Source: an uncultured Clostridia bacterium
GTDB taxonomy: Bacteria; Bacillota; Clostridia; UBA1381
NCBI GenBank assembly: GCA_947591315.1
Contig: CANQDD010000006.1
Coordinates: forward strand, 1 to 64,000
Direction of reading: 5' to 3'
Length of the DNA: 64,000 bases
The notes below the pieces were generated by a model that saw only the letters and a list, made by a program, of their open reading frames with translations, was not told the origin of the DNA and did not search any database. Numbering within the stretch: position 1 is the stretch's first letter; the number at the start of each line of letters is the position of its first letter. Positions 1 through 64,000 of this stretch are shown piece after piece. Both the position numbers and the translations under genes were made by a program.

Positions 1-1
1 T

Positions 2-1171
2 GGATGGGTAGGCGGCATTGTGGGAGATGGAGTAAACACTGACACCGGCGGCAGTATTCAAAATTGCTATAACACGGGAACGGTAAGCGGCACAAACACC
101 GACTATACCGGCGGCATTGAGGGAGTCAACGGAAGCAGCATCAAAAATTGCTACTACCTCGATACCTGCGGCGCGAAAGGAAGATTTGGCGGCACGTCAA
201 AAACCGCCGACCAATTTGCCTCCGGCGAGGTAGCGTGGCTGCTGCAAAACGGTCAGGATACGCAAACGTGGGGACAGAAGCTCAGTGACGGCGCGGACGA
301 GTATCCCGTGCTTACGAGTGACACAAGTAAAAAGGTTCTGAAAGTTACGTTCGCAACACAGTATAACCCAAATTATGACGTTAAGTACACCAATTTGAAC
401 AAAACGGTAACGCTGCCGGATGATCCCTCAAGGACTAATTATACGTTTGAAAGGTGGTCGCAAAGAAACGACGCTTCGGGCGCGGAATTTAACGCGGAAA
501 CCCAAGTTACCGAGGACATGACGGTGTACGCCGTCGGACGCAATCATTTCGGCGGCGACAGTGCGGACATCACGCTTAGCGCGGCTTACGGCTACGCGGA
601 TGCGATTACGGTCAATTTGGACGAGCATATGAAGTATGCAAACAAGAGCGTTGCGTCCGAGGGTAAGTTTACATACGAAATAAGCAATAAGGGCAACACG
701 AATGCGAGCATAGAAAGCGAAAATACGCTGTCGGTTCCCACGGGGCTTAACGCTGATGATTATACGATTACGGTTACGGCAACAGAAAAAACGCCGCAGT
801 ATTCGCTTATGAGCGTGGACAGCTACGGTACGGAAAATGTGACGCTCACGGTTAAGGTAAGCATCGCGAAAGCCGCGTCAAGCGTAACAATCGCGCCGAC
901 GGCGCAGGATTTGACGTATAACGGCACCGCGCAGGAGCTTGTCACGGCGGGTGAAACATCAGACGGCACAATACAGTACAGTCTTGATAATGCCGACTAC
1001 TCTGCCGATATACCGAAAGGCACAGAAGCTAAATCATACACGGTTTGGTATAAGGTTGTCGGCGACAGCAACCACAACGACAGCACGCCGCAAAAGGTGG
1101 ACGTTACGATAAAAAAGCCAATTCAGATGTTACGGTTGCAGACAGCAGCGCGACATACGGCGGTACGCTGA
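2..1171 (+). CDS. Large SLH-anchored surface protein, 5' part (partial, frame-shifted)
   Basis: The gene enters from the left edge, already open in frame 2, so its true start lies outside the window. The first ~60 residues are GLUG-like repeats (pattern GG-I-G ... I-NCY-NTG-V-G). They are followed by an InlB/Listeria-Bacteroides-type beta-repeat (about bases 340-540) and by bacterial Ig-like modules with the recurring pattern LTYNGTAQEL ... YTVWYKV. The frame ends at 1171 after a short unrelated tail, but the protein homology continues in the -1 frame from the run of A at 1111-1116 (see the slippery site). Together with the next entry it would form one secreted adhesin or S-layer-associated protein of more than 1,690 residues. 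Family assignments come from motif recognition; ligand and function are unknown. Confidence 0.75.
   Translation, partial: GWVGGIVGDGVNTDTGGSIQNCYNTGTVSGTNTDYTGGIEGVNGSSIKNCYYLDTCGAKGRFGGTSKTADQFASGEVAWLLQNGQDTQTWGQKLSDGADEYPVLTSDTSKKVLKVTFATQYNPNYDVKYTNLNKTVTLPDDPSRTNYTFERWSQRNDASGAEFNAETQVTEDMTVYAVGRNHFGGDSADITLSAAYGYADAITVNLDEHMKYANKSVASEGKFTYEISNKGNTNASIESENTLSVPTGLNADDYTITVTATEKTPQYSLMSVDSYGTENVTLTVKVSIAKAASSVTIAPTAQDLTYNGTAQELVTAGETSDGTIQYSLDNADYSADIPKGTEAKSYTVWYKVVGDSNHNDSTPQKVDVTIKKPIQMLRLQTAARHTAVR
1111..1117 (+). other. A AAA AAG slippery heptamer joining the two halves of the surface-protein gene
   Basis: The upstream frame reads ATA AAA AAG at 1109-1117, which places the heptamer A_AAA_AAG in the exact phase used for bacterial -1 frameshifting (as in dnaX). 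A one-base slip back gives I-K-K-A-N-S-D-V-T-V, an uninterrupted Ig-like module. AAGGTGG at 1094-1100 resembles a Shine-Dalgarno sequence and ends 10 nt before the heptamer. An imperfect stem (CAGC-AGCG with CGCT-GAC-GCTG) can form further downstream. A simple one-A deletion in a homopolymer, real or from sequencing, explains the data equally well. Confidence 0.5.
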
Positions 1172-1218
1172 CGCTGAAAGCGGAGGTAAATAGAAGTGGT
1201 GCCGCCGGTATCAGTCTT

Positions 1219-4200
1219 ATGTCTGCGGCGCAGGATCAGGTAGAATTTTTTGCCGGTGAGACCTCGCTCGGTACGGCAACAGTGACGTACAATGACAATG
1301 TGGCAAAGAGCGAAGGCACGGCAACACTTAATGTTGAAATCGATAAAGATAAGTATAAAGCGATACAGGCTGCGGAGGGTAAAATCACAGCCGAGTACGG
1401 CGGCAGCGTGAATTTGAACGAGAGCAATAACAGTGAGATTACCGTTACGCTAAGCCAGAAAACGCTTGAATATACGGCTGCGGCGACAAACAGGAAATAT
1501 AACGGCGAAAAGACCGTTGAAGTAACCCTTACGCCGACGAACGCCAACGGCGACACTGTTACATTAACGGCAACGGGAACGATTGACGACGCAAACGTGG
1601 GTGACGGCAAGAGCGTTACAATAACAGGCGTTGCCGTAGGCGGCGCGGACGCGGAATATTATCAAGCGGCAGCCGCTCCGACCGGCGATGTTACGGTGAA
1701 TATTGAAAAGGCTGATTCGACCGTTACGGCTCCGACGGCAAAGACGGATTTGACGTATAACGGCACGACGCAGGAGCTTCTTGCAACAGCAGGCTCGGCA
1801 ACCGGCGGCGAATTGCAGTACAAGGTTGATGAGGGAACGTACTCGACAGCCGCGCCGAAAGCAACAACAGCCGGAGAGCATACCGTTTATTATAAAGTAG
1901 TTGAAAATGACAACTATAACGGCATAGCAGAAGCAAGTATAAAGGTCACAATCGCAAAAGCAACGCCGGTATTCCCCGAGGTCGGAGATGTTGACGGCGG
2001 AACATATACGCCCAACATGAAGCTCGGCGATGTATTCGTGCCGGAGGTAGACGGCGGTACGCTCGCGTGGAGCGATGGCAACACCGCTCTTACAGCAGGC
2101 GCAAACAGTGTGCAGGCGGTATTCACTCCCGCAAACAGTGATAATTACGAGCCTACAAGCATTACCGATACGGTTACGGTGAATGTCGCAAAGGCGACGA
2201 TAACCGGCGTGGAGGTTCAAGACGTATCGGTGCGGTTTGATGAAACGCAGCCGACAAAGCAGTACACGCTCGCCGCGCCGACCGGAACGATTGAGGGCGA
2301 TACCGTAAAATATGCCGAGGGTGACTATAACGAGGCAAATGACAGCGAGGCGGATTGGCAGGAAACCTGTCCGAGTTACAGCGGCGAGGGTACGGATAAG
2401 ACGATTACGGTTAAAATAGAGAGAGATAATTATAACACGCTCTATCTCAAAGCTACCATAAAGATTACAAAAGAGCCGCTCATCACAGGCGTTGACGTAA
2501 CGGCAAAGGCAGATCTTGTTTATAACGGAAGCGCGCAGGAGCTTGTAACCGTAACTGGAACGAGTGACAGTGATACCATTACATACTATGTAAATGACGA
2601 CTCTACCGGCAGCACGGAAAAGGCGACGGGTACAAACGCGGGCAGCTACTCGGTTAAGGTGAAGGTTGAAAGAGAGGGACACCACGCCTTTGAAAAGACG
2701 GTCGAGGTCACAATCGCAAAGGCGGCGATTGTTGCCGCTGACGTGGTAATCTCCGGCGACGGTGATATTACGCACGACGGCGCGGCACACGGCTTGACGG
2801 TAACGCTCGGCGGCAGCGCGGAAGGCGGAACAGTCAAGTATGCCGAAGGCACAATTATGGCAGCGAACGACACGGACGTATCATGGCTCGACGCTTGCTC
2901 GACTGTAACCGATGTTGACGATACAAAGACTATCACAGTCAAGGTAAGCAAGGCGAATTACGACGATTATTACGTAACAAAGACGATAACGATAACCGAC
3001 GAACCGACAGTAAGCGGTATAACCGTTACGCCGTACAGCGGCACGTATGACGGCGAGGCGCATAACGCGGTAACGGTAGCGGGCGCGGAGATTACCGATA
3101 CAATTAAGTATCAGCTTGACGGCGCGGAAATGCAGCTCATGCCGCAGATTACCGACGCGGGCACATACAGTGTGACGGTTACCGTTGAGCGCGCGGGTTA
3201 TCACCCATTCACGACCACGGTAGAGGCGGCTATTGCGCAGGCGGCTTCGACATTCCCGACTGTTGAAACGATAACCGTGACCTACACGGAGGGTACGGCG
3301 CAGTATGACGCAGTATTCACGCCGACCGACGCGGCTAATTACACGACCGTAAACGGTCAAATAACCGTTACGGCGACCACAGGAACAACTCCAAATCCGT
3401 CACCGTCGCCACAGCCGACATTTGATGTAACGGGAGCGGTTAAGAATAATGACGGCACAGCAGCGGCAAACCGCAAGCTGACACTGAAACCGCTCGGATT
3501 GGAAACGACTACGGACGAGAACGGCAATTACTCGTTTGACGGAGTTGAGTCGGGCAGCTACAATATAGTTGTTGAAACGAGCGACGGAAAAACGGTTACA
3601 ACGCTTGTTGACGTAACGGACGGCAATGTCAGCGCAGATATAACACTTCCCGCGGCTAATGTGGGCAGCACGGTTGAAACAACTGAGGGTACGCAGAATA
3701 CCGACATTAAAGTTGAGGACATTGTTGTCGGCGGTCTTGACACACTTGCCGAAACGGTCGTAAATGAACTGCCGGAGGAAGATAAGACAAAGGATATTGA
3801 GGTCAAAATGACCGTCGAGAGTAAGCCCGAAATCGCAACCGATACAGCGCAGCAGGCAATAAAACAGCAAAGTCAAAACAAGACCGAAAAGCTGAATTAC
3901 ATTGATATAGACATAGTTAAAACTGTCGGCACGGAAAGCGAGAACGTAACCGAAACGACAAACCTTATTACTATTGTCATTCCGTTCGTGACGAGCGGCA
4001 AAACCGACATCACCGTTTACCGTTACCATGACGGCGTGGCTGCGGCTATGACTAAGGGCGGCACGGGCGAGCGTTATGAGGTTGGTGACGGCGTTATCAC
4101 AATTTACACGCAGAAATTCTCGACCTACGCCATAGCGTATAACGAACAATCAGCTTCCCCGTCTCCGACGCCCGATACGGGCAGCACATCACGCGGCAGC

Positions 4201-5070
4201 GGCAGTGGTTCCTCGTCGTACACGGTTCAGTTTGAGGCGAACGGCGGCAGCAAGGTAACATCACAAAGAATTTCGCGTAACGGCGTTGTGAAAGAGCCGA
4301 CCGCTCCGACAAAGGACGGCTATACATTCGCCGGCTGGTACACGGATAAGGATTTGACAGCCGAATATGATTTTACGTCGAAGGTTACAAAGAGCTTTAC
4401 CCTGTATGCTAAGTGGAATGATGTAAAGTCAGACGACGGAACGGAGGCAACTCCCGCGCCTACGGGCGAGCCGACAACAGAGCCGCAGGCAACGGCAAAG
4501 CCGGACGATACGGCAAAATCAATGCCGTTTACGGACGTAAATGCGGGCGATTGGTTCTACAATAACGTGCAGTATGTATACGAAAACGGGTTGATGAGCG
4601 GTGTCAGTGATACCGAGTTCGCGCCGAACGAAAACGTAACAAGAGGAATGTTTGTAACGATCCTCTATCGTATGGACGGCGAGCCGAACATGGGCGCAAG
4701 CACATTTACCGATGTTCCGTCCGACGCGTATTACGCGAACGCGGTCGCGTGGGCGAACGCGAACGGAATTGTTGAAGGCTATTCAGATACGGAGTATGCT
4801 CCCGACGATGCCGTAACGCGCGAGCAAGCCGCGGCGATACTGTTCAGATACGCGGCGTATAAAGGTGAAAGCCCGACAGGAGCATGGGCGATACGGCTCG
4901 ACTACCCCGACCTCACGGAAATTTCCGATTGGGCGGCTGAAGGTGTGATGTTCTGCACTATGAAGGATATTATGGTAGGACGCGACGGCGGAGCGTTCGA
5001 TCCAAAAGCAAATATCACCCGCGCCGAGGGCGCAGCCGTGTTTGAGCGGTATTTGAATATGGCTAAGTGA
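1219..5070 (+). CDS. SLH-domain surface protein with Ig-like modules, 3' part
   Basis: This is the C-terminal part of the protein that begins before the window. The first ATG in this frame is 1219, but it has no convincing ribosome binding site, and the frame is open and homologous back to the slip site at 1111-1117, so 1219 is probably not a real start. Order in this numbering: about seven Ig-like/MBG-type modules (1-715, recurring L-YNG-AQEL-TV and G-Y-V-V-V), a carboxypeptidase-regulatory-like beta-sandwich (735-810), a low-complexity linker, an InlB B-repeat (1001-1065, ending LYAKW), a Pro/Thr-rich linker, and three SLH domains (1102-1283, FTDV-DWFY type). SLH triplets bind pyruvylated secondary cell-wall polymers, so the protein should sit non-covalently on the cell surface. 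A terminator follows 30 nt downstream. Confidence 0.85.
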   Translation: MSAAQDQVEFFAGETSLGTATVTYNDNVAKSEGTATLNVEIDKDKYKAIQAAEGKITAEYGGSVNLNESNNSEITVTLSQKTLEYTAAATNRKYNGEKTVEVTLTPTNANGDTVTLTATGTIDDANVGDGKSVTITGVAVGGADAEYYQAAAAPTGDVTVNIEKADSTVTAPTAKTDLTYNGTTQELLATAGSATGGELQYKVDEGTYSTAAPKATTAGEHTVYYKVVENDNYNGIAEASIKVTIAKATPVFPEVGDVDGGTYTPNMKLGDVFVPEVDGGTLAWSDGNTALTAGANSVQAVFTPANSDNYEPTSITDTVTVNVAKATITGVEVQDVSVRFDETQPTKQYTLAAPTGTIEGDTVKYAEGDYNEANDSEADWQETCPSYSGEGTDKTITVKIERDNYNTLYLKATIKITKEPLITGVDVTAKADLVYNGSAQELVTVTGTSDSDTITYYVNDDSTGSTEKATGTNAGSYSVKVKVEREGHHAFEKTVEVTIAKAAIVAADVVISGDGDITHDGAAHGLTVTLGGSAEGGTVKYAEGTIMAANDTDVSWLDACSTVTDVDDTKTITVKVSKANYDDYYVTKTITITDEPTVSGITVTPYSGTYDGEAHNAVTVAGAEITDTIKYQLDGAEMQLMPQITDAGTYSVTVTVERAGYHPFTTTVEAAIAQAASTFPTVETITVTYTEGTAQYDAVFTPTDAANYTTVNGQITVTATTGTTPNPSPSPQPTFDVTGAVKNNDGTAAANRKLTLKPLGLETTTDENGNYSFDGVESGSYNIVVETSDGKTVTTLVDVTDGNVSADITLPAANVGSTVETTEGTQNTDIKVEDIVVGGLDTLAETVVNELPEEDKTKDIEVKMTVESKPEIATDTAQQAIKQQSQNKTEKLNYIDIDIVKTVGTESENVTETTNLITIVIPFVTSGKTDITVYRYHDGVAAAMTKGGTGERYEVGDGVITIYTQKFSTYAIAYNEQSASPSPTPDTGSTSRGSGSGSSSYTVQFEANGGSKVTSQRISRNGVVKEPTAPTKDGYTFAGWYTDKDLTAEYDFTSKVTKSFTLYAKWNDVKSDDGTEATPAPTGEPTTEPQATAKPDDTAKSMPFTDVNAGDWFYNNVQYVYENGLMSGVSDTEFAPNENVTRGMFVTILYRMDGEPNMGASTFTDVPSDAYYANAVAWANANGIVEGYSDTEYAPDDAVTREQAAAILFRYAAYKGESPTGAWAIRLDYPDLTEISDWAAEGVMFCTMKDIMVGRDGGAFDPKANITRAEGAAVFERYLNMAK

Positions 5071-5103
5071 GATTAAATTCGGTCATATATGAATATATTA
5101 AAA

Positions 5104-5137
5104 GACGCTATCCCCTTTTATGAGGATAGCGCCTTTT
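5104..5137 (+). terminator. Terminator of the SLH protein gene
   Basis: A ten-position stem with one mismatch (GACGCTATCC with GGATAGCGCC) is followed by TTTT. It lies 33 nt after the stop. Confidence 0.8.
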
Positions 5138-5239
5138 ATATCCGTCTCGGCTTTATCAAATATTCTATAATTAAGCTGCCTTGGTATCACTGCCGTATCT
5201 CTGCATTGGGCAAAAATCAGTTAGAGATGTTAAATGATA

Positions 5240-5378
5240 TATTACGGTCACGCTCCGTATGAAAATGTAGAAAGTTTTAAGCCGTTTTTTGAGGGTAGTA
5301 ATGAAAGTATATTACCCTGTCGGATTTGCCCCAAAAGCATTAGGTTTTATGCGGTTTTCAGAGCCTAAAATTTCTACA
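5240..5378 (-). ncRNA. Candidate structured RNA element, copy 1
   Basis: The element is closed by long arms (5266-5279 with 5366-5378, TGTAGAAA type). Inside is a second stem (GGGTA...TTACCC, near 5296-5325) next to the conserved CCTGTCGG. A small ACGG/CCGT hairpin at 5244-5258 lies outside the arms. Copy 2 (5611-5776) has the same layout with different arm sequences that still pair, which supports a structured RNA or folded DNA element. The minus strand is chosen because copy 2 ends in a minus-strand terminator. I found no good promoter and do not recognise the family. Confidence 0.4.
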
Positions 5379-5610
5379 ATCATGCCCCGTTGTGACATAT
5401 TCTGCACCGCATAATTTACAATGCAGTGTATTTTGCGGCTTTATCAACTTAGTATACAATTCGCTGTCATTCGGCAGAACGGCGGTTTTGAACCCTATAC
5501 ATAGCTATGCAATTATTACAACAATCATTGCACACAAACTTGTGTCAATATTATTGTAATATTTTTGCCTAAATTTTCTAAGGAATATACAAAAATATTG
5601 TTGTATATGC

Positions 5611-5776
5611 AAAAAAAATCGGAGCGCAGCCGTAAATTACGATCACGCTCCTTACAAAAATGTCCGCATTTTTAACCCCATTTTCGGGGGGTATCGAATA
5701 TAATTTCATTACCCTGTCGGTTTTCGGCTAAAGAAACCTTGATTTTATGCGAATTTTTTTGCTTAAGATGCGGACA
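5611..5776 (-). ncRNA. Candidate structured RNA element, copy 2, with terminator
   Basis: Closing arms 5661-5675 and 5763-5776 (TGTCCGCAT type) pair with each other but differ in sequence from the arms of copy 1. The interior shares ACCCTGTCGG, TTTTATGCG and a GGGTA/TTACCC stem with copy 1. Read on the minus strand, the element ends in a GGAGCG...CGCTCC hairpin (5621-5651) followed by eight T (5611-5618), a clear intrinsic terminator. This suggests a minus-strand transcript of about 165 nt. No strong promoter is visible upstream. Confidence 0.45.
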
Positions 5777-5990
5777 TATGACGCTTATTTCTCTTATGTT
5801 CAGCGTCCTTTTTCAGTCGTGCTGTTTTTCGACATTTATCACGGTATTTCGTTCTACGCTATGTCAGAATATAATTCTCACCACATATTGTACATTTTTT
5901 TGTATTTGTCAGTTTCATCAGCCTTATGTACAGGCAGTTCTGAATCATTTGCACAACAGAGAGTATGAAATAGTCTGCGGACACACGTAG
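5763..5990 (-). pseudogene. Remnant of a small zinc-ribbon protein gene
   Basis: Read on the minus strand, this stretch gives KKCTICGENYILT, an in-frame TAG (5859-5861), then RRTKYRDKCRKTARLKKDAEHKRNKR and a stop at 5763. The spacing C-x2-C ... RRTKY-x2-KC followed by a basic tail resembles small zinc-ribbon proteins common on mobile elements, with one cysteine of the second pair changed to Arg. The stop codon and missing cysteine suggest a decayed gene. The two overlapping plus-strand frames here have no ribosome binding site and look like shadows. The family call is tentative. Confidence 0.3.
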
Positions 5991-6082
5991 CTATCGTCAT
6001 TGTCCTTGAAAACACAAGGTATTTCGTGAGCTACTACGAATTATCTTTTTTCAAAGCGTAGTCGGACCGTATTCGGGGAACG

Positions 6083-6111
6083 AAAAAAGCGGCTGCTTTG
6101 AACAACCGCTT
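6083..6111 (-). terminator. Minus-strand terminator downstream of the 64-residue frame
   Basis: The stem AAGCGGTTG/CAGCCGCTT, with one G-T pair, is followed on the minus strand by a run of T. It lies about 105 nt beyond the stop at 6218, which lends some support to transcription of that frame. Confidence 0.6.
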
Positions 6112-6217
6112 AAATCTATATTTGATTTTTTCTTTTGTAACTGGTTATTATTTCTAAATTTGAGCGTCTTTCATTTGAACCTCCAGCATAATTTTATATA
6201 AATTTTATTTTATAAGT

Positions 6218-6412
6218 TTATCCCATTATACCACAAGCATTATAGAAAGACAAGCCCTGAAGGATTACCTTTCCGTGAATAATCAAGTTATTTCGCCCAA
6301 ACATCACTGTTTGCGGACTCAACGCCATATGCTTGTTCGCATCTTTAATCACATCATAGAACGCCCAATAAGCACTGTCGTTCATATCCGTAAACGGATT
6401 GATTTTACTCAT
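6218..6412 (-). CDS. Small protein of unknown function (64 residues, doubtful)
   Basis: I do not recognise this protein. It begins MSKINPFTDMNDSAYWAFYD and has no signal peptide or membrane segment. Upstream, a separate frame starts at an ATG with a GGAAAGG ribosome binding site, reads MTKNKKWEREYE and stops in the ATGAGTAA overlap at this start. This suggests either translational coupling or a frameshifted longer gene. The N-terminal FTDMND...AYWAF is vaguely reminiscent of an SLH motif, but one short match is not enough to call it. The region is AT-rich and gene-poor, so a decaying fragment is possible. Confidence 0.3.
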   Translation of the reverse strand: MSKINPFTDMNDSAYWAFYDVIKDANKHMALSPQTVMFGRNNLIIHGKVILQGLSFYNACGIMG

Positions 6413-6480
6413 ATTCGCGTTCCCACTTTTTATTTTTTGTCATATCTGATTACACCTTTCCAAATTTCCATATCAAAAAA

Positions 6481-6504
6481 GGAGCGTCAAACGCTCCCGA
6501 TTTT
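6481..6504 (+). terminator. Hairpin with T-rich tail, plus strand
   Basis: GGAGCG-tcaaa-CGCTCC is followed by CGATTTTCTTT. The stem sequence matches the terminator of the structured element at 5621-5651. No plus-strand gene is evident upstream. Confidence 0.5.
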
Positions 6505-6536
6505 CTTTGTCTTATGGTCGAAAAATCCGTCCATAA

Positions 6537-6569
6537 AAAATATCACGATAAGGTTTTTCGTGATATTTT
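6537..6569. repeat. Symmetric hairpin in intergenic DNA
   Basis: Perfect 12-bp arms (AAAATATCACGA with TCGTGATATTTT) enclose a 9-nt loop. It could end transcription in either direction. Apart from the neighbouring hairpin and the palindromic element, nothing else is visible between 6413 and 6808. Confidence 0.5.
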
Positions 6570-6709
6570 GGCGTTTATATTTTGTTTTATAGAGGTTAAT
6601 ACTACGCTTTGACTGTCTGAAACCCTTGATTTTAAGCCATTTTTGCCTAAATCCAATGTGACCTCTCGTACCACGTCGGCGCTCAAACGCTCCGTTGCGC
6701 CTCCTTTTT

Positions 6710-6789
6710 CCTCAAAAATCGTCGCTGCGCGGCGGCTGCTCGCTTACAAATGCGCTCGCAACGCCTTCACTTGCTTTGGATTTTTGAGG
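6710..6789. repeat. Inverted-repeat element directly downstream of the fumarase beta gene
   Basis: Perfect 11-bp arms CCTCAAAAATC/GATTTTTGAGG enclose about 58 bp of GC-rich sequence. The inner part is itself rich in short GC palindromes. It resembles dispersed palindromic elements of Clostridia, but no second copy is in the window. Confidence 0.4.
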
Positions 6790-6808
6790 AGTTACGCCTT
6801 CGGCGCGA

Positions 6809-7360
6809 TTATATCTCCCTATACTGTTTTTGTCCGATTTCGTAGAGGTCGCCGCCGTTGCAGTCGATAAGCACGACCGTGGGAAAATCCTCGACCTCAA
6901 GGCGGCGTATCGCTTCCGTGCCGAGGTCGTCGTAAGCGACAACCTCCGCCTTCTTTATCGACTGTGCGATAAGCGCGCCCGCGCCGCCGATAGCGCCGAG
7001 GTACACGCAGGTGTTACGCTTCATCGCGTCAACAACAGCCTCGCTCCTCGCGCCCTTGCCTATCATGCAGCCGAGCCCCTTATCGAGAAGGAGCGGCGTG
7101 TACGCGTCCATTCTGCCCGCCGTGGTCGGACCGCACGAGCCTATCACCTCGCCCGGCTTCGCGGGGCAGGGTCCGGCGTAATAAATCACGTTGTCGGTAA
7201 GGTCTATCGGGAACGGCTCACCGTTTTCGTAATTTTTAACCATTCTTTCGTGCGCCGCGTCGCGTGCGGTATATATCGTGCCCGTCAAAAGCACGCTGTC
7301 ACCGGCTTTAAGCTCCTTTATTTTATCCTTTGTAAGCGGCGTTGTAATTCTCTTTTCCAT
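6809..7360 (-). CDS. Fe-S hydro-lyase beta subunit (class I fumarase / L(+)-tartrate dehydratase beta)
   Basis: A 183-residue protein of the beta (C-terminal) family of two-subunit iron-sulfur hydro-lyases. Such enzymes interconvert fumarate and malate, or dehydrate tartrate. Family motifs include LLTGTIYTARDAAHERM near the N-terminus, YYAGPCPAKPG, and SCGPTTAGRMDAYTP around the middle. The start chosen (MEKRITTPL) has the site GAGGAGGGG nine bases upstream; an in-frame extension would overlap the preceding gene. It starts 4 nt after the HAD hydrolase stop, so both are probably one transcript. The alpha subunit, which carries the cluster ligands and usually lies directly upstream, is not in this window. 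The fumarate/tartrate choice cannot be made from sequence alone. Confidence 0.85.
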   Translation of the reverse strand: MEKRITTPLTKDKIKELKAGDSVLLTGTIYTARDAAHERMVKNYENGEPFPIDLTDNVIYYAGPCPAKPGEVIGSCGPTTAGRMDAYTPLLLDKGLGCMIGKGARSEAVVDAMKRNTCVYLGAIGGAGALIAQSIKKAEVVAYDDLGTEAIRRLEVEDFPTVVLIDCNGGDLYEIGQKQYREI

Positions 7361-7364
7361 AGCG

Positions 7365-8381
7365 TTACCCCTCCTCAATAAAATCGGCAATACTGTTTAA
7401 TATGTACTCGGCTTTCATGCCCTCGAAATATCCGCGCGAATTTTCGCCGTTTATGCCGGTGAGCACGGCGCAGAAATCCGCGCACATCGCGCGCGCCGCA
7501 AGTATGTCCGCGCCGGCGTCACCGACTATAAGTGCGCGTTTTATCTTATCCTTGTCGTACAGTCCTTCGACTATCTTTTTATCGTCGTAATTGGTGCCGC
7601 AGAGCGCTTTCAGGAACATATACGGATGCGGCTTTGTTAGCGCGTTATTGCCGAGAGTCTTTTCAGCCGCCTCAACGTGGTCGTAGCAGCACAATCCATC
7701 GGTGGCAAAATATTTGAGCGCGCCCCAATCGGAAAGAGGTCGGAGCATTTCTATACCCGGTCTGCCCGTTCCGGTGCAGATGCGCTTGTCCAAGCTTAAA
7801 AGACGCAGGATTTCAAGCAGCGTATCTTTTGGTATTATCGGTTCTTCCTTTTCGATAAGTCCGCTTTTAAAGCCGTTTTTCGACGGTTTTCCGTTAAGTG
7901 CGTCGCCCAGAAACCACTCCTGGAACAGCCCGTGCATCTCGCGCCACATTTTGCCGTTGCGCCTTAAATCCTCCGCACTTTCGCCCGTAACTGTGGCGCA
8001 CCTTTCCGCAAGCGCGCCGTACGCGTCTATGATATTGTCGGGAAGTGTTTCCGCGTATTCGAGCGCGGCGGTGAAAATGCTGTCGTCCTCGCCGCCCGCA
8101 ATACACGCGCACAGAACGGTAACGTAACCCAAATCCCAGTTGGAGTTTACGCCCTTCGCTTTAAGCAAGCCTATCAGCTTATCGCCGCAGAAAACGCGTT
8201 CGCGTATTTTGTCCGCGCGTCGCATATACGTTTCTGTGTCAATATCCGCGCCCGCACGCATACTCATGTATTCCGCGACCGTGAGCGCCGCGCTTGTCCA
8301 GTAGTTTTCCTCACTTGTGATAACGCCGTCCATATCAAATATAACGGTGTCGTATTTGCTTAAAAATGATTTCAGCTTCAT
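7365..8381 (-). CDS. HAD-superfamily hydrolase
   Basis: A 338-residue cytoplasmic protein with the haloacid-dehalogenase catalytic motif I (FDMDGVI, nucleophile Asp followed by Asp at +2) near residue 15. The motif II Thr lies within ICTGTGRP, the motif III Lys in LTKPHPY, and the motif IV acids in ALIVGDAGADILAARAM. The long region between motifs I and II (about residues 30-190) is a large helical cap (type C1). Members are mostly phosphatases of sugar phosphates or nucleotides; the substrate is unknown. The start MKLKSFLSKY has AAGGAA eight bases upstream. A consensus promoter (8413-8442) lies between it and the RNA array, and the gene is followed after 4 nt by the hydro-lyase beta gene. 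Confidence 0.85.
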   Translation of the reverse strand: MKLKSFLSKYDTVIFDMDGVITSEENYWTSAALTVAEYMSMRAGADIDTETYMRRADKIRERVFCGDKLIGLLKAKGVNSNWDLGYVTVLCACIAGGEDDSIFTAALEYAETLPDNIIDAYGALAERCATVTGESAEDLRRNGKMWREMHGLFQEWFLGDALNGKPSKNGFKSGLIEKEEPIIPKDTLLEILRLLSLDKRICTGTGRPGIEMLRPLSDWGALKYFATDGLCCYDHVEAAEKTLGNNALTKPHPYMFLKALCGTNYDDKKIVEGLYDKDKIKRALIVGDAGADILAARAMCADFCAVLTGINGENSRGYFEGMKAEYILNSIADFIEEG

Positions 8382-8412
8382 CGTATCGTTCCTTATGCTT
8401 TGTTTCACGTAC

Positions 8413-8442
8413 AGTATACCATTTTTATACGCCCGCTGTCAA
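8413..8442 (-). promoter_or_regulatory. Promoter of the HAD hydrolase / hydro-lyase beta pair
   Basis: On the minus strand TTGACA (8437-8442) is followed after 18 nt by TATACT (8413-8418). Confidence 0.8.
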
Positions 8443-8531
8443 TCGTGACGCGCATAAAAAAAGAGATACCCATTCAGACCTCCAAGATTTGCTTAAAGCA
8501 AATCCGAATATTGATAGGGTATCTCTTTAAG
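8431..8531 (-). repeat. About 100-bp terminator repeat, copy 1 (matches 9030-9130)
   Basis: Nearly identical to 9030-9130. The core hairpin 8460-8528 has perfect 12-bp arms (AAAGAGATACCC/GGGTATCTCTTT) and an inner palindrome ATTTGCTT/AAGCAAAT. On the minus strand it is followed by a run of T, so it works as the terminator of RNA unit E. Confidence 0.8.
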
Positions 8532-8609
8532 GGGGTAGAGTTGCTTTTCCAAGTTATGGTGGTTCAAAGACCACAGGCAGAAATGCCGGACTTGCGAAAA
8601 AAACTCTAT
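8456..8609 (-). ncRNA. Small RNA unit E of the tandem array
   Basis: A promoter with perfect TTGACA (8639-8644), a 17-nt spacer and TATACT (8616-8621) should start an RNA near 8609 that ends at the terminator repeat (8460-8528). The RNA can fold with closing arms AGAGTT/AACTCT. Inside is a three-way junction CAAGT / GGCA-TGCC / GTGGT-ACCAC / ACTTG. It lacks the UA/GAA loop of units A-D, so it is a different RNA using the same terminator. It has no plausible open reading frame with a ribosome binding site, and I do not recognise the family. Confidence 0.6.
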
Positions 8610-8615
8610 AAGCGC

Positions 8616-8644
8616 AGTATAACAAATCACGAGGGAAATGTCAA
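8616..8644 (-). promoter_or_regulatory. Promoter of RNA unit E
   Basis: TTGACA, 17 nt, TATACT on the minus strand. Confidence 0.8.
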
Positions 8645-8675
8645 TAAGGGTTGTCCGATTGATATGTAAGAGGGT

Positions 8676-8745
8676 AAAATATAGGACGCAGCCGAGCGAT
8701 AGAGTTCAGGATAAATCCCTAGCTCCTTCTGCCTCAACTGCGCCC
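8676..8745 (-). ncRNA. Small RNA unit A of the tandem array
   Basis: A predicted RNA of about 70 nt begins 7 nt after its -10 box. The closing stem GG-CGCAG/CTGCG-CC is interrupted by single mismatches. The inner hairpin is GAG-CUA-GGGA-loop-UCCU-GAA-CUC, with the CUA/GAA internal loop shared by units B, C and D. It ends in a weak T-rich tract (8676-8683). Confidence 0.65.
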
Positions 8746-8751
8746 GAATAT

Positions 8752-8780
8752 ACTGTATCATAGTTATTGCGGCTTGTCAA
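8752..8780 (-). promoter_or_regulatory. Promoter of RNA unit A
   Basis: TTGACA (8775-8780), 17 nt, TACAGT (8752-8757) on the minus strand. Confidence 0.75.
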
Positions 8781-8781
8781 G

Positions 8782-8848
8782 AAAAAAAATACCGCTGAGA
8801 AGTTCAGGGTTCAGCAATAACAGCTTAGCCCCATCATCTCAACGGATT
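8782..8848 (-). ncRNA. Small RNA unit B of the tandem array
   Basis: A predicted RNA of about 67 nt. The closing stem is CCGUUGAG/CUCAGCGG and the inner hairpin GGG-CUA-AGC-loop-GCU-GAA-CCC. The closing stem is followed directly by eight T (8782-8789), so the RNA body also serves as its own terminator. Confidence 0.65.
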
Positions 8849-8854
8849 GCATAT

Positions 8855-8883
8855 AACATATCATATTTATTCGTGCTTGCCAA
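8855..8883 (-). promoter_or_regulatory. Promoter of RNA unit B
   Basis: TTGGCA (8878-8883), 17 nt, TATGTT (8855-8860) on the minus strand. It is the weakest of the five array promoters. Confidence 0.6.
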
Positions 8884-8960
8884 GAAAAAAGTTTAATAAA
8901 ATGCCGTTGACAGGTACAAAGTTCAACCAAAACGGTTTAGCTTCGCTCAAGCAACGGCAT
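8884..8960 (-). ncRNA. Small RNA unit C of the tandem array
   Basis: A predicted RNA of about 75 nt with a perfect 9-bp closing stem AUGCCGUUG/CAACGGCAU (8901-8909 with 8952-8960). The inner hairpin is AAG-CUA-AACC-loop-GGUU-GAA-CUU. T-rich tracts at 8884-8900 follow the stem as terminator. The first and last bases of the stem coincide with the likely RNA ends. Confidence 0.65.
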
Positions 8961-8966
8961 GAATAT

Positions 8967-8995
8967 ACTGTATCAGATTTATTTACGCTTGTCAA
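8967..8995 (-). promoter_or_regulatory. Promoter of RNA unit C
   Basis: TTGACA (8990-8995), 17 nt, TACAGT (8967-8972) on the minus strand. Confidence 0.75.
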
Positions 8996-9029
8996 GCGTG
9001 AATTTTCAGCCTGCAAGGCAGAGGCAATA

Positions 9030-9130
9030 CGCCAGCTGTTAATCGGGGTGCGCATAAAAAAGAGATACCCATTCAGACCTCCGTAAAATGCTTAAAGCAA
9101 ATCCGAACATTGATAGGGTATCTCTTTAAG
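9030..9130 (-). repeat. About 100-bp terminator repeat, copy 2 (matches 8431-8531)
   Basis: Hairpin 9059-9127 with perfect 12-bp arms AAAGAGATACCC/GGGTATCTCTTT, followed by T on the minus strand. It is the terminator of RNA unit D. The homology to copy 1 reaches into the sequence that forms the HAD-gene -35 box there, which is degraded here. Confidence 0.8.
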
Positions 9131-9305
9131 AATTGAGTAAAGCCTTGAGCACAAATGTGTCCGGCATTATCAGCGGCAATCAGATGTAATCGGTTCGGAA
9201 AGCACTTCCCTACCCGCACCATCGGAGTTTGCCGATAACCAACGACTGAGTGCAAAGGGTTCAGGAAGTGCTTCCCTAGCCCAGTCACCTCAGCCGCTGC
9301 TGATG
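9049..9305 (-). ncRNA. Small RNA unit D of the tandem array (double hairpin)
   Basis: A predicted RNA of about 255 nt from its promoter to terminator repeat copy 2. It carries two of the shared hairpins: GGG-CUA-GGGAA-loop-UUCCU-GAA-CCC and CGG-GUA-GGGAA-loop-UUUCC-GAA-CCG. Both lie inside an outer stem of CAGCGGC (9169 region) with GCCGCUG (9290 region). The unit begins about 95 nt after the anti-sigma gene stop. No coding potential with a ribosome binding site was seen. Confidence 0.65.
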
Positions 9306-9311
9306 GGTTAT

Positions 9312-9340
9312 AGTGTATCAGAATTATTCGCGCTTGTCAA
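9312..9340 (-). promoter_or_regulatory. Promoter of RNA unit D
   Basis: TTGACA (9335-9340), 17 nt, TACACT (9312-9317) on the minus strand. Confidence 0.75.
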
Positions 9341-9400
9341 GCATGAATTTCCAGATTACTAGGCAGGCGGCAGCATACCCCCAATCTCGGCGCAGAGCTT

Positions 9401-10852
9401 TTAGTGCAGTTTTACGGTTTGTGCGTTGTCATAATCAAGTTTTACGCCCTTGGGATATGTTACGGTAAGTGAGTTTATCGTCTGTTTGATTACCTCATCG
9501 TTCACGTTTTCGTCGGGAACAATGTAATATCCCGTTTCGTCGTACCCTCCGAATATGAGCCGCGCGGTGTATGAATTTGTATCGTAATGCACTCTGTCGC
9601 CATGGTCGGACATCGGGGTAATACCGTTGGGAGCAACGTTGCTGTTGTTTTCGTCGCGCAGACCGAATTTAATTCCGCTAGGTACAAATCCGTCCTTGTA
9701 ATAGTCAATGCTTACCACGCCGCCGTCTACGCGCACGTCCGTCACAACAATGCTCCCCAATCCGTCGGGCAGTTCATATCGTATCGGATAATTTCCGATT
9801 TTATGCGATATTTCGCCCGTTTCCGAGCCATCAGACAAAATCGGCACAATTTTTATTTCCTCGGTATTTGGATCCGCCTTCAGAAATTCATAGGAATTTT
9901 CCTCACCGATAACGTCTGTGTCAAGAATATCGAGCGATACGCCGTTTTCGTCAAACAACGCGACCTTCTCCGCAACATTGCCGCCGCCCGTTGTCACAAG
10001 CTGATTGCCAAACGGCGACAGAACGATTTTCTCTATTGACACGTCCATATCGGGAATATTTATGTTAGTCTGTGCCGTAACGGTCGCTTCTTTTGCGGCT
10101 TTCCTGTCTATATCTGCGGCAACGTACCATATTCTTGACTTTTCCTCGTCCGTTAAGGCACGGTTCTGAAGCTCCGTCAGGTTTATCGGATTTTCGCTGT
10201 CATGCCTGTCGGCAAGAACCTCAACCTTAATCGTATCGGGCAGGTCGGACGCGGATATATTGTATTTGTACACCGTCTTAAACGTGTACCTGTCGGCGAA
10301 ATACCCCTGTGTGCTGCTGTGGTTGCCGACAACGCTTACATCATGCTGCCCGTTTATCCTGACCTCGACCCATATTTTCTCATACGCCTTCGCGTAGGCG
10401 TTGTGACCTATCGGCTCGCTGCCCTCGTAAAACGGCTCGTCGGACGTCAGCGTGCAGAACACGTGAAGATAGTTGTCGTCGGCAGCCGCGTTGTCAAGCG
10501 TCAGCGTTATTCCGTCCTTTGTGACGCTTTCCCCGATTTGCGCACTGTATTTTGCCAGTTCCTCCGTATCGGTTATTTCGTTTACTCTGTCGTTCTGAAA
10601 ATAGCTTATGATATTGCCTATGGCTTCACGTCCCGCCGGCGACGCTGCAAACGCCGCCGCGGTGCATATTGCCGCCGCGCACGCCGCTATAAGCGAGGCT
10701 TTTAGTATTTTGTGTCGCATATACCTCTTCCTTTCCGAAGGGGCGGCGGTTATGGAAGCTGTCACTCTGCGCGTAATATCGTCCGCGCTTATTTTAAGAT
10801 CGGTGTCGGGAATACCCGTTTCCGATATAAGCTCTTTAAGTCTTTTATTCAT
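9401..10852 (-). CDS. DUF4179-type anti-sigma-like membrane protein
   Basis: A 483-residue protein. The first ~50 residues are predicted cytoplasmic and charged. One membrane segment follows (about 50-70, ILKASLIAACAAAICTAAAFAAS), then a long external region of beta-rich sequence of the DUF4179 kind. Such proteins are usually encoded directly behind a sigma-70-family factor and are thought to hold it at the membrane. The gene overlaps the sigma gene by 8 nt, and its ATG at 10852 follows GAGAGGGGG, so translation is probably coupled. The external domain could sense an envelope signal; that is inference. No terminator separates its end from the RNA array downstream. Confidence 0.75.
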   Translation of the reverse strand: MNKRLKELISETGIPDTDLKISADDITRRVTASITAAPSERKRYMRHKILKASLIAACAAAICTAAAFAASPAGREAIGNIISYFQNDRVNEITDTEELAKYSAQIGESVTKDGITLTLDNAAADDNYLHVFCTLTSDEPFYEGSEPIGHNAYAKAYEKIWVEVRINGQHDVSVVGNHSSTQGYFADRYTFKTVYKYNISASDLPDTIKVEVLADRHDSENPINLTELQNRALTDEEKSRIWYVAADIDRKAAKEATVTAQTNINIPDMDVSIEKIVLSPFGNQLVTTGGGNVAEKVALFDENGVSLDILDTDVIGEENSYEFLKADPNTEEIKIVPILSDGSETGEISHKIGNYPIRYELPDGLGSIVVTDVRVDGGVVSIDYYKDGFVPSGIKFGLRDENNSNVAPNGITPMSDHGDRVHYDTNSYTARLIFGGYDETGYYIVPDENVNDEVIKQTINSLTVTYPKGVKLDYDNAQTVKLH

Positions 10853-11396
10853 TTCCGTACCCCCTCTCAATCAAATATTCCTTTATCTTTTTGCGTCCTC
10901 TTGAAAGTCTGGATTTGACAGTCGAAGAATTAAGCCCTACCGCTTTGGCAATATCGGTTATTTTTTCCTCGTAATAGTAGTATCGGAGGAATATTTCGCT
11001 GTCGGGTTCTCCGAGCTTTTTTATAATTCCCATAAGTATTTCACGTTTCTCTTGCTCAATCGCGGCATCCTGCGGCGTTTTGTAATCGGAGATTATGCTC
11101 TCGTCCATATACTCGTACGCGCGCAGCGTACGGAGCTTGTTCTTCGCCGCGTTGCGCGCCGCTGCCGCAAGGTACGCTCTGAGACTGCCCTTGCCGCCGT
11201 CAAGTCCCGACGCGTTCCTCCAAAGCGACAGGAACACATCGCTCACGGCCTCCTCTATATCCTCGCGCGCCATGACCGCTCCGATAACGCCGTAAACGAC
11301 GACCGTCACGTACGGCGTGTAAAGCTCAATAGCTTTTTCAAGGCTCGTGTGGCTATGGCGGCGCAGTCCCGATATGAGCTTTTCCTCTTTTGTCAA
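10845..11396 (-). CDS. RNA polymerase sigma factor, sigma-70 family (ECF-like)
   Basis: A 183-residue two-domain sigma factor. Region 2 (about 20-85) includes AREDIEEAVSDVFLSLWRNA, which contacts core enzyme and the -10 element. Region 4 (about 125-180) includes the helix-turn-helix KITDIAKAVGLNSSTVKSRLSRGRKKI. The chosen start is a TTG at 11396, eight bases after GAAGGGAG; longer readings lack a usable site. It is co-transcribed with the overlapping DUF4179 protein, its probable inhibitor. A perfect palindrome lies 26 bp upstream of the start. Sequence suggests control of a small envelope-stress regulon; targets are unknown. Confidence 0.85.
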   Translation of the reverse strand: MTKEEKLISGLRRHSHTSLEKAIELYTPYVTVVVYGVIGAVMAREDIEEAVSDVFLSLWRNASGLDGGKGSLRAYLAAAARNAAKNKLRTLRAYEYMDESIISDYKTPQDAAIEQEKREILMGIIKKLGEPDSEIFLRYYYYEEKITDIAKAVGLNSSTVKSRLSRGRKKIKEYLIERGYGNE

Positions 11397-11422
11397 TGTA
11401 TTCACTCCCTTCAATAGAACAA

Positions 11423-11436
11423 AACAACGTTGTTTC
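11423..11436. promoter_or_regulatory. Palindrome upstream of the sigma gene
   Basis: The 14-bp perfect palindrome AAACAACGTTGTTT lies between the ribosome binding site and the likely promoter region. It is a candidate operator. Confidence 0.4.
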
Positions 11437-11503
11437 CGTAAGTATATACACATAAAAACCGCGTTTGGTTGCATGTAAGCCGAAAATTTTACGTATAGAC
11501 AGC

Positions 11504-11535
11504 AAAAGAGCGTACCGTTCGGTACGCTCTTTTTT
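11504..11535. terminator. Bidirectional terminator after khpA
   Basis: Arms AAAAGAGCGTACC/GGTACGCTCTTTT with a 4-nt loop. T runs on both strands let it end the rpsP-khpA transcript. Confidence 0.9.
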
Positions 11536-11537
11536 CT

Positions 11538-11768
11538 TTACACGATATCGACGGAAACCTTTTTATTTTCGTTGCTTGCCGCCGCTTTGACAACGGTACG
11601 GATCGCCTTTGCAATTCGTCCCTGCTTGCCTATAACCTTGCCCATATCACTCGACGCGACGCGTAGCTCGAGGGTAATCGTGCCGTCCTCATGCTCGATT
11701 TCGGTCACGTTTACCTCGTCGGGTGTATCGACAAGCGCTCTCGCAATCGTTTCCAATACTTCTTTCAT
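11538..11768 (-). CDS. khpA: KH-domain RNA-binding protein KhpA (YlqC)
   Basis: A 76-residue single type II KH domain protein. The signature is VIGKQGRIAKAIRTVVKAAA, with the GKQG loop that binds RNA. In Firmicutes KhpA pairs with KhpB (Jag/EloR) and influences cell elongation and sRNA or mRNA metabolism. Length and position directly after rpsP are typical. It lies 16 nt behind rpsP and is followed by a strong terminator, so the usual downstream genes rimM, trmD and rplS are not attached here. Confidence 0.95.
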   Translation of the reverse strand: MKEVLETIARALVDTPDEVNVTEIEHEDGTITLELRVASSDMGKVIGKQGRIAKAIRTVVKAAASNENKKVSVDIV

Positions 11769-11784
11769 TTGCCTAACCTCCGTA

Positions 11785-12030
11785 TCAGTCGATAATGTTA
11801 GACTTCTTCAAAAGAGCCTTAACAGTATCCGTAGGCTGAGCGCCATTCGCTATCCACTTCTTTACAGCCTCACCGTCTATTTTGATTTCGGCGGGATCGG
11901 TAAGCGGATTGTATGTGCCGACTTCCTCAATAAATCTGCCGTTTCTGGGGTATCTTGAATCCGCGACTACAACTCTGTAAAACGGAGTTTTCTTCGCGCC
12001 CATTCTTCTGAGTCTTATTTTAACTGCCAT
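11785..12030 (-). CDS. rpsP: 30S ribosomal protein S16
   Basis: An 81-residue protein with the S16 signature [42 protein letters not shown] (described in part: AVKIRL start, GxKKxPFYR, VADSR, GRFIE-GxYNP). It is a structural component of the small ribosomal subunit. The start at 12030 follows GGGAGGTG; the GTG inside that site is too close to be the start. It is separated from ffh by 171 bp containing three palindromic repeats, unlike the compact arrangement seen in many relatives. Confidence 0.97.
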
Positions 12031-12100
12031 TACCTTTTTCACCTCCCGTTTGTCGTGTGGTTTATATAAAGTATATGATATACCTTATTAACGTTGTTTT

Positions 12101-12201
12101 GCGGGCGAACGCGGTTCGCCCCTACGATGTGGTTTTTGCGGGCGGCCGATGACCGCCCCTACGATGTGTGTTTTTGCGGGCGGCCGATGACCGCCCCTAC
12201 G
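12101..12201. repeat. Three tandem REP-like palindromic repeats
   Basis: Units of about 37 bp at 12101-12137, 12138-12175 and 12176-12201. Each has a hairpin GGGCGG-CCGATGA-CCGCCC (variant GGGCGAAC-GTTCGCCC in unit 1), then CCTACGATGTG and a T run. A related single unit is at 40863-40886. The array abuts the ffh stop codon. Confidence 0.75.
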
Positions 12202-13542
12202 CTATCGTATTTTTCTCAAGCGTTTTAGCATCTTGGTTTGTCTGCCGCCGGAAAGCTGCTTCATCATTTTCTGCATCTCGCCGAACTGCTTCAAAAGCTG
12301 GTTTACGTCCTGAACTCTCGTGCCGCTGCCCTTGGATATTCTGACCTTGCGGCTCGCGCCGATAATACCGGGCTTGCGGCGTTCCTCCTCGGTCATGGAC
12401 TGGATTATCGCTTCTATTCTCACGAGCCGTTTCGCGTTTTCCTCGGTGTCAACCTGATCGAGCATTTTCTTGTCCATACCCGGCAGCATACCGAGTATCT
12501 GTGAAAACGAGCCCATTTTCTTTATCTGACGAAGCTGCTGCAAAAAGTCGTTTAGGTCAAACTGCTGTTTTCTTATTTTCGCTTCAAGCTCCGCCGCCTG
12601 CTTTTCGTCTATCGCTTCCTGCGCCTTGTCGATAAGCGTCAGCACGTCGCCCATTCCGAGTATTCTCGACGCCATACGCTCCGGGTGGAACTGCTCGAGA
12701 TCCGACAGCTTCTCGCCCACGGACGCGAATTTTATCGGCTTGCCCGTAACCTGCTTTACCGACAGTGCCGCGCCGCCGCGCGTGTCGCCGTCGAGCTTTG
12801 AAAGTATGACGCCCGTTATGTCAAGCTGCTCGTTAAACGATTTCGCGACGTTTACCGCGTCCTGACCGGTCATTGCGTCAACAACGAGCAGTATCTCGGT
12901 CGGCGTTACCTCTTTTTTGATTTTGGCAAGCTCGTCCATAAGCTCGTCGTCTATATGGAGCCGTCCGGCGGTATCGAGAATTATCGGATCGTTGCCGTGC
13001 TTTACCGCGTGCGCCACCGCTTCCTTGGCAATCTTAACGGGGTTTACGTCCGTGCCCATCTGGAACACTGGCTGATTTATCTGTTTGCCGAGCACTTCAA
13101 GCTGCTTTACGGCTGCCGGTCGGTACACGTCGCACGCGACCATAAGCGGTCGTCTGCCCTGTTTTGAAAGGTTCAGCGCGAGCTTTGCCGTGGCTGTTGT
13201 TTTACCCGCGCCCTGCAAGCCGCACATCATTATTACCGTCGGCGGCTTTTGCGCAAATTCAAGCCTTGCCGCCTCGCCGCCTATCATTTCGGTAAGCTCG
13301 TCATTTACTATTTTTACAAGCTGCTGCGCCGGAGTGAGCGACTCCATTATTTCCGCGCCGAGTGCCTTCTCGGACACGGAGTTTACAAATTCCTTGACGA
13401 CCTTGAAGTTAACGTCGGCTTCAAGGAGAGCAAGCTTTATTTCGCGCATCGCGTCCTTTATGTCTTTTTCGTTCAGCTTTCCCTTGCCGCGCAGCTTTTT
13501 GAATACGCCCTGCAGCTTGTCGCCCAAACTTTCAAATGCCAT
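12202..13542 (-). CDS. ffh: Signal recognition particle protein Ffh
   Basis: A 446-residue SRP54-type GTPase, the usual length. The N domain is followed by the G domain with P-loop GLQGAGKTT (108-116), DTAGRLHID and SKLDGD. The C-terminal M domain (about 300-446) carries the RNA- and signal-binding region with GSGTRVQDVNQLLKQF and a basic end. It binds 4.5S/scRNA and nascent signal sequences and docks to FtsY. It lies 16 nt behind ylxM, so both are probably transcribed from the promoter at 13921-13949. Confidence 0.97.
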   Translation of the reverse strand: MAFESLGDKLQGVFKKLRGKGKLNEKDIKDAMREIKLALLEADVNFKVVKEFVNSVSEKALGAEIMESLTPAQQLVKIVNDELTEMIGGEAARLEFAQKPPTVIMMCGLQGAGKTTATAKLALNLSKQGRRPLMVACDVYRPAAVKQLEVLGKQINQPVFQMGTDVNPVKIAKEAVAHAVKHGNDPIILDTAGRLHIDDELMDELAKIKKEVTPTEILLVVDAMTGQDAVNVAKSFNEQLDITGVILSKLDGDTRGGAALSVKQVTGKPIKFASVGEKLSDLEQFHPERMASRILGMGDVLTLIDKAQEAIDEKQAAELEAKIRKQQFDLNDFLQQLRQIKKMGSFSQILGMLPGMDKKMLDQVDTEENAKRLVRIEAIIQSMTEEERRKPGIIGASRKVRISKGSGTRVQDVNQLLKQFGEMQKMMKQLSGGRQTKMLKRLRKIR

Positions 13543-13558
13543 CTCGGATTTCCTTTCG

Positions 13559-13891
13559 TCAAATTTCGGTCTTTATACCGTTAAGTAACCGTTTTACGCT
13601 GTCCGCGCCGTCAAAATCTGCGCTGTCCATAATCGTCTCTATTTCCGTTATCTTTTTGCTTATGCTGCGGAAACGGCTCACCACGCCGAGCTTATCCTCG
13701 TACTCTTCAAGGTGCTTTTCGCCCTGCTTTATCGAGGCGAGAACACCCTGACGGCTTATCCCGATTTCCTCCGCTATTTCCGCGAGAGAAAAGTCCTCGT
13801 TGTAGTACAAGTCTATCGCGCCGCGCTGCTTGTCGGTCAAAAGCTGTCCGTACGCGTCAAGCAGCACCGTCACGTTCAAATCCTTAGCCAT
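13559..13891 (-). CDS. ylxM: YlxM / UPF0122 SRP-associated DNA-binding-like protein
   Basis: A 110-residue protein with a sigma-region-4-like helix-turn-helix (LTDKQRGAIDLYYNEDFSLAEIAEEIGISRQGV, described by its ends LTDKQ and ISRQGV). YlxM is encoded before ffh in most Firmicutes and is reported to modulate SRP activity. Its ATG follows GAGGT. The C-terminal ~40 residues form a charged helical tail. The assignment rests on motif and gene order. Confidence 0.92.
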   Translation of the reverse strand: MAKDLNVTVLLDAYGQLLTDKQRGAIDLYYNEDFSLAEIAEEIGISRQGVLASIKQGEKHLEEYEDKLGVVSRFRSISKKITEIETIMDSADFDGADSVKRLLNGIKTEI

Positions 13892-13920
13892 AGCGGTTAC
13901 CTCGTCTGTAAAGTATTTTT

Positions 13921-13949
13921 ATTTTACAGCATATTTTATGGTTTGTCAA
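13921..13949 (-). promoter_or_regulatory. Promoter of ylxM-ffh
   Basis: TTGACA (13944-13949), 17 nt, TAAAAT (13921-13926) on the minus strand. Confidence 0.75.
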
Positions 13950-13966
13950 TACTATTTTTGTTAAAA

Positions 13967-14572
13967 TTATTCATTTTCCGCGTTTATGTTTTGTGCAATC
14001 TGACATAACTCGTCATAGTCAACGAGGCGGTTGAGCATGTCGAGGAGCATATTCGCCGATATTTTCATGGGTATACCAAGCGTTTTTGCAAGAGCGCGGC
14101 GTTTGTCCGCGCTGCCCTCGCCGCCCGACAGACCGAGAAAATACATATCCGCCTTCGTTATTTTTCTGCCGCGCACGGCTTGTCCGCTCTCGCCGTCTAT
14201 CTCACAGCCCGCCTTTTTAAGCGCGTCCAAAATAACTCCGTCGTCCATGCCCTCAACGCCTAAAAGTCCCTCTCTGCCCGGCTCTCTCTTGCGCTTTTCC
14301 TTGCCGCGCACGTCGGGAATGTAAGCGTGCTTCACCGTTTCGGGCGGGAGGGACTGCTTTATGTAATTCCGTATCTTAAAGCCCGCGCTGTCGCTGTCGG
14401 TCAGAATGACAACGCCCGTCTCGCGCGCCATTTTTGCTATCGTTGCAACCGTTTCGGGTGACGAAAACACGCTGAAGCCGTTTACCGCGATTATAACCGC
14501 GTCAATAAAGCGCGACAGCTTTATTTTGTCGTATACTCCCTCGACGATTATCGTTTCTTTTACATGGTACAT
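13967..14572 (-). CDS. RNase M5-like Toprim protein
   Basis: A 201-residue protein. The Toprim domain fills the N-terminal half, with catalytic Glu in TIIVEGVYDK (about residues 8-17) and the DxD motif in VVILTDSDSAGFKIRNYI. A second domain of the DUF4093 kind follows. RNase M5 (RnmV) matures 5S rRNA by a topoisomerase-like cut. The start is MYHVKE, behind GGGGAAAAGCAG. It lies 30 nt behind a small conserved gene. The family also includes Toprim proteins without proven RNase M5 activity, so I leave the symbol blank. Confidence 0.8.
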   Translation of the reverse strand: MYHVKETIIVEGVYDKIKLSRFIDAVIIAVNGFSVFSSPETVATIAKMARETGVVILTDSDSAGFKIRNYIKQSLPPETVKHAYIPDVRGKEKRKREPGREGLLGVEGMDDGVILDALKKAGCEIDGESGQAVRGRKITKADMYFLGLSGGEGSADKRRALAKTLGIPMKISANMLLDMLNRLVDYDELCQIAQNINAENE

Positions 14573-14602
14573 CTGCTTTTCCCCGTATATTTTTTTCTTA
14601 TC

Positions 14603-14926
14603 TTATATCTTCTGCTTTGCCCTGTCAAGACCTTCGAGTATATATTTTTCCGTAAAGCGCTTCAAATCCTTCGGCTCGACCATTTCACGCGCGGCGCGGC
14701 TTACAAAATCGCGCACGTCGCCGTAACGGTAGAATACATTGTTCATCTGCTGTGACTCTATCGTTTTTCCGCCGCCGTCGTATACCGTTGTTTTTACTAT
14801 CCTCACGCCGTAGCGTTTAAGGTCGCAGTACATGGCGGATATGCTTTCGGTTATTATGTAATAGTCCGTGTACGTGTCCGACTTTTTGTCCGGCACAACG
14901 CTTTCGTACAGAATTTCGGTGTCCAT
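14603..14926 (-). CDS. Small conserved protein, DUF6514-like
   Basis: A 107-residue soluble protein. The N-terminal half is beta-rich (YYIITESISAMYCDLKRYGVRIVKTTVY...), and the C-terminal half is helical and ends VEPKDLKRFTEKYILEGLDRAKQ. The pattern, with YG-IVK followed later by a V-P-LKDF-E-YI stretch, recalls the DUF6514 family of Clostridia, whose function is unknown. The start at 14926 has GGAGG eight bases upstream. It is transcribed ahead of the RNase M5-like gene, diverging from the activase gene. Confidence 0.6.
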   Translation of the reverse strand: MDTEILYESVVPDKKSDTYTDYYIITESISAMYCDLKRYGVRIVKTTVYDGGGKTIESQQMNNVFYRYGDVRDFVSRAAREMVEPKDLKRFTEKYILEGLDRAKQKI

Positions 14927-15037
14927 TTTTATGACCTCCATGTGATTTATTCCATTTTGACCGCCAAATATTATATGCGGAAAGCGTTATATTTATTACC
15001 GTATTTTTCCGCCGGCTTTTTTCGGCATTTTTTTCAC

Positions 15038-15066
15038 TTGACTATTTCAACGTAAAACAGTATAAT
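15038..15066 (+). promoter_or_regulatory. Promoter of the acyl-CoA dehydratase activase gene
   Basis: TTGACT (15038-15043), 17 nt, TATAAT (15061-15066). Confidence 0.8.
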
Positions 15067-15123
15067 ATACTTGTATAATTATGTGTAAAATTATCCTTTT
15101 TGTATACTTGGGAGGACATATAT

Positions 15124-18100
15124 ATGAGTAAGTTACATATGGGTATAGACGTCGGTTCGACGACGGTTAAGCTTGTTGTGCTCGACGACGGCAACAAGGT
15201 ATTGTTCGCCGAGTACAGACGGCACTACTCCGATACCAAAGAGACAGTCCGCGCTCTTTTTGAGGAAGTAAAGCCTGTCGTCGGCGATAATGAGTTCACC
15301 GTTACGATAACGGGTTCGGGAGGTCTTTTGTTCTCGAAAATGCTCGGCTTGCCGTTCGTTCAGGAGGTTATAGCCAATAAAGAGGCGATCAAGACATTTT
15401 TGCCCGAAACGGACGTTGTTATAGAGCTGGGCGGTGAGGACGCGAAAATCCTCTACCTTTCCGGCGGTCTGGAGCAGCGTATGAACGGCACGTGCGCGGG
15501 CGGTACGGGTTCGTTTATCGATCAGATGTCCATTCTTCTCAAAACGGACGCGGACGGTCTTAACGCACTCGCCGAAAAGCATAAGATAATATACCCCATA
15601 GCGGCGCGGTGCGGCGTTTTCGCGAAGTCGGACGTGCAGCCGCTTCTTAACGAGGGCGCGGCGAAGGAGGACGTTGCGGCTTCCATTCTTCAGGCGGTCG
15701 TTACGCAGACGATAAGCGGTCTTGCGCAGGGACGTCCGATACGCGGCAACATTGTATTTTTGGGCGGTCCTCTCCACTTCCTGCCTCAGCTTCGCAGACA
15801 GTTTGAAGAAACGCTTAAGGATAACGCGAAATCATTCACAACGCCCGATAACGCGCAGTTATTTGTCGCGATAGGCGCGGCGCTGTCGCACGAGGACGAC
15901 ACGGCTGTTAAAATCGACGATATTATACAGAGCCTTAACAATGCGCACAGCGTTGACACGGAGATTACGCGTATGCGCGTGCTGTTCATGGACGAGGACG
16001 AGAAGAAGGAGTTTTTCGACCGTCACAACAAGGACGTTGCGAAACGCGCCGATATTTCGGCGGCTAAGGGCCCCGTGTTCCTCGGTCTTGACGTTGGTTC
16101 TACGACGATAAAGGCGGCTGTCATAAACGACAATTACGATATACTCTACTCCTACTACGGTAAAAACGAGGGCAGCCCGATAACGAGGGGCATAGATATT
16201 CTGCGCGAGCTGTACTCAAAGCTTCCGAAGGACGCGTACATAGCTAACGCCTGTACCACCGGCTATGGCGAGCTTCTGCTTAAGACCGCGTTCCGTATCG
16301 AGGAAGGCGAGATTGAGACTATCGCCCACTACAAAGCCGCGAACCACTTCTCCCCCGGCGTTAATTTCATCATAGACATCGGCGGTCAGGATATGAAGTG
16401 TATGAAGATTAAGGACGGCGTTATTGACTCTATCATGCTTAACGAGGCTTGCTCGTCCGGCTGCGGCTCGTTTATTCAGACGTTCGCGGAGTCTCTCGGT
16501 CTTGACACCGTTTCGTTTGCCGAGGAAGCGTTAAAGGCGGAAAGCCCTGTCGATCTCGGTACGCGCTGCACGGTGTTTATGAATTCGCGCGTTAAGCAGG
16601 CGCAGAAGGAGGGCGCGACCGTCGGCGACATAAGCGCGGGACTGTCGTATTCCGTTGTCAGAAACGCGCTCTACAAGGTTATAAAGCTGCGTGACCCCGA
16701 ACAGATGGGTAAAAATATCGTCGTTCAGGGCGGCACGTTCAACAACAACGCCATTCTGCGCTGCTTCGAGCTTTTGACGCGCAAAAAGGTTGTGCGTCCC
16801 GACATCGCCGGTATTATGGGCGCGTTCGGCTCGGCTATTATAGCAAAGGAGCGCTGGCAGGGCGGCGAAAGCGATATACTGCGCCGTGACGAGCTTGACG
16901 GCTTCGAGTTCGACACAAGCCTTACGCGCTGCCAAAAGTGCAACAACCACTGTCAGCTTACGATTACAAAGTTCGCCGACGGCGGTCAGTTTGTGTCCGG
17001 CAACAGGTGCGAGCGCGGCGCGGGACTTGAAAAGCCGAAAAAGCAGATGCCAAACCTCTTTGACTACAAGTACAAGAGGGCGTTCCGCTACAAGCCGCTC
17101 AAGGAAAACGAGGCTCCCAACGGCGTTATCGGTATTCCGCGCGTGCTTAACGTGTACGAAAACTATCCGCTGTGGTTCACATTCTTTACGGAGCTTGGTT
17201 TTTCGGTAAAGATTTCGGGCAGAAGCTCGCACGAGATTTACGAAAAGGGTATCGACTCGATACCGTCCGAGAGCGCGTGCTATCCTGCGAAAATCGTTCA
17301 CGGTCACATACAGGATTTGATAGACAAGGGCGTAAAAACGATATTCTATCCGTGCATACCGTATGAGCAGATAGAGTATTCCGACGCGGGCAATCATTTT
17401 AACTGCCCAATGGTAACGTCGTACCCCGAGGTTATATACAACAACATGGACGCTGTGCGCGCGGCGGATATGAAGTACATCTATCCGTTCGTAAACCTCG
17501 CCGATAAGCCGTCCGTTAAGCGTCAGCTTATGAAGGCGTTAAAGGATTACGGATTTACGAAATCGCAGATCGACGCTGCGGCGGACAAGGCGTTTGACGA
17601 GCTTCAGAATTACAAGAACGATGTGCGCAGAAAGGGTGAGGAAACGCTCGCGTGGCTTGAGGAGCATGACGAGCGCGGAATAGTCCTCGCCGGCAGACCG
17701 TACCACATAGATCCCGAAATCAACCACGGCATACCAGATATGATTACGTCGCTCGGCTTCGCGGTGCTTACGGAGGACAGCGTGGCGCACCTCGGTCACT
17801 TAAAGCGCGATATACGCGTTGTCGACCAGTGGGCGTACCACACGCGCCTTTACGAGTCGGCGGCGCAGGTTATAAAAAATCCGCGCCTGGAGCTTATACA
17901 GCTTAACTCGTTCGGCTGCGGTCTTGACGCGGTTACGACCGACCAGGTGCAGGAGATCATACAGTCGCACGAAAAGATTTACACGACGCTCAAAATCGAC
18001 GAGGTGTCCAACCTCGGCACGGCGAGAATAAGAGTGCGCTCGCTTAAAGCGGCGGTCAAGGAGCGTGACGCGAGCGATTTCGTGCCGCATAAGATTGAGG

Positions 18101-19428
18101 ACTACACTATCAACCGCGTGAAATTTACAAAGGAAGAACGCGAAAAGCACACGATTATATTCCCGCAGATGTCCCCCACCCACTTCGGACTGTTCGAGGC
18201 GGTGCTGCGCGCGAACGGCTACAAGGCTGTCGTGCTTGAACACGCGACCGCGGAGGACGTTGAGGCGGGACTTAGGAGCGTGAACAACGACGCGTGCTAC
18301 CCCTCAATTATGGTTACGGGACAGCTTGTAAACGCGTTCCAGAGCGGTAAGTGCGATCCCGACAACACGTCTGTTATGATCACGCAGACCGGTGGCGGCT
18401 GCCGCGCGACAAATTACATAGCGTTCCTGCGCAAGGCGCTCAAAGAAGCGGGGTACCCGAATGTTCCTGTCATTTCGCTTAACGTATCGGGTCTTGAGGG
18501 CAATCCCGGCTTTTCTATCACGCCGAAGCTCGTTGACGGTCTTTTGAAGGCGTGCACGTGGGGTGATTTGCTGCTCGCGGTAACGCTTAGAATACGTCCG
18601 TACGAGGTACATAAGGGCGAAACGAACGCCGTTGCGGAGAAGTGGCAGGAGCGTCTTTATAACGATTTGAGAAACAAGAACCATAAAAATCTGAAGCTGA
18701 AAAAGGTAATTGACGAGATCATAGCCGACTTTGACGCTATCGAGATCGACGATACGGTTAAAAAGCCGCGTGTCGGCGTTGTAGGCGAGATACTCGTAAA
18801 GTTCCACCCCGACGCGAACAACAACATCATCGACGTTATCGAGGAGGAAGGCGGTGAGGCGGTGATGCCCGGTCTTGCGGACTTTATGCTGTACTGCCTC
18901 TACAACAACAACTTCAAGCGCGACAACCTCGGCTCGAAATCGTCAACCGCGGCGCTCTGCAACCTCGCAATATGGGGTATCGAGAGCTACCGCAAGCATG
19001 TTGTAAAGGTGATGGAGAACAACCCGAAATTCCGTTCGCGCTCGCCGAAGCATATCGCCGATATTGCCGAGGGCGCGAAGCAGGTACTGCAGCTCGGTCA
19101 CTGCACCGGCGAGGGCTGGTTCCTTACGGGTGAGATGATAGAGCTTATAAACAGTGGCGTGCCGAATATTGCGTGCGTTCAGCCGTTCGCGTGTCTGCCG
19201 AACCACGTTACCGGCAAGGGCATGATCAAGGAGCTGCGTCGTCAGTTCCCGCAGGCGAATATCGTCGCGGTCGACTACGACCCCGGCGCGAGCGAGGTCA
19301 ATCAGCTTAACCGTATAAAGCTGATGATGGCGGTCGCGTTTGAGAATATGAAGAAGGACGCGGAGTTTGACGCGGTTACTGCCGCGCCGAAGAAAAAGGA
19401 AACGTCAAAAGAAAAAGTTAACGCATAA
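15124..19428 (+). CDS. Two-headed 2-hydroxyacyl-CoA dehydratase activase-related protein
   Basis: A 1,434-residue fusion with two ASKHA ATPase domains of the BadF/BadG/HgdC type (about 5-265, [10 protein letters not shown]; about 320-590, [10 protein letters not shown]). Each carries the two cysteines that hold the bridging [4Fe-4S] cluster in HgdC: C124 (TCAGGTGSF) with C163 (RCGVF), and C443 (ACSSGCGSF) with C482 (RCTVF). A Cys-rich segment follows (CQKCNNHC...GNRC, about 605-640), then DUF2229 and an HgdB-like C-terminal half. HgdC-type activases drive ATP-dependent one-electron reduction of 2-hydroxyacyl-CoA dehydratases. Fused versions are common in Clostridia as stand-alone genes and their substrate is unknown. 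The start at 15124 has GGGAGG eight bases upstream. No dehydratase genes adjoin it. Confidence 0.9.
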
Positions 19429-19432
19429 CACA

Positions 19433-19466
19433 AATACCCGACGCATAACAGCGTCGGGTATTTTTA
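19433..19466. terminator. Terminator after the activase gene
   Basis: Arms AATACCCGACGC/GCGTCGGGTATT and a T run on the plus strand. It can also serve the converging minus-strand gene. Confidence 0.9.
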
Positions 19467-19473
19467 TGTTTTG

Positions 19474-19770
19474 TCAGCCTATCATATTAAGCGCATCCTT
19501 AAGCCACCACTCGCCTATATCGAGCGCCATGTAAAGGTTTTCTCTCTCGCCCTTTCTGTATATCTGACCTTTTCCGAACTCGCCGGTGTTGTCCATGACC
19601 TGAACCTTCACCTTTGTCGTCTCTTTCGCGCCCTTGCGGTCTTTACTCTCCACAATATCGAGCGCAAGGATACACTTATCCTCAAGATTTCCGTAATATA
19701 TTCTGTCGCCGCATCTTATAAGCGGCTTTCCTTTGTACATCAACAGCTTTTTCTTTTTTGCCGCGGCCAT
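19474..19770 (-). CDS. Conserved small protein of unknown function (98 residues)
   Basis: The product starts with a lysine-rich stretch (AAAKKKKLLMYKGKPLIRCGD) and is otherwise predicted to be mostly beta-strand, ending YMALDIGEWWLKDALNMI. I have the impression of a conserved Firmicutes family but cannot name it. No signal peptide or membrane segment is present. The ATG at 19770 follows GGGAGGA, and its own promoter lies at 19809-19837. It converges with the activase gene across a shared terminator. Confidence 0.7.
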   Translation of the reverse strand: MAAAKKKKLLMYKGKPLIRCGDRIYYGNLEDKCILALDIVESKDRKGAKETTKVKVQVMDNTGEFGKGQIYRKGERENLYMALDIGEWWLKDALNMIG

Positions 19771-19808
19771 TCATGCTCCTCCCTTCTTTAATTTCCTGTA
19801 TTGGATAT

Positions 19809-19837
19809 ATTGTATCATATATTTTTTCAAAAATCAA
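19809..19837 (-). promoter_or_regulatory. Promoter of the 98-residue protein gene
   Basis: TTGATT (19832-19837), 17 nt, TACAAT (19809-19814) on the minus strand. Confidence 0.65.
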
Positions 19838-19842
19838 GATTT

Positions 19843-20583
19843 TTAATTTTCATCGCCGGCGTCCTTTATGTAACCGGACAGTTTTTCCATGGTGCGTATC
19901 GGAGCGTCCTTGGCGTTTCCCCACTCCATATCCTTATTGCGGTAGTCGAATTTGAGAGTGAAGCGGTGTATGTCCTCCTGTATGCGGTCAAACTCACCGC
20001 CCGCCTTACGAACCATCGCGCCGAGAAATTCGTTCGCGCGTGAGCCGATAGATTTCGGTGCAATATCTGTAAGCAGCAGCATGTGCTTTACGCACAAACC
20101 CTTTGACTTGTCGAATTTCTGTCTGAACGCGTCGTCGTTCGCCCACATATACAGAAGCACGTCCGCGTAGCGCTCCATCGTGGAGTTTATTTTCTCGCAC
20201 ACGACGCAGCCGTCGTAAATATTTTGCAGGCAGTCCTTAAGCTCCTTCGCGAAGCCGTCCTTTTTACCGAACAGTCCGCTCTTTGCGCCGTCCTTCGGCG
20301 CTTTTTTTATTATCTTGCCAAGCTCCTTTCGCACTTCCTCCGTGTGCGTGTCAAGCACAAGCGCGAGCGGGAGCTTGTTCGGCATCTCAAAGAATTTGCC
20401 GAAATGTCGGTTACAGTAACCCGTCTTGTCGGAGTAACCCCTAAAATCCTCCTCCATCATCGCCGCGCCGAGGTTGTATTCGAGAGCTTCCTTTTCGAGA
20501 TTGCTTTCCAAAAGGCACATCGGGCACTCGCAATCCTTGTCATACGCCTCGTTTACCGGTATTGTGTATATCTTCTCTTTCAT
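19843..20583 (-). CDS. DUF6062-like protein with cysteine pairs
   Basis: A 246-residue soluble protein with paired cysteines: CECPMC near residue 20 (C-x-C-x2-C), GYCNRHF near 57, CVVCEK near 125 and LCVKH near 165. The repeating scheme C-x2-C ... C-x2-H occurs twice and suggests two metal sites. I associate this layout with the DUF6062 family of Clostridia, which has no known function. The gene overlaps the preceding DUF4364-like gene by 4 nt (ATGA), so translation is probably coupled. Confidence 0.65.
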   Translation of the reverse strand: MKEKIYTIPVNEAYDKDCECPMCLLESNLEKEALEYNLGAAMMEEDFRGYSDKTGYCNRHFGKFFEMPNKLPLALVLDTHTEEVRKELGKIIKKAPKDGAKSGLFGKKDGFAKELKDCLQNIYDGCVVCEKINSTMERYADVLLYMWANDDAFRQKFDKSKGLCVKHMLLLTDIAPKSIGSRANEFLGAMVRKAGGEFDRIQEDIHRFTLKFDYRNKDMEWGNAKDAPIRTMEKLSGYIKDAGDEN

Positions 20584-21140
20584 TCCTCATCGTCCTCCTT
20601 GTCCGCGTCCTTAAACGCGCTTAAAATGTCGCCGTATATTTTTTCGGGATGCGCTTTGAAATATTTTGCCAGTTTTTCCGCCTCGTCGCGCGAACCCGCG
20701 TACATATACAGGCGCAGCATTTCCGTTTTGTCGTCGTCGCGCAGAATACACTCAAAGCCGTACTCGTCTTTTCTCACCGGCATTATGCCGCTCTGTACGG
20801 CGTTTTTGCGGCGTTCCTCGATATAAAGCTGCTTTATTGACTCGTCTATCGGCTCACGGATATATATGGGTACGCTTGTCCTGAAATATTTTATGGCGTT
20901 CGCGCCCTTTTCGGTGATGCCGTATCTGCATATATTTTTACCCTCCATGTGTGAGTACACATGACCGGTTTCTTCAAGATGAACAAGCGCTATCTGGAAA
21001 TCCGGAAAGCTGACGTTGCAGTTGTCCATCACGAGGGTTATAAGGTCGCTGTATTCGGGATCCTTGTCGGTATTGTTCAGCGTATACAATATTATGAATT
21101 GTATAATCTCCGGATCGGTTATCTCCCTTGTGTATAGCAT
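20580..21140 (-). CDS. DUF4364-like winged-helix protein
   Basis: A 186-residue protein. The N-terminal ~75 residues look like a winged helix (LYTREITDPEIIQFIILYTLN, then ALVHLEETGHV and YGITEKGANAIKYF), with a mixed C-terminal domain. DUF4364 proteins are conserved in Clostridia and are presumed DNA-binding, but their role is not established. The start MLYTREITD has GAGGTG seven bases upstream. It overlaps the DUF6062-like gene by 4 nt. The acidic tail KDADKEDDEE is likely disordered. Confidence 0.7.
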   Translation of the reverse strand: MLYTREITDPEIIQFIILYTLNNTDKDPEYSDLITLVMDNCNVSFPDFQIALVHLEETGHVYSHMEGKNICRYGITEKGANAIKYFRTSVPIYIREPIDESIKQLYIEERRKNAVQSGIMPVRKDEYGFECILRDDDKTEMLRLYMYAGSRDEAEKLAKYFKAHPEKIYGDILSAFKDADKEDDEE

Positions 21141-21189
21141 TTTCTTCACCTCATATCCATTATAGCATATTTTGATCAAATTTTATAAA

Positions 21190-22980
21190 TTACTTCTGCA
21201 TATCAATCGTGATGATATTCATTTTATATACGTAGCTGTAAGTGATTTTCTTCGCAATCTTTTGAGCCATATGTACGCCTATTTTTGAAAAGTCGTCGGG
21301 CTTGTACTCAAAATCGAGCGGGTTGTAGCGTTTCGCGATGTTGCGTATTGTTATCCGAAACTTATCGCTGTCCGAAAACAGCTTTATGTCCATAAGCTCG
21401 CGGTCCTCGTTTATTTTCTCGTTCGTAATCTGAGAATGTGCGATAAAGTCCGCCGCCAGTTCTTCCATGCACAAGGCGCTCATATACGCCGTGCGCGGCG
21501 CGGTGCCGTTGTTTTCCAAAAACTGCTGTATTTCCGCCGATAAACCGCTTATATCCGTATTGCTGTAGTGTATGCTTATATCCTTCATCGGCACGTTGTC
21601 GCGTATGCTTTTGTCCAAGAACAGCAGATCGTCAACCGACGGCTTCAGCCTGCGCTTGTAAAGGAGAAAGAGTAATCCCGCTATTATAAGGAACATCATT
21701 TCGCAGCCGCCGTATGCCAGCCACATGCCCTTGTATCCGAGCATCGGAACAAGTATAAGCATCATCAGCGGCAGGATAACGGAATCCGACGTCGCGGAAA
21801 ACGCTATTGACAGCAGAGGCTTGTCAATAGCCTCGTAAAAGCCTGACATTATATACACCGCGAGCGCAATAGGCATAAACGCCGATGCGATATATACTCC
21901 CATGCGTATAATTCCATCCATTCCCTCGGTTCCACTGCCGTTCGTGTAAATATTTATTATCGGTGTGAGCAGAAGAAGAATAATCGCTATCCATATTATT
22001 GAAAAAACGTATGTGATTTTTAAGCCCTCCGCAAGTGTTTTCTTTATTCCGTTTTTATCTCTCGCGCCCGCAAATATGCCTATCATCGGACACATCGCCG
22101 CGCGCATTCCGTCGGACGCGGTCAGTATAAGTCCGCCTATGCTGCTTATTACCGAATAAACTGCAAGTCCGACCGTGCCGAGCGATACGGATATTATATT
22201 ATTTATAACGCTGCCCGCAACTCCGGCGGCAAGGTTGTCCGCCGAGGTGGGAAAACCGTATTTAAGCAGGCTTACCGCGTCCGAGGTCTTGAAGCCGCCA
22301 TGCCGTATCAGTATCGGCAGCTTACGCAGCTTCATCAGGAAAAAGCAGCACAGCATACTCATAAAGGTAGCCACCCACGAGCCTATGGCAAGCGCGGCAA
22401 TTCCCAAAGCCGTATATTTGGCAAGCAGCGACGACAGCAGGAGGTTTATAATAAACTCAACGACCGTCAGGACAAGAACGTCGGTTTGATATCCGTATAC
22501 ACTCAGAACCGACGTCAGCACCAGCTTAATTCCGAGGAACAGGAGATACGGGGCGATATATCTCAAATAGCTTGCGGCGATTACCGCCACCGCAGCCTCG
22601 TTTGCGCCGCAGATACGTACAATGCCGTGAGCGAATATTTCCGAAACAAGCAGAAAAATCGTGCACATCACGGTTGTGGTTATCAAGCCGAGCATATATA
22701 TTCTGTCCGCCTTACGCTTGTCCCCCGCGCCTATCGTCACGCTCATGCTCATCTCAACGCCAGTCGCAATCGCGTTCATAAGCGCGGCGGCTATTATTGT
22801 CACAGGTACCGTTACTCCTATCGCCGCTATATATTCCGGCGTAAAGAAATATCCCGCGAGCATTGCGTCAATCATGTTAAGGAAGTTGACCGCGAGTATT
22901 CTGAAAAAGCATGACGGAAACATTCCGATAACAGAACGCCTTATAAGTCTGTTACTGCCGTATGTTCTTATATCTGTCAT
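21190..22980 (-). CDS. MATE-family transporter fused to an RsbW-like ATPase domain
   Basis: A 596-residue protein. Residues 1-450 form about twelve membrane segments of the MATE/MOP type, with two similar halves. The tail from about 465 to 596 is soluble and resembles the HATPase domain of RsbW-type anti-sigma kinases: an N-box-like helix SALCMEELAADFI, then a strand IKLFSDSDKFRITIRN and a helix KIGVHMAQKIAKKITY. The normal N-box Asn is replaced by Asp and the G1 box is not clear, so ATP binding may be lost. MATE proteins export cationic compounds by Na+ or H+ antiport. The role of the tail is unknown; it could bind a partner protein. Its own promoter lies at 23068-23096. Confidence 0.8.
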   Translation of the reverse strand: MTDIRTYGSNRLIRRSVIGMFPSCFFRILAVNFLNMIDAMLAGYFFTPEYIAAIGVTVPVTIIAAALMNAIATGVEMSMSVTIGAGDKRKADRIYMLGLITTTVMCTIFLLVSEIFAHGIVRICGANEAAVAVIAASYLRYIAPYLLFLGIKLVLTSVLSVYGYQTDVLVLTVVEFIINLLLSSLLAKYTALGIAALAIGSWVATFMSMLCCFFLMKLRKLPILIRHGGFKTSDAVSLLKYGFPTSADNLAAGVAGSVINNIISVSLGTVGLAVYSVISSIGGLILTASDGMRAAMCPMIGIFAGARDKNGIKKTLAEGLKITYVFSIIWIAIILLLLTPIINIYTNGSGTEGMDGIIRMGVYIASAFMPIALAVYIMSGFYEAIDKPLLSIAFSATSDSVILPLMMLILVPMLGYKGMWLAYGGCEMMFLIIAGLLFLLYKRRLKPSVDDLLFLDKSIRDNVPMKDISIHYSNTDISGLSAEIQQFLENNGTAPRTAYMSALCMEELAADFIAHSQITNEKINEDRELMDIKLFSDSDKFRITIRNIAKRYNPLDFEYKPDDFSKIGVHMAQKIAKKITYSYVYKMNIITIDMQK

Positions 22981-23067
22981 TTTATTGCCCCTTACCGTTT
23001 TTATAATATTTTATCCGAGCCGACAGTCGGTTGGGAATTTCCTTGATAATTGCGGAATCCAAAAACA

Positions 23068-23096
23068 AGTATAACATAAATATCTCCGTATTACAA
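23068..23096 (-). promoter_or_regulatory. Promoter of the MATE-ATPase gene
   Basis: TTGTAA (23091-23096), 17 nt, TATACT (23068-23073) on the minus strand. Confidence 0.65.
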
Positions 23097-23127
23097 TCCA
23101 TTTTGCGCCGTTTATGTAAAAATTATG

Positions 23128-23838
23128 TCATTGTTCGGACGCCGGGCGGTTCTCGCCGGTAGCGTAATTTATGATGACGTTCGGCTGGACGTTGTAGCAG
23201 TACACGTTAAAGCAGACGTCGCCGCCGTCCTCGACCGAGTACGCCTCCATAATTACGCCGCTCGCGAGAAGGTTATCGCCGTTAAACACGGGCGTGACGC
23301 GGTACATGACGTGGTTGCCCGTCTTTCTGATATAACCTGCGACCTGATTTTCGTACGGAAGCATGCCCTCTATGTTCATGTAAGCCGTTCCCGTGATGAG
23401 GTTGCGCTCGTTCGCGTTTTCGCCGGAGAGCTGATAGCCTATAATGTGGCAGCGGTGGTAAATATAGCCGCCGTCTATAAAGTCGTATTTCTTGTTTTGC
23501 CAGCCGGTGGGCTTTACGGACGATATATCGCCGCGCTCCTCCTTCGGCATTGTGTCGCGCGACAGACACGCGGTTGCCGTGCCGCAGCGTCCGAGGTCGT
23601 CAAGCTCGCTGTACTTTTCAAAGCTCTGCGTCGTATGCTTTTCCTCGTCGGTAAAGGTCGGCATATTGTCGTTGAGTATAACGCTCGCCGCACCGCTGTA
23701 CGGCGGTATGCCGTCAATCGTGTAGCTCTCTTTAAAGCCGCTTTTGTGTCCGTATTCCGCCGCCGCGACGACAATAAGAATTATAAGCGTCAGCAGCGCC
23801 GCGGCTTTACCTGTCCGTCTTGTTCTTCTTCTGCCCAC
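23128..23838 (-). CDS. Membrane-anchored or secreted DNA/RNA non-specific endonuclease
   Basis: A 236-residue protein with a basic N-terminus and one hydrophobic segment (about 11-29, AAALLTLIILIVVAAAEYG), so it is exported. The beta-beta-alpha metal nuclease motif is YHRCHIIGYQL (128-138), with catalytic His131, and the downstream metal-binding Asn lies in NERNLITGT (about 146). This is the pattern of EndA/Sda1-type streptococcal DNases (HRCHLIG version). It would cut extracellular DNA for nutrition or uptake; the biological role is not visible here. A promoter is at 23871-23899. Confidence 0.88.
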   Translation of the reverse strand: MGRRRTRRTGKAAALLTLIILIVVAAAEYGHKSGFKESYTIDGIPPYSGAASVILNDNMPTFTDEEKHTTQSFEKYSELDDLGRCGTATACLSRDTMPKEERGDISSVKPTGWQNKKYDFIDGGYIYHRCHIIGYQLSGENANERNLITGTAYMNIEGMLPYENQVAGYIRKTGNHVMYRVTPVFNGDNLLASGVIMEAYSVEDGGDVCFNVYCYNVQPNVIINYATGENRPASEQ

Positions 23839-23870
23839 TATGCACCTCTCCTTGTACCGTTATCCTCACT

Positions 23871-23899
23871 ATTATACATTATACGCCGCTCATTATCAA
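23871..23899 (-). promoter_or_regulatory. Promoter of the nuclease gene
   Basis: TTGATA (23894-23899), 17 nt, TATAAT (23871-23876) on the minus strand. Confidence 0.7.
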
Positions 23900-23923
23900 G
23901 CCCGATTATTCGGGCAAAAGATA

Positions 23924-23952
23924 AGACAGGATTTTACCGGAAAATCCTGTCT
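23924..23952. terminator. Hairpin terminator after rhaM
   Basis: Perfect 12-bp arms AGACAGGATTTT/AAAATCCTGTCT with a 5-nt loop. It lies 10 nt beyond the rhaM stop on the minus strand. Confidence 0.75.
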
Positions 23953-23962
23953 GTATTCTTTG

Positions 23963-24277
23963 TCAGTCGAGGTGGAAAAGAAGATCGAGGTCGGTCGAAA
24001 CGGGGCTGTTGTCGGGGTTCGTCTCCATTATGTCAGCCATGAAATCCCACCATTTGCGGTTTATCGCGGTGTCCGCGCCCTTCGCCCAAAGCTCCTCGTC
24101 CTCTATCTCGATGTAGCCGAAAAGCGTGAGCGTTTCCTTGTCGAGGTAGATTGAGTAGTTTTTGCCGCCGTGCTCATGGATCATGTCCTTCATTTCCTGC
24201 CACAGCTCGTTGTGACGCTTCTCGTACTCCGCTTCCTGTCCCGGGTACAGCTTCATTTTAAATCCCTTGTGTATCAT
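23963..24277 (-). CDS. rhaM: L-rhamnose mutarotase
   Basis: A 104-residue cytoplasmic enzyme that interconverts alpha and beta anomers of L-rhamnose, feeding rhamnose isomerase. It matches the E. coli RhaM pattern: KLYPGQEAEYEKRHNELWQEM, NYSIYLD, LFGYIEIE, RKWWDFMADIM and the invariant end NPDNSPVSTDLDLLFHLD (each motif described in part). The length is typical. The start follows AAGGAGG. It stands alone, with no other rhamnose genes nearby, but suggests use of rhamnose from pectin or host/plant glycans. Confidence 0.95.
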   Translation of the reverse strand: MIHKGFKMKLYPGQEAEYEKRHNELWQEMKDMIHEHGGKNYSIYLDKETLTLFGYIEIEDEELWAKGADTAINRKWWDFMADIMETNPDNSPVSTDLDLLFHLD

Positions 24278-24334
24278 GTGTATTCCTCCTTAAATTTTAT
24301 TTTTTGTGTTATTATGGTTTGGGTGTGTATTTAT

Positions 24335-24481
24335 GGCGGGCGACGCATCTCGTGAGGCCCCCTTGTCAAAGGGGGCTGTCACGCGGAGCGTGACTGGGGG
24401 ATTCCTTTTATAGCTACACAATGAATCCCTCCACCGCCTTTGGCGGTCCCCCTCCCTTTGACAAGGGAGGCTTACGCCGCT
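24335..24481. repeat. MITE-like inverted-repeat element
   Basis: About 145 bp with imperfect long arms (CCCTTGTCAAAGGG near 24360 and CCCTTTGACAAGGG near 24453). Each arm contains a further small hairpin (GTCACGC-GGA-GCGTGAC and CCGCC-TTT-GGCGG), and GGATTC/GAATCC flanks the centre. No coding capacity. It resembles miniature elements scattered in Clostridia; no second copy is in the window. Confidence 0.6.
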
Positions 24482-24496
24482 AAATTCCAATTTACC

Positions 24497-25867
24497 TTAC
24501 CCCAATTTCTTATGCGCCTCAATCGCTATGGCGCACTCGAGGCGCTTTTTCTGAAATTCGCAGCCGAGCTCGTAAGGCTTATTTATATCGCCGTTAAAGT
24601 TATACGCGTTGGCGGAGCAGCCGCCGCTGCAATAGAATTTGGCGAAGCAGTCCTTACATTTCTCCTTTGTGTACACATTCGAGCGTTCAAACTCGGAGCG
24701 TATGCCCTCGTTAAGCGTTCCGTCGTACACGTTGCCCATTTTATAGTCCTCGTTGCCGACAAACTGGTGGCACGGGTAAATATCGCCCGACGGCGCGACG
24801 GCGAGGTACTCGTGTCCCGCGCCGCAGCCCGACAGACGCTTTATCGCGCACGGTCCCTGGTCGAGGTCTACCATGAAGTGGAAGAAGTTAAATCCCCTGC
24901 CTTCGTCGTAACGCTTCACATATTCCTCGCAGAGCTTGTCGTACTCGGCGCAAATTTTGTCTACGTGCTCCGGTTTTAACGCGTAATCCTCATCATACGG
25001 CGCGACGACCGGCTCAACGCTCGTCTGCTTAAAGCCGAGGTCGGCAAGATGCAGGACGTCCTTCGCGAAGTCGAGGTTGTACGCCGTGAACGTACCGCGG
25101 ACGTAGTAGTTATTCTGATTGCGGCTCTCGGCAAGCTTTTGGAATTTCGGCACTATCGCGTCATACGAGCCGCTGCCGTCAACGCGGCGGCGCACACGGT
25201 CGTTCGTCTCCTTCGTTCCGTCTATCGAGAGCACGACGTTCGACATGTTCTCGTTTATGTACTTCATTATGTCGTCGTTTAAGAGTATGCCGTTTGTCGT
25301 GATTGTAAAGCGGAAATTTTTGCCGTGCTTTTCGCCCTGCTCGCGGGCATAGTCGGTAATCTCCTTTACGGCTTCAAAATTCATCGTCGGCTCGCCGCCG
25401 AAGTAGTCGATCTCTATGTTGCGGCGGTTTCCGCTGTTCGCGATTACGAAATCGATCGCCTTTTTACCCGTTTCCGCGCTCATAAGGCTTCTGCCGCCGT
25501 GAAATTCGCCCGTGTCGGCGAAGCAGTATTTGCAGCGCAGATTGCAGTCGTGCGCTATGTGCAGGCAGAGAGCCTTGACGATCGAGCCTTTGTTCCAATT
25601 CTTTGCAAACTGCTCATAAGTGTCCTCGCTGAAAAGCTGTCCCGCCCTGTAGAGCGAGCAGATTTCCGCGTAGCACTCGTCTATTTCCTCGTCGGAATAC
25701 TTGTCCCCCATCGCCTGCTTCACGTATTCGGGGCACTCGCTCTCCGGCGTGAACGGCTCGAATATGCAGTCGAGCATATCGTACATCACGTCGTCCGCTA
25801 TATGTACCGCGCCGGAATAAACGTCCATCACGATATTCATTCCGAGCTGCTTAAACTTATGTATCAC
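24497..25867 (-). CDS. scfB: SCIFF peptide radical-SAM maturase
   Basis: A 456-residue radical-SAM/SPASM enzyme that installs thioether bonds from Cys sulfur to neighbouring residues in the SCIFF peptide. The N-terminal ~95 residues resemble a peptide-recognition domain. The radical-SAM cluster motif is C108-NLR-C112-KY-C115, with the glycine-rich GGEPTMNF following. The C-terminal SPASM region carries CGAGHEYLAVAPSGDIYPC and CKDC-FAKFYC-SGGC for two auxiliary clusters. It lies behind scfA, separated by a hairpin that may reduce its expression relative to the peptide. Confidence 0.95.
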   Translation of the reverse strand: MIHKFKQLGMNIVMDVYSGAVHIADDVMYDMLDCIFEPFTPESECPEYVKQAMGDKYSDEEIDECYAEICSLYRAGQLFSEDTYEQFAKNWNKGSIVKALCLHIAHDCNLRCKYCFADTGEFHGGRSLMSAETGKKAIDFVIANSGNRRNIEIDYFGGEPTMNFEAVKEITDYAREQGEKHGKNFRFTITTNGILLNDDIMKYINENMSNVVLSIDGTKETNDRVRRRVDGSGSYDAIVPKFQKLAESRNQNNYYVRGTFTAYNLDFAKDVLHLADLGFKQTSVEPVVAPYDEDYALKPEHVDKICAEYDKLCEEYVKRYDEGRGFNFFHFMVDLDQGPCAIKRLSGCGAGHEYLAVAPSGDIYPCHQFVGNEDYKMGNVYDGTLNEGIRSEFERSNVYTKEKCKDCFAKFYCSGGCSANAYNFNGDINKPYELGCEFQKKRLECAIAIEAHKKLG

Positions 25868-25928
25868 CTGTAAAAACTCCTTTAAGATTCACGAAACGCG
25901 TGAACCGATTTTACGCGCCGTTAAACAG

Positions 25929-25958
25929 AAAATCACCGACCGCGCAGCCGATGATTTT
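25929..25958 (-). terminator. Hairpin between scfA and scfB
   Basis: Arms AAAATCA/TGATTTT (25929-25935, 25952-25958) around a GC-rich centre. On the minus strand it lies 7 nt after the scfA stop. It is probably a partial terminator or stabilising hairpin that sets the peptide:enzyme ratio. Confidence 0.55.
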
Positions 25959-25964
25959 GTTTGT

Positions 25965-26111
25965 TCAGTTCTGTGCGTTCTCGCACTTCTGATTTGCAAC
26001 CGTGCAGGACGTCTTGCAAGCCGACTGACATGAAGTCTGGCACTCGCCGCAGCCGCCGTGCACCGCGCTTGACTTAAGATTCGCGCTGTTTAATGTTGTA
26101 ACGTGCTTCAT
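25965..26111 (-). CDS. scfA: SCIFF ranthipeptide precursor
   Basis: A 48-residue precursor starting MKHVTTLNSANLKSSA, with six cysteines at 21, 24, 28, 32, 36 and 43, the six-cysteines-in-forty-five pattern that names the family. The N-terminal half is the leader recognised by ScfB; the Cys-rich half receives sactipeptide-like thioethers (ranthipeptide). These peptides are nearly universal in Clostridia and have been linked to cell-density-type regulation. The start at 26111 follows GGAGG, and it has its own promoter at 26152-26180. Confidence 0.97.
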   Translation of the reverse strand: MKHVTTLNSANLKSSAVHGGCGECQTSCQSACKTSCTVANQKCENAQN

Positions 26112-26151
26112 TGAAATATCCTCCGTGTCTGTTTTATTTCCATACACTGTT

Positions 26152-26180
26152 ATTTTACCATATTATGATAAAAAAGTCAA
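26152..26180 (-). promoter_or_regulatory. Promoter of scfA
   Basis: TTGACT (26175-26180), 17 nt, TAAAAT (26152-26157) on the minus strand. Confidence 0.75.
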
Positions 26181-26194
26181 TAGTACGATAAATT

Positions 26195-26554
26195 TTACTT
26201 GTTGCCTATTATACAGCCCAGCATTGCCGCGCCGAATATTCCCGCCGTCACCGCCGCCGTGTGCGCGGTAAAGCAAAAGCCGCCGCTTAGAACCATTGCG
26301 AGAGCGAGAAGCGCCAGCGCGTATATCAGCGCGGCGAGCAGCACGTGCAAAAGACGCTTGCAGTCGGCGGCGCGCGCTATTATTACCGCGCCCAGAAGCA
26401 TACCGAGTATTACCGCCGCGTAAGAGCCTATGTTAATTACGCTCGGGCTTATGCCGGTAAGGTGCTCCAGAAGCGACAGGATAAACAAAACCGCCACGGC
26501 GAACAATATCGACGCCGCCGCGCCCTTTACGACTGTTTTTATATTCACGGACAT
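26195..26554 (-). CDS. TIGR04086 family membrane protein
   Basis: A 119-residue integral membrane protein with four hydrophobic segments (about 12-30, 42-60, 68-90, 98-117) and short loops. This family is found in Clostridia next to yajC and the scf genes, as here, and its function is unknown. Its ribosome binding site AAGGAGG lies in the 3' arm of a hairpin and is separated from the ATG only by a T run, so translation may depend on read-through or opening of that hairpin. Confidence 0.85.
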   Translation of the reverse strand: MSVNIKTVVKGAAASILFAVAVLFILSLLEHLTGISPSVINIGSYAAVILGMLLGAVIIARAADCKRLLHVLLAALIYALALLALAMVLSGGFCFTAHTAAVTAGIFGAAMLGCIIGNK

Positions 26555-26555
26555 A

Positions 26556-26598
26556 AAAAAACCTCCTTAATATATCTCGATACAAATATATTAAGGAG
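26556..26598 (-). promoter_or_regulatory. Hairpin plus T run overlapping the ribosome binding site of the TIGR04086 gene
   Basis: Perfect 12-bp arms CTCCTTAATATA (26563-26574) and TATATTAAGGAG (26587-26598). On the minus strand the 3' arm contains the Shine-Dalgarno sequence and is followed by seven T and the ATG. It can act as terminator for yajC and as translational block for the next gene. Confidence 0.65.
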
Positions 26599-26620
26599 AT
26601 TTCCTTTATATTCCCTTAAA

Positions 26621-27037
26621 TCAGTCCTTCGCGGGATTTACCGTTCTTATGGAGTCGCGCTCCATTTTGATAACGCTCTTTTCGTCCTGCGTGCCGATGT
26701 TGCCGGTTTCAACCCAGACAAATTCGTCCTTTATCTTGCTGACCTTTCCGCATATACCGCCTATCGTGACAACCTTGTCGCCGACCTTCATGGCGTTAAG
26801 CATAGCCTTTGCTTCCTTTTCGCGCTTTCTCTGCGGTCTTATCATCATAAAGTAAAGAAGCACGATAATAAGCACGAACGGCAGAAAGCTCATAATCATT
26901 CCCATTACGGTGTTACCCTGCGGCTGTTGCTGCTGCGCCGCCGGAGCCTGCTGTTCAGTGGTCGCCGCGGTGTTCTGCTGCGCCGCGGTATCGGCTGTTT
27001 CGCCTTCCGCAAATACAACTGTTTCCAAGATATTCAT
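26621..27037 (-). CDS. yajC: Preprotein translocase subunit YajC
   Basis: A 138-residue membrane protein. A hydrophilic, Gln/Ala-rich N-terminal extension (about 10-40) precedes one membrane segment (about 44-64, MGMIMSFLPFVLIIVLLYFMMIRPQ). The conserved cytoplasmic domain follows with RPQRKREKEAKAMLNAMKVGDKVVTIGGICGKV (described by its ends). YajC joins SecDF-type accessory factors at the Sec translocon. It is the first gene of yajC-TIGR04086-scfA-scfB, with a promoter at 27070-27098. Confidence 0.95.
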   Translation of the reverse strand: MNILETVVFAEGETADTAAQQNTAATTEQQAPAAQQQQPQGNTVMGMIMSFLPFVLIIVLLYFMMIRPQRKREKEAKAMLNAMKVGDKVVTIGGICGKVSKIKDEFVWVETGNIGTQDEKSVIKMERDSIRTVNPAKD

Positions 27038-27069
27038 GTTTTACTCTCCTTCAAGTTTATTTCTTTTGT

Positions 27070-27098
27070 ATTGTACCATGTATTTCCTGATATTGCAA
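27070..27098 (-). promoter_or_regulatory. Promoter of yajC
   Basis: TTGCAA (27093-27098), 17 nt, TACAAT (27070-27075) on the minus strand. Confidence 0.7.
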
Positions 27099-27113
27099 GT
27101 ATTTTATAAAATT

Positions 27114-27725
27114 TTATGTAAGAGAGCGAATGTGACGCGCCATTTCGACAAGCTCTTCACCTTCGGCTATGAGCGAGCCGTGTTCCGACACGAATACGCG
27201 CCTTAACGGATTGTAGGACACGCTTTCGGCAAACTCTTTTATAAGATCTATGTACCTTGCGTGCTTCTCCGCGTTCTTCATCGCAAGGCAAAAGGCTTTG
27301 TCCAACCTGTAAAAAGCGCCGTCATAGAGGATTTCGTCGGTAAGCCGCGCAAGCGACATACACGCGCTGTCAAAATCGGAGAAGTAAAATACCGCGTTCC
27401 TCGCCGCATTGCCCGGGGATTTAAGCTTCGCCGTAACCTTGACGCTGCGCTTAAATTCCTCGATCGCAAGTCTTGTCTGCGCCGCGCCCATTTTGCTTAC
27501 CACAAGCGTTATACCGTCCTTAAACGGCGTAGCCTCGACGACAACCTGTCCGTTATAAGGATTAAAGCCGGTTTCGTCTCGTATCATTTCCATTATATTG
27601 AAAAGTAGGCTGTGAAGCTCCTTGCTGTTCGGTCCGAGAGCGTTGATGTCAATATTGTAATCCGATAAATCCGTCGGAGAAAGAGTCACCATAATTCTGT
27701 CCTTGTTAATTTTTTCTATTTTCAA
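27114..27725 (-). CDS. mecA: Adaptor protein MecA
   Basis: A 203-residue adaptor that delivers substrates to ClpC(P) in Firmicutes. The N-terminal substrate-binding domain (about 1-85, MKIEKINKDRIMVTLSPTDLSDYNI in outline) is followed by a linker. The C-terminal ClpC-binding domain has FYFSDFDSACMSLARL and NPLRRVFVSEHGSLI. The likely start is a TTG at 27725, six bases after AGGTG, giving the family's usual MKIEKIN; a GTG three codons earlier overlaps the ribosome binding site. In relatives MecA affects competence, sporulation and proteostasis. Confidence 0.88.
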   Translation of the reverse strand: MKIEKINKDRIMVTLSPTDLSDYNIDINALGPNSKELHSLLFNIMEMIRDETGFNPYNGQVVVEATPFKDGITLVVSKMGAAQTRLAIEEFKRSVKVTAKLKSPGNAARNAVFYFSDFDSACMSLARLTDEILYDGAFYRLDKAFCLAMKNAEKHARYIDLIKEFAESVSYNPLRRVFVSEHGSLIAEGEELVEMARHIRSLT

Positions 27726-27890
27726 AACATTCACCTGCCCTTGATGATTATATTCTATTATACTATATAAATCGCGTTTTGGGAATACATTTTTCGATTT
27801 TTGTCAAATAAAATTTTTGCCATACGGGTATATTTAAGGAAATTCGGTCAAGAATACTATATATCAAACGATGCATTGGAGGAACATATT

Positions 27891-28664
27891 ATGCAGAATA
27901 ACGAAGAAAAGAAGAAAAACAAAAAGCTTCCGGCGTTTTATATAGCTTTGTGCTGCTGCGTTCTGATGATAGGCGTAGCCGGCTTTATAACCGAAAAGCA
28001 TACCGAGGACAGCGGCGCCGATACTATTACGGTTGGCGAGCTGCCGTCCGAGGATAGCGATACCGCGTCCGTATTTTCGGACGAGCTTCCGGAGGACGTG
28101 AGTTTGTCGCTTGCCGAAATAACGCCGCAGCCCGAACCGACGGCTGAACCGGCAGCCGAAGAAACCGCAGCCGAGGAAACGACCGCTCCGACAGACGAGG
28201 TTATGGATTACGCCGTTGACAACCCCGACGTTACGGGTGAGTCTATTATGGTAACGAACGACCTGCCCGCGTTTATCATGCCGGTAAACGGTGAAATTCT
28301 CGAGCCGTACACCGATGTGCTTGCATACAACCACGCGCTTGACGACTGGAGAGCGCACGGCGGAGTTGACATAGCCGCCGAAAAGGGCTGCTCGGTCGCG
28401 TCCGTCGCGTCCGGCGAGGTTGAAAGAGTGTACGACAACGCTATGGGCGCGTGCGTCGAAATATCGCACCCGGCGGGATTTGTGACGCGGTACATGGGGC
28501 TTGAAGCAGCCGAAAACCTCACCGAAGGCAAGGAAGTCCAGTCGGGCGAGGTAATAGGCACGGTCGGCGACTGCGCCGCCGAAAACGTCGAACAGCCGCA
28601 TCTCCATTTTGAAATGGAAAAGGACGGCGTTCCCGTAAACCCCACTGATTTCCTTCCTCACTAA
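27891..28664 (+). CDS. M23 family metallopeptidase, SpoIIQ-like
   Basis: A 257-residue protein with a short cytoplasmic lysine-rich start, one membrane anchor (about 14-32, AFYIALCCCVLMIGVAGFI), an acidic Pro/Glu linker (about 60-105) and a LytM/M23 domain (about 130-250). The zinc motifs are intact: HGGVDIAA (HxxxD) and PHLHFEM (HxH). It should cut peptidoglycan peptide crosslinks outside the membrane. Size and layout recall SpoIIQ, the forespore partner of SpoIIIAH, which keeps catalytic residues in Clostridia. The upstream sequence has only a weak sigma-F/G-like match, so the sporulation role is unproven. The start follows GGAGG. Confidence 0.8.
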   Translation: MQNNEEKKKNKKLPAFYIALCCCVLMIGVAGFITEKHTEDSGADTITVGELPSEDSDTASVFSDELPEDVSLSLAEITPQPEPTAEPAAEETAAEETTAPTDEVMDYAVDNPDVTGESIMVTNDLPAFIMPVNGEILEPYTDVLAYNHALDDWRAHGGVDIAAEKGCSVASVASGEVERVYDNAMGACVEISHPAGFVTRYMGLEAAENLTEGKEVQSGEVIGTVGDCAAENVEQPHLHFEMEKDGVPVNPTDFLPH

Positions 28665-28678
28665 AGCAAATATACGTT

Positions 28679-28714
28679 ATGCCCCCTCGCTCGGAGGGGG
28701 CATGTATTTTTTTT
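28679..28714 (+). terminator. Terminator after the M23 peptidase gene
   Basis: Arms ATGCCCCCTC/GAGGGGGCAT followed by GTATTTTTTTT. It overlaps the end of the converging aconitase gene. Confidence 0.9.
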
Positions 28715-30644
28715 ACGCGTTCTGTTTTGTGTAGTTGAGCAGTCCGCCGGCGTAGAGCATTTCCTTCTGTCTGTCGGAAAAGTCCGCGTTAAGCTCGAAG
28801 TCAAAGCCCTTTGTAACGTTCGTTGCCTTTATCACGTTTCCCGCCGCGATCTGCCTGCCTATATTTTCAAGCTTTATTTCGTCCGTCTGGTCTATCCTGT
28901 CATAGTCCGCTTCGTTTATGAACGTCAGCGGCACAATTCCCGCGTTTATGAGGTTTGCCATATGTATTCTCGCGAATGACTTGGTTATTACCGCCTTTAC
29001 GCCGAGATACAGCGGAGCGAGCGCCGCGTGTTCTCTCGACGAGCCCTGGCCGTAGTTAGAGCCACCGATTATCACGCTCTTGCCCATTTCGAGAGCGCGG
29101 TCGTGGAATTTCTCATCGCACACCGCGAAGCAGTATTCCGAAATCTTCGGTATGTTGGAGCGGAGCGGTAAAATTTTCGCGCCCGCGGGCATGATGTGGT
29201 CGGTGGTGATGTTGTCGCCGACCTTCAGGCTTACCTTCGCGTCAATCGTTTCAGCCAAAGGCTCCGATACGGGGAACGGCTTGATGTTGGGGCCGCGCAG
29301 TACCTCAACGCTGTCCATTTCCTCCGCCGGTACGGGCGGTACTATCATATTGTCGTTTACCGTGAATTTCTCGGGGAGCGTTATGTTGGCAGCCGCGCCG
29401 AGTGTGCGCGGATCGGTGAACACGCCCGTAAGAGCCGATATTGCCGCCGTTTCGGGCGATACGAGGTAAATCTGTCCGTCCTTTGTGCCGCTTCTGCCTT
29501 CAAAGTTTCTGTTAAAAGTTCTAAGCGATATACCCTTTGAATTCGGCGACTGTCCCATACCGATACAGGGGCCGCACGCGCTTTCGAGTATTCTCGCGCC
29601 CGCGTCTATCATTATCGCCAGCGCGCCGTTATTCGCGAGCATGTTAAGAACCTGCTTTGAGCCGGGCGCAATCGCGAGCGACACGTCGGGGTGAACGGTC
29701 TTGCCCTTTAATATGTAAGCAACCTTCATCATGTCGAGAAGCGACGAGTTCGTGCATGAGCCGATACATACCTGGTCTATCTTCTGTCCGGCAAGCTCCT
29801 CAATGCTCTTTACGTTGTCCGGCGAGTGAGGACAAGCCGCGAGCGGTACAAGCTCGGAAAGGTTTATCTCGACCGTTTCATCGTAAACAGCGTCAGCATC
29901 GGGCTTTAATTCAGTCCATACTTCCTCCCTGCCCTGCGCCTTCAAAAATTCCTTTGTAACCTCGTCCGACGGGAATATAGATGTCGTCGCGCCGAGCTCA
30001 GCGCCCATGTTCGTTATTGTCGCGCGCTCGGGTACGGACAGCGTCTTAACGCCCTCGCCCGTGTATTCTATAACCTTACCCACGCCGCCCTTTACGGAGA
30101 GGCGTTTCAAAACCTCAAGTATAACGTCCTTCGCGGCAACCCACGGCTGCAATTTGCCCGTAAGATTTACCTTAACGACCTTCGGACAGGTGATATAATA
30201 CGTTCCGCCGCCCATAGCAACCGCAACGTCCATGCCGCCCGCGCCTATGGCTATCATGCCGATACCGCCGCCTGTCGGGGTGTGGCTGTCCGAGCCTATG
30301 AGCGTCTTTCCGGGTATGCCGAAGCGTTCAAGGTGAACCTGGTGGCAGATACCGTTGCCGGGACGCGAGAAATATATTCCGTGCTTTTTCGCGACGCTGC
30401 CGATAAAGCGGTGGTCGTCCGCGTTTTCAAAGCCGCTCTGGAGCGTGTTGTGGTCTATGTACGCCACGCTTCTTTCCGTCTTTACTCTCGGCACGCCCAT
30501 AGCCTCAAATTCGAGATACGCCATTGTGCCGGTAGCGTCCTGCGTAAGCGTCTGGTCGATGCGTATACCTATTTCGCTTCCCTTCACCATTTCGCCCTCA
30601 ACAAGATGCGCCGAAAGGATTTTTTCTGTCAGTGTCATTCCCAT
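28713..30644 (-). CDS. Aconitate hydratase (Aquifex-type)
   Basis: A 643-residue aconitase, within the size of the shorter bacterial class. It isomerises citrate to isocitrate through cis-aconitate with a [4Fe-4S] cluster. Cluster ligands are visible in GSCTNSS and in SACGPCIGMG; a swivel domain (about 500-643) contains GGSNYGQGSSREHAAL. The start MGMTLTEKIL at 30644 is preceded by GGGAGGAAT; the upstream in-frame ATG overlaps that site. A promoter lies at 30682-30711. Citrate synthase is 29 kb away in this window, and isocitrate dehydrogenase is not present. Confidence 0.93.
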   Translation of the reverse strand: MGMTLTEKILSAHLVEGEMVKGSEIGIRIDQTLTQDATGTMAYLEFEAMGVPRVKTERSVAYIDHNTLQSGFENADDHRFIGSVAKKHGIYFSRPGNGICHQVHLERFGIPGKTLIGSDSHTPTGGGIGMIAIGAGGMDVAVAMGGGTYYITCPKVVKVNLTGKLQPWVAAKDVILEVLKRLSVKGGVGKVIEYTGEGVKTLSVPERATITNMGAELGATTSIFPSDEVTKEFLKAQGREEVWTELKPDADAVYDETVEINLSELVPLAACPHSPDNVKSIEELAGQKIDQVCIGSCTNSSLLDMMKVAYILKGKTVHPDVSLAIAPGSKQVLNMLANNGALAIMIDAGARILESACGPCIGMGQSPNSKGISLRTFNRNFEGRSGTKDGQIYLVSPETAAISALTGVFTDPRTLGAAANITLPEKFTVNDNMIVPPVPAEEMDSVEVLRGPNIKPFPVSEPLAETIDAKVSLKVGDNITTDHIMPAGAKILPLRSNIPKISEYCFAVCDEKFHDRALEMGKSVIIGGSNYGQGSSREHAALAPLYLGVKAVITKSFARIHMANLINAGIVPLTFINEADYDRIDQTDEIKLENIGRQIAAGNVIKATNVTKGFDFELNADFSDRQKEMLYAGGLLNYTKQNA

Positions 30645-30681
30645 AGTAATTCCTCCCATATTTTTATACAGTTCTGTGTAT

Positions 30682-30711
30682 ATTTTAATACATTTACGCG
30701 CCCTTTGTCAA
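30682..30711 (-). promoter_or_regulatory. Promoter of the aconitase gene
   Basis: TTGACA (30706-30711), 18 nt, TAAAAT (30682-30687) on the minus strand. Confidence 0.7.
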
Positions 30712-30772
30712 GTGTAACGGCGGCGTAAAAAAGCGTTAACGAATAATTTATATTACTTTTTTCATTTGTTAC

Positions 30773-30801
30773 TTGCAAAATCGCCGTTTCGGGCTTATAA
30801 T
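30773..30801 (+). promoter_or_regulatory. Promoter of the polysaccharide flippase gene
   Basis: TTGCAA (30773-30778), 17 nt, TATAAT (30796-30801). Confidence 0.75.
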
Positions 30802-30831
30802 ACACATAACGGACAAACGAGGAGAAATTTT

Positions 30832-32529
30832 ATGGAAAACGTAAAAAAAGAGAAAACAAAATCTTTTATGAGCAACGTCACGGTTATTCTCGTGTCGCAG
30901 ATAATCGTCAAGCTGTTCGGAATGATTTACAGAATAGTTATAACGAACGTGCCCGGCTTCGGCGACGAGGCTCTGGGACTTTACAACGTCGGATTTCAGA
31001 TTTACACGGTGCTTCTTGCAATATCGTCCGTCGGCATACCGAACGCCGTATCAAAAATGGTGTCCGAAAGAGCCGCGATAGACGACTACAAGGGCGCGGA
31101 AAAAATATTCAAGACGGCAATGGTACTGTTCACCGCGATAGGCCTCGCGACGACAGCTGTCCTGTTCTTCGGCGCGGACATATTCGCGGAAAAACTTATA
31201 AAAATGCCGGGCTCACAGCACGTCATGCGCGCGCTCGCGCCGTCGCTGCTGTTCGTGTGCGTGTCGTCGGTAATACGCGGCTACTTCACCGGTCTTAAGG
31301 ATATGCGCGCGACGAGCAATTCGCAGGTGCTCGAACAGATACTCAAATGCTCGCTTACGATTATATTCGTGTACATCGCGGCGGGTATGGCTGCCTCGGC
31401 TGAAATGATGGCGACGTGGGCAAACTTCGCGACGTCGGTCGCGACAGTCTTGAGCTTCCTCTACCTCATGCTGTTCTACCACAACAGAAAAAAGTCGCTC
31501 AGCCGTAAGGTCGGGCAAAGCACGGGCGAGACGCTTAAAGAAAGCGGCGGCAAACTGATGAAGGCTATACTGCTTTTGAGCATACCCATTTCGCTCGGCT
31601 CTATCATCACGGCGATAAACCGCGTAATAGACACCGCGACCGTTAGCCGCGGTATACAGATTGCGTTCGCCGAGGTTATACCGGCGCACGGAAACGTCGC
31701 GGCTATCGTTTCGCCCGACGCGAATGCGCTCGTTGAAGCGGTAAGGCGGCTGTCGGGACTTCTGGCAAAGAGCGATATTCTCTACAATATGCCGCTCGCG
31801 GTTAATTTCGCGTTCGCAACGGTGCTTGTGCCTTACGTCGCAAGCGCGATGAAGCTCAAAAACTACGCGGAGGCGGCTGAAAAGGTAAACTACTCGCTGC
31901 TCGTGTCGATACTTATAATACTGCCGTGCGCGATAGGTCTTATAGTGCTTGCCGAGCCGGTGTACAAAATCATCTATTTTAACGCGTCCGAGGGCTATGA
32001 GCTTTTGCAGCTTGTGTCTGTATCGCTCATATTCGCGGCACTGGCGCAGACAATGACCGGCTCGCTGCAGGGTATCGGCAAGGTATTTGTTCCGGCGATA
32101 AGCCTGCTGTTCGGCTGCATTGCAAAAATAATACTCAACATACTGCTCATAAGAATACCGTCCGTAAACATCTACGGCGCGGCTGTGAGCTCTATAGCGT
32201 GTCAGTTTATTTCGTGCGCGATATGCTTTATGGTGCTCAGGAAGCACTGCAGGCTTAAAATACAGCCGGTAAAGTACATCGTAAAGCCGCTTATCGCGGG
32301 CGTTACGATGGGCGCGGCGGCTCTTGGAACGTACAAGCTCGTCACGCTTGCGGCGGGTACGGGCTTTGTTGCAAATCTCATCGCAACGGTGCTTGCTATC
32401 GGCGTGGCGGTCGTTGTGTACTTCGCGCTTGTGTTCGCGCTCAAGGTCATGTCGCCCGACGAGGTTAAACAGCTCCCCGCCGGTGATAAGATTTATTCGC
32501 TGCTTGTTAAGACGAGACTGTATAAATAA
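30832..32529 (+). CDS. MOP-superfamily flippase, SpoVB/MurJ-like
   Basis: A 565-residue protein with about fourteen membrane segments and the polysaccharide-transport (PST/SpoVB) layout. It begins SFMSNVTVILVSQIIVKLFGMIYRIVI and contains GLYNVGFQIYTVLLAISSVGIPNAVSKMVSE (both quoted in part). Members move lipid-linked wall precursors, such as lipid II or its sporulation counterpart, across the membrane. A central insertion (about 290-330) between segments lies on one face. The start follows GAGGAGA. The gene is monocistronic, with its own promoter and a strong terminator. Sporulation-specific SpoVB and vegetative flippases cannot be separated by eye. Confidence 0.82.
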   Translation: MENVKKEKTKSFMSNVTVILVSQIIVKLFGMIYRIVITNVPGFGDEALGLYNVGFQIYTVLLAISSVGIPNAVSKMVSERAAIDDYKGAEKIFKTAMVLFTAIGLATTAVLFFGADIFAEKLIKMPGSQHVMRALAPSLLFVCVSSVIRGYFTGLKDMRATSNSQVLEQILKCSLTIIFVYIAAGMAASAEMMATWANFATSVATVLSFLYLMLFYHNRKKSLSRKVGQSTGETLKESGGKLMKAILLLSIPISLGSIITAINRVIDTATVSRGIQIAFAEVIPAHGNVAAIVSPDANALVEAVRRLSGLLAKSDILYNMPLAVNFAFATVLVPYVASAMKLKNYAEAAEKVNYSLLVSILIILPCAIGLIVLAEPVYKIIYFNASEGYELLQLVSVSLIFAALAQTMTGSLQGIGKVFVPAISLLFGCIAKIILNILLIRIPSVNIYGAAVSSIACQFISCAICFMVLRKHCRLKIQPVKYIVKPLIAGVTMGAAALGTYKLVTLAAGTGFVANLIATVLAIGVAVVVYFALVFALKVMSPDEVKQLPAGDKIYSLLVKTRLYK

Positions 32530-32540
32530 AATCAGGCATC

Positions 32541-32570
32541 AAAAAAACGTACCGCGCGGTACGTTTTTTT
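32541..32570. terminator. Bidirectional terminator between flippase and amidase genes
   Basis: Perfect arms AAAAAAACGTACC/GGTACGTTTTTTT with a 4-nt loop, for converging genes. Confidence 0.92.
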
Positions 32571-32578
32571 AATGTCTT

Positions 32579-34138
32579 TTACTGCGGCATATCCACTTCA
32601 CGGAGGGTGAGGATAATACCCTCGGCGATGCCTTGCGCGGCTTTTTGCTGGTACTCGTCGGTAGTCATAAGATATACCTCCTCGGGATTTGAGATAAATC
32701 CGACCTCGGCAAGCACCGCCGGCATATTGCAGCGTCTTGTTACGGCGTGTTCTGCCGTCTTAACGCCGCGGTTTACGGACTGCATATACTGAAGCATTCT
32801 TTCAAGCACGTTTTCCGCGAACGCTTCGCTCGTTATGCCGTAGCCGTCGTCGTTATTTTCCTCGGCGTAATACACTTCCGTGCCCTGCGCCTCGCTCGCG
32901 TCGGCTGAGTTGATGTGTATGCTTATGAACAGCGCCGCGTTCTCCGCGTTGGCCTGGGCAGGTCTTTCCGTCAGCGACGGAAGCGTGTCGCCCTCACGCG
33001 TAAGCGAAACATTGTAGCCAGCGTTTTCGAGTATACTCTGCACGCGCTTCGTTATCTGAAGCGTAAGCTCCTTCTCGTACACAGGTTCGCCGTCAAGCTC
33101 GCCGACCGCGCCGCTGTCGCTGCCGCCGTGTCCCGCGTCGAGTACGATAAGCATGTCCTCCGAGGAACGGGGCGTGTAATTTGAGTTCTGCGTCACGGTA
33201 GCCTTGATCTCCTTTTTCACGCCCTCCGCCACGGCCTGCTGCTTCGGAGCGGTTATCACGGTGTTGATTTCAAGCGTGTTATCGGACGTCTGCGTCACGG
33301 TATACGTTTTAAGATTGTTCATGTCAAGCACTATACGCGCTCTCTCGTCGTTGTCGCCGACTCTTACCGCGCTTACTCCCGCCGCGCCGACCGTTATGTT
33401 CTCGGCAACGCCGTAGATTTTCGCGTACGGAATATCAACCACAAGTCTCTGCGGCGACTGGAGAACGAAATCGTCGTAATTTTCTATCACGCCGTCGGTC
33501 GTTACCGTTACGCAAGCCGTTTCCGCGCCCGTGATGTCGTACGAAACATCGGTCACGTACAGCTCCGGCTCGGGGTCAGGCTCCGGTTCGGGTTCGACGT
33601 ATTCCTGCACGGGCGTTTCGTCCGCAAGCGTGTAGCCGTCCGACTCGATGAGTATCGCTCCGTCATCGCCGTCAAATTCAACGTCAAGACCTATGCTCTC
33701 GCTTATAAAGCGAACGGGAACCATTGTCTTTGTCTCGCCGCCCACCTTCGATATGAGCTTCGGCACTACGTTGTCGGGTATCTTTGTCTTAGCGCCGTTT
33801 ATGTACGCAACATTGTCGTTTATTCTGAGCTTTACATCGGTGTTGTCGCCCTTGACCTCCACCGTCTGCGTCTCGTTTATATAGTCTACCTCCGCGCCGA
33901 CCTCCTCGAATATCTCTCTTACCGGCACAAGCGCTCTGTCGTTAAAAATAATCGGCGAAAGAGGCGGATCTATAAGCTGATTGTTTACCACGAGCGAATA
34001 AAACTCGCCGTTGTACTCGTGCGTACCTCCGTCGTATTCAAGCAGCACGCCGTCCGCGTCCGCGCAAACGGCGCAGCACAGCATTACCGTCAGCGCGGCA
34101 ATTACAGTGATTACAGCCTTTCTCATTTTTAACATCAT
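32579..34138 (-). CDS. N-acetylmuramoyl-L-alanine amidase with copper-amine-oxidase-N and AMIN domains
   Basis: A 519-residue exported enzyme with a signal peptide (about 1-28, ending CADADG). It has a copper amine oxidase N-terminal-like domain (about 50-170, RALVPVREIFEEVGAEV and TMVPVRFISESIGLDV), a Glu/Pro linker, an AMIN domain (about 195-300) and Amidase_3 (about 330-515). Zinc and catalytic residues lie in LDAGHGGSDSGA, the Glu of YEKELTLQI, SIHINSAD and LAEVGFISN. It cuts the bond between N-acetylmuramate and L-Ala in peptidoglycan. The start may be the third of three closely spaced in-frame ATGs (34126). It lies 31 nt behind ruvB and is probably read from the same transcript. Confidence 0.92.
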   Translation of the reverse strand: MMLKMRKAVITVIAALTVMLCCAVCADADGVLLEYDGGTHEYNGEFYSLVVNNQLIDPPLSPIIFNDRALVPVREIFEEVGAEVDYINETQTVEVKGDNTDVKLRINDNVAYINGAKTKIPDNVVPKLISKVGGETKTMVPVRFISESIGLDVEFDGDDGAILIESDGYTLADETPVQEYVEPEPEPDPEPELYVTDVSYDITGAETACVTVTTDGVIENYDDFVLQSPQRLVVDIPYAKIYGVAENITVGAAGVSAVRVGDNDERARIVLDMNNLKTYTVTQTSDNTLEINTVITAPKQQAVAEGVKKEIKATVTQNSNYTPRSSEDMLIVLDAGHGGSDSGAVGELDGEPVYEKELTLQITKRVQSILENAGYNVSLTREGDTLPSLTERPAQANAENAALFISIHINSADASEAQGTEVYYAEENNDDGYGITSEAFAENVLERMLQYMQSVNRGVKTAEHAVTRRCNMPAVLAEVGFISNPEEVYLMTTDEYQQKAAQGIAEGIILTLREVDMPQ

Positions 34139-34169
34139 CTCCCATACATTTGTTTATCCTATACATAAT

Positions 34170-35177
34170 TTATTCCGCGAACGGAATGTCGAAATGCTCG
34201 TAAGCGGCTTTTGTGGCAACTCTGCCGCGCGGCGTGCGCGCTATAAATCCGAGCTGGAGAAGGTACGGCTCGTACACGTCCTCGATTGTACCCGGTTCTT
34301 CCCCTATCGTCGCCGCGAGCGTGTCAAGTCCCACGGGCCCGCCGCCGAAATTCTCTATCATGGTTTTGAGCATTCGGCTGTCGATCGCGTCAAGTCCGAG
34401 CTCGTCCACCTCCATGCTTTTAAGCGCTTCGGCTGCCACCGCGTAGGTTATAACTCCGTCATGTTTGACCTGCGCGAAATCCCTCACGCGCTTTAGGAAG
34501 CGGTTCGCGATTCTCGGAGTGCCTCGCGAACGCGACGCTATTTCAGCCGCGCCCTCCTCGTCTATGTCTATTTCGAGAAGTCCTGCGCTGCGTGTGACGA
34601 TCTCCTTCAAATCCTCCACGCTGTAAAGCTCCAGACGGCTTATTACGCCAAAACGGTCTCGCAGTGGCGCGGACAGAAGTCCCGCGCGCGTCGTCGCGCC
34701 TATGAGCGTGAATTTCTCTATCGGAAGGTGCAGCGTTCTTGCCGCAAGCCCCTTACCCGTTATAATGTCGAGCGTGTAGTCCTCCATAGCGGGGTACAGT
34801 ATTTCCTCGACCGTCCTCGACATGCGGTGTATCTCGTCGATGAACAGTATATCGTGAGCCGAAAGGCTCGTGAGTATCGCCGCAAGGTCGCCCGCGCGCT
34901 CAATCGCGGGTCCCGACGTTATCCTTATATTTACGCCCATCTCGTTGGCGATAATTCCGGCGAGCGTCGTTTTGCCAAGTCCCGGCGGTCCGTACAGAAG
35001 CACGTGGTCAAGCGGTTCATGACGGTCAAGCGCAGCCTTTATGTATACGTCGAGATTGCTCTTTACCTTGTCCTGACCGATGTACTCGTCAAGCGTTTTC
35101 GGACGAAGTCCGTATTCAATTTCAGCGTCCTCGCCGGTAAATCCGCCGGTGACAAATCTCTCATCTTCCTCAAACAA
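34170..35177 (-). CDS. ruvB: Holliday junction branch migration ATPase RuvB
   Basis: A 335-residue AAA+ motor of the usual length. Walker A is [11 protein letters not shown] (about 65-75), Walker [10 protein letters not shown], sensor 1 GATTRAGLL and the arginine finger region PLRDRFGV; a winged-helix domain ends with TPRGRVAT. RuvB hexamers pull DNA through the RuvA-bound junction. It lies 25 nt behind ruvA in the normal ruvA-ruvB order. Confidence 0.98.
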
Positions 35178-35202
35178 AGGCGTTACCTCCGATTTTAATT
35201 AG

Positions 35203-35793
35203 TTAAAACAGCTTCGTGAGCGCGTATTTTACAAGCGCCTCTACGCTTAAAGAGCTGTCCGCGCCCTTCATCGCGGCTGTCGCTTCCTGCATGCTGTAAC
35301 CGAGCGACACGAGCGCGGCTGCCGCTTCGCTTCTGTTATCGCCCGATACGGCAGGCGCGGTATCGTCGTCAAGCGGTAAATTCAGAGCCTCGTTGCTTAT
35401 CTTATCGCCAAGCTCATGGATAATACGCTGCGCCATTTTGGGGCCTATACCCTGCGCGCGCGTTATCATCTTAACGTCGCCGGTCACGATCGCGGCGGCT
35501 ATTTCCGAAGCGTCTCCGACCGACAGCACGGCAAGCGCCGCCTTCGGCCCCACTCCCGACACCGACGTAAGCATTAAGAACATATTCTTTTCTTCGAGCG
35601 ACGTGAAGCCGTAAAGCTCCATAATATCCTCGCGCACGTGAAGGTACGTATACATCGTAATCTCCGAGCTGATACCTCCGGCGCGCTGCACGCTTGTCAG
35701 CGACGTGTAAATCATATATCCGACGCCGCCCGCATCTACAACAACATAATTCCCGCTCTTATGCGCGAGCGTTCCTTTTATATAGTAATACAT
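35203..35793 (-). CDS. ruvA: Holliday junction protein RuvA
   Basis: A 196-residue protein. The N-terminal OB fold (MYYYIKGTLAHKSGNYVVVD) is followed by helix-hairpin-helix motifs (FLMLTSVSGVGPKAALAVL and ITRAQGIGPKMAQRII) and a C-terminal UBA-like domain III that binds RuvB. The start at 35793 has GGAAGGA seven bases upstream; a longer frame lacks a site. Promoter at 35827-35855. Confidence 0.97.
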   Translation of the reverse strand: MYYYIKGTLAHKSGNYVVVDAGGVGYMIYTSLTSVQRAGGISSEITMYTYLHVREDIMELYGFTSLEEKNMFLMLTSVSGVGPKAALAVLSVGDASEIAAAIVTGDVKMITRAQGIGPKMAQRIIHELGDKISNEALNLPLDDDTAPAVSGDNRSEAAAALVSLGYSMQEATAAMKGADSSLSVEALVKYALTKLF

Positions 35794-35826
35794 AAAATTC
35801 CTTCCGAAAGATTTATTGACAGTGTA

Positions 35827-35855
35827 ATAATACAACATTATTACAATTATGTCAA
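35827..35855 (-). promoter_or_regulatory. Promoter of ruvA-ruvB-amidase
   Basis: TTGACA (35850-35855), 17 nt, TATTAT (35827-35832) on the minus strand. The rest of the AT-rich gap to 36024 shows no gene. Confidence 0.75.
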
Positions 35856-36023
35856 CCCCGTAATTATTAAGAAATTGTTACAAACTATAATATTTTGAAA
35901 TAAAATTATAATTTTTGACAAAATTCGTCATGCACTATGCACAAAGAATTAAAAGAAATAAATGTTTTATATGGTAAAAATAAATAAAATTTATATATTT
36001 CAGGCATATTTCTAAATTATTAA

Positions 36024-36068
36024 GAAATTATTAAACGCACCGCTATATATAGACATTCAAGCGGCGCG
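36024..36068 (-). terminator. Weak terminator after ruvC
   Basis: Arms CGCGCCGCT/AGCGGTGCG on the minus strand, followed by TTTAATAATTT. It separates ruvC from ruvAB. Confidence 0.5.
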
Positions 36069-36084
36069 GCGTCAAGATATGGTT

Positions 36085-36588
36085 TTACTTAATTTTGTTC
36101 ACACCGAGCGCTATGCCGAGCTTTGAGGTCATCGTGTGCGTAAGCGCTATCGCTAAAGCGTCCGCCGCGTCGTCGGGCTTAGGTACCGCGTTAAGGTGAA
36201 GGAGCATTTTTACCATCGTCTGTATTTGCTTCTTGTCTGCTCTGCCGTAACCGGCAATCGACTGCTTCACCTGCAGCGGCGTGTACTCGTATATCGGCAC
36301 GTTTCGGCTCGTCACCGACACGAGCAGTACACCCCTCGCCTGCGCGACGTTTATAGCCGTTTTCTGGTTGGTGTTGAAGAAAAGCTCCTCGATCGCGACC
36401 GCGTCGGGCTTGTACTCGTCTATAAGCCTGCCCGTTTCGCGGAAAATGATATTGAGCCGCTCCGTCGTGTTCATGCCCGCGGGCGTTGTCACGGCGCAGT
36501 GATGTATGTAGCGCGTCCGTCCCTTTTCATATTCAATTATGCCTATGCCGACTATCGCGTAGCCGGGGTCTATACCCATTACTATCAT
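36085..36588 (-). CDS. ruvC: Holliday junction resolvase RuvC
   Basis: A 167-residue endonuclease that cuts four-way junctions symmetrically. Catalytic acids: Asp7 in MGIDPGYAIVG, Glu in VAIEELFFNTNQ (about 67), and the DDAADALAIALTH cluster (about 138-150). The start follows AGAGGT. It diverges from argG, 97 bp away, and is followed by a weak terminator, so it is transcribed apart from ruvAB. Confidence 0.97.
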   Translation of the reverse strand: MIVMGIDPGYAIVGIGIIEYEKGRTRYIHHCAVTTPAGMNTTERLNIIFRETGRLIDEYKPDAVAIEELFFNTNQKTAINVAQARGVLLVSVTSRNVPIYEYTPLQVKQSIAGYGRADKKQIQTMVKMLLHLNAVPKPDDAADALAIALTHTMTSKLGIALGVNKIK

Positions 36589-36614
36589 TATTTACCTCTT
36601 TTTCAAATTACCTA

Positions 36615-36643
36615 TTGAATATTGACAAATTTCGTTGTATAAT
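36615..36643 (+). promoter_or_regulatory. Promoter of argG-argH
   Basis: TTGAAT (36615-36620), 17 nt, TATAAT (36638-36643). A TTGACA (36622-36627) overlaps the spacer but pairs only with a poor -10 box. Confidence 0.65.
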
Positions 36644-36685
36644 GTACCTTGTATAAATATATATTATTTTAGGAGGAATGTCAAC

Positions 36686-37906
36686 ATGGCAAAAGAAAAA
36701 GTTGTTCTCGCCTATTCGGGCGGTCTGGACACGTCAATTATAGTAAGGTGGCTCATCGAGAATTACGGCTACGACGTAATCTGCGTATGCGGCGACGTGG
36801 GTCAGGGCAAGGAAACTGACGGTCTCGAGGAAAGAGCGAAGCGCGCGGGCGCGTCAAAGTGCTACATCGCGGATTTAAGAGACGATTACGTAAAGGATTA
36901 TATATTCCCCACGCTTAAAGCGGGCGCGGTGTACGAGGGCAAGTACCTTCTCGGCACGTCGCACGCGAGACCTATCATCGCGAAGAAGCTCGTTGAGATA
37001 GCTCACAAGGAGGGCGCGACGGCTATATGCCACGGCGCGACCGGCAAGGGCAACGACCAGGTTCGTTTCGAGCTTACGATTAAGGCGCTCGATCCGTCAA
37101 TCAAAATAATCGCTCCGTGGAGAATTTGGGACATCAAGTCGCGCGAGGACGCCGTTGACTATGCGGAGGCGCACGGCATAGAGGTTCCCGTTACGAAAAA
37201 GGATTTGTATTCGCGTGACCGTAATATATGGCACATCAGCCACGAGGGTATGGATCTCGAAGATCCCGCGAACGAGCCGCAGCTTGACAGTCTGTTAAAG
37301 CTCGGCGTGTCGCCCGAAAAAGCTCCCGACGAGCCGGAGTACGTTACGATAGGCTTTGAAAAGGGCGAGCCGGTGTCGATTGACGGCAAGAAGATGAAGC
37401 CGCGCGAGCTTGTTGAACACCTCAACGCCCTCGGCGGCAAGCACGGCGTAGGCATAGCGGATATAGTTGAGGACAGACTTGTCGGCATGAAGTCGAGAGG
37501 CGTGTACGAAACGCCGGGCGGCACTATTCTCTACGCCGCCTTGCAGGAGCTTGAGTACCTCTGCCTTGACCGCGACACGCAGTCGTTCAAGCGTCAGTCG
37601 GCGATTAAGTTCTCCGAGCTCGTTTATGACGGCAAGTGGTTCACGCCGCTGCGCGAGTCGATGTCGGCTATGTTTGACAAGATGGACGAGACGGTTACCG
37701 GCGAGGTTCGCGTAAAGCTCTACAAGGGCAGCGTTACGCCCGCGGGTTCAAAGTCGAAGTATTCGCTTTACAACGAGGATATCGCGTCGTTCGGCGACAG
37801 TCACGAGCTTTACAGCCACAAGGACAGCGAGGGCTTTATAAACCTGTTCGGTCTGCCGCTTAAGGTTCGCGCTATGATGAAGAAAAAGAACGGCATAAAG
37901 GACTGA
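36686..37906 (+). CDS. argG: Argininosuccinate synthase
   Basis: A 406-residue enzyme joining citrulline and aspartate with ATP, the seventh step of arginine synthesis. The PP-loop is AYSGGLDTS near the N-terminus (about 8-16), and the conserved [15 protein letters not shown] and [11 protein letters not shown](H)EG are present. The start [13 protein letters not shown] has AGGAGGA eight bases upstream. argH follows after 4 nt, forming a two-gene operon. Confidence 0.98.
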
Positions 37907-37910
37907 TAAA

Positions 37911-39290
37911 ATGGCAAAATTATGGGGCGGCCGCTTTCAGAAAAGCACCGACAAAAAGGTAGACGATTTCAATTCGTCCATACGCTTCGACAAGCGCATG
38001 TATAAGCAGGACATAAAAGGCTCTATCGCTCACGCGGGTATGCTCGGAAGACAGGGCATCATTCCGCAGGAGGACGCGGATAAAATTATCGCGGAGCTTA
38101 AAAATATTTTATCGGATATAGAAGCGGGCAAAGTCGAGTTTCTCATCGACGCCGAGGATATTCATATGAACATCGAAAAAATTCTCACCGACCGTATAGG
38201 CGACGCGGGCAAGCGTTTGCACACGGGACGCAGCCGAAACGATCAGGTCGCGCTCGATATTCGTATGTACCTCATGGACGAGACAGGCGTTATCGAGGAA
38301 ATGCTCGTGCACGCGCTCAATGTATTCGTTGATTTGGCTTCGGAGCATACGGAGACGATCATGCCGGGCTACACGCATTTGCAGAAGGCGCAGCCCGTCA
38401 CGTTCGCGCATCACCTTATGGCGTATTTCGAGATGTTCAAGCGCGATTTGTCGCGGCTCACCGACTGCAAAAAACGCATGAATGTTATGCCGTTAGGCTC
38501 GGGAGCGCTCGCGGGAACAACATATCCGCTCGACCGTGAATCGGTTGCGGCGGAGCTTGGTTTTGACGGCGTTACGATGAACTCGCTCGACGGCGTTTCC
38601 GACCGCGATTTCGTGATAGAGCTTGCAAGCTGTCTTTCTATCATAATGATGCATATGAGCCGCTTCTCGGAGGAGCTTATTCTCTGGTCGAGCCATGAGT
38701 TTTCCTTTGTTGAAATGGACGACGCGTTCTCAACCGGCTCGTCGATAATGCCGCAAAAGAAAAATCCCGACGTCGCGGAGCTTATACGCGGCAAAACGGG
38801 GCGCGTGTACGGTCATCTTATGGGGCTTTTAACGACTATGAAAGGGCTTCCGCTCGCGTACAACAAGGATATGCAGGAGGACAAGGAGCCGATTTTCGAC
38901 GCGCTCGACACGGTAAAGCTGTGTCTGCCCGTGTTCTGCGACATGCTCGCGACAATGACGGTAAAAAAGGACAATATGCTTCGCGGCGCGAAGGGCGGCT
39001 TCACAAACGCCACCGACGTTGCCGACTACCTTGTCAAGAAGGGTCTCCCCTTCCGCGAGGCTCACGCCGTTGTGGGACGCATGGTGTTCTACGCGATCGA
39101 GCATAACAAGTCGCTCGACGAACTGACCATGGACGAGTTTAAGGAATTTTCGGATATAATCGAGAGCGACATATACGACGCGATAAGCATGGAAACGTGC
39201 GTGAACGACCGCAGGCTCATCGGCGGTCCGGCTAAGGAAACCGTCGAAAAGGCAATCAATAAGGCGCGGGAGTTTTTGGAAAATAGGTAA
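37911..39290 (+). CDS. argH: Argininosuccinate lyase
   Basis: A 459-residue enzyme of the fumarase/aspartase superfamily that splits argininosuccinate to arginine and fumarate. Signature [12 protein letters not shown] (about 282) holds the catalytic Ser; [18 protein letters not shown] and [12 protein letters not shown] are also present. The start directly follows argG. A terminator lies right behind the stop. The fumarate released could feed the partial TCA route. Confidence 0.98.
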
Positions 39291-39291
39291 G

Positions 39292-39318
39292 AAAAAACGG
39301 GCATAGCCCGTTTTTTTG
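39292..39318. terminator. Terminator after argH
   Basis: Arms AAAAAACGGGC/GCCCGTTTTTT with a 3-nt loop. It can serve both converging genes. Confidence 0.9.
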
Positions 39319-39343
39319 TTATAATTCAGTAATTTGATTATAT

Positions 39344-40825
39344 TTATGTTGTTTCTTTCCGTATCATTTTAAATGGGTGCGTCAGTGGACGCATACTATC
39401 CGACCATGCAAAAAATCTCACCGTTTTTGCGCTTTCATTCTTGTCTACCACTACAGAAGTGTCACCGAACAGACTAATCGGCGCATTGTTGACTGACAAT
39501 AGATTATCGTTTTCGTCATATACTGCGGCGTAAATGGTACAATCCATATACGGCAATCCGAGATTAGTTGTAAATAACCATTGAGTATCTGTTTTTTTGG
39601 ACGATACCTGTGGTTCTTCCGCAAGGGTAAAATTTTCCGGAATTTCAAAGGATGAATCATATTGAACATTGTCGAAATCCCATTCGGCAATATTTTGCCA
39701 TTCTTCTTCGCTGCCGAGGAAATATATATTAGGCACATATCTGTTTCCAGAACTTACAGTCATATTATCACGCGTAATGCTCTCCACGCTTGTGGGTATT
39801 ACCAAATGTAAATCCTGCAGGGCATAAAACGCGTGGTACCCGATTTCAGTAACACCGTCGGGAATTACTATCTCTGAAAGATTAGTTCCCGAAAAAGCAC
39901 TTTGACCGATTTTTTTCAGACTGTGAGGCAGTCTGATTTCGGTCTGAAAAAAATCGCTGCCTTCAAACGCGAGATCTTTTATCTCACTCACGCCTTCCGG
40001 TATAACAATTGCTGTCAAGTAGTAGCACGCTGCTAAAGCACTTTTGCCAATACTCTTTACGCCTGTCGGAATAGTATAGCTCGGCTGTATTTTATCTTTT
40101 GCGTAAGCAATAATTTCCGTCTTGTCCTTATTAAATACAACGCCGTCTACAGAGCAATAATTCGGGTTGTCCTTATCCACATCTATATTTAAGCTGCCGC
40201 ACCCTATAAATGGATTTCCGTCGATAGACAGCACATTTTTCGGTATCGTAACGGATTCGACTCCCGTACAATTACCAAACGCGCTGTACATTATACTTGT
40301 CACGCTCTCGGGTATGGTGATTTTCGTTATATCGGTACAGCCGTAAAATGTCCATTCTTTTATACATTCCGTTCCTTCGGGAATTCCCAAATCTGTGATA
40401 AGCTCACCGTCCAAGTACAGCTTTCCTGCCAATCTTGTGGGGTTTGAACCGACATCGGCAAAGTCAATTTCCATCCATTTCTCTAAATCCGTTATATAAA
40501 CACCTTTTAATGCATAGCTTCTGCTAAATGCCACTGAACCCACTTTTTTTATGCTCGGAGGAATAGTAATGCCGGTTATGGATGAACACCTCTGAAACGC
40601 ATAGTCACCGATTGTCGTCACCGGCAAGCCATCGATTTCTTCGGGAATAACAATATCTACCGCTGCGCTGCTGTCACACTGGGTAATCGTAACGCCTGAG
40701 CTGTCTTCGTTTATTTCATAGGACAGCCATTCACCGTATTTTTTTACTTCAGCATTTGCCGTGCACGGCACAAATGCGGCAAGCATACAGAGTGTGAGCA
40801 GTGCGCTTAAAATTTTTCTTTTCAT
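39344..40825 (-). CDS. BspA-like leucine-rich-repeat surface protein
   Basis: A 493-residue exported protein with a signal peptide (about 1-25, KILSALLTLCMLAAFVPCTANA). Residues 55-370 contain repeated LRR_5 units of the pattern I-IP-V--I---AF--C--L--I-IP. A beta-rich C-terminal domain follows (about 395-493). No SLH, LPXTG or lipid anchor is seen, so it may be secreted or held by the C-terminal domain. BspA-type LRR proteins bind host matrix or polysaccharide in other species. Its base composition looks more AT-rich than its neighbours, which hints at separate origin. The start follows GGAGG. Confidence 0.85.
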   Translation of the reverse strand: MKRKILSALLTLCMLAAFVPCTANAEVKKYGEWLSYEINEDSSGVTITQCDSSAAVDIVIPEEIDGLPVTTIGDYAFQRCSSITGITIPPSIKKVGSVAFSRSYALKGVYITDLEKWMEIDFADVGSNPTRLAGKLYLDGELITDLGIPEGTECIKEWTFYGCTDITKITIPESVTSIMYSAFGNCTGVESVTIPKNVLSIDGNPFIGCGSLNIDVDKDNPNYCSVDGVVFNKDKTEIIAYAKDKIQPSYTIPTGVKSIGKSALAACYYLTAIVIPEGVSEIKDLAFEGSDFFQTEIRLPHSLKKIGQSAFSGTNLSEIVIPDGVTEIGYHAFYALQDLHLVIPTSVESITRDNMTVSSGNRYVPNIYFLGSEEEWQNIAEWDFDNVQYDSSFEIPENFTLAEEPQVSSKKTDTQWLFTTNLGLPYMDCTIYAAVYDENDNLLSVNNAPISLFGDTSVVVDKNESAKTVRFFAWSDSMRPLTHPFKMIRKETT

Positions 40826-40862
40826 GTTTTTACCTCCGTAAGTTTTTGATATGAATGTAATG

Positions 40863-40886
40863 GGCGAACATGGTTCGCCCCTACGA
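40863..40886. repeat. Single REP-like palindrome
   Basis: GGGCGAACATGGTTCGCCCC followed by TACGA. It is the same family as unit 1 of the array at 12101-12201. Confidence 0.65.
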
Positions 40887-40955
40887 CTTTCGTTAACGCC
40901 GTGAGATTATTATACCATATTCCCGCGGATTTGCAATACAAATTTCAAAACACAT

Positions 40956-40984
40956 AAAAAGGGACGTATTTTATAATACGTCCC
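40956..40984 (-). terminator. Terminator of the AbrB/RelE-type pair
   Basis: Minus-strand arms GGGACGTAT/ATACGTCCC followed by five T. Confidence 0.8.
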
Positions 40985-40990
40985 ATTATT

Positions 40991-41254
40991 TCAAACCCCG
41001 AGTATATCCTTATGATGTCCTATATCCAACAGCAGAATAATAACGTCGCCTTCATATTTCCACAATATGCGTATATCCATATTGACGCTCATTTCAAATA
41101 CGCCGCGCAAGCCTTGTATTTTTTTTGTTCGCAAGGACGGATAGAACGGATTTTCCGTGAGAAGTCTAAGCTTTCTCGCAACCATACCCTGCTCGGCGCG
41201 GGACAGCTTTTTTAAATCCTTCTCAAACTCTTTTGTATATTTCAGCCTATACAT
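40991..41254 (-). CDS. RelE/ParE-superfamily toxin-like protein
   Basis: An 87-residue basic protein with the RelE fold signature: YTKEFEKDLKKLSRAEQ at the start, LRGVFEMSVNMDIRILWKYEGDVIILLLDIGHHKDI at the end (both quoted in part). RelE-type toxins cut mRNA in the ribosome; ParE relatives hit gyrase. The C-terminal G-H-H-K fits the mRNA-interferase branch (YafQ/RelE). It overlaps the upstream AbrB-type antitoxin gene by 8 nt, so the pair is translated together. Activity cannot be told from sequence. Confidence 0.8.
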   Translation of the reverse strand: MYRLKYTKEFEKDLKKLSRAEQGMVARKLRLLTENPFYPSLRTKKIQGLRGVFEMSVNMDIRILWKYEGDVIILLLDIGHHKDILGV

Positions 41255-41513
41255 TTTTAATATCTATCCCCATATCGGCAAACATATCCTCGACGCTTTC
41301 AAACGCGGTCTGTTTTGCCGTTTCCTCCTCCGCGTCCTTAACAATCTTCGCGACCTTGGCTATTTTGTTCTTCGGATATATCACGACGGGACACATGAAT
41401 ATACCGCCGTCCTTTTCGGTAATGTCAAACTTGTCACCCTCGGCAATACCGAGCTTTTTTACAATTTCCGCCGGTATCGTCACCTGTGACCGTCCTCTTA
41501 TTTCCGCCAGCAT
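41247..41513 (-). CDS. AbrB/SpoVT-type antitoxin-like protein
   Basis: An 88-residue protein. The N-terminal swapped-hairpin DNA-binding domain has MLAEIRGRSQVTIPAEIVKKLGIAEGDKFDI (described in part). The C-terminal half is helical and acidic (VKDAEEETAKQTAFESVEDMFADMG) and probably wraps the toxin. It precedes and overlaps the RelE-like gene, the usual antitoxin-first order, and would repress its own promoter (41555-41583). A GTG three codons upstream is an alternative start. Confidence 0.8.
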   Translation of the reverse strand: MLAEIRGRSQVTIPAEIVKKLGIAEGDKFDITEKDGGIFMCPVVIYPKNKIAKVAKIVKDAEEETAKQTAFESVEDMFADMGIDIKNV

Positions 41514-41554
41514 TTTTATCACTCACTTTCCGAAAATCAGAATTTCTTATATGT

Positions 41555-41583
41555 ATTATATTGCATACAGCGAAAAAAATCAA
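41555..41583 (-). promoter_or_regulatory. Promoter of the AbrB/RelE-type pair
   Basis: TTGATT (41578-41583), 17 nt, TATAAT (41555-41560) on the minus strand. Confidence 0.7.
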
Positions 41584-41598
41584 GCGGTTTTTATAATT

Positions 41599-42015
41599 TT
41601 AATGCTTTATTTTCATAATCAAATAGCTTATAATATATATAACCACCAAGCCGCACACGGTAAATGCCACGATTCTCGCCTCGGGCTCCATGCCGGTACA
41701 AATCATCACGATGATTGCCACAGCCGCCGCCATGATGTATACAGCGAACGCGAGGGAGCGCGACTTCTGCATAAGCATGACATTGCGCTCGTCGGTTTCG
41801 GCTGTTTCGCGCTTTTGGAGTTTTTCGGGATCGCGTATCACGATAATATTCCTCACCGCCAGTATCGCTCCGCATACCGCCATAGCTATGCCCATTGACG
41901 ATATTGTGTCGTTCGGATTCGCGCCGAACGTTCCCACCGCCCACATAACGGCGCCGATTACGACGTACAGCAGCATAAGTCCTATTCTTACCATTGTTTT
42001 GCTCTTGAATTTCAT
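41599..42015 (-). CDS. Small integral membrane protein partnered with an XRE regulator
   Basis: A 138-residue protein with four hydrophobic segments (about 10-30, 38-55, 88-108, 112-132) and a charged cytoplasmic loop RDPEKLQKRETAETDERN in the middle. This layout occurs in DUF2178-like proteins paired with small XRE regulators, though I cannot confirm the family. The start overlaps the end of the XRE gene (TAAAATG), whose last codons provide the GAGGAGG site. Possibly it senses an envelope signal or is controlled by the regulator. Function unknown. Confidence 0.65.
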   Translation of the reverse strand: MKFKSKTMVRIGLMLLYVVIGAVMWAVGTFGANPNDTISSMGIAMAVCGAILAVRNIIVIRDPEKLQKRETAETDERNVMLMQKSRSLAFAVYIMAAAVAIIVMICTGMEPEARIVAFTVCGLVVIYIISYLIMKIKH

Positions 42016-42016
42016 T

Positions 42017-42217
42017 TTACTCGTCCTCCTCAAATATAAATATGTCCTCGATTTTTACGCCGAAAAATTTGGCGATTTTATGCGCGAGCTGCAGCGACGC
42101 GTTGTAACGTCCGTTTTCGAGCGATATTATCGTCTGGCGCGTCACGCCGACCGCCTTCGCAAGCTCGTCCTGCGTTATTCCGCTGCGCTTTCTCGCTTCC
42201 CTTACCTCCGCAATCAC
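42017..42217 (-). CDS. Small XRE-family transcriptional regulator
   Basis: A 66-residue Cro/CI-type helix-turn-helix protein (EARKRSGITQDELAKAVGVTRQTIISLENGRYNASLQLAHKIAKFFG in outline), ending IEDIFIFEEDE. The start is a GTG at 42217 with AAGGAG eight bases upstream. Two sites with AAGT-TATTTTACA lie in its promoter region (42240-42257 and 42290-42304), so autoregulation is likely. It is the first gene of a pair with the membrane protein. Confidence 0.9.
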   Translation of the reverse strand: MIAEVREARKRSGITQDELAKAVGVTRQTIISLENGRYNASLQLAHKIAKFFGVKIEDIFIFEEDE

Positions 42218-42239
42218 CCTATCAGCTCCTTTGTGAAAT

Positions 42240-42304
42240 TGTAAAATATACTTTACATTTATAATATAGCACACGCACGTCAAAATGTCAAGTGTATTTT
42301 ACAT
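42240..42304 (-). promoter_or_regulatory. Promoter and paired operators of the XRE/membrane-protein pair
   Basis: TTGACA (42286-42291), 17 nt, TATATT (42263-42268). A near-perfect 18-bp palindrome TGTAAAATATACTTTACA (42240-42257) lies after the -10 box. A similar half AAGTGTATTTTACA (42290-42304) overlaps the -35 box. Confidence 0.7.
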
Positions 42305-42328
42305 TTTTGTTTAAAAAATATTATTCCC

Positions 42329-42357
42329 TTGCCACACGGCTCAAAATGTGGTAAAAT
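42329..42357 (+). promoter_or_regulatory. Promoter of the dGTPase-like gene
   Basis: TTGCCA (42329-42334), 17 nt, TAAAAT (42352-42357). Confidence 0.65.
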
Positions 42358-42386
42358 CACAGTACAAACCACAGGAGGAAACTGTA

Positions 42387-43580
42387 ATGTTAAACTATGA
42401 ACGTCTTTCAAAGGAGTTACAGAACAGAATAAACGAGGAAATATTCGGCGGCAGGGGCTTTGACGATCCGGCGGTGCGGCGCGAGAACCGCGAGCACGAC
42501 AAGGCTACGCTCTGGCGCGGCGCTTACGTGCGCGACGCGGAAAAGATAATGCACAGTCCGTACTACAACCGTTACGCCGACAAGACGCAGGTGTTTTCCT
42601 TCTACAAAAACGACGACATCTCGCACCGCGCGCTGCACGTGCAGCTTGTGTCGCGCGTCGCACGCAACATCGGCGTACTGCTGGGGCTTAACACCGACCT
42701 TATAGAAGCGATCGCGCTCGGTCACGACATCGGTCACACGCCGTTCGGTCACGCGGGAGAGCGTTTTTTAAGCGACCTGTACCACGCCCACACCGGCAGA
42801 TATTTTAATCACAACGTCCACAGCGTGCGCGTGCTCGACAAGATTTTTCGGCTGAACATAAGCCTTCAGACGCTCGACGGCATACTGTGCCACAACGGAG
42901 AGTTTGAGTGTAAGGAGTACATTCCCCGTCCGCTCGGCGGCTTTGAGGAATTTGACGCTATGGTCGAGGAGTGCTACAACGATAAGTCGGCGGTCGGCAG
43001 GCTCGTGCCGTCAACGCTCGAGGGGTGCGTCGTGCGCGTGTCGGACATGATTGCGTACATCGGCAAGGACAGGCAGGACGCGATCAAGGCGGGGCTTATA
43101 AGCAGCGAGGATATATTTGAGGAAAACCAAATCGGCAGGTACAACGCGACAATCATAAACAATCTTATCGTCAATATCGTCGAAAACAGCTACGGTAAGC
43201 CGTATATCCGTCTTGACGACGCGCATTTCGCGGCTTTGAAGGAGAGTAAGCGCAGCAATAACGAAATTATTTACCAAAACAGCAAAATTGCCGGCACGTA
43301 TGATAAAAAAATCCGGCCGATGTTCGAGCGCGTTTACGAGACACTTTTAAAGGATCTGAACAGCGGCCGCCGCGAGTCGCCCGTGTTCAGGCATCATATC
43401 GACTTCGTAAACGACGCGAACCGCTTCAACGACTGGGATTACACGGCGCACAGCGCGAATGACGATATTGTGGTCGATTACATCGCGAGCATGACGGACG
43501 ACTACTTTATCGACCTCTACGAGTACCTTTTCGGTGAAAAAGCACCCGTCAGGTACATCTCGTACTTCGACAATGTATAA
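42387..43580 (+). CDS. HD-domain deoxyguanosinetriphosphate triphosphohydrolase-like protein
   Basis: A 397-residue enzyme of the Dgt family, which removes triphosphate from dNTPs. The metal site begins with the His of DISHRALHVQLVSRVARNI; the HD pair is at 113-114 (GHDIGHTPFGHAGE), and a later Asp lies in VVRVSDMIAYIGKDRQDA. It carries the helical Dgt C-terminus and is shorter than E. coli Dgt, like the common Firmicutes type. It would tune dNTP pools; some relatives act in phage defence, but no such context is seen. The start follows AGGAGGA. Confidence 0.85.
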   Translation: MLNYERLSKELQNRINEEIFGGRGFDDPAVRRENREHDKATLWRGAYVRDAEKIMHSPYYNRYADKTQVFSFYKNDDISHRALHVQLVSRVARNIGVLLGLNTDLIEAIALGHDIGHTPFGHAGERFLSDLYHAHTGRYFNHNVHSVRVLDKIFRLNISLQTLDGILCHNGEFECKEYIPRPLGGFEEFDAMVEECYNDKSAVGRLVPSTLEGCVVRVSDMIAYIGKDRQDAIKAGLISSEDIFEENQIGRYNATIINNLIVNIVENSYGKPYIRLDDAHFAALKESKRSNNEIIYQNSKIAGTYDKKIRPMFERVYETLLKDLNSGRRESPVFRHHIDFVNDANRFNDWDYTAHSANDDIVVDYIASMTDDYFIDLYEYLFGEKAPVRYISYFDNV

Positions 43581-43624
43581 AAAACAGATTTTTTTAAATT
43601 TTTTAATTTTTTTTGAAATAAGTA

Positions 43625-43653
43625 TTGAAATTCCGGAACGAATAGTGTATAAT
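43625..43653 (+). promoter_or_regulatory. Promoter of the candidate three-hairpin RNA
   Basis: TTGAAA (43625-43630), 17 nt, TATAAT (43648-43653). Confidence 0.65.
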
Positions 43654-43657
43654 AAAG

Positions 43658-43797
43658 GTAACATTGTTTGAGTACAATGTTACGTTCATATACAACAAAG
43701 CCACCGATGATCGCACGTCGGTGGCTTTGTTGCGTCTTGACCCTGTCCGCCGCTGTTTTCGCTGAAAAAATACCCTTGAACAATCAAGGGTATTTCG
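43658..43797 (+). ncRNA. Candidate small RNA made of three hairpins
   Basis: Starting next to a consensus promoter, the stretch folds into three consecutive perfect hairpins. They are GTAACATTGT/ACAATGTTAC (43658-43683), a 15-bp CAACAAAGCCACCGA/TCGGTGGCTTTGTTG (43693-43732), and AAATACCCTTGA/TCAAGGGTATTT near 43769-43796. The last could act as terminator. It fills the 340-bp gap between the dGTPase-like gene and the second XRE gene. It has no clear reading frame. It could be a free RNA or a leader of the XRE gene. Confidence 0.45.
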
Positions 43798-43858
43798 TTA
43801 AATACAGGATAATCAACACAGCCGGCAGTTATTATTCTATAGTTTGTCTAATATTTAT

Positions 43859-43900
43859 AAACTATAATAGTTTGAAAACCGTTTGCCCATACTATAAAAT
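43859..43900 (+). promoter_or_regulatory. Promoter and operator of the second XRE gene
   Basis: TTGAAA (43872-43877), 17 nt, TAAAAT (43895-43900). The palindrome AAACTAT-A-ATAGTTT (43859-43873) abuts and overlaps the -35 box, and a further ATAGTTTG half lies at 43839-43846. Autoregulation is likely. Confidence 0.65.
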
Positions 43901-43919
43901 AAACATAGGTGAAATTTAT

Positions 43920-44246
43920 ATGTATAATATAGGCAAACGGCTGCGCGAGCTGCGTACTGCGGCACAGCTCACGCAGGAGCAGACCGCCATGACGGCAAAT
44001 ATTACTCCCGCGTTCCTCGGTCAAATCGAGCGCGGCGAAAAAAATCCGACCGTTGTAACTGTGGAAAAGCTTTGCGGTGTTTTTCGCATGTCACTTTCGG
44101 AATTTTTTTCGGATTGCAAGTACAGATCTACGGGCGACGTGCAAATTGATAAAATTGTCGCACTTTTGTCGCACTGCAGCGAAGATGAAAAGTCTGAAAT
44201 TCTGCGGCTGTTAAGATCCGTGCTGAGATTCCGTAGCATCGAATAA
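43920..44246 (+). CDS. XRE-family transcriptional regulator
   Basis: A 108-residue protein with a Cro/CI helix-turn-helix in the first ~70 residues (GKRLRELRTAAQLTQEQTAMTANITPAFLGQIERGEKNPTVVTVEKLC in outline). A short helical tail follows (SEDEKSEILRLLRSVLRF) that may dimerise. The start MYNIGKRL follows AGGTGA; longer readings run through the hairpin region and have no site. Its promoter carries a 15-bp palindrome. Targets unknown; it points toward the lipoprotein gene on the opposite strand. Confidence 0.88.
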   Translation: MYNIGKRLRELRTAAQLTQEQTAMTANITPAFLGQIERGEKNPTVVTVEKLCGVFRMSLSEFFSDCKYRSTGDVQIDKIVALLSHCSEDEKSEILRLLRSVLRFRSIE

Positions 44247-44262
44247 AGCGGTAACAGCAAAT

Positions 44263-44287
44263 CAGACGAACACGGTGTGTCCGTCTG
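44263..44287. repeat. CAGACGGACA-type inverted repeat, site 2
   Basis: CAGACGAACA and TGTCCGTCTG with a 5-nt gap, one mismatch from the perfect site at 45046-45071. It lies between the converging XRE and lipoprotein genes and may also act as terminator. Confidence 0.6.
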
Positions 44288-44298
44288 ATAGTTTTGCG

Positions 44299-44997
44299 TT
44301 ATTTTTGTCCTTCCGCGTCCTTAGCCTTCTCTGTGTCAAGTTCCGACTGAAGCAGCTTTAAATCTGTGTTGTCGGGATATTTTTGCATCGCGGCGTCAAG
44401 GAGTATCTGTGCCTTGTCGTATTCCTTGTTCCATTTGATTGCGCTTTCAATATCGGATATTGTAGCTTCAAGTTCCGCTTCGTCAGCGTCCGTTTCCTTT
44501 ACGTCAATGATTTTTGCGGTATATCCCGCAACTGTTTCATCGGGAACATTATGGTAATATTTCTCGTCCAGCTCCCATATAAGATTCTCGTCAAAGCGTG
44601 TATCCTCGCCTGCCTTCAGCGCGTTATCCGGCGCAACAATTTTTTCTCCTATACGCGCTCCGGTTTCATCACAGATTTCAAACGTAACGCTGACATAGCT
44701 TTTTTCAATATCGCCGCCGTTTTTGTAAATCCTGCCCACAATATCAACATAGCCGTCGTCATTGACAAACTCCACCTCGTCCACGCCTATAGGAACGGAG
44801 TCGGCGTCTATGTTGTCATATTTGCCCTTATTTGTTTTCTTCGCTGGCTTTTCGGTTGCCGCCTTTTCAGTCTGTTCCGCCTGTTGGGTTTGTTCGTCAC
44901 CCTCCCCCGCCGGCGCGCTGTTGTTTGTCGAGCATCCGGCTATCAGCGATGCGCTTATAACAGATAAAAGGAGCGCCGCTAAGATTTTCTTTTTCAT
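44299..44997 (-). CDS. Lipoprotein with FxLYD-like domain
   Basis: A 232-residue lipoprotein with signal and lipobox ISASLIAGC (Cys about 22). A Gln/Thr/Lys linker (about 25-60) and a beta-sandwich resembling FxLYD domains (about 65-165, VEFVNDDGYVDIVGRIYKNGG, YVSVTFEICDETG) follow. A helical TPR-like tail (about 170-232) ends the protein. It should be anchored outside the membrane. Function unknown. Its start codon lies in an 11-bp inverted repeat that also encloses the ribosome binding site, and a CAGACGGACA inverted repeat lies upstream, so expression is probably regulated tightly. Confidence 0.75.
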   Translation of the reverse strand: MKKKILAALLLSVISASLIAGCSTNNSAPAGEGDEQTQQAEQTEKAATEKPAKKTNKGKYDNIDADSVPIGVDEVEFVNDDGYVDIVGRIYKNGGDIEKSYVSVTFEICDETGARIGEKIVAPDNALKAGEDTRFDENLIWELDEKYYHNVPDETVAGYTAKIIDVKETDADEAELEATISDIESAIKWNKEYDKAQILLDAAMQKYPDNTDLKLLQSELDTEKAKDAEGQK

Positions 44998-45035
44998 AGG
45001 TATGTACCTCCTTAAAATAATTTTTACATACCTAT
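44996..45035 (-). promoter_or_regulatory. 11-bp inverted repeat enclosing the lipoprotein ribosome binding site
   Basis: On the minus strand ATAGGTATGTA (45025-45035) pairs with TACATACCTAT (44996-45006). The loop holds AAGGAGG and the 3' arm runs into the start codon. In RNA this would hide the start. Confidence 0.65.
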
Positions 45036-45045
45036 AATATCAAAG

Positions 45046-45071
45046 CAGACGGACACGCATATGTCCGTCTG
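45046..45071. promoter_or_regulatory. CAGACGGACA inverted repeat, site 1 (candidate operator)
   Basis: Perfect 10-bp arms CAGACGGACA/TGTCCGTCTG with a 6-nt gap. It lies between the WYL regulator and the lipoprotein gene, near the expected -35 of the latter, and could also end the WYL transcript. Confidence 0.6.
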
Positions 45072-45087
45072 AAAATTTTTATTAAAT

Positions 45088-46050
45088 TTATTTGTAGCTT
45101 TCGACAATTCTTTCGGCGCACCCGCGTATCTCGTCCGCCAGTTCCTGCGGCTCAAGCACCTTTACCCAATTACCCTGCGACAAAAGCCACATTCTTATGC
45201 CGTCGCCGTACACCTGCGCTTCGATTATGTTTACGCCGTTTCTGACATCGATCAGCTTTGCCGTCGGCAAACGGTCAAGCACCGCCTGAACCGACGGGCC
45301 CGTAAACTCGAACAGTATACGTCTGTTTTTGCCCGGGAACATAAATTGATTGAGGCGCCGAAGCTCGCCCTCATTAAACTGCGGACGGCTCATCACGGCG
45401 TCGCGGTGATCCGCGACCTCCTTTATGCGGTCAATGCGGTAAAACCGCTCGGTCATGCCGTTTTCTGTTTCATGGAACGCGATAAGGTAAAAATAATATT
45501 CGCTGAACATTACCGAAACAGGCACTATACGGCGCGTAATTTCCGAGCGATCCATTTTGTAATAGATTATCGTGATTTCCTTTTTCAGCTCAATCGCGCG
45601 TGAAATCTGCCACAGCCTGTCCGTTACGTGCGGCACATCGGAGCCGACCGCGCTGTAATAGTACATTTCGCGGCTGAGCATATTATTGAGCATTTTCCTG
45701 TCCTCCGGCGCGGAAAAGCACTTGATTTTATTGACTATCGAAAGCATGTCGCCCCTGTTTAACGCGCGGCTTGCAATCAGAATTTTCACAAGCGCCAGCA
45801 ATTCACGGTCGGACAGAAATTCCTCCATTTTCAGAAAGTACGCCTTTCTGCGGTAGGAGTATTGCAGCTCCGCGTAGCCGAGCATGTCGCGGTTCTCAGC
45901 CAAAAATGTTTTCAAATCCCTTATGTCCCGCGCTATGGTTTTCGTCGATACGCCGTACTCGTCCGATATGCGCCGCACGGATAAATCCTCGCCCCTGACG
46001 GCGCGGAAAAATATGGCGAGAGTACGTTCGAGCTTGTCGGAATTGTTCAT
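45088..46050 (-). CDS. WYL-domain transcriptional regulator (DeoR-like HTH)
   Basis: A 320-residue regulator. The N-terminal winged helix (about 5-65) has ISDEYGVSTKTIARDIRDLKTFL. The WYL domain (about 145-225) has ITIIYYKMDRSEITRRIVPVSVMFSEYYFYLIAFHETENG in outline, with the usual WYL replaced by a YFYL-type strand. A WCX-like C-terminal domain follows (about 240-320). WYL domains often sense nucleotides or nucleic acid ligands. Neighbouring inverted repeats (45046-45071, 44263-44287, and a degenerate copy at 46121-46143 before its own promoter) could be its binding sites. Confidence 0.88.
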   Translation of the reverse strand: MNNSDKLERTLAIFFRAVRGEDLSVRRISDEYGVSTKTIARDIRDLKTFLAENRDMLGYAELQYSYRRKAYFLKMEEFLSDRELLALVKILIASRALNRGDMLSIVNKIKCFSAPEDRKMLNNMLSREMYYYSAVGSDVPHVTDRLWQISRAIELKKEITIIYYKMDRSEITRRIVPVSVMFSEYYFYLIAFHETENGMTERFYRIDRIKEVADHRDAVMSRPQFNEGELRRLNQFMFPGKNRRILFEFTGPSVQAVLDRLPTAKLIDVRNGVNIIEAQVYGDGIRMWLLSQGNWVKVLEPQELADEIRGCAERIVESYK

Positions 46051-46071
46051 AGTTCATCACCCTTTATTATA

Positions 46072-46100
46072 ATTTTATACGCTGTTACATGCCGTGTCAA
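46072..46100 (-). promoter_or_regulatory. Promoter of the WYL regulator gene
   Basis: TTGACA (46095-46100), 17 nt, TAAAAT (46072-46077) on the minus strand. Confidence 0.7.
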
Positions 46101-46179
46101 TACGTTTATTTTATCAAATCCGACGGACGGGCGTATGTCCCGACAAAATTTTTATTTTGGCGTACATCTGTCCTTGCAC

Positions 46180-46215
46180 ATTAAAAGGGCGTATCGCACG
46201 ATACGCCCTTTTAAT
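46180..46215. terminator. Terminator after pckG
   Basis: Perfect 17-bp arms ATTAAAAGGGCGTATCG/CGATACGCCCTTTTAAT with a 2-nt loop. Confidence 0.85.
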
Positions 46216-46239
46216 ATCACGCCCCGCGGGGCGGTTTTA

Positions 46240-48033
46240 TTACTTTGAGAGGTTAGCTTCAAGCTTGTTAAGCTCTTCCGCCATTTCCTTCGGAAGTCTG
46301 TCGCCGAACTGAGCGAAGTACTGCTTGATACCCGTGTCGGGGTCTTCAACGTCCTTGAGCCATTCAGCCTTGTCAACCGTAAGGAGCGCCTTAACATCGT
46401 CAACAGTCATGTCGAGGTCGGTGATGTCGATGTCCTCGGGCTTGGGCAGGTAACCTATCGGCGAGTCAACCGCGTCAACCTTGCCCGCGCAGCGGTTGAG
46501 TATCCAGAGAAGCACGCGCATGTTGTCGCCAAAGCCGGGCCACATGAAGTTGCCGTCGTCGTCCTTTCTGAACCAGTTAACGTGGAAAATCTTCGGAGCC
46601 TTGTCGCCGAGCTTCTTGCCCATTTCGATCCAGTGACCCCAGTAATCAGCCATGTTATAGCCAACGAACGGCTTCATAGCCATCGGGTCGCGGCGTACTA
46701 CGCCTACAGCGCCCGCGGCTGCCGCTGTCGTCTCGGAAGCCATCGTAGCGCCCACGAATGTGCCGTGCTGCCAGTCTCTTGACTGATATACCAGCGGAGC
46801 GCACTTAGCGCGTCTGCCGCCGAATATGATAGCGTCAACGGGAACACCCTGCGGATTTTCAAATTCTGACGAAATGCACGGGCAGTTTACCGCAGGAGCG
46901 GTAAATCTTGAATTCGGGTGAGCGAGGTTGTTTCCGTCCGCGATGTACTCGGGGCCGTTTACCTTCGCGCCCTTCCACTCTGTCGCGTTTACAGGCGGGT
47001 TCTTGTCAAGACCTTCCCACCAAACAGTCATATCGTCGTTGTTTATCGCAACGTTTGTAAATATTGTGTTCTTCTTTGTCGACTCAAGAGCGTTGAAGTT
47101 TGTCTTAACGCTCGTACCGGGAGCTACGCCGAAGAAGCCCGATTCGGGGTTGATTGCGTAAAGTCTGCCGTCCGGTCCTATGTTGAGCCACGAAATGTCG
47201 TCGCCGACAGTCCATACCTTGTAGCCCTGCTTTTTAAGGTATTCGGGCGGTATGAGCATTGCGAGGTTCGTCTTGCCGCATGCCGACGGGAACGCCGCGC
47301 ATATATACTTAACCTCGCCCTGCGGATTTTCAAGGCCGAGTATAAGCATATGCTCCGCCATCCAGCCCTGGTTCTTGCCGAGGTACGACGCTATACGGAG
47401 CGCGAAGCACTTCTTACCGAGAAGTACGTTGCCGCCGTAAGCGGAGTTGATCGACCATATCGTGTTGTCCTGCGGGAACTGTACGATGTATCTGTCGTCG
47501 GGGTTTACGTCCTTCTTCGCGTGCAGGCACTTTATAAATTCGGCGTCGGGATCGTTGCCGAGCTGGTCGAGTACCTTCTGTCCCACTCTCGTCATGATAG
47601 CCATGTTGAGAACAACGTAGATACTGTCGGTAAGCTCGATACCTATCTTCGAGAACGGCGAGCCAACGGGGCCCATAGAGTACGGGATTACGTACATCGT
47701 TCTGCCCTTCATTGAGCCGGTGTAGAGCGCCTTTAATTTGGCATACATCTCGTCGGGAGCCATCCAGTTGTTTATGGGTCCCGCTTCCTCCTCGGTCGGC
47801 GTGCAGATAAACGTTCTGTCCTCTACTCTCGCAACGTCGTTGGGGGCTGTTCTGTGATAGAGACAGCCGGGGAGCTTCTCCTCGTTCAGCTTAATCATTT
47901 CGCCCGTTGCAACGGCTTCCTCTCTCAGCGCGTCGAGCTGTTCCTCGCTGCCGTCGATCCAGACAATTTCGTCCGGCTGACACATGGCAGCCATTTCTTC
48001 AAGCCAAGCAAGGACTGTTTTGTTTTCAGTCAT
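46240..48033 (-). CDS. pckG: Phosphoenolpyruvate carboxykinase (GTP)
   Basis: A 597-residue enzyme, the length typical of the GTP-dependent class, that interconverts oxaloacetate and PEP with GTP/GDP. The P-loop is FPSACGKTNLAML (about 280), near the oxaloacetate/PEP site YGGNVLLGKK. IFGGRRAKCAPLVYQS and AAAAGAVGVVRRDPMAMKPF are also conserved. In fermentative Clostridia it may fix CO2 onto PEP or support gluconeogenesis. The start MTENKTVLAW follows GGAGG. It is monocistronic, with promoter at 48090-48118 and a strong terminator. Confidence 0.97.
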   Translation of the reverse strand: MTENKTVLAWLEEMAAMCQPDEIVWIDGSEEQLDALREEAVATGEMIKLNEEKLPGCLYHRTAPNDVARVEDRTFICTPTEEEAGPINNWMAPDEMYAKLKALYTGSMKGRTMYVIPYSMGPVGSPFSKIGIELTDSIYVVLNMAIMTRVGQKVLDQLGNDPDAEFIKCLHAKKDVNPDDRYIVQFPQDNTIWSINSAYGGNVLLGKKCFALRIASYLGKNQGWMAEHMLILGLENPQGEVKYICAAFPSACGKTNLAMLIPPEYLKKQGYKVWTVGDDISWLNIGPDGRLYAINPESGFFGVAPGTSVKTNFNALESTKKNTIFTNVAINNDDMTVWWEGLDKNPPVNATEWKGAKVNGPEYIADGNNLAHPNSRFTAPAVNCPCISSEFENPQGVPVDAIIFGGRRAKCAPLVYQSRDWQHGTFVGATMASETTAAAAGAVGVVRRDPMAMKPFVGYNMADYWGHWIEMGKKLGDKAPKIFHVNWFRKDDDGNFMWPGFGDNMRVLLWILNRCAGKVDAVDSPIGYLPKPEDIDITDLDMTVDDVKALLTVDKAEWLKDVEDPDTGIKQYFAQFGDRLPKEMAEELNKLEANLSK

Positions 48034-48089
48034 GTTCTGTTCCTCCATTATAATAAATTTTTTTATTGCTGTTTATCGCAGTTACATTT

Positions 48090-48118
48090 ATTATACCACA
48101 TTTTACATACAATTTCAA
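48090..48118 (-). promoter_or_regulatory. Promoter of pckG
   Basis: TTGAAA (48113-48118), 17 nt, TATAAT (48090-48095) on the minus strand. Confidence 0.75.
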
Positions 48119-48121
48119 AAC

Positions 48122-48173
48122 ATTTCGCCCTCAAAAAGTATTATTGTGAAAAATACTTAGTTAAGGGCGAAAT
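48122..48173. terminator. Nested hairpin between aspS and pckG
   Basis: Outer arms ATTTCGCCCT/AGGGCGAAAT, inner arms AAGTATT/AATACTT. It probably ends the gatCAB-aspS transcript, but it also lies directly upstream of the pckG -35 box and could be an operator. Confidence 0.55.
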
Positions 48174-48222
48174 ATAGTGGTAAAAAATGTATACTTTTAC
48201 ATGTAACACTCAAAATGTTGTG

Positions 48223-49533
48223 TCAGGGGTCGAGGTGGTGCAGGTCTCTCGGGAACAGGCTCGCCTGTCTTATGTTGTCAAGACCGAGCAGCTTCATCAC
48301 GAGACGCTCCAGACCGATGCCGAGTCCGCCGTGCGGCGGCATACCGTAGCGGTGAATGTCGAGGTACGCGCCGAGCTCCTCCGGCTCGACCTTGTAACGC
48401 TTTAGCTTCTCCACCTGCTCGTCGTAGTCGTGTATTCTCTGTCCGCCCGTCGTTATTTCAAGTCCGCGGAACAGAAGGTCAAAGCTTTCCGCGAGCTTCG
48501 GGTCGTCCTTCGAGTCCATCGCGTAGAACGGGCGTTTAAGTCCGGGGAATTTCTCGACGAATATAAACTCGCTGCCGTGGTTTTTCTTCGCCCACTCGCA
48601 AAGCTTTACCTCGTCGGTCGGGTCGAGATCGAACTGCGCGCGCTCCTTGCCGAGTATGTCGAGCGCTTCAAAAAACGTTACCGACGGTATCTCCTTTACC
48701 TCCGGCAGCACCGCGCCGAGCATATCAAGCTCGTGAGAATAGTTTTCGGCAAGATATTCTACTACGTGGCGCAGCATAGCCGTCTCCATAGCCATTACGT
48801 CATGCATGTCGTCTATAAACGCCATTTCAAAATCAAGACCTATATACTCGTTCAGGTGGCGCGTCGAGTTGTGCTTTTCCGCGCGGTACACCGGCGCTAT
48901 CTCAAACACGCGGTCGAAAAACGCCACGCACGTCTGCTTGTAAAACTGCGGGCTCTGCGCGAGGTACGCGTTCTGTCCGAAGTATTTGAGCTTGAATATA
49001 TTCGCTCCGCCCTCCGCGCCGGCAGCGACGATTTTCGGCGTGTGGATTTCGGTAAAGCCCTCGCCGAGCATAAACTCCCTAAATCCCGACACTACGCCCT
49101 CCGCGACCTTGAACACCGCCCTCTGTTCGGGGTGGCGCAGCGCAACGCTCCTGTGTTCCATGCTCGTCTCGATAGAGCAGCCGAGCCGCTTTGACGATAC
49201 GTGGAGCGGATATTCCTCCTTCGGCTTTGACAGTATATCAAAAGACGAAAGCGTTATTTCATAGCCGTAATTCGCGCGCGGCTCTTTTTTTACCGTGCCC
49301 GTAACCGTCACATACGCACCTTCGGTAAGCGCGTCAAAATTACCTTTGCACTCATCGGGCGTATACACCGATTGAAGCACGTACCGTCCCGTGCGCAGAA
49401 TTATAAACGAGAAGCCGCCCATGTTGCGTATTTTATGCACGCAAGCCGAAAAGGTTATCTCCCCTCCCTCGCTTTTTTCGAGGTCGGCAAGCGTTATTTC
49501 GCTTTTAAGCTGTATGCCGTCTATTTTCTCCAT
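48223..49533 (-). CDS. aspS: Aspartyl-tRNA synthetase, archaeal type (likely non-discriminating, Asp-tRNA(Asp/Asn))
   Basis: A 436-residue class IIb synthetase, short like archaeal/eukaryotic AspRS and without the GAD insertion that makes bacterial AspRS about 590 residues. An N-terminal OB anticodon-binding domain (about 15-110) is followed by the catalytic core. Motif 2 is FEIAPVYRAEKHNSTRHLNEY (in part) and motif 3 is GGLGIGLERLVMKLLG. In bacteria this type usually charges both tRNA(Asp) and tRNA(Asn) with Asp, and GatCAB then amidates Asp-tRNA(Asn). It lies 17 nt behind gatB, which fits that role. Discrimination residues were not resolved. Confidence 0.9.
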   Translation of the reverse strand: MEKIDGIQLKSEITLADLEKSEGGEITFSACVHKIRNMGGFSFIILRTGRYVLQSVYTPDECKGNFDALTEGAYVTVTGTVKKEPRANYGYEITLSSFDILSKPKEEYPLHVSSKRLGCSIETSMEHRSVALRHPEQRAVFKVAEGVVSGFREFMLGEGFTEIHTPKIVAAGAEGGANIFKLKYFGQNAYLAQSPQFYKQTCVAFFDRVFEIAPVYRAEKHNSTRHLNEYIGLDFEMAFIDDMHDVMAMETAMLRHVVEYLAENYSHELDMLGAVLPEVKEIPSVTFFEALDILGKERAQFDLDPTDEVKLCEWAKKNHGSEFIFVEKFPGLKRPFYAMDSKDDPKLAESFDLLFRGLEITTGGQRIHDYDEQVEKLKRYKVEPEELGAYLDIHRYGMPPHGGLGIGLERLVMKLLGLDNIRQASLFPRDLHHLDP

Positions 49534-49550
49534 TTTACTTTCCTCCGAAT

Positions 49551-50969
49551 TTACTTCAATTTCTCCGTCAGCGCGTCCTTCGCAAGCTTCGGGTTCGCGC
49601 CCTTGCCGAGCGCGCGTATTACCTGTCCCATAAGGAAGCCGAATACCTTTTCATTGCCGTTTTTGTAGCTCTCCACGCTGTCGGCGTTTTCGGCGAGAAC
49701 CTTGTCTATAGCCGCGTCAAGTTCGGACGTGTCGCTGCTCATTATAAAGCCGCGCTTTTTCGCTATATCCTCGGGCTTGCCGCCCTCTGCGAACATTATC
49801 GAAACAATCTCCTTCGCGGCGTTCTTTGAAATAACTCCGTCCGACGCCATTTTAACGGTATTTGCCAAATCCTCCGGCGTAAATTTCAAGTCCTCCATGC
49901 CGGTTTCAGCCTCGTTCAGGTTGCGGTTAAGCTCCACGAGCATAAGGTTTGAAATCTGCTTGTAGTCGGGGTTTATCGCGACCGCCGCGTCGTAAAAGTC
50001 GGAAAACGCCTTGTCCGCGATTATAAGTCCCGCGTCCTCGGCGGGCAGCTTGTAAACCTCGGTGTAACGCTTGAACCGCTCCTGCGGCATTTCGGGCATT
50101 TCGCTGCGTATTTCGTTCATTTCATCGTCCGTGAGCTGCACAGGCGGAATGTCGGGTTCGGGGAAATAGCGGTAATCGTGCGCCTCCTCCTTCGAGCGGA
50201 GTGCCTTCGTGTCACCGTGATTGTCATTGTAGCGGCGCGTTTCCTGCACCACTTCGCCGCCCGCGTCGAGTATCTCCGACTGACGCTGTATCTCGTATTC
50301 TATCGCGCGGCCAATCGCCTTTAACGAGTTCAGATTTTTAAGCTCCGCGCGCGTGCCGAATGTGTCGCTGCCCTCGGGCATAATCGAAATGTTCACGTCA
50401 ACGCGCATCGAGCCCTGTTCCATACGCGCGTCGCACACGCCGGCGTACTTTAATCTAAGCGCGACCTGCTCCACGAAGTCCTGCACTTCCTCGACCGTGC
50501 GGAAATCGGGCTCGGTCACTATCTCGATAAGCGGCACGCCGCAGCGGTTGTAGTCAGCCATTGACACGCCCTCGTAATCGTCATGCACGAGCTTACCGGC
50601 GTCCTCCTCGATGTGTATGCGGTTTATGCGTATGTCCTTGCCGCCCGTGACGGTAACGTGTCCGTCGGTGCATATGGGCGAGTCGAACTGCGTAATCTGG
50701 TATGCCTTCGGAAGGTCGGGGTAAAAGTAATTCTTTCTGTCGAACGCGCTGTAGCCGTGGACGGTGCAGCCCAAAGCATAGCCCGCTTTCGCGGCGAGAC
50801 GCACCGCTCCGCGGTTAAGCAGAGGCAGAGTGCCGGGCATACCGCTGCAGCGCGGACAAACGCGGGTGTTTTCACTGCCGCCGAACTCGTTTTGGCAGGT
50901 GCAGAACACCTTTGAATTTGTGAGAAGCTCACAGTGTATTTCAAGTCCCACAACAGGCACGTATCTCAT
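49551..50969 (-). CDS. gatB: Asp/Glu-tRNA(Asn/Gln) amidotransferase subunit B
   Basis: A 472-residue subunit that binds the misacylated tRNA and activates the Asp/Glu side chain with ATP. It starts MRYVPVVGLEIHCELLTNSKVFC. The zinc-type cysteines are in FCTCQNEF and CPRCSGMPG (about 22-44), and the catalytic cradle includes NRCGVPLIEIV and RRYNDN-GDTKALRSKE. The YqeY-like tail is helical (about 390-472). Its ATG overlaps the gatA stop by 4 nt. Confidence 0.97.
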   Translation of the reverse strand: MRYVPVVGLEIHCELLTNSKVFCTCQNEFGGSENTRVCPRCSGMPGTLPLLNRGAVRLAAKAGYALGCTVHGYSAFDRKNYFYPDLPKAYQITQFDSPICTDGHVTVTGGKDIRINRIHIEEDAGKLVHDDYEGVSMADYNRCGVPLIEIVTEPDFRTVEEVQDFVEQVALRLKYAGVCDARMEQGSMRVDVNISIMPEGSDTFGTRAELKNLNSLKAIGRAIEYEIQRQSEILDAGGEVVQETRRYNDNHGDTKALRSKEEAHDYRYFPEPDIPPVQLTDDEMNEIRSEMPEMPQERFKRYTEVYKLPAEDAGLIIADKAFSDFYDAAVAINPDYKQISNLMLVELNRNLNEAETGMEDLKFTPEDLANTVKMASDGVISKNAAKEIVSIMFAEGGKPEDIAKKRGFIMSSDTSELDAAIDKVLAENADSVESYKNGNEKVFGFLMGQVIRALGKGANPKLAKDALTEKLK

Positions 50970-52402
50970 AATACTGCCTCCTTCCGCTCAAAATCCTTTT
51001 CAAAACGGTCGCAGACCGATATGATCGTCTTTTCGTCAAACGCGCGTCCGATAAGGCTCATACCTATCGGCATACCGTTTTTGTCGTAGCCGCACGTCGT
51101 CGAAATCGCGGGCAGACCCGCTATGTTCACGGTAACGGTGTATATATCCGCGAGGTACATTTTAACGGGATCGTTCTCCTGCTCGCCTATTTTGTACGCC
51201 GTTGTCGGCGCGGTAGGCGTTAAGATAACGTCGCACTTTTCAAATATATCGGCGTATTCCCTGCGTATCTGCGTGCGTATGCGCGTCGCGTTTTTGTAGT
51301 ACGCGTCGTAGTAGCCGGAGCAGAGCGCGTAGTTGCCGAGCATTATGCGCCGCTTTACCTCGTTTCCGAAACCCTCGCGGCGTGAATTTTTAATGAGGTC
51401 GCTGTAATCCTCGCCGAGACCCGAGCGGTAGCCGTACTTTATGCCGTCGAAGCGCGAAAGGTTGCTTGCCGCCTCTGCCGACGATATGAGGTAGTACGCC
51501 GACACCGCATATTCGAGCGACGGCAGCGACACGTCGGTTATTTCGCAGCCGAGCGATTTATACCAGTCAACGGCTTTTAACACAGCCGTCTTTACCTCGT
51601 CGTCTATGCCGTCGGCGAAAAATTCCTTCGGCACGCCTATCCTTATATTTGACACGTCAGCTCCGACCTTTTCGGTGTAGCCGCCCTTCGCGAGCTTTGA
51701 GGATGTCGCGTCGTTTTCGTCAAAGCCGTAAATGCCGTTTAAGATGTAGCCTGTGTCCTCCGCGCTTTTCGCGACAACGCCTATCTGGTCGAGCGACGAC
51801 GCGAACGCTATAAGTCCCCACCTCGATACCGCGCCGTAGGTGGGTTTAAGTCCCGTAACACCGCAGAACGCGGCGGGCTGTCTCACCGAGCCGCCGGTGT
51901 CCGAGCCGAGAGCCGCGGCGCAAAGTCCCGCGGCAACGCTTGCCGCCGCACCGCCCGACGAGCCGCCGGTTACGCGCGACGTGTCATACGGGTTTTTAAC
52001 GCCGCCGAAGTACGATGTCTGCGACGAGCCGCCCATGGCGAACTCGTCCATATTCGTCTTGCCGAGTATTACCGCGCCGGCGTCTTTGAGCTTCGCTACA
52101 GCCGTAGCGTCATACGGCGGAACAAAGTCCTCGAGCATACGCGACGCGCACGTAGTTTTAACTCCGTCGGTGCATATATTATCCTTTACGGAAACGGGCA
52201 AACCCGTAAACGCTCCGCCTCTGCCCTCATCGATCGTCTTTTGGGCGCGCTTCGCGTCCTCTATGGCGTTTTCGGCGCAGACGGTGATATAGCTGTTTAT
52301 TTTGCCGTCCGTTTCCTCTATCTTCTTTAAATATTCCTCTGTAAGCTCAACCGCGCTTATCTCTTTTCGGTCAAGCTTTTTCCTGATATCCGCGAGTGAC
52401 AT
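50966..52402 (-). CDS. gatA: Asp/Glu-tRNA(Asn/Gln) amidotransferase subunit A
   Basis: A 478-residue amidase-signature enzyme that frees ammonia from Gln for GatB. The Ser-cisSer-Lys triad is visible: Lys in PVSVKDNICTDG (about 75-80), and the two Ser in GGSSGGAAASVAAGLCAAALGSDTGGSVRQPA (about 150-180, in part). The start MSLADIRKK follows AAGGGG. It lies between gatC and gatB in one operon. Confidence 0.97.
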   Translation of the reverse strand: MSLADIRKKLDRKEISAVELTEEYLKKIEETDGKINSYITVCAENAIEDAKRAQKTIDEGRGGAFTGLPVSVKDNICTDGVKTTCASRMLEDFVPPYDATAVAKLKDAGAVILGKTNMDEFAMGGSSQTSYFGGVKNPYDTSRVTGGSSGGAAASVAAGLCAAALGSDTGGSVRQPAAFCGVTGLKPTYGAVSRWGLIAFASSLDQIGVVAKSAEDTGYILNGIYGFDENDATSSKLAKGGYTEKVGADVSNIRIGVPKEFFADGIDDEVKTAVLKAVDWYKSLGCEITDVSLPSLEYAVSAYYLISSAEAASNLSRFDGIKYGYRSGLGEDYSDLIKNSRREGFGNEVKRRIMLGNYALCSGYYDAYYKNATRIRTQIRREYADIFEKCDVILTPTAPTTAYKIGEQENDPVKMYLADIYTVTVNIAGLPAISTTCGYDKNGMPIGMSLIGRAFDEKTIISVCDRFEKDFERKEAVL

Positions 52403-52434
52403 ATACCTTACCCCTTCCAATTATTTTACGGCGG

Positions 52435-52713
52435 TTACACAACCTTCGGCACAACGAAGCTGTTATTCTTAACATTCTTCGCGTTCGAGGTGATCTTCTC
52501 CGTCGGGTACGAATCCTTATACTCGTCGGCGCGCAAATCGTTATACCCTACCGCGTCGAGCGCGTACGCCTTTTTGGACGAGTCGAACTCGCATACCTTG
52601 TCCATGAGCGCGATAATGCTTTCCATATCCTTCGTCATTGCCGCGCACTCATCGTCGGTGAACTCGATTTTGCTAAGCTCCGCCAAATGGCGCGTAAGCT
52701 CCTCGTTTACCAT
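52435..52713 (-). CDS. gatC: Asp/Glu-tRNA(Asn/Gln) amidotransferase subunit C
   Basis: A 92-residue belt subunit that wraps GatA and GatB. It has the typical HLAELSKIEFTDDECAAMTKDMESIIALMDKV start region and an extended C-terminal half. The start at 52713 has GGGAG/GAGG sites upstream. It is the first gene of gatC-gatA-gatB-aspS. A promoter (52796-52824) lies upstream, with an intrinsic terminator directly in front of the ribosome binding site, so the operon may be attenuated. Confidence 0.93.
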   Translation of the reverse strand: MVNEELTRHLAELSKIEFTDDECAAMTKDMESIIALMDKVCEFDSSKKAYALDAVGYNDLRADEYKDSYPTEKITSNAKNVKNNSFVVPKVV

Positions 52714-52733
52714 ATTCCTCAACTCCCTGAAAC

Positions 52734-52774
52734 AAAAAAAGCGTTATATGACAGTCCTCCCTGTCATACAACGC
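52734..52774 (-). terminator. Terminator hairpin directly in front of gatC
   Basis: Minus-strand arms GCGTTGTATGACAG/CTGTCATATAACGC with one mismatch, followed by seven T and then, within 20 nt, the gatC start. It can terminate the VanW transcript, or attenuate transcripts starting at the promoter 52796-52824. Confidence 0.85.
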
Positions 52775-52795
52775 CATTGTCGTATAATTTATTAT

Positions 52796-52824
52796 ACTAT
52801 AGCACAAATTTCTTCGGTTTGCAA
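52796..52824 (-). promoter_or_regulatory. Promoter of gatC-gatA-gatB-aspS
   Basis: TTGCAA (52819-52824), 17 nt, TATAGT (52796-52801) on the minus strand. It lies upstream of the terminator hairpin. Confidence 0.6.
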
Positions 52825-52860
52825 GAGTGAATTTAAAAATTTTGCCGTTTTCTTCTTAAA

Positions 52861-54675
52861 TTACTCACTTTCCTCGTCTTCCTCCGAATCTTCCTCCGAT
52901 TCCTCTTCCGAATCTTCCTCCAATTCTTCCTCCAAGCTTTGCATCGCTTGCTTGTGCGGCATATACGTGCTTGAGTTAAGCGTGTCGGTCGAAATGAGAC
53001 TGCCGTTTTCGTATACGTAGCGCGTTGAGTAAACGACGGTATTTTCTCCCTTTGTTGTCGTGTTGTTTGAAATTGTGACCTTCCTCGCCGGTTCCCACGC
53101 CGTGCCGATTATGCTTACAAAAACGCTCGAGCCGCTCGTGTACGCGGAAATCTTAATCGGGTAGCTGCTCGTGTTCCTGAAACGGAAGTCAACGCCGCCG
53201 TCGGCAACGGTCGCGTCCTGACCGAGCGGTATGTAGCCGACGGTCATCATGTGGTTGAGACGCTCGACTATACCCATATCGGCGTACAGCACCGCGCTGT
53301 AAAGCGTGCTCGATACCTGACACGTTCCGCCGCCGATACCGTCCACGCTTTCGCCGTTAATGTACTCCTTCGCGGTATAGAAGCCGTTTTCCACGGTGCG
53401 GTGTCCCACGGTGTCATTGAATGAGAACACGGCGCCGGGAGCAACCACCGTTCCGTTTATGCGTTCAGCGGCGCGCGCGACATTCTGGCAGCGGTTCCAC
53501 GTTGAGCCGCCGAAAGACGTGGAATACGTCGAGAGCGTATTCGCGAACAGCTTGTCGTTCAGCGTTTGGGACGAAACATCGGGGTATGAAATATTATAAG
53601 GAATGTTTACGGGTTCGCAGCCCTCGTAAATATTCGCGAGCAGCGGCGTAACCGCTTCCTTATCTATATACCGTCCCGTCGCGTCCTCGGTTATCGAAAC
53701 GGAATTTCCGTCTATTACGTACTCCGCATTTACCGGATCCTTGTATATCATCGCGTCGATACGCTCTATCGTCATCGTTTCCGGAGGCGATGTGTCAAAG
53801 TCAACATGAATGTCCTTAAAGCGTTCGCCGCGCAGAGCGTTCACAACCTGCTCGTATGCCTTCGCGTGGTCGCCGTTGTAGCCCGTCTGACCGGAGAAAA
53901 CCGTCGCTGTTTGTTCCTCGTTAAACTCTATATAATGTTCCTTCCGCTCGCCCTTCATCAGATTGCCGCACTCGTCAAGCTTCGCGCCGAGCATTGCCTC
54001 GTCGGTCTGCGGTACCGGCACGATCTCATGCGGCTTAAACAGCAGCCGCGCGGCAAGCCACGATTTTACGAATATATTCTCGTTCTTGCAGTAATCGACC
54101 GCCTTTTGAGCCGTGTCCTCCGGCAGAGCCGCAAGACCTATATCCGCGCCGGTCATTGTAAATTCCGTTTCGCCGTCGGTAAGCGTGATGTCGGTATCGT
54201 CGAAAAGGCTGGACGCGTTTATCGCATTAAGCGTTTCATCGTACGTCATACCGCCGACGTAAACGCCTTCTATGTAAACGTTTTTCATCACGCGCCCGTC
54301 TTTTACCGTCGAGAGCGTATATCCGAAAAAGCACAGCGCCGCAAACAAGACAGCCGACACACCGATAATAATCGGTTTTAATATCTTCTTCCCCGATTTG
54401 CGCCTCATTTCTTCCTCGCTTTCGTCCGACGCGCTTTCATACTCCGTTTCCTCGTCCTCGCCGTAAGCATCCGCGTCGTACCCGCCGTCCGTATCATACG
54501 TATCATCGGTATCGTCCGCAAAGTCGCTGTCGCTCCAGCCGAAATCGTCCTCCGTTTCGTCCTCTGTTTCCGTGTCGGTGTGTTCCTCCGCGACCTCAAA
54601 CGTCACCGGACGCGGCACGCTTGTGTTATCCGCCTCCGACACTTCTTCTACCGCCCCGTTTTCATTATCCGCCAT
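52861..54675 (-). CDS. VanW family membrane protein with acidic ends
   Basis: A 604-residue protein. The cytoplasmic N-terminus (1-92) is very rich in Asp/Glu/Thr. One membrane segment (about 97-120, KPIIIGVSAVLFAALCFFGYTL) is followed by an external part with a peptidoglycan-binding-4-like region (about 150-370). The VanW domain (about 385-510) has the pattern VAPGAVFSFNDTVG and GGGTCQVSSTLYSAVLYADM. The C-terminus is a run of Glu/Ser/Asp (about 580-604). VanW proteins are wall-associated in Clostridia; the domain's Cys and nearby His suggest peptidoglycan chemistry, but function is not proven. It lies behind the cysteine-cluster gene. Confidence 0.88.
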   Translation of the reverse strand: MADNENGAVEEVSEADNTSVPRPVTFEVAEEHTDTETEDETEDDFGWSDSDFADDTDDTYDTDGGYDADAYGEDEETEYESASDESEEEMRRKSGKKILKPIIIGVSAVLFAALCFFGYTLSTVKDGRVMKNVYIEGVYVGGMTYDETLNAINASSLFDDTDITLTDGETEFTMTGADIGLAALPEDTAQKAVDYCKNENIFVKSWLAARLLFKPHEIVPVPQTDEAMLGAKLDECGNLMKGERKEHYIEFNEEQTATVFSGQTGYNGDHAKAYEQVVNALRGERFKDIHVDFDTSPPETMTIERIDAMIYKDPVNAEYVIDGNSVSITEDATGRYIDKEAVTPLLANIYEGCEPVNIPYNISYPDVSSQTLNDKLFANTLSTYSTSFGGSTWNRCQNVARAAERINGTVVAPGAVFSFNDTVGHRTVENGFYTAKEYINGESVDGIGGGTCQVSSTLYSAVLYADMGIVERLNHMMTVGYIPLGQDATVADGGVDFRFRNTSSYPIKISAYTSGSSVFVSIIGTAWEPARKVTISNNTTTKGENTVVYSTRYVYENGSLISTDTLNSSTYMPHKQAMQSLEEELEEDSEEESEEDSEEDEESE

Positions 54676-54696
54676 AATTTAATTCCTTCCAATCTG

Positions 54697-55218
54697 TCAA
54701 TCATAAAACCTGCCAAACTCGTCAAGATAATCCGAGTACATCTTCATAAAAGCTCTGAACCGTGCGTTTTTCATAAGAAGCGTAAACGCCCGTCGTATGT
54801 TGCGCACAAACGTGCCGTCAAAATCCTCCAAAAGCATAGCCTTTGCCATCGGGCATATACCCTTGCCGCGCGGGTCAACTATAATTTCAACTTTGCCGTC
54901 CTTTGAAAGATAAGGCGTGAGCGGAAAAATCCTGCACGCAAGCGGTCTTTGAAATCTGTCGCACGCCCCGCCGCACACAGCGAGCGAAACGGTGTGCTTT
55001 TTTCCCTCAAACTCGTATTGAAGCTGCGTTTTCTCCACTCTTATTCCGTCGGGATTTAAGAGCTTGAAAACCTCTTCTTCACCCGGAAACAGGAGCATAC
55101 CGCTGTCGTCTCCCTTACAGCACGCCTTACCGCACAGTCTGCCGCAGTCGGCGCGCACGGGCGTTACATAGTCAAAAAGTCTGTATATCTGCAAGTATAC
55201 GTAAGCGGCGTTCATCAT
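54697..55218 (-). CDS. YkgJ-like cysteine-cluster protein
   Basis: A 173-residue soluble protein with cysteines in the arrangement DCGRLCGKACCKGDDSGM near 24-41, CGGACDRFQRPLACRIFPL near 80-99 and GICPMA near 123. This fits the YkgJ/UPF0153 type of putative zinc or iron chelating proteins (C-x3-C...C-x3-C scheme), extended at the C-terminus by basic helices. No catalytic role is known. It is the first gene of a unit with the VanW gene (21 nt gap) and has a promoter at 55258-55286. Confidence 0.7.
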   Translation of the reverse strand: MMNAAYVYLQIYRLFDYVTPVRADCGRLCGKACCKGDDSGMLLFPGEEEVFKLLNPDGIRVEKTQLQYEFEGKKHTVSLAVCGGACDRFQRPLACRIFPLTPYLSKDGKVEIIVDPRGKGICPMAKAMLLEDFDGTFVRNIRRAFTLLMKNARFRAFMKMYSDYLDEFGRFYD

Positions 55219-55257
55219 ATTCGCTACCTTACCTTTCCGTTTACATAATTCATATGA

Positions 55258-55286
55258 ATTTTATCACAGTTCTCTCTCCAAAACAA
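55258..55286 (-). promoter_or_regulatory. Promoter of the YkgJ-like/VanW unit
   Basis: TTGTTT (55281-55286), 17 nt, TAAAAT (55258-55263) on the minus strand. Confidence 0.6.
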
Positions 55287-55349
55287 TACTTATGCGGAGA
55301 ATTTTGTGTTTTGTAACATTATTTTAATGTAAACGAGAAACCGCCGTAT

Positions 55350-55379
55350 TTGACAGATTAGCTTATATGGTGGTATAAT
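55350..55379 (+). promoter_or_regulatory. Promoter of the topoisomerase B-A genes
   Basis: TTGACA (55350-55355), 18 nt, TATAAT (55374-55379). Confidence 0.8.
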
Positions 55380-55425
55380 TATAATAGAACTTCTATATCT
55401 TGATTTTGGAAAGGAAATTACGTAA

Positions 55426-57444
55426 ATGGCAAAAAAGAAACAGGAATACGGCAACGACTCCATAACGAGCTTAAAAGGCGCGGACAGGGTCAGAAAACGT
55501 CCGGCTGTTATATTCGGCTCGGACGGATTGGAGGGCTGCGAACATTCTTTTTTTGAAATACTGTCAAACTCGATCGACGAGGCGCGCGAGGGCTACGGCG
55601 ACCTTATCGAGGTCACGCGTTTCGCGGACGGCTCTATAGAGGTACGCGACCACGGACGCGGCATACCGCTCGACTACAACGAAGCCGAAGGACGCTACAA
55701 CTGGGAGCTTGTGTACTGCGAGCTGTACGCCGGCGGCAAGTACGACAACAACAAGGGCGGAATGTACAGCTACAGCCTCGGACTCAACGGTCTGGGCGCG
55801 TGCGCGACGCAGTATTCGAGCGAGTATATGGACGTTACGGTCGTGCGCGACAAGACAGTTTACACGCTGCATTTTGAAAAGGGCGAAAACGTCGGCGGTC
55901 TTGAAAAACGCGACACAAGGAGTGTTCAGACCGGCACGACGCAGCGGTGGAAGCCGGACAAGGACGTTTTTACCGAGACCGATATACCCGCAGAATACTA
56001 CAGGGACACGCTTAACAAGCAGGCTATGGTAAATGCAGGTATCAGGTTCGTGTTCTACAACGAGACCGAAAACGGCATGGAAATGACCGAATATTTCTAC
56101 GAGAACGGTATCGTGGACTATCTCAAGGAAACGGTCGGTGACACGGGCTTTACGACGGTCGAGACGTGGGAAACGGAGCGCGAGGGACGCGACAGGGCTG
56201 ACAAAGAGGACTACAAAATGAAGATGCAGATCGCGTTCTGCTTCTCGAACAAGGTGAATATGCTCGAATACTACCACAATTCAAGCTACCTCGAACATGG
56301 CGGCTCGCCTGATAAGGCTGTTAAAAACGCGTTTGTGTACGCAATCGATAAATATTTGAAGCAAAACGGCAAATACTCAAAGAGCGACTCGAAGATAAGC
56401 TTTATGGATATAGCGGACTGTCTCGCGCTCGTCATAAACTCGTTCTCGACACAGACGAGCTATGAGAACCAGACGAAAAAAGCTATAAACAACAAATTCA
56501 TACAGGACGCGATGACGGAATTTCTGCGCGCGCAGCTCGAGGTGTACTTTATCGAGAACAAGACCGACGCGGAAAAAATAGCGAATCAGGTGCTTGTGAA
56601 CAAGCGAAGCCGTGAAAAGGCAGAGAAAACGAGGATCGAGATCAAGGGCAAGCTCACCGGCACGATGGATATTACGAACCGTGTCGAAAAGTTTGTAGAC
56701 TGCCGCACAAAGGACGTTACGAAACGCGAGGTGTATATCGTCGAGGGCGACAGTGCGCTCGGCTCGTGCAAGCTCGCGCGCGATCCGATGTTTCAGGCAA
56801 TCATGCCGATACGCGGCAAGATATTAAACTGCTTAAAAGTGGACTACCCCAGAATTTTCAAGAGCGATATTATAACCGACCTCGTAAAGGTTCTGGGCTG
56901 CGGCGTGGAGATAAAGGCGGGTAATCACCGAGGTATCGAAGCGTTCAGCCTTGACAAGCTGCGCTGGGACAAGGTTATAATCTGCACCGACGCGGACGTT
57001 GACGGATTCCAAATTCGCACGCTCGTGCTTACGATGATTTACCGCCTCATGCCGACGCTCATAGATAAGGGCAAGGTGTATATCGCGGAGTCGCCGCTGT
57101 ACGAGATAGCCGTTACGAAGGGTAAAAGGAAGGGTGAAAAGCATTTCGCCTACACCGACAGCGAGAAGGACGACATATTAAAAATGCTGAATGAGCAGGG
57201 ACTCAGCAAGGACAAGGACGACTACGATATTAAGCGGTCGAAAGGTCTCGGCGAGAACCAGCCTGACATGATGAGCCTCACGACGATGCACCCCGCGACG
57301 CGCCGCCTTATACGCGTGACGCCCGAGAACGCGGAGAGAACAGCGAGAATGTTCGATATTCTTCTGGGCGACAGTTTGCAGGAGAGAAAAGACTACATTG
57401 CCGACTTCGGCGGCGATTATATGGAAATGCTCGATTTAAGCTAA
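55426..57444 (+). CDS. Type IIA DNA topoisomerase subunit B (divergent GyrB/ParE)
   Basis: A 672-residue protein with a GHKL ATPase domain (RKRPAVIFGSDGLEGCEH, Glu in EILSNSIDEA, RDHGRGIPLD, GLNGLGACATQYSS). A transducer and Toprim domain follow, with catalytic Glu in VEGDSALGSC (about 440) and metal acids in CTDADVDGF (about 522). Several family motifs are altered: normal EGDSAGGSAK reads EGDSALGSCK, and PLRGKILNVEKA reads PIRGKILNCLKV. It is paired with subunit A 22 nt downstream. Divergence suggests a second topoisomerase (Topo IV-like) rather than housekeeping gyrase. The start follows GGAAAGGAA. Confidence 0.88.
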   Translation: MAKKKQEYGNDSITSLKGADRVRKRPAVIFGSDGLEGCEHSFFEILSNSIDEAREGYGDLIEVTRFADGSIEVRDHGRGIPLDYNEAEGRYNWELVYCELYAGGKYDNNKGGMYSYSLGLNGLGACATQYSSEYMDVTVVRDKTVYTLHFEKGENVGGLEKRDTRSVQTGTTQRWKPDKDVFTETDIPAEYYRDTLNKQAMVNAGIRFVFYNETENGMEMTEYFYENGIVDYLKETVGDTGFTTVETWETEREGRDRADKEDYKMKMQIAFCFSNKVNMLEYYHNSSYLEHGGSPDKAVKNAFVYAIDKYLKQNGKYSKSDSKISFMDIADCLALVINSFSTQTSYENQTKKAINNKFIQDAMTEFLRAQLEVYFIENKTDAEKIANQVLVNKRSREKAEKTRIEIKGKLTGTMDITNRVEKFVDCRTKDVTKREVYIVEGDSALGSCKLARDPMFQAIMPIRGKILNCLKVDYPRIFKSDIITDLVKVLGCGVEIKAGNHRGIEAFSLDKLRWDKVIICTDADVDGFQIRTLVLTMIYRLMPTLIDKGKVYIAESPLYEIAVTKGKRKGEKHFAYTDSEKDDILKMLNEQGLSKDKDDYDIKRSKGLGENQPDMMSLTTMHPATRRLIRVTPENAERTARMFDILLGDSLQERKDYIADFGGDYMEMLDLS

Positions 57445-57466
57445 ATCCGTTTGAAAGGAATAAAAC

Positions 57467-59671
57467 ATGGCAAGAAAGAAAAAGACAGAGGACGAGGAAA
57501 TAGTTTACGCTCCGATAGACGAGCAGCCGATAACGGAAACGCTCGAAAAAAACTATATGCCCTACGCGATGAGCGTTATAGTGTCGAGAGCGATACCGGA
57601 AATAGACGGCTTTAAGCCGGCGCATAGGAAGCTTTTATACACGATGTATAAAATGGGACTTTTGGGCGGCAAGCTCACGAAATCGGCTAATGTTGTCGGT
57701 CAGACGATGAAACTGAACCCCCACGGCGACGCGACGATTTACGAAACGATGGTGCGTCTCACGCGCGGTCACGAGGCGCTATTGCACCCGCTCGTGGAGT
57801 CGCAGGGTAACTTCGGCAAGCAGTTTTCGCGTGATATGGCTTACGCCGCGCCGAGATACACCGAGGTAAGGCTTGAACCGATATGTCAGGAGATTTTCGG
57901 GGATATAAACAAAAACACCGTTAAATTCGTCGATAACTACGACGGTGAGATGCAGGAGCCTACCCTTCTGCCGGTAGCTTTCCCGAATATACTCGTGAAC
58001 CCCAACCAGGGTATCGCGGTAGGTATGGCGAGCAATATATGCTCGTTTAATCTCGCGGAGACGTGCGCCGCGACAGTCGCGCTTTTGAAAAACGAGAATG
58101 CGGACGTTATGAAGTATATGCCCGCGCCGGACTTTTCGATGGGCGCGGATATAATATACAACGAGGACGAGATGCGCGCCATATACGAAACGGGACGCGG
58201 CAGCTTCAAAATGCGCGCAAAGTATGTCTATGACAAGAAAAACAACTGCATAGAGATAACGGAAATTCCGTATACAACAACGTCCGAGGCGATAATCGGA
58301 AAGTTTATGGATTTGGTTAAGGCGAATAAGCTTAAAGAGATAAGCGACGCGCGCGACGAGACGGGTCTTGACGGCTTTAAGATCACGCTTGACCTAAAGC
58401 GCGGCACTGATCCCGATCAGCTGATGTCAAAGCTGTATAAATTAACGCCGCTCGAGGACACATTCAGCTGCAACTTCAACGTGCTTATAAAGACGCGCCC
58501 CGTTGTTCTGGGCGTGAGAGATATACTTCTCGAATGGATAAAGTTCCGTATGGAGTGCGTTAAAAACGGCATAAAATACGATATAGACAAAAAGAGCGAG
58601 CGGCTGCATCTGCTCACAGGTCTTAAAAAGATTTTGCTCGATATAGACAAGGCGATTTCTATTATCCGCCACACGGAGCTTGAAGCGGACGTTGTGCCGA
58701 ACCTTATGGACGGCTTCGGTATAGACAAGGTTCAGGCGGAGTATGTTGCGGAGATAAAGCTGCGTAATTTGAACCGCGAATATATCTTAAACCGCACAGC
58801 CGATATCGAAAAGCTTATGGAGGAGCTTGAAGAGCTTAACCGCATACTCGGCGACGATAAGGAAGTTAAAAAGGTAATCGCCGACCAGCTTAAACGGATA
58901 AGCAAAAAGTACGGTCAGGAAAGAAAAACAACGCTCATAACGAGCGAGGACGTTACGGAGTACAAGGAGGTCGTCACGGTCGACGACTACCCGCTGACGA
59001 TTTTCTTCACGAAGGAGAATTACCTTAAAAAGATTTCGGCGGTGTCGCTCCGTTCAAGCACAAACGAGCACAAGCTAAAGGAAAACGACGAGATTTTACA
59101 GACGATAGAGACGACGAACAAGACGGAGCTTATATTCTTCACCGACAAGTGCGCCGCGTACAAGATGAAAACGTACGATATGCCCGACGCGAAGGTAAGC
59201 ACAATGGGAGAGTACCTCCCCGGTCTTTTGGGGCTTGACGAGGACGAGAAAGTGCTGTACGTCGTCGTTACGGCGGACTATAGCGGATATATGCTGTTCA
59301 CGTTCGAGAACGGTAAAATGGCGAAGGTGGAGCTTAAAAATTACGAGACGAAAACAAACCGTAAAAAGCTCATCGGCGCGTACAGCGACAAGTCGCCCGT
59401 ATGCGATATTCGCTTTATCAATGGTGACACGGACGTAATTCTCATGTCGAACAACAACCGCGCGCTGTGCCTTAACACCGCAAAGATACCTCTGAAAGCC
59501 ACAAAGAGCACGCAGGGCGTGCAGGCTATGACGCTGCGCCGTAAGGGAAGCGTTATCGTGAAGGTCGTAGGCGCGGACGAGGGCGTTATAGAGAACGCCG
59601 ACAAGTACCGCTCGCGGAATATCCCCGCCGCGGGAAGCGCGATTTCGGACGCGCAGATGAGCCTTATATAG
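57467..59671 (+). CDS. Type IIA DNA topoisomerase subunit A (divergent GyrA/ParC)
   Basis: A 734-residue protein. The catalytic Tyr131 is in AYAAPRYTEVRLEP, with DGFKPAHRKLLYTMYKMG upstream (compare DGLKPVHRRIL in GyrA) and NPHGDATIYETMVRL. A coiled-coil tower (about 400-500) and a C-terminal beta-pinwheel-like region (about 500-730) with a partly degenerate repeat pattern follow. No clear GyrA box (QRRGGKG) is seen, in line with a ParC-like decatenase. It works with the subunit B encoded just upstream and probably shares its transcript with citrate synthase downstream. Confidence 0.88.
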   Translation: MARKKKTEDEEIVYAPIDEQPITETLEKNYMPYAMSVIVSRAIPEIDGFKPAHRKLLYTMYKMGLLGGKLTKSANVVGQTMKLNPHGDATIYETMVRLTRGHEALLHPLVESQGNFGKQFSRDMAYAAPRYTEVRLEPICQEIFGDINKNTVKFVDNYDGEMQEPTLLPVAFPNILVNPNQGIAVGMASNICSFNLAETCAATVALLKNENADVMKYMPAPDFSMGADIIYNEDEMRAIYETGRGSFKMRAKYVYDKKNNCIEITEIPYTTTSEAIIGKFMDLVKANKLKEISDARDETGLDGFKITLDLKRGTDPDQLMSKLYKLTPLEDTFSCNFNVLIKTRPVVLGVRDILLEWIKFRMECVKNGIKYDIDKKSERLHLLTGLKKILLDIDKAISIIRHTELEADVVPNLMDGFGIDKVQAEYVAEIKLRNLNREYILNRTADIEKLMEELEELNRILGDDKEVKKVIADQLKRISKKYGQERKTTLITSEDVTEYKEVVTVDDYPLTIFFTKENYLKKISAVSLRSSTNEHKLKENDEILQTIETTNKTELIFFTDKCAAYKMKTYDMPDAKVSTMGEYLPGLLGLDEDEKVLYVVVTADYSGYMLFTFENGKMAKVELKNYETKTNRKKLIGAYSDKSPVCDIRFINGDTDVILMSNNNRALCLNTAKIPLKATKSTQGVQAMTLRRKGSVIVKVVGADEGVIENADKYRSRNIPAAGSAISDAQMSLI

Positions 59672-59706
59672 TACGGCTCAAATAATCAGAAAGGGACGTG
59701 ATATAA

Positions 59707-61077
59707 ATGGAATACATCAATGACGAGCTGAGGGAAAAGCTGCAGCCGCGCTTTGAAAAAGAGGCGACGGACATATACAAGCCCTTTTCAAAAAATCTGT
59801 TCAAGGAATATGACGTTAAAAGAGGTTTAAGAAACGACGACGGCACGGGCGTTATGGCGGGACTTACCTCGATAGGCTCGGTTATCGGATATGAGATGAA
59901 AAACGGCAAAAAAGTGCCGATCGAAGGTCACCTGCGTTACAGAGGCTACGACCTCTGCGACCTCGTGAGAAGCTGTGAAAACGAAAACCGTTTCGGTTTT
60001 GACGAGGTGGCGTATCTGCTCTTGTTCGGACATCTGCCCGACAAAAACACGCTCCGTGAGTTTTCGTCGCTTATCGGTATACTGCGCCCTCTCCCGCCCG
60101 GATTTACGGAGGATATGATATTAAAAGCGCCGAGCAGCAATATTATGAATAAGATTGCCCGCGCGGTGCTTGCGTCGTACTCGTACGACTCAAACCCCGA
60201 CGACATATCGGTCGGAAATATACTCAGGCAGTCGATAGAGCTTATAGCGCGTCTGCCGGTCATGGCGGCGTACGGCTATCAGGCAAAAAGTCACTACCAC
60301 GACGGTAACAGCCTTTACCTGCACGCGCCGCAAAAGGATTTGTCTACGGCTGAAAATCTGCTTTACATGCTGCGTCCCGACAACAGGTACACGCGTGAGG
60401 AAGCGGAAATGCTCGATTTGCTGCTTATGGTTCACGCGGAGCACGGCGGCGGTAACAACTCGGCGTTCACGACGCGCGTCGTGTCATCGTCGGGCACAGA
60501 TACATACAGCGCGATAGCGGCGGCAATAGGCTCGCTCAAAGGTCCGAAGCACGGCGGCGCGAACGCTAAGGTTATGGGTATGATCGAGGAAATTAAGGCG
60601 AACGTACATAACTGGTCGGACGACGGCGAGCTTTCCGATTATCTTATTAAAATTCTTAAAAAGGAAGCGTACGACCGCACAGGTCTTATTTACGGCATGG
60701 GACACGCCATTTACACGTACTCCGACCCGCGCTGCGTGCTGCTTAAAGAAAAGGCGGAGCAGCTTGTGACGCTCAGTCCCGAGTACCGCGAGGAATTTGA
60801 GCTGTATAAGTCGATAGAACGGCTCACGGCGGGACTGTTCGCCGAGATACGCCGCAACGACAAGGTTATGTGCGCGAACGTGGATATGTATTCGGGCTTC
60901 GTGTATAAAATGCTCGGCATACCGCCGGAGATGTATACGCCGCTGTTCGCGATTGCGAGAATTACCGGCTGGAGCGCGCACCGTCTGGAGGAAACCATCG
61001 GCTGCGGCAGAATTATACGTCCGGCGTACAAGTCTATCATAGGTGAAAAGGAATATGTTCCGCTCGACGAGCGGTAA
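59707..61077 (+). CDS. Citrate synthase
   Basis: A 456-residue citrate/2-methylcitrate synthase condensing acetyl-CoA with oxaloacetate. Catalytic residues are in LMVHAEHGGGNNSAFTTRV (His243/His246 region), SLKGPKHGGANAKV and GMGHAIYTYSDPRCVLLKE. An N-terminal extension of about 45 residues precedes the usual domain, as in related Clostridial enzymes. The start follows AAAGGGACGTG. It lies 35 nt behind the topoisomerase A gene and 18 nt before the glycosyltransferase gene. With the aconitase gene elsewhere it gives an oxidative entry to 2-oxoglutarate. Confidence 0.93.
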   Translation: MEYINDELREKLQPRFEKEATDIYKPFSKNLFKEYDVKRGLRNDDGTGVMAGLTSIGSVIGYEMKNGKKVPIEGHLRYRGYDLCDLVRSCENENRFGFDEVAYLLLFGHLPDKNTLREFSSLIGILRPLPPGFTEDMILKAPSSNIMNKIARAVLASYSYDSNPDDISVGNILRQSIELIARLPVMAAYGYQAKSHYHDGNSLYLHAPQKDLSTAENLLYMLRPDNRYTREEAEMLDLLLMVHAEHGGGNNSAFTTRVVSSSGTDTYSAIAAAIGSLKGPKHGGANAKVMGMIEEIKANVHNWSDDGELSDYLIKILKKEAYDRTGLIYGMGHAIYTYSDPRCVLLKEKAEQLVTLSPEYREEFELYKSIERLTAGLFAEIRRNDKVMCANVDMYSGFVYKMLGIPPEMYTPLFAIARITGWSAHRLEETIGCGRIIRPAYKSIIGEKEYVPLDER

Positions 61078-61095
61078 AACGCGGAGGAAAAAATT

Positions 61096-61836
61096 ATGGA
61101 TAAGGTGAATATACTCGGCGTAAAGGTCGATATGGTCACGATTGACGAGGCAAGTGACCTCATTATGCGGTTTATGGAGGAGGAAAAATTCCACTCTGTT
61201 TTTACGCCCAACTCCGAAATTATAATGCGAGCGTACAGGGACGGTGAATTTGCAGACCTTCTGAATAACGCGGACTTGCTGACAGCCGACGGTATCGGCG
61301 TAGTGTACGCGTCAAGAATACTCAAAAAGCCGCTCAAAGAGCGCGCGGCGGGCTTTGATATCGCGAAAAAGGTACTCGGTAAAATGAGTGCGTCGGAGCA
61401 CAGCCTGTTCCTGTTCGGCGGCAAGCCCGGCGTTGCGGAAAAAGCCGCGGAAAACCTAACAAAGGATTATCCCGGTCTTAAGATTGCCGGTATGAGAAAC
61501 GGTTATTTTAAGGACGATGAAGTGAGTGAGATTGTGCGCGAAATAAACGAGTCGGGCGCGGATATGATTTTCGTATGCCTCGGTGCGCCGAAGCAGGAGC
61601 AATGGATAGACAAAAATAAGTCGAGCCTTACGAATATACGCGTCGCCATGGGTATCGGCGGAAGCCTTGACGTGTTTGCAGGCACGGCTGAACGCGCGCC
61701 CGAATTTTTCTGCAAGACTGGTCTGGAATGGTTCTACAGACTGTGCAAGGAGCCGTGGCGCGCGAAGCGTATGGCAGACCTGCCGAAATTCGCGTTTACG
61801 GTTCTGAAAAACGGTAAGAAATACGAGCAGGAATAA
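61096..61836 (+). CDS. WecB/TagA/CpsF family glycosyltransferase
   Basis: A 246-residue family-26 glycosyltransferase. Signatures are VFTPNSEIIMRAYRDGEFADLLNNADLLTADGIGVVYASRI (in part; catalytic Asp in LLTADG) and FVCLGAPKQEQWI. TagA-type enzymes add N-acetylmannosamine to the undecaprenyl-linked GlcNAc of wall teichoic acid linkage units or similar polymers. The C-terminal RLCKEPWRAKRM tail is the basic membrane-association end of TagA. The start follows GCGGAGGAAAAA. It sits in a run of mixed-function genes transcribed in the same direction. Confidence 0.92.
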   Translation: MDKVNILGVKVDMVTIDEASDLIMRFMEEEKFHSVFTPNSEIIMRAYRDGEFADLLNNADLLTADGIGVVYASRILKKPLKERAAGFDIAKKVLGKMSASEHSLFLFGGKPGVAEKAAENLTKDYPGLKIAGMRNGYFKDDEVSEIVREINESGADMIFVCLGAPKQEQWIDKNKSSLTNIRVAMGIGGSLDVFAGTAERAPEFFCKTGLEWFYRLCKEPWRAKRMADLPKFAFTVLKNGKKYEQE

Positions 61837-61850
61837 AGGCGGGATTGACT

Positions 61851-62525
61851 ATGGGAATACTTATAGCGATAGACGGCGTTGACGCAAGCGGCAAGCAGAC
61901 ACAGACGGAGCTTTTGGCGAAGCGTCTCACGGACGAGGGGTTTCCGGTGAGACAGGTGTCGTTCCCCGCGTATGATAACCCGTCGTCAACGCTCGTCAAG
62001 ATGTACCTTAACGGCGCTTTCGGGGACAAGCCTTCGGACGTTAACGCTTACGCGACGTCCGTTCTTTTCGCGTCCGACCGTTTCGCGACGTTCCGCACCG
62101 ACTGGGGCAAGGATTATGACGGCGGCAAAATCATAATCGCCGACAGGTACGTTTCGTCAAACCTCATACATCAGGCGAGCAAGATCGACGATGAAACGGA
62201 AAAGGACAAGTTTCTTATCTGGCTCGACAATCTGGAGTACGGCGTGTTCTCCCTCCCCCGCCCCGACGCGACGATTTTTCTCGATATGCCGCCGGAGTAC
62301 GGCGCGGAGCTTATGAAAGACAGGCGCAACAAGTCCACGGACGGCGAGGTCAAGGACATACACGAAAGCGACCGCGCGTACCTCGAAAAAAGCTACGCGA
62401 ACGCGGTGTACGTCGCGGAAAAGTTCGGCTGGAAGCGGATAAAGTGCGTCGAGAACGGCGCGGTGAGAACCGTGGACGATATTCACAGCGATATATACGC
62501 CATAGTTAAGGAGCTGTTAAAGTGA
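61851..62525 (+). CDS. tmk: Thymidylate kinase-like protein
   Basis: A 224-residue P-loop kinase of dTMP. The P-loop IDGVDASGKQTQTELL is near the N-terminus, followed by DRYVSSNLIHQASKI (the DRY/H motif), LPRPDATIFLDMPPEYG, and a LID region LMKDRRNKSTDGEVKDIHE. It is slightly longer than usual Tmk and the lid differs from the RxR-rich classical one. The start ATG at 61851 follows GGCGGG. Its stop overlaps the GTG start of the next gene by 4 nt, so the two are translationally coupled. Confidence 0.9.
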   Translation: MGILIAIDGVDASGKQTQTELLAKRLTDEGFPVRQVSFPAYDNPSSTLVKMYLNGAFGDKPSDVNAYATSVLFASDRFATFRTDWGKDYDGGKIIIADRYVSSNLIHQASKIDDETEKDKFLIWLDNLEYGVFSLPRPDATIFLDMPPEYGAELMKDRRNKSTDGEVKDIHESDRAYLEKSYANAVYVAEKFGWKRIKCVENGAVRTVDDIHSDIYAIVKELLK

Positions 62526-64000
62526 AAAAGCTTTTAATGCTGTTTGCCGTATTTTTTATTGTGATGGGAGTAAGCGCGGCGGCTGACGGCGAAATTGAAA
62601 TAACGATAGACGGCGAGCCGCTATACACGGAAAACGCGCCCGTAAACATAGACGGACGCGTGCTTGTGCCGATGAGAGCCGTGTTCGAGGCGCTTGACGC
62701 GGACGTCACGTGGGACGGCGAAGCGCAGACGGTTTGGGCGTCGCGCGAGGACGAGTTCATAGCGATCGACCTTGTAAAAGGCACAATGGGCGCGGGCGTG
62801 TTCAATTCCGACGGCAAGCCGTACTGGGTGTCGGACGAAAAGCTCGACGTACCCGCGAGGCTTATAGGCGACTACACGTACATTCCCGTAAGAGCGGTGT
62901 CGGAAACGCTGAGCGCGTGCGTAAACTGGGACGGCGAGCATAACCGCGTCGTAATAGACAGCCGCCGCGACGTGCAGGGCACCGTTTACTACGCGTCCGA
63001 CTCCGATTTCCAGTACCTCTACTGTGTCGGCAAAAACGGGCGCGGCAGACGGCTTTTGTCGAAAAGGCAGGTCGAATCGCTCGAAATAAGCGACGGGTAC
63101 GTGTACTACATTGACAAGAAAAATCAGTACCTCTACCGCGCGAACAGTTTGAGCGGCGAGGAGCTTTTGGTAGACCGCTCCGTGTACAAGGTCAAGGCGG
63201 AGGACGGGTACGTGTACTACGTCGAGCTTGACGGCGGCGGCACGAAAAGCGGCATACTCTACCGCCTTAACGTCAACACCGGCGAAAAGCAGCAGCTTGT
63301 TGACACGCATATTAAGTACGCCGAAAAGTACAAGGACTATATATATTTCAACATAGACGGCAGAAACGTCATGTACGCGCTGTACGAGGACGGCAGCGCG
63401 ATGTATACGGTCGACACGGGCGACAGCGTGTACTCGAAGCTGTACCCGTTCAACTGCATATTCTACGGAGATTACATTCTTATTGAGGACGGCGTGTGGT
63501 TCGGCAACCTCATGCGGTGCGACCTTAACGGCGGCAATATGATACCGCTTACAAGGCTGAACGCGCTCGTTGAGAAGAACCAGCAGCACAACGATAAGAT
63601 AATATACAAGCAGCCCGACCACGGTCAGGATATTTACTGCATAAATATTGACGGCAGCGACAACCACCTCGTGCATCAGAGCGACCCGACGTGGCTCGAT
63701 ATAACGCTGCTCGCGCAGTGGGACGATATGGTGTACTACAAGCACCCGATGCGCAACGAGGTTTACAGGGTGAATCTCGACGGCTCAAACGACATTTACG
63801 TCGGGTACGCGGACAGTATTCAGGTGCATAACGGCAAGCTGTTTCTGGCGTTTAACGGTCTGTATATGGGCGATTTGGACGGCAGCAATATGCAGAAGCT
63901 CTACGGCTATAAGCTGCGCGGCTTCGCGATTATAGACAATCTCGTGTACTTCAAGGACGATAAAACGACCCGCCTCGCCATGTCCGATTTCTACGGCAGA
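62522..64000 (+). CDS. Secreted copper-amine-oxidase-N plus DUF5050-like propeller protein (partial)
   Basis: The gene starts at a GTG (62522) overlapping the tmk stop (GTGA) with AAGGAG eight bases upstream, and stays open through the right edge, giving 493 residues without an end. It has a signal peptide (MKKLLMLFAVFFIVMGVSAAA) and a copper amine oxidase N-terminal-like domain (about 22-135, RVLVPMRAVFEALDADVTWDG, YIPVRAVSETLSACVNWDG). Repeated beta-blades follow with the recurring pattern DGYVYYID / G-LYR-N / G, as in DUF5050 proteins. These are envelope proteins of Clostridia of unknown function; the N-terminal domain probably binds wall material. The 3' end lies outside the window. Confidence 0.85.
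   Translation, partial: MKKLLMLFAVFFIVMGVSAAADGEIEITIDGEPLYTENAPVNIDGRVLVPMRAVFEALDADVTWDGEAQTVWASREDEFIAIDLVKGTMGAGVFNSDGKPYWVSDEKLDVPARLIGDYTYIPVRAVSETLSACVNWDGEHNRVVIDSRRDVQGTVYYASDSDFQYLYCVGKNGRGRRLLSKRQVESLEISDGYVYYIDKKNQYLYRANSLSGEELLVDRSVYKVKAEDGYVYYVELDGGGTKSGILYRLNVNTGEKQQLVDTHIKYAEKYKDYIYFNIDGRNVMYALYEDGSAMYTVDTGDSVYSKLYPFNCIFYGDYILIEDGVWFGNLMRCDLNGGNMIPLTRLNALVEKNQQHNDKIIYKQPDHGQDIYCINIDGSDNHLVHQSDPTWLDITLLAQWDDMVYYKHPMRNEVYRVNLDGSNDIYVGYADSIQVHNGKLFLAFNGLYMGDLDGSNMQKLYGYKLRGFAIIDNLVYFKDDKTTRLAMSDFYGR

What the first reader, a model, noticed from the sequence alone, without database searches (positions are those of the whole stretch)
8456..9340. Tandem array of five promoter-driven small RNAs with a shared UA/GAA hairpin
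The 1-kb gap between the anti-sigma gene and the HAD gene holds five minus-strand units. Each has a sigma-A promoter with exactly 17 nt between boxes (TTGACA or TTGGCA with TACACT, TACAGT, TATGTT, TACAGT, TATACT), an RNA body and a terminator. Five hairpins in four units (A, B, C, and two in D) share an internal loop 5'-(C/G)UA / 5'-GAA. The flanking stem changes in a compensatory way (GAG/CUC, GGG/CCC, AAG/CUU, GGG/CCC, CGG/CCG) and the closing stems also differ but still pair. This is strong sequence evidence for a duplicated, structured RNA family with no obvious coding capacity. I do not recognise the family. It may be a multi-copy regulatory or protein-sequestering sRNA set.
Basis: partly seen in the sequence, partly recalled or inferred. 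Interest (0 to 1): 0.88.

Follow-up and report, generated by a model that had tools for sequence, protein, structure and literature searches.

The report
Orphan array of phage-effector partner RNAs
Five small folded RNAs sit in a row on this gut bacterium's chromosome, and each matches an RNA that phages carry back-to-front inside their giant injected proteins, right behind one kind of effector domain, which suggests a previously undescribed RNA-based antidote system.

Summary
On the minus strand, 9340-8455, there are five units, each with a -35, exactly 17 nt, an extended -10 (TGN) and a hairpin RNA. The UA/GAA core occurs in five hairpins of units A-D; E has a different body.

Relatives found by sequence and by protein homology lie antisense inside phage/prophage polyvalent-protein genes, just past the LPD3 domain. 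Of 52 LPD3 genes found without looking at RNA, 45 have an antisense, nearly always 17-nt-spaced promoter plus hairpin about 100-275 nt past the domain; at the same offset the sense strand has none and the ART-PolyVal control has 0 of 8. In the LPD3 subgroup matching this array, 12 of 12 protein-found genes keep CUA/(G/A)AA, while the closing stem changes completely yet always pairs (19 distinct stems). All five window units match nested RNAs in other genomes. The window's own genome (85% complete) has no detectable LPD3, and the orthologous site in relatives holds 0-2 elements.

Best reading: a chromosomal array of orphan partner RNAs, probably immunity or antitoxin RNAs against incoming phage effectors. 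The nested RNA class is well supported; its neutralising function is inference. Nothing like it turned up in Rfam or the papers searched.

The parts
9312..9340 (-). Promoter of unit A (TTGACA-17-TACACT, extended -10)
9142..9305 (-). Unit A RNA: outer stem closing two UA/GAA hairpins, then a degenerate terminator hairpin 9165-9142; first hairpin near-identical (69/71) to the RNA nested after an LPD3 in L159
9243..9296 (-). A1: UA/GAA hairpin (GGG-CUA-GGGAAG..UUCCU-GAA-CCC), P1 CAGCGGCUGAG/CUCAGUCGUUG
9183..9223 (-). A2: second hairpin with GUA/GAA loop (CGG-GUA-..-GAA-CCG)
   Evidence: sequence
9056..9127 (-). Element T (first copy): strong hairpin plus U-run following unit A; RNA family also in G006, G008, G009, G011, G024
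8967..8995 (-). Promoter of unit B
8896..8961 (-). Unit B RNA (core 8957-8904), matches nested LPD3 RNA of G014 (L105)
8855..8883 (-). Promoter of unit C (TTGGCA-17-TATGTT)
8785..8849 (-). Unit C RNA (core 8845-8792) with U-tail; 57/62 identical to nested LPD3 RNA of G108 (L102)
8752..8780 (-). Promoter of unit D
8684..8746 (-). Unit D RNA (core 8740-8689); core shared with the RNA nested in the 4012-aa viral polyvalent ORF of L051, closing stem different but paired
8616..8644 (-). Promoter of unit E
8536..8609 (-). Unit E RNA: different body (GGUCUUUGAACC); matches RNAs nested after an unnamed LPD3-like domain in G034 (L148) and G005 (L147)
8457..8528 (-). Element T (second copy), follows unit E and supplies the terminator

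Best explanation
The locus is a chromosomal array of orphan 'effector-partner' RNAs. In phages and prophages, polyvalent proteins (giant proteins thought to be injected with the DNA) carry LPD3 and related domains. Immediately behind the domain, on the opposite strand and inside the same reading frame, lies a small RNA gene: strong promoter, about 60-90-nt self-closed hairpin with a conserved internal loop specific to the domain subtype, U-tail. I propose that each RNA binds and neutralises the effector domain it sits beside, a type-III-like RNA antitoxin or immunity RNA, protecting the producing lysogen from its own effector. The host chromosome has picked up copies without the effector genes and lined them up as an immunity array against incoming phages. 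SHOWN by sequence: the RNA structure, the nested antisense location, the link to domain type, the match of all five window units to nested RNAs, the absence of detectable LPD3 in this genome, and gain/loss at the site. INFERRED: transcription, binding, neutralisation, and benefit to the host.
For: (1) 45 of 52 LPD3 genes found by protein criteria alone carry the antisense promoter-hairpin unit just past the domain: 20/22, 4/6 viral, 8/8 further genomes (the ninth, L161, is G108 already counted), 13/16 viral. Same-offset sense-strand promoters 0; ART-PolyVal 0/8; stand-alone PBECR3 0/7. (2) The UA/GAA LPD3 subgroup keeps CUA/(G/A)AA in 12 of 12 protein-found genes while P1 and P3 change with compensation. 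(3) RNA body goes with domain type: MuF_C units of G034 and G419 share GGGCAAUUGGAGCCC; units of a second LPD3 subgroup share GUCUUGA(AC). (4) All five window units match nested RNAs in other genomes: A 69/71 with L159, C 57/62 with G108, D 47/54 with viral L051, B 52/70 with G014, E 61/71 with G034. (5) No LPD3 and no E-type domain found in G000. (6) Orthologous anti-sigma/HAD gap: empty in G005, E+T in G008 and G009, another body+T in G011, five units here. (7) G370, also with no LPD3 hit, has an array with at least six units matching nested RNAs of different types.
Against: No transcript, binding or toxicity data. LPD3 has no known activity; its membership of the BECR RNase fold could not be shown (hhalign probability under 1%; AlphaFold mean pLDDT 46). 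The unit is absent from some LPD3 genes (7 of 52, and the three Pseudomonas Hollowayvirus records read) and from 2 of 4 MuF_C, so it is not obligatory. The genome is 85% complete, so a missed LPD3 is possible. The E-type search had no positive control within it. The promoter nearly always sits in one codon phase (peptide I-S-x5-V-K/N), so a protein-level role of the linker is not excluded.
Confidence: 0.5

Rival explanations
1. Cis/trans antisense control (type-I-like): the nested RNA base-pairs with the effector mRNA to block its expression, and chromosomal copies silence incoming phage mRNA by complementarity.
For: Nested units are by position perfectly complementary to the effector mRNA; window A and C are still 97% and 92% identical to nested units.
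Against: Stems diverge completely while the internal loop and the pairing are kept, the reverse of what pairing to a target needs; D shares little beyond its core with its nearest nested unit; units overlap the 3' edge of the domain, not a start site.
Confidence: 0.15
2. The RNA is a cofactor or cargo of the polyvalent domain (an injected ribonucleoprotein); chromosomal copies are decoys or by-products.
For: Tight domain-RNA linkage and domain-specific RNA cores.
Against: Orphan arrays in genomes without LPD3 are not needed for a cofactor.
Confidence: 0.12
3. Selfish or neutral cassette: promoter-hairpin-terminator elements that insert in tolerant linkers and intergenic gaps, like in-frame palindromic repeats, with no role for the host; the window array is a relic.
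For: Presence/absence at one site among relatives; near-identical A unit in distant genomes.
Against: Insertion at one fixed place behind one domain class, with subtype-specific cores, nearly fixed 17-nt spacing and intact stems, is not random insertion.
Confidence: 0.13
4. Protein-level conservation only: the linker after LPD3 encodes a conserved peptide (FSxxSLAP...ISxxxxxVK), for instance a cleavage site, and the RNA-like features are by-products.
For: The unit lies in an open frame in one codon phase; the core corresponds to codons for F-S..S-L-A.
Against: Does not predict compensatory stems, the 17-nt -35/-10 spacing, U-tails, or free cassettes outside ORFs such as window A.
Confidence: 0.05

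Closest known systems
Type III toxin-antitoxin systems (ToxIN, CptIN, TenpIN, AbiQ/antiQ)
   Same: Proposed mode: structured RNA binding and sequestering a protein effector; own terminator; role in phage-host conflict.
   Different: Type III antitoxins are tandem short repeats upstream of the toxin gene on the same strand and cotranscribed (PMC4147584). Here a single antisense RNA gene with its own promoter lies inside the effector's reading frame.
Type I toxin-antitoxin systems (RNA antitoxin against toxin mRNA)
   Same: Antisense RNA overlapping a toxin-type gene.
   Different: Structure, not sequence complementarity, is conserved; orphan copies stand far from the gene.
Phage polyvalent proteins / MuF polymorphic toxins (Iyer 2017 PMC5512222; Jamet 2017 PMC5576092)
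   Same: The genes that host the nested RNAs (LPD3, MuF_C, PBECR3, ART-PolyVal).
   Different: A term search of both texts found no mention of antisense RNA in these genes.
Orphan immunity gene arrays of polymorphic toxin systems (own knowledge)
   Same: Series of immunity cassettes of different specificity without their toxins.
   Different: Known orphan immunities are proteins; here RNAs.
Tandem sRNA sets such as Listeria LhrC1-5 (own knowledge)
   Same: Several similar sRNA genes in a row.
   Different: No Rfam family matches.

Membership tests
Type III toxin-antitoxin | RNA antitoxin of tandem short repeats upstream of the toxin gene, same strand, shared transcript | tested here: not met
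   Units are single or double hairpins, antisense and downstream of the domain within its ORF
Type III toxin-antitoxin | RNA binds and sequesters the toxin protein | not testable with these tools
   needs binding and toxicity assays
Type III toxin-antitoxin | Toxin is an endoribonuclease | tested here: inconclusive
   LPD3 not linked to PBECR3 or MuF_C by hhalign; no PDB relative; AF2 pLDDT 46
Type I toxin-antitoxin | Antitoxin complementary to toxin mRNA | tested here: inconclusive
   Met by position for nested units; not conserved in diverged orphan units such as D
Orphan immunity array | Cognate elements present without the effector genes | tested here: met
   G000: no LPD3 or E-domain hit; five units match nested RNAs elsewhere; genome 85% complete
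Orphan immunity array | Elements neutralise the effector | not testable with these tools
   needs toxicity and rescue assays
Any Rfam 15 family, LhrC included | Match at gathering score | tested here: not met
LPD3-partner RNA (defined here) | Antisense 17-nt-spaced extended -10 promoter plus self-closed hairpin, CUA(GUA)/GAA loop between P2 and P3 | tested here: met
   A-D met; E and T belong to other bodies of the same architecture

The most novel reading that the evidence does not exclude
Phage-injected polyvalent effectors come with their own RNA antidotes, written antisense inside the effector gene behind each effector domain. Bacteria collect these antidote RNAs, without the effectors, into chromosomal arrays that act as heritable RNA immunity against a range of phage effectors.
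Probability: 0.4. Interest if true: 0.95.

Novelty: categorically new. Interest (0 to 1): 0.9.

Why it matters
LPD3 and many polyvalent-protein domains have had no assigned function since they were described in 2017. A domain-specific partner RNA at a fixed place gives each a testable partner and a quick toxicity/neutralisation assay. It would be a new gene architecture (an RNA gene hidden antisense in the effector's own reading frame, missed by gene finders and by Rfam) and possibly a new class of bacterial immunity in which arrays of orphan RNAs record past phage effectors. The signature (17-nt-spaced extended -10 promoter plus hairpin, antisense, about 100-275 nt past the domain) can be scanned for genome-wide.

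Tried and rejected
Rfam at gathering and relaxed thresholds: nothing credible. blastn of the array against phage and plasmid records: nothing. A loose CTA..GAACC pattern in the own genome is noise (248 and 189 matches against 195 and 217 in the backward controls). Covariance model R1 over the family: only close members, and the weak hit inspected (L044) had no promoter. Rejected from memory as poor fits, not tested: integron attC sites, hammerhead or kink-turn, CRISPR-repeat-like RNA anti-CRISPRs, IS200/IS605 ends. AlphaFold of the LPD3 subgroup: pLDDT 46, so no fold search was run. hhalign of LPD3 against PBECR3 and MuF_C: no significant match. Search for the partner domain of element T among polyvalent genes: none. 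LPD3 of Pseudomonas Hollowayvirus phages H66, PA8 and D14S: no antisense unit, so the rule is not universal. A13 (LPD3b) viral scan: no relatives. Literature searches for nested antisense RNA in polyvalent or MuF genes: none found.

Full report
WHAT IS THERE. The gap between the anti-sigma-type gene (9401-10870, minus) and the HAD gene (7365-8408, minus) holds five minus-strand units. Every promoter has a 17-nt spacer and TGN before the -10. Promoter regions are 40-nt repeats. Units B, C and D are minimal cassettes about 105 nt apart: promoter, self-closed hairpin RNA, U-tail, next promoter. Unit A is longer, with two UA/GAA hairpins inside an outer stem. Unit E has another body and no U-tail. 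A and E are each followed by a 75-bp element T, whose homologue in G024 has its own TTGACA-17-TATACT promoter upstream of a fibronectin-binding/RqcH-like gene (gene identified by eye).

GAIN AND LOSS AT THE SITE. Among congeneric genomes the same anti-sigma/HAD gap is empty in G005, holds E+T in G008 and G009, and a different body+T in G011. Unit A recurs in other genomes with unrelated flanks: G006 at 87% identity, and G370, of another family in the class, nearly identical over the RNA. The units therefore move as cassettes.

WHERE THE RELATIVES LIE. A promoter-plus-core pattern over 391 genomes of the class and over IMG/VR gave true relatives in G370, G108, G283, G388 and in one viral contig (L051); most other pattern matches were chance. 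L051, G108 and G014 carry the unit antisense inside long ORFs. In L051 the ORF is 4012 aa, and Pfam finds MuF_C, LPD3 (aa 2148-2242), then the unit (about aa 2260-2291), then ART-PolyVal (aa 2308-2474). These are phage polyvalent proteins (Iyer et al. 2017, PMC5512222), in which LPD3 has no assigned function.

TEST WITHOUT RNA ASCERTAINMENT. I then searched by protein only. PF18798 (LPD3) in 391 genomes gave 22 domains; 20 have an antisense extended -10 promoter 122-275 nt past the domain end (19 with spacer 17, one with 18), with a self-folding hairpin behind it. Same-offset sense promoters: none. The ART-PolyVal control: 0 of 8. Stand-alone PBECR3 proteins: 0 of 7; PBECR3 inside polyvalent proteins: 2 of 3; MuF_C: 2 of 4. 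The UA/GAA LPD3 subgroup was next found by protein alignment in viral contigs (4 of 4 new distinct close relatives carry the unit; 0 of 2 distant ones) and in named genome contigs (9 of 9, one already counted; Clostridia, Oscillospiraceae and Monoglobus MAGs; two of the nine, L163 and L164, have the same unit). A second LPD3 subgroup in viral contigs, some at 57-59% GC, gave 13 of 16, with the -10 extension not always present. Together 45 of 52. Exceptions include the three Pseudomonas Hollowayvirus records read, which are outside the 52.

RNA-LEVEL CONSTRAINT. In 22 UA/GAA RNAs the loop is CUA in all and GAA in 20 (AAA in 2). The parse required CUA and GAA or AAA, but the RNAs from protein-found genes were collected without that condition and all have it. 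The closing stem has 19 distinct sequences with 114/114 paired cells, against a shuffle mean of 50.5 and maximum of 71 (the stem was chosen as the longest pairing, which favours it); P3, whose place is fixed by the loop, 31/33 against a maximum of 30. P2 alone has only four forms and says little. The shuffles do not correct for relatedness. Because nested units are also coding on the other strand (core = codons F-S..S-L-A), I considered coding conservation as the cause. It does not predict paired stems, promoter spacing or U-tails, nor the free cassettes.

RNA TYPE FOLLOWS DOMAIN TYPE. MuF_C units in G034 and G419 share GGGCAAUUGGAGCCC; the second LPD3 subgroup shares GUCUUGA(AC) behind a hairpin; the E body goes with an unnamed LPD3-like domain. 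Since RNA and domain are linked, shared descent alone would give some of this; the orphan arrays are the stronger argument.

THE WINDOW UNITS ARE ORPHAN COPIES. Every window unit has a counterpart among nested RNAs, above all shuffles: A with L159 (69/71), B with G014 (52/70), C with G108 (57/62), D with L051 (47/54), E with G034 (61/71). The window's genome has no detectable LPD3 or E-type domain, with 85% completeness as the caveat. G370, also without an LPD3 hit, has an array in which at least six units match nested RNAs of different polyvalent genes.

HOW IT MOST LIKELY WORKS. Polyvalent proteins are thought to be delivered with phage DNA, and several of their domains are predicted toxins (PMC5512222). 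An RNA behind each such domain, with domain-specific structure and a constitutive-looking promoter, and collected without the effector in host arrays, looks like an antidote. I infer a type-III-like RNA-protein neutralisation. Steps shown: structure, location, association, orphan status. Steps inferred: expression, binding, neutralisation, benefit to the host. Antisense silencing, selfish cassettes and RNP cargo remain possible, in about that order.

NOVELTY. No Rfam family and no paper found (open-licence PMC only, no preprints). It is not a member of the type III systems: the operon architecture was tested and is not met. It may work like one.

Noticed in passing
8457-8528 and 9056-9127 (minus); L036 2523-2626: Element T: 75-bp hairpin family ending arrays in G000, G006, G008, G009 and G011; in G024 it stands alone with its own promoter. 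No partner domain found among the polyvalent genes held.
   Followed up: partly
nested units, e.g. L102 7606-7634, L147 9656-9684: The antisense promoter sits in the same codon phase in nearly all nested units, giving a peptide I-S-x5-V-(K/N) in the linker after the domain; a protein-level role such as processing is not excluded.
   Followed up: no
L101 7011-9174 (G370): A larger orphan array (about nine promoter-hairpin units) whose members match nested RNAs of several different polyvalent genes; no LPD3 hit in that genome.
   Followed up: partly
L029/L106 (G006:C25): The A-type unit in G006 is followed by a sequence (CGTCCGTACCATAGAACAAAAGAGCGGCG) that recurs inverted about 4.5 kb away next to other units; possible mobile-element ends.
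   Followed up: no
genomes G108, G142, G195, G322, G356: A recurrent promoter plus short repeat (TTGACAAGGCTGAAAAGATGTGGTAAACTTAAAAAGTTGCTAACGTAGGGACTAGGGAATAGGAACT) in several genomes of one genus, up to three copies each; it matched the search pattern but looks unrelated to the UA/GAA family.
   Followed up: no
L134 5153 and 5306, L102 7811 and 5007-5116: Further RNA bodies (CCGCCGUUUGGCGG core and others) nested after domains that were not run against Pfam here.
   Followed up: no
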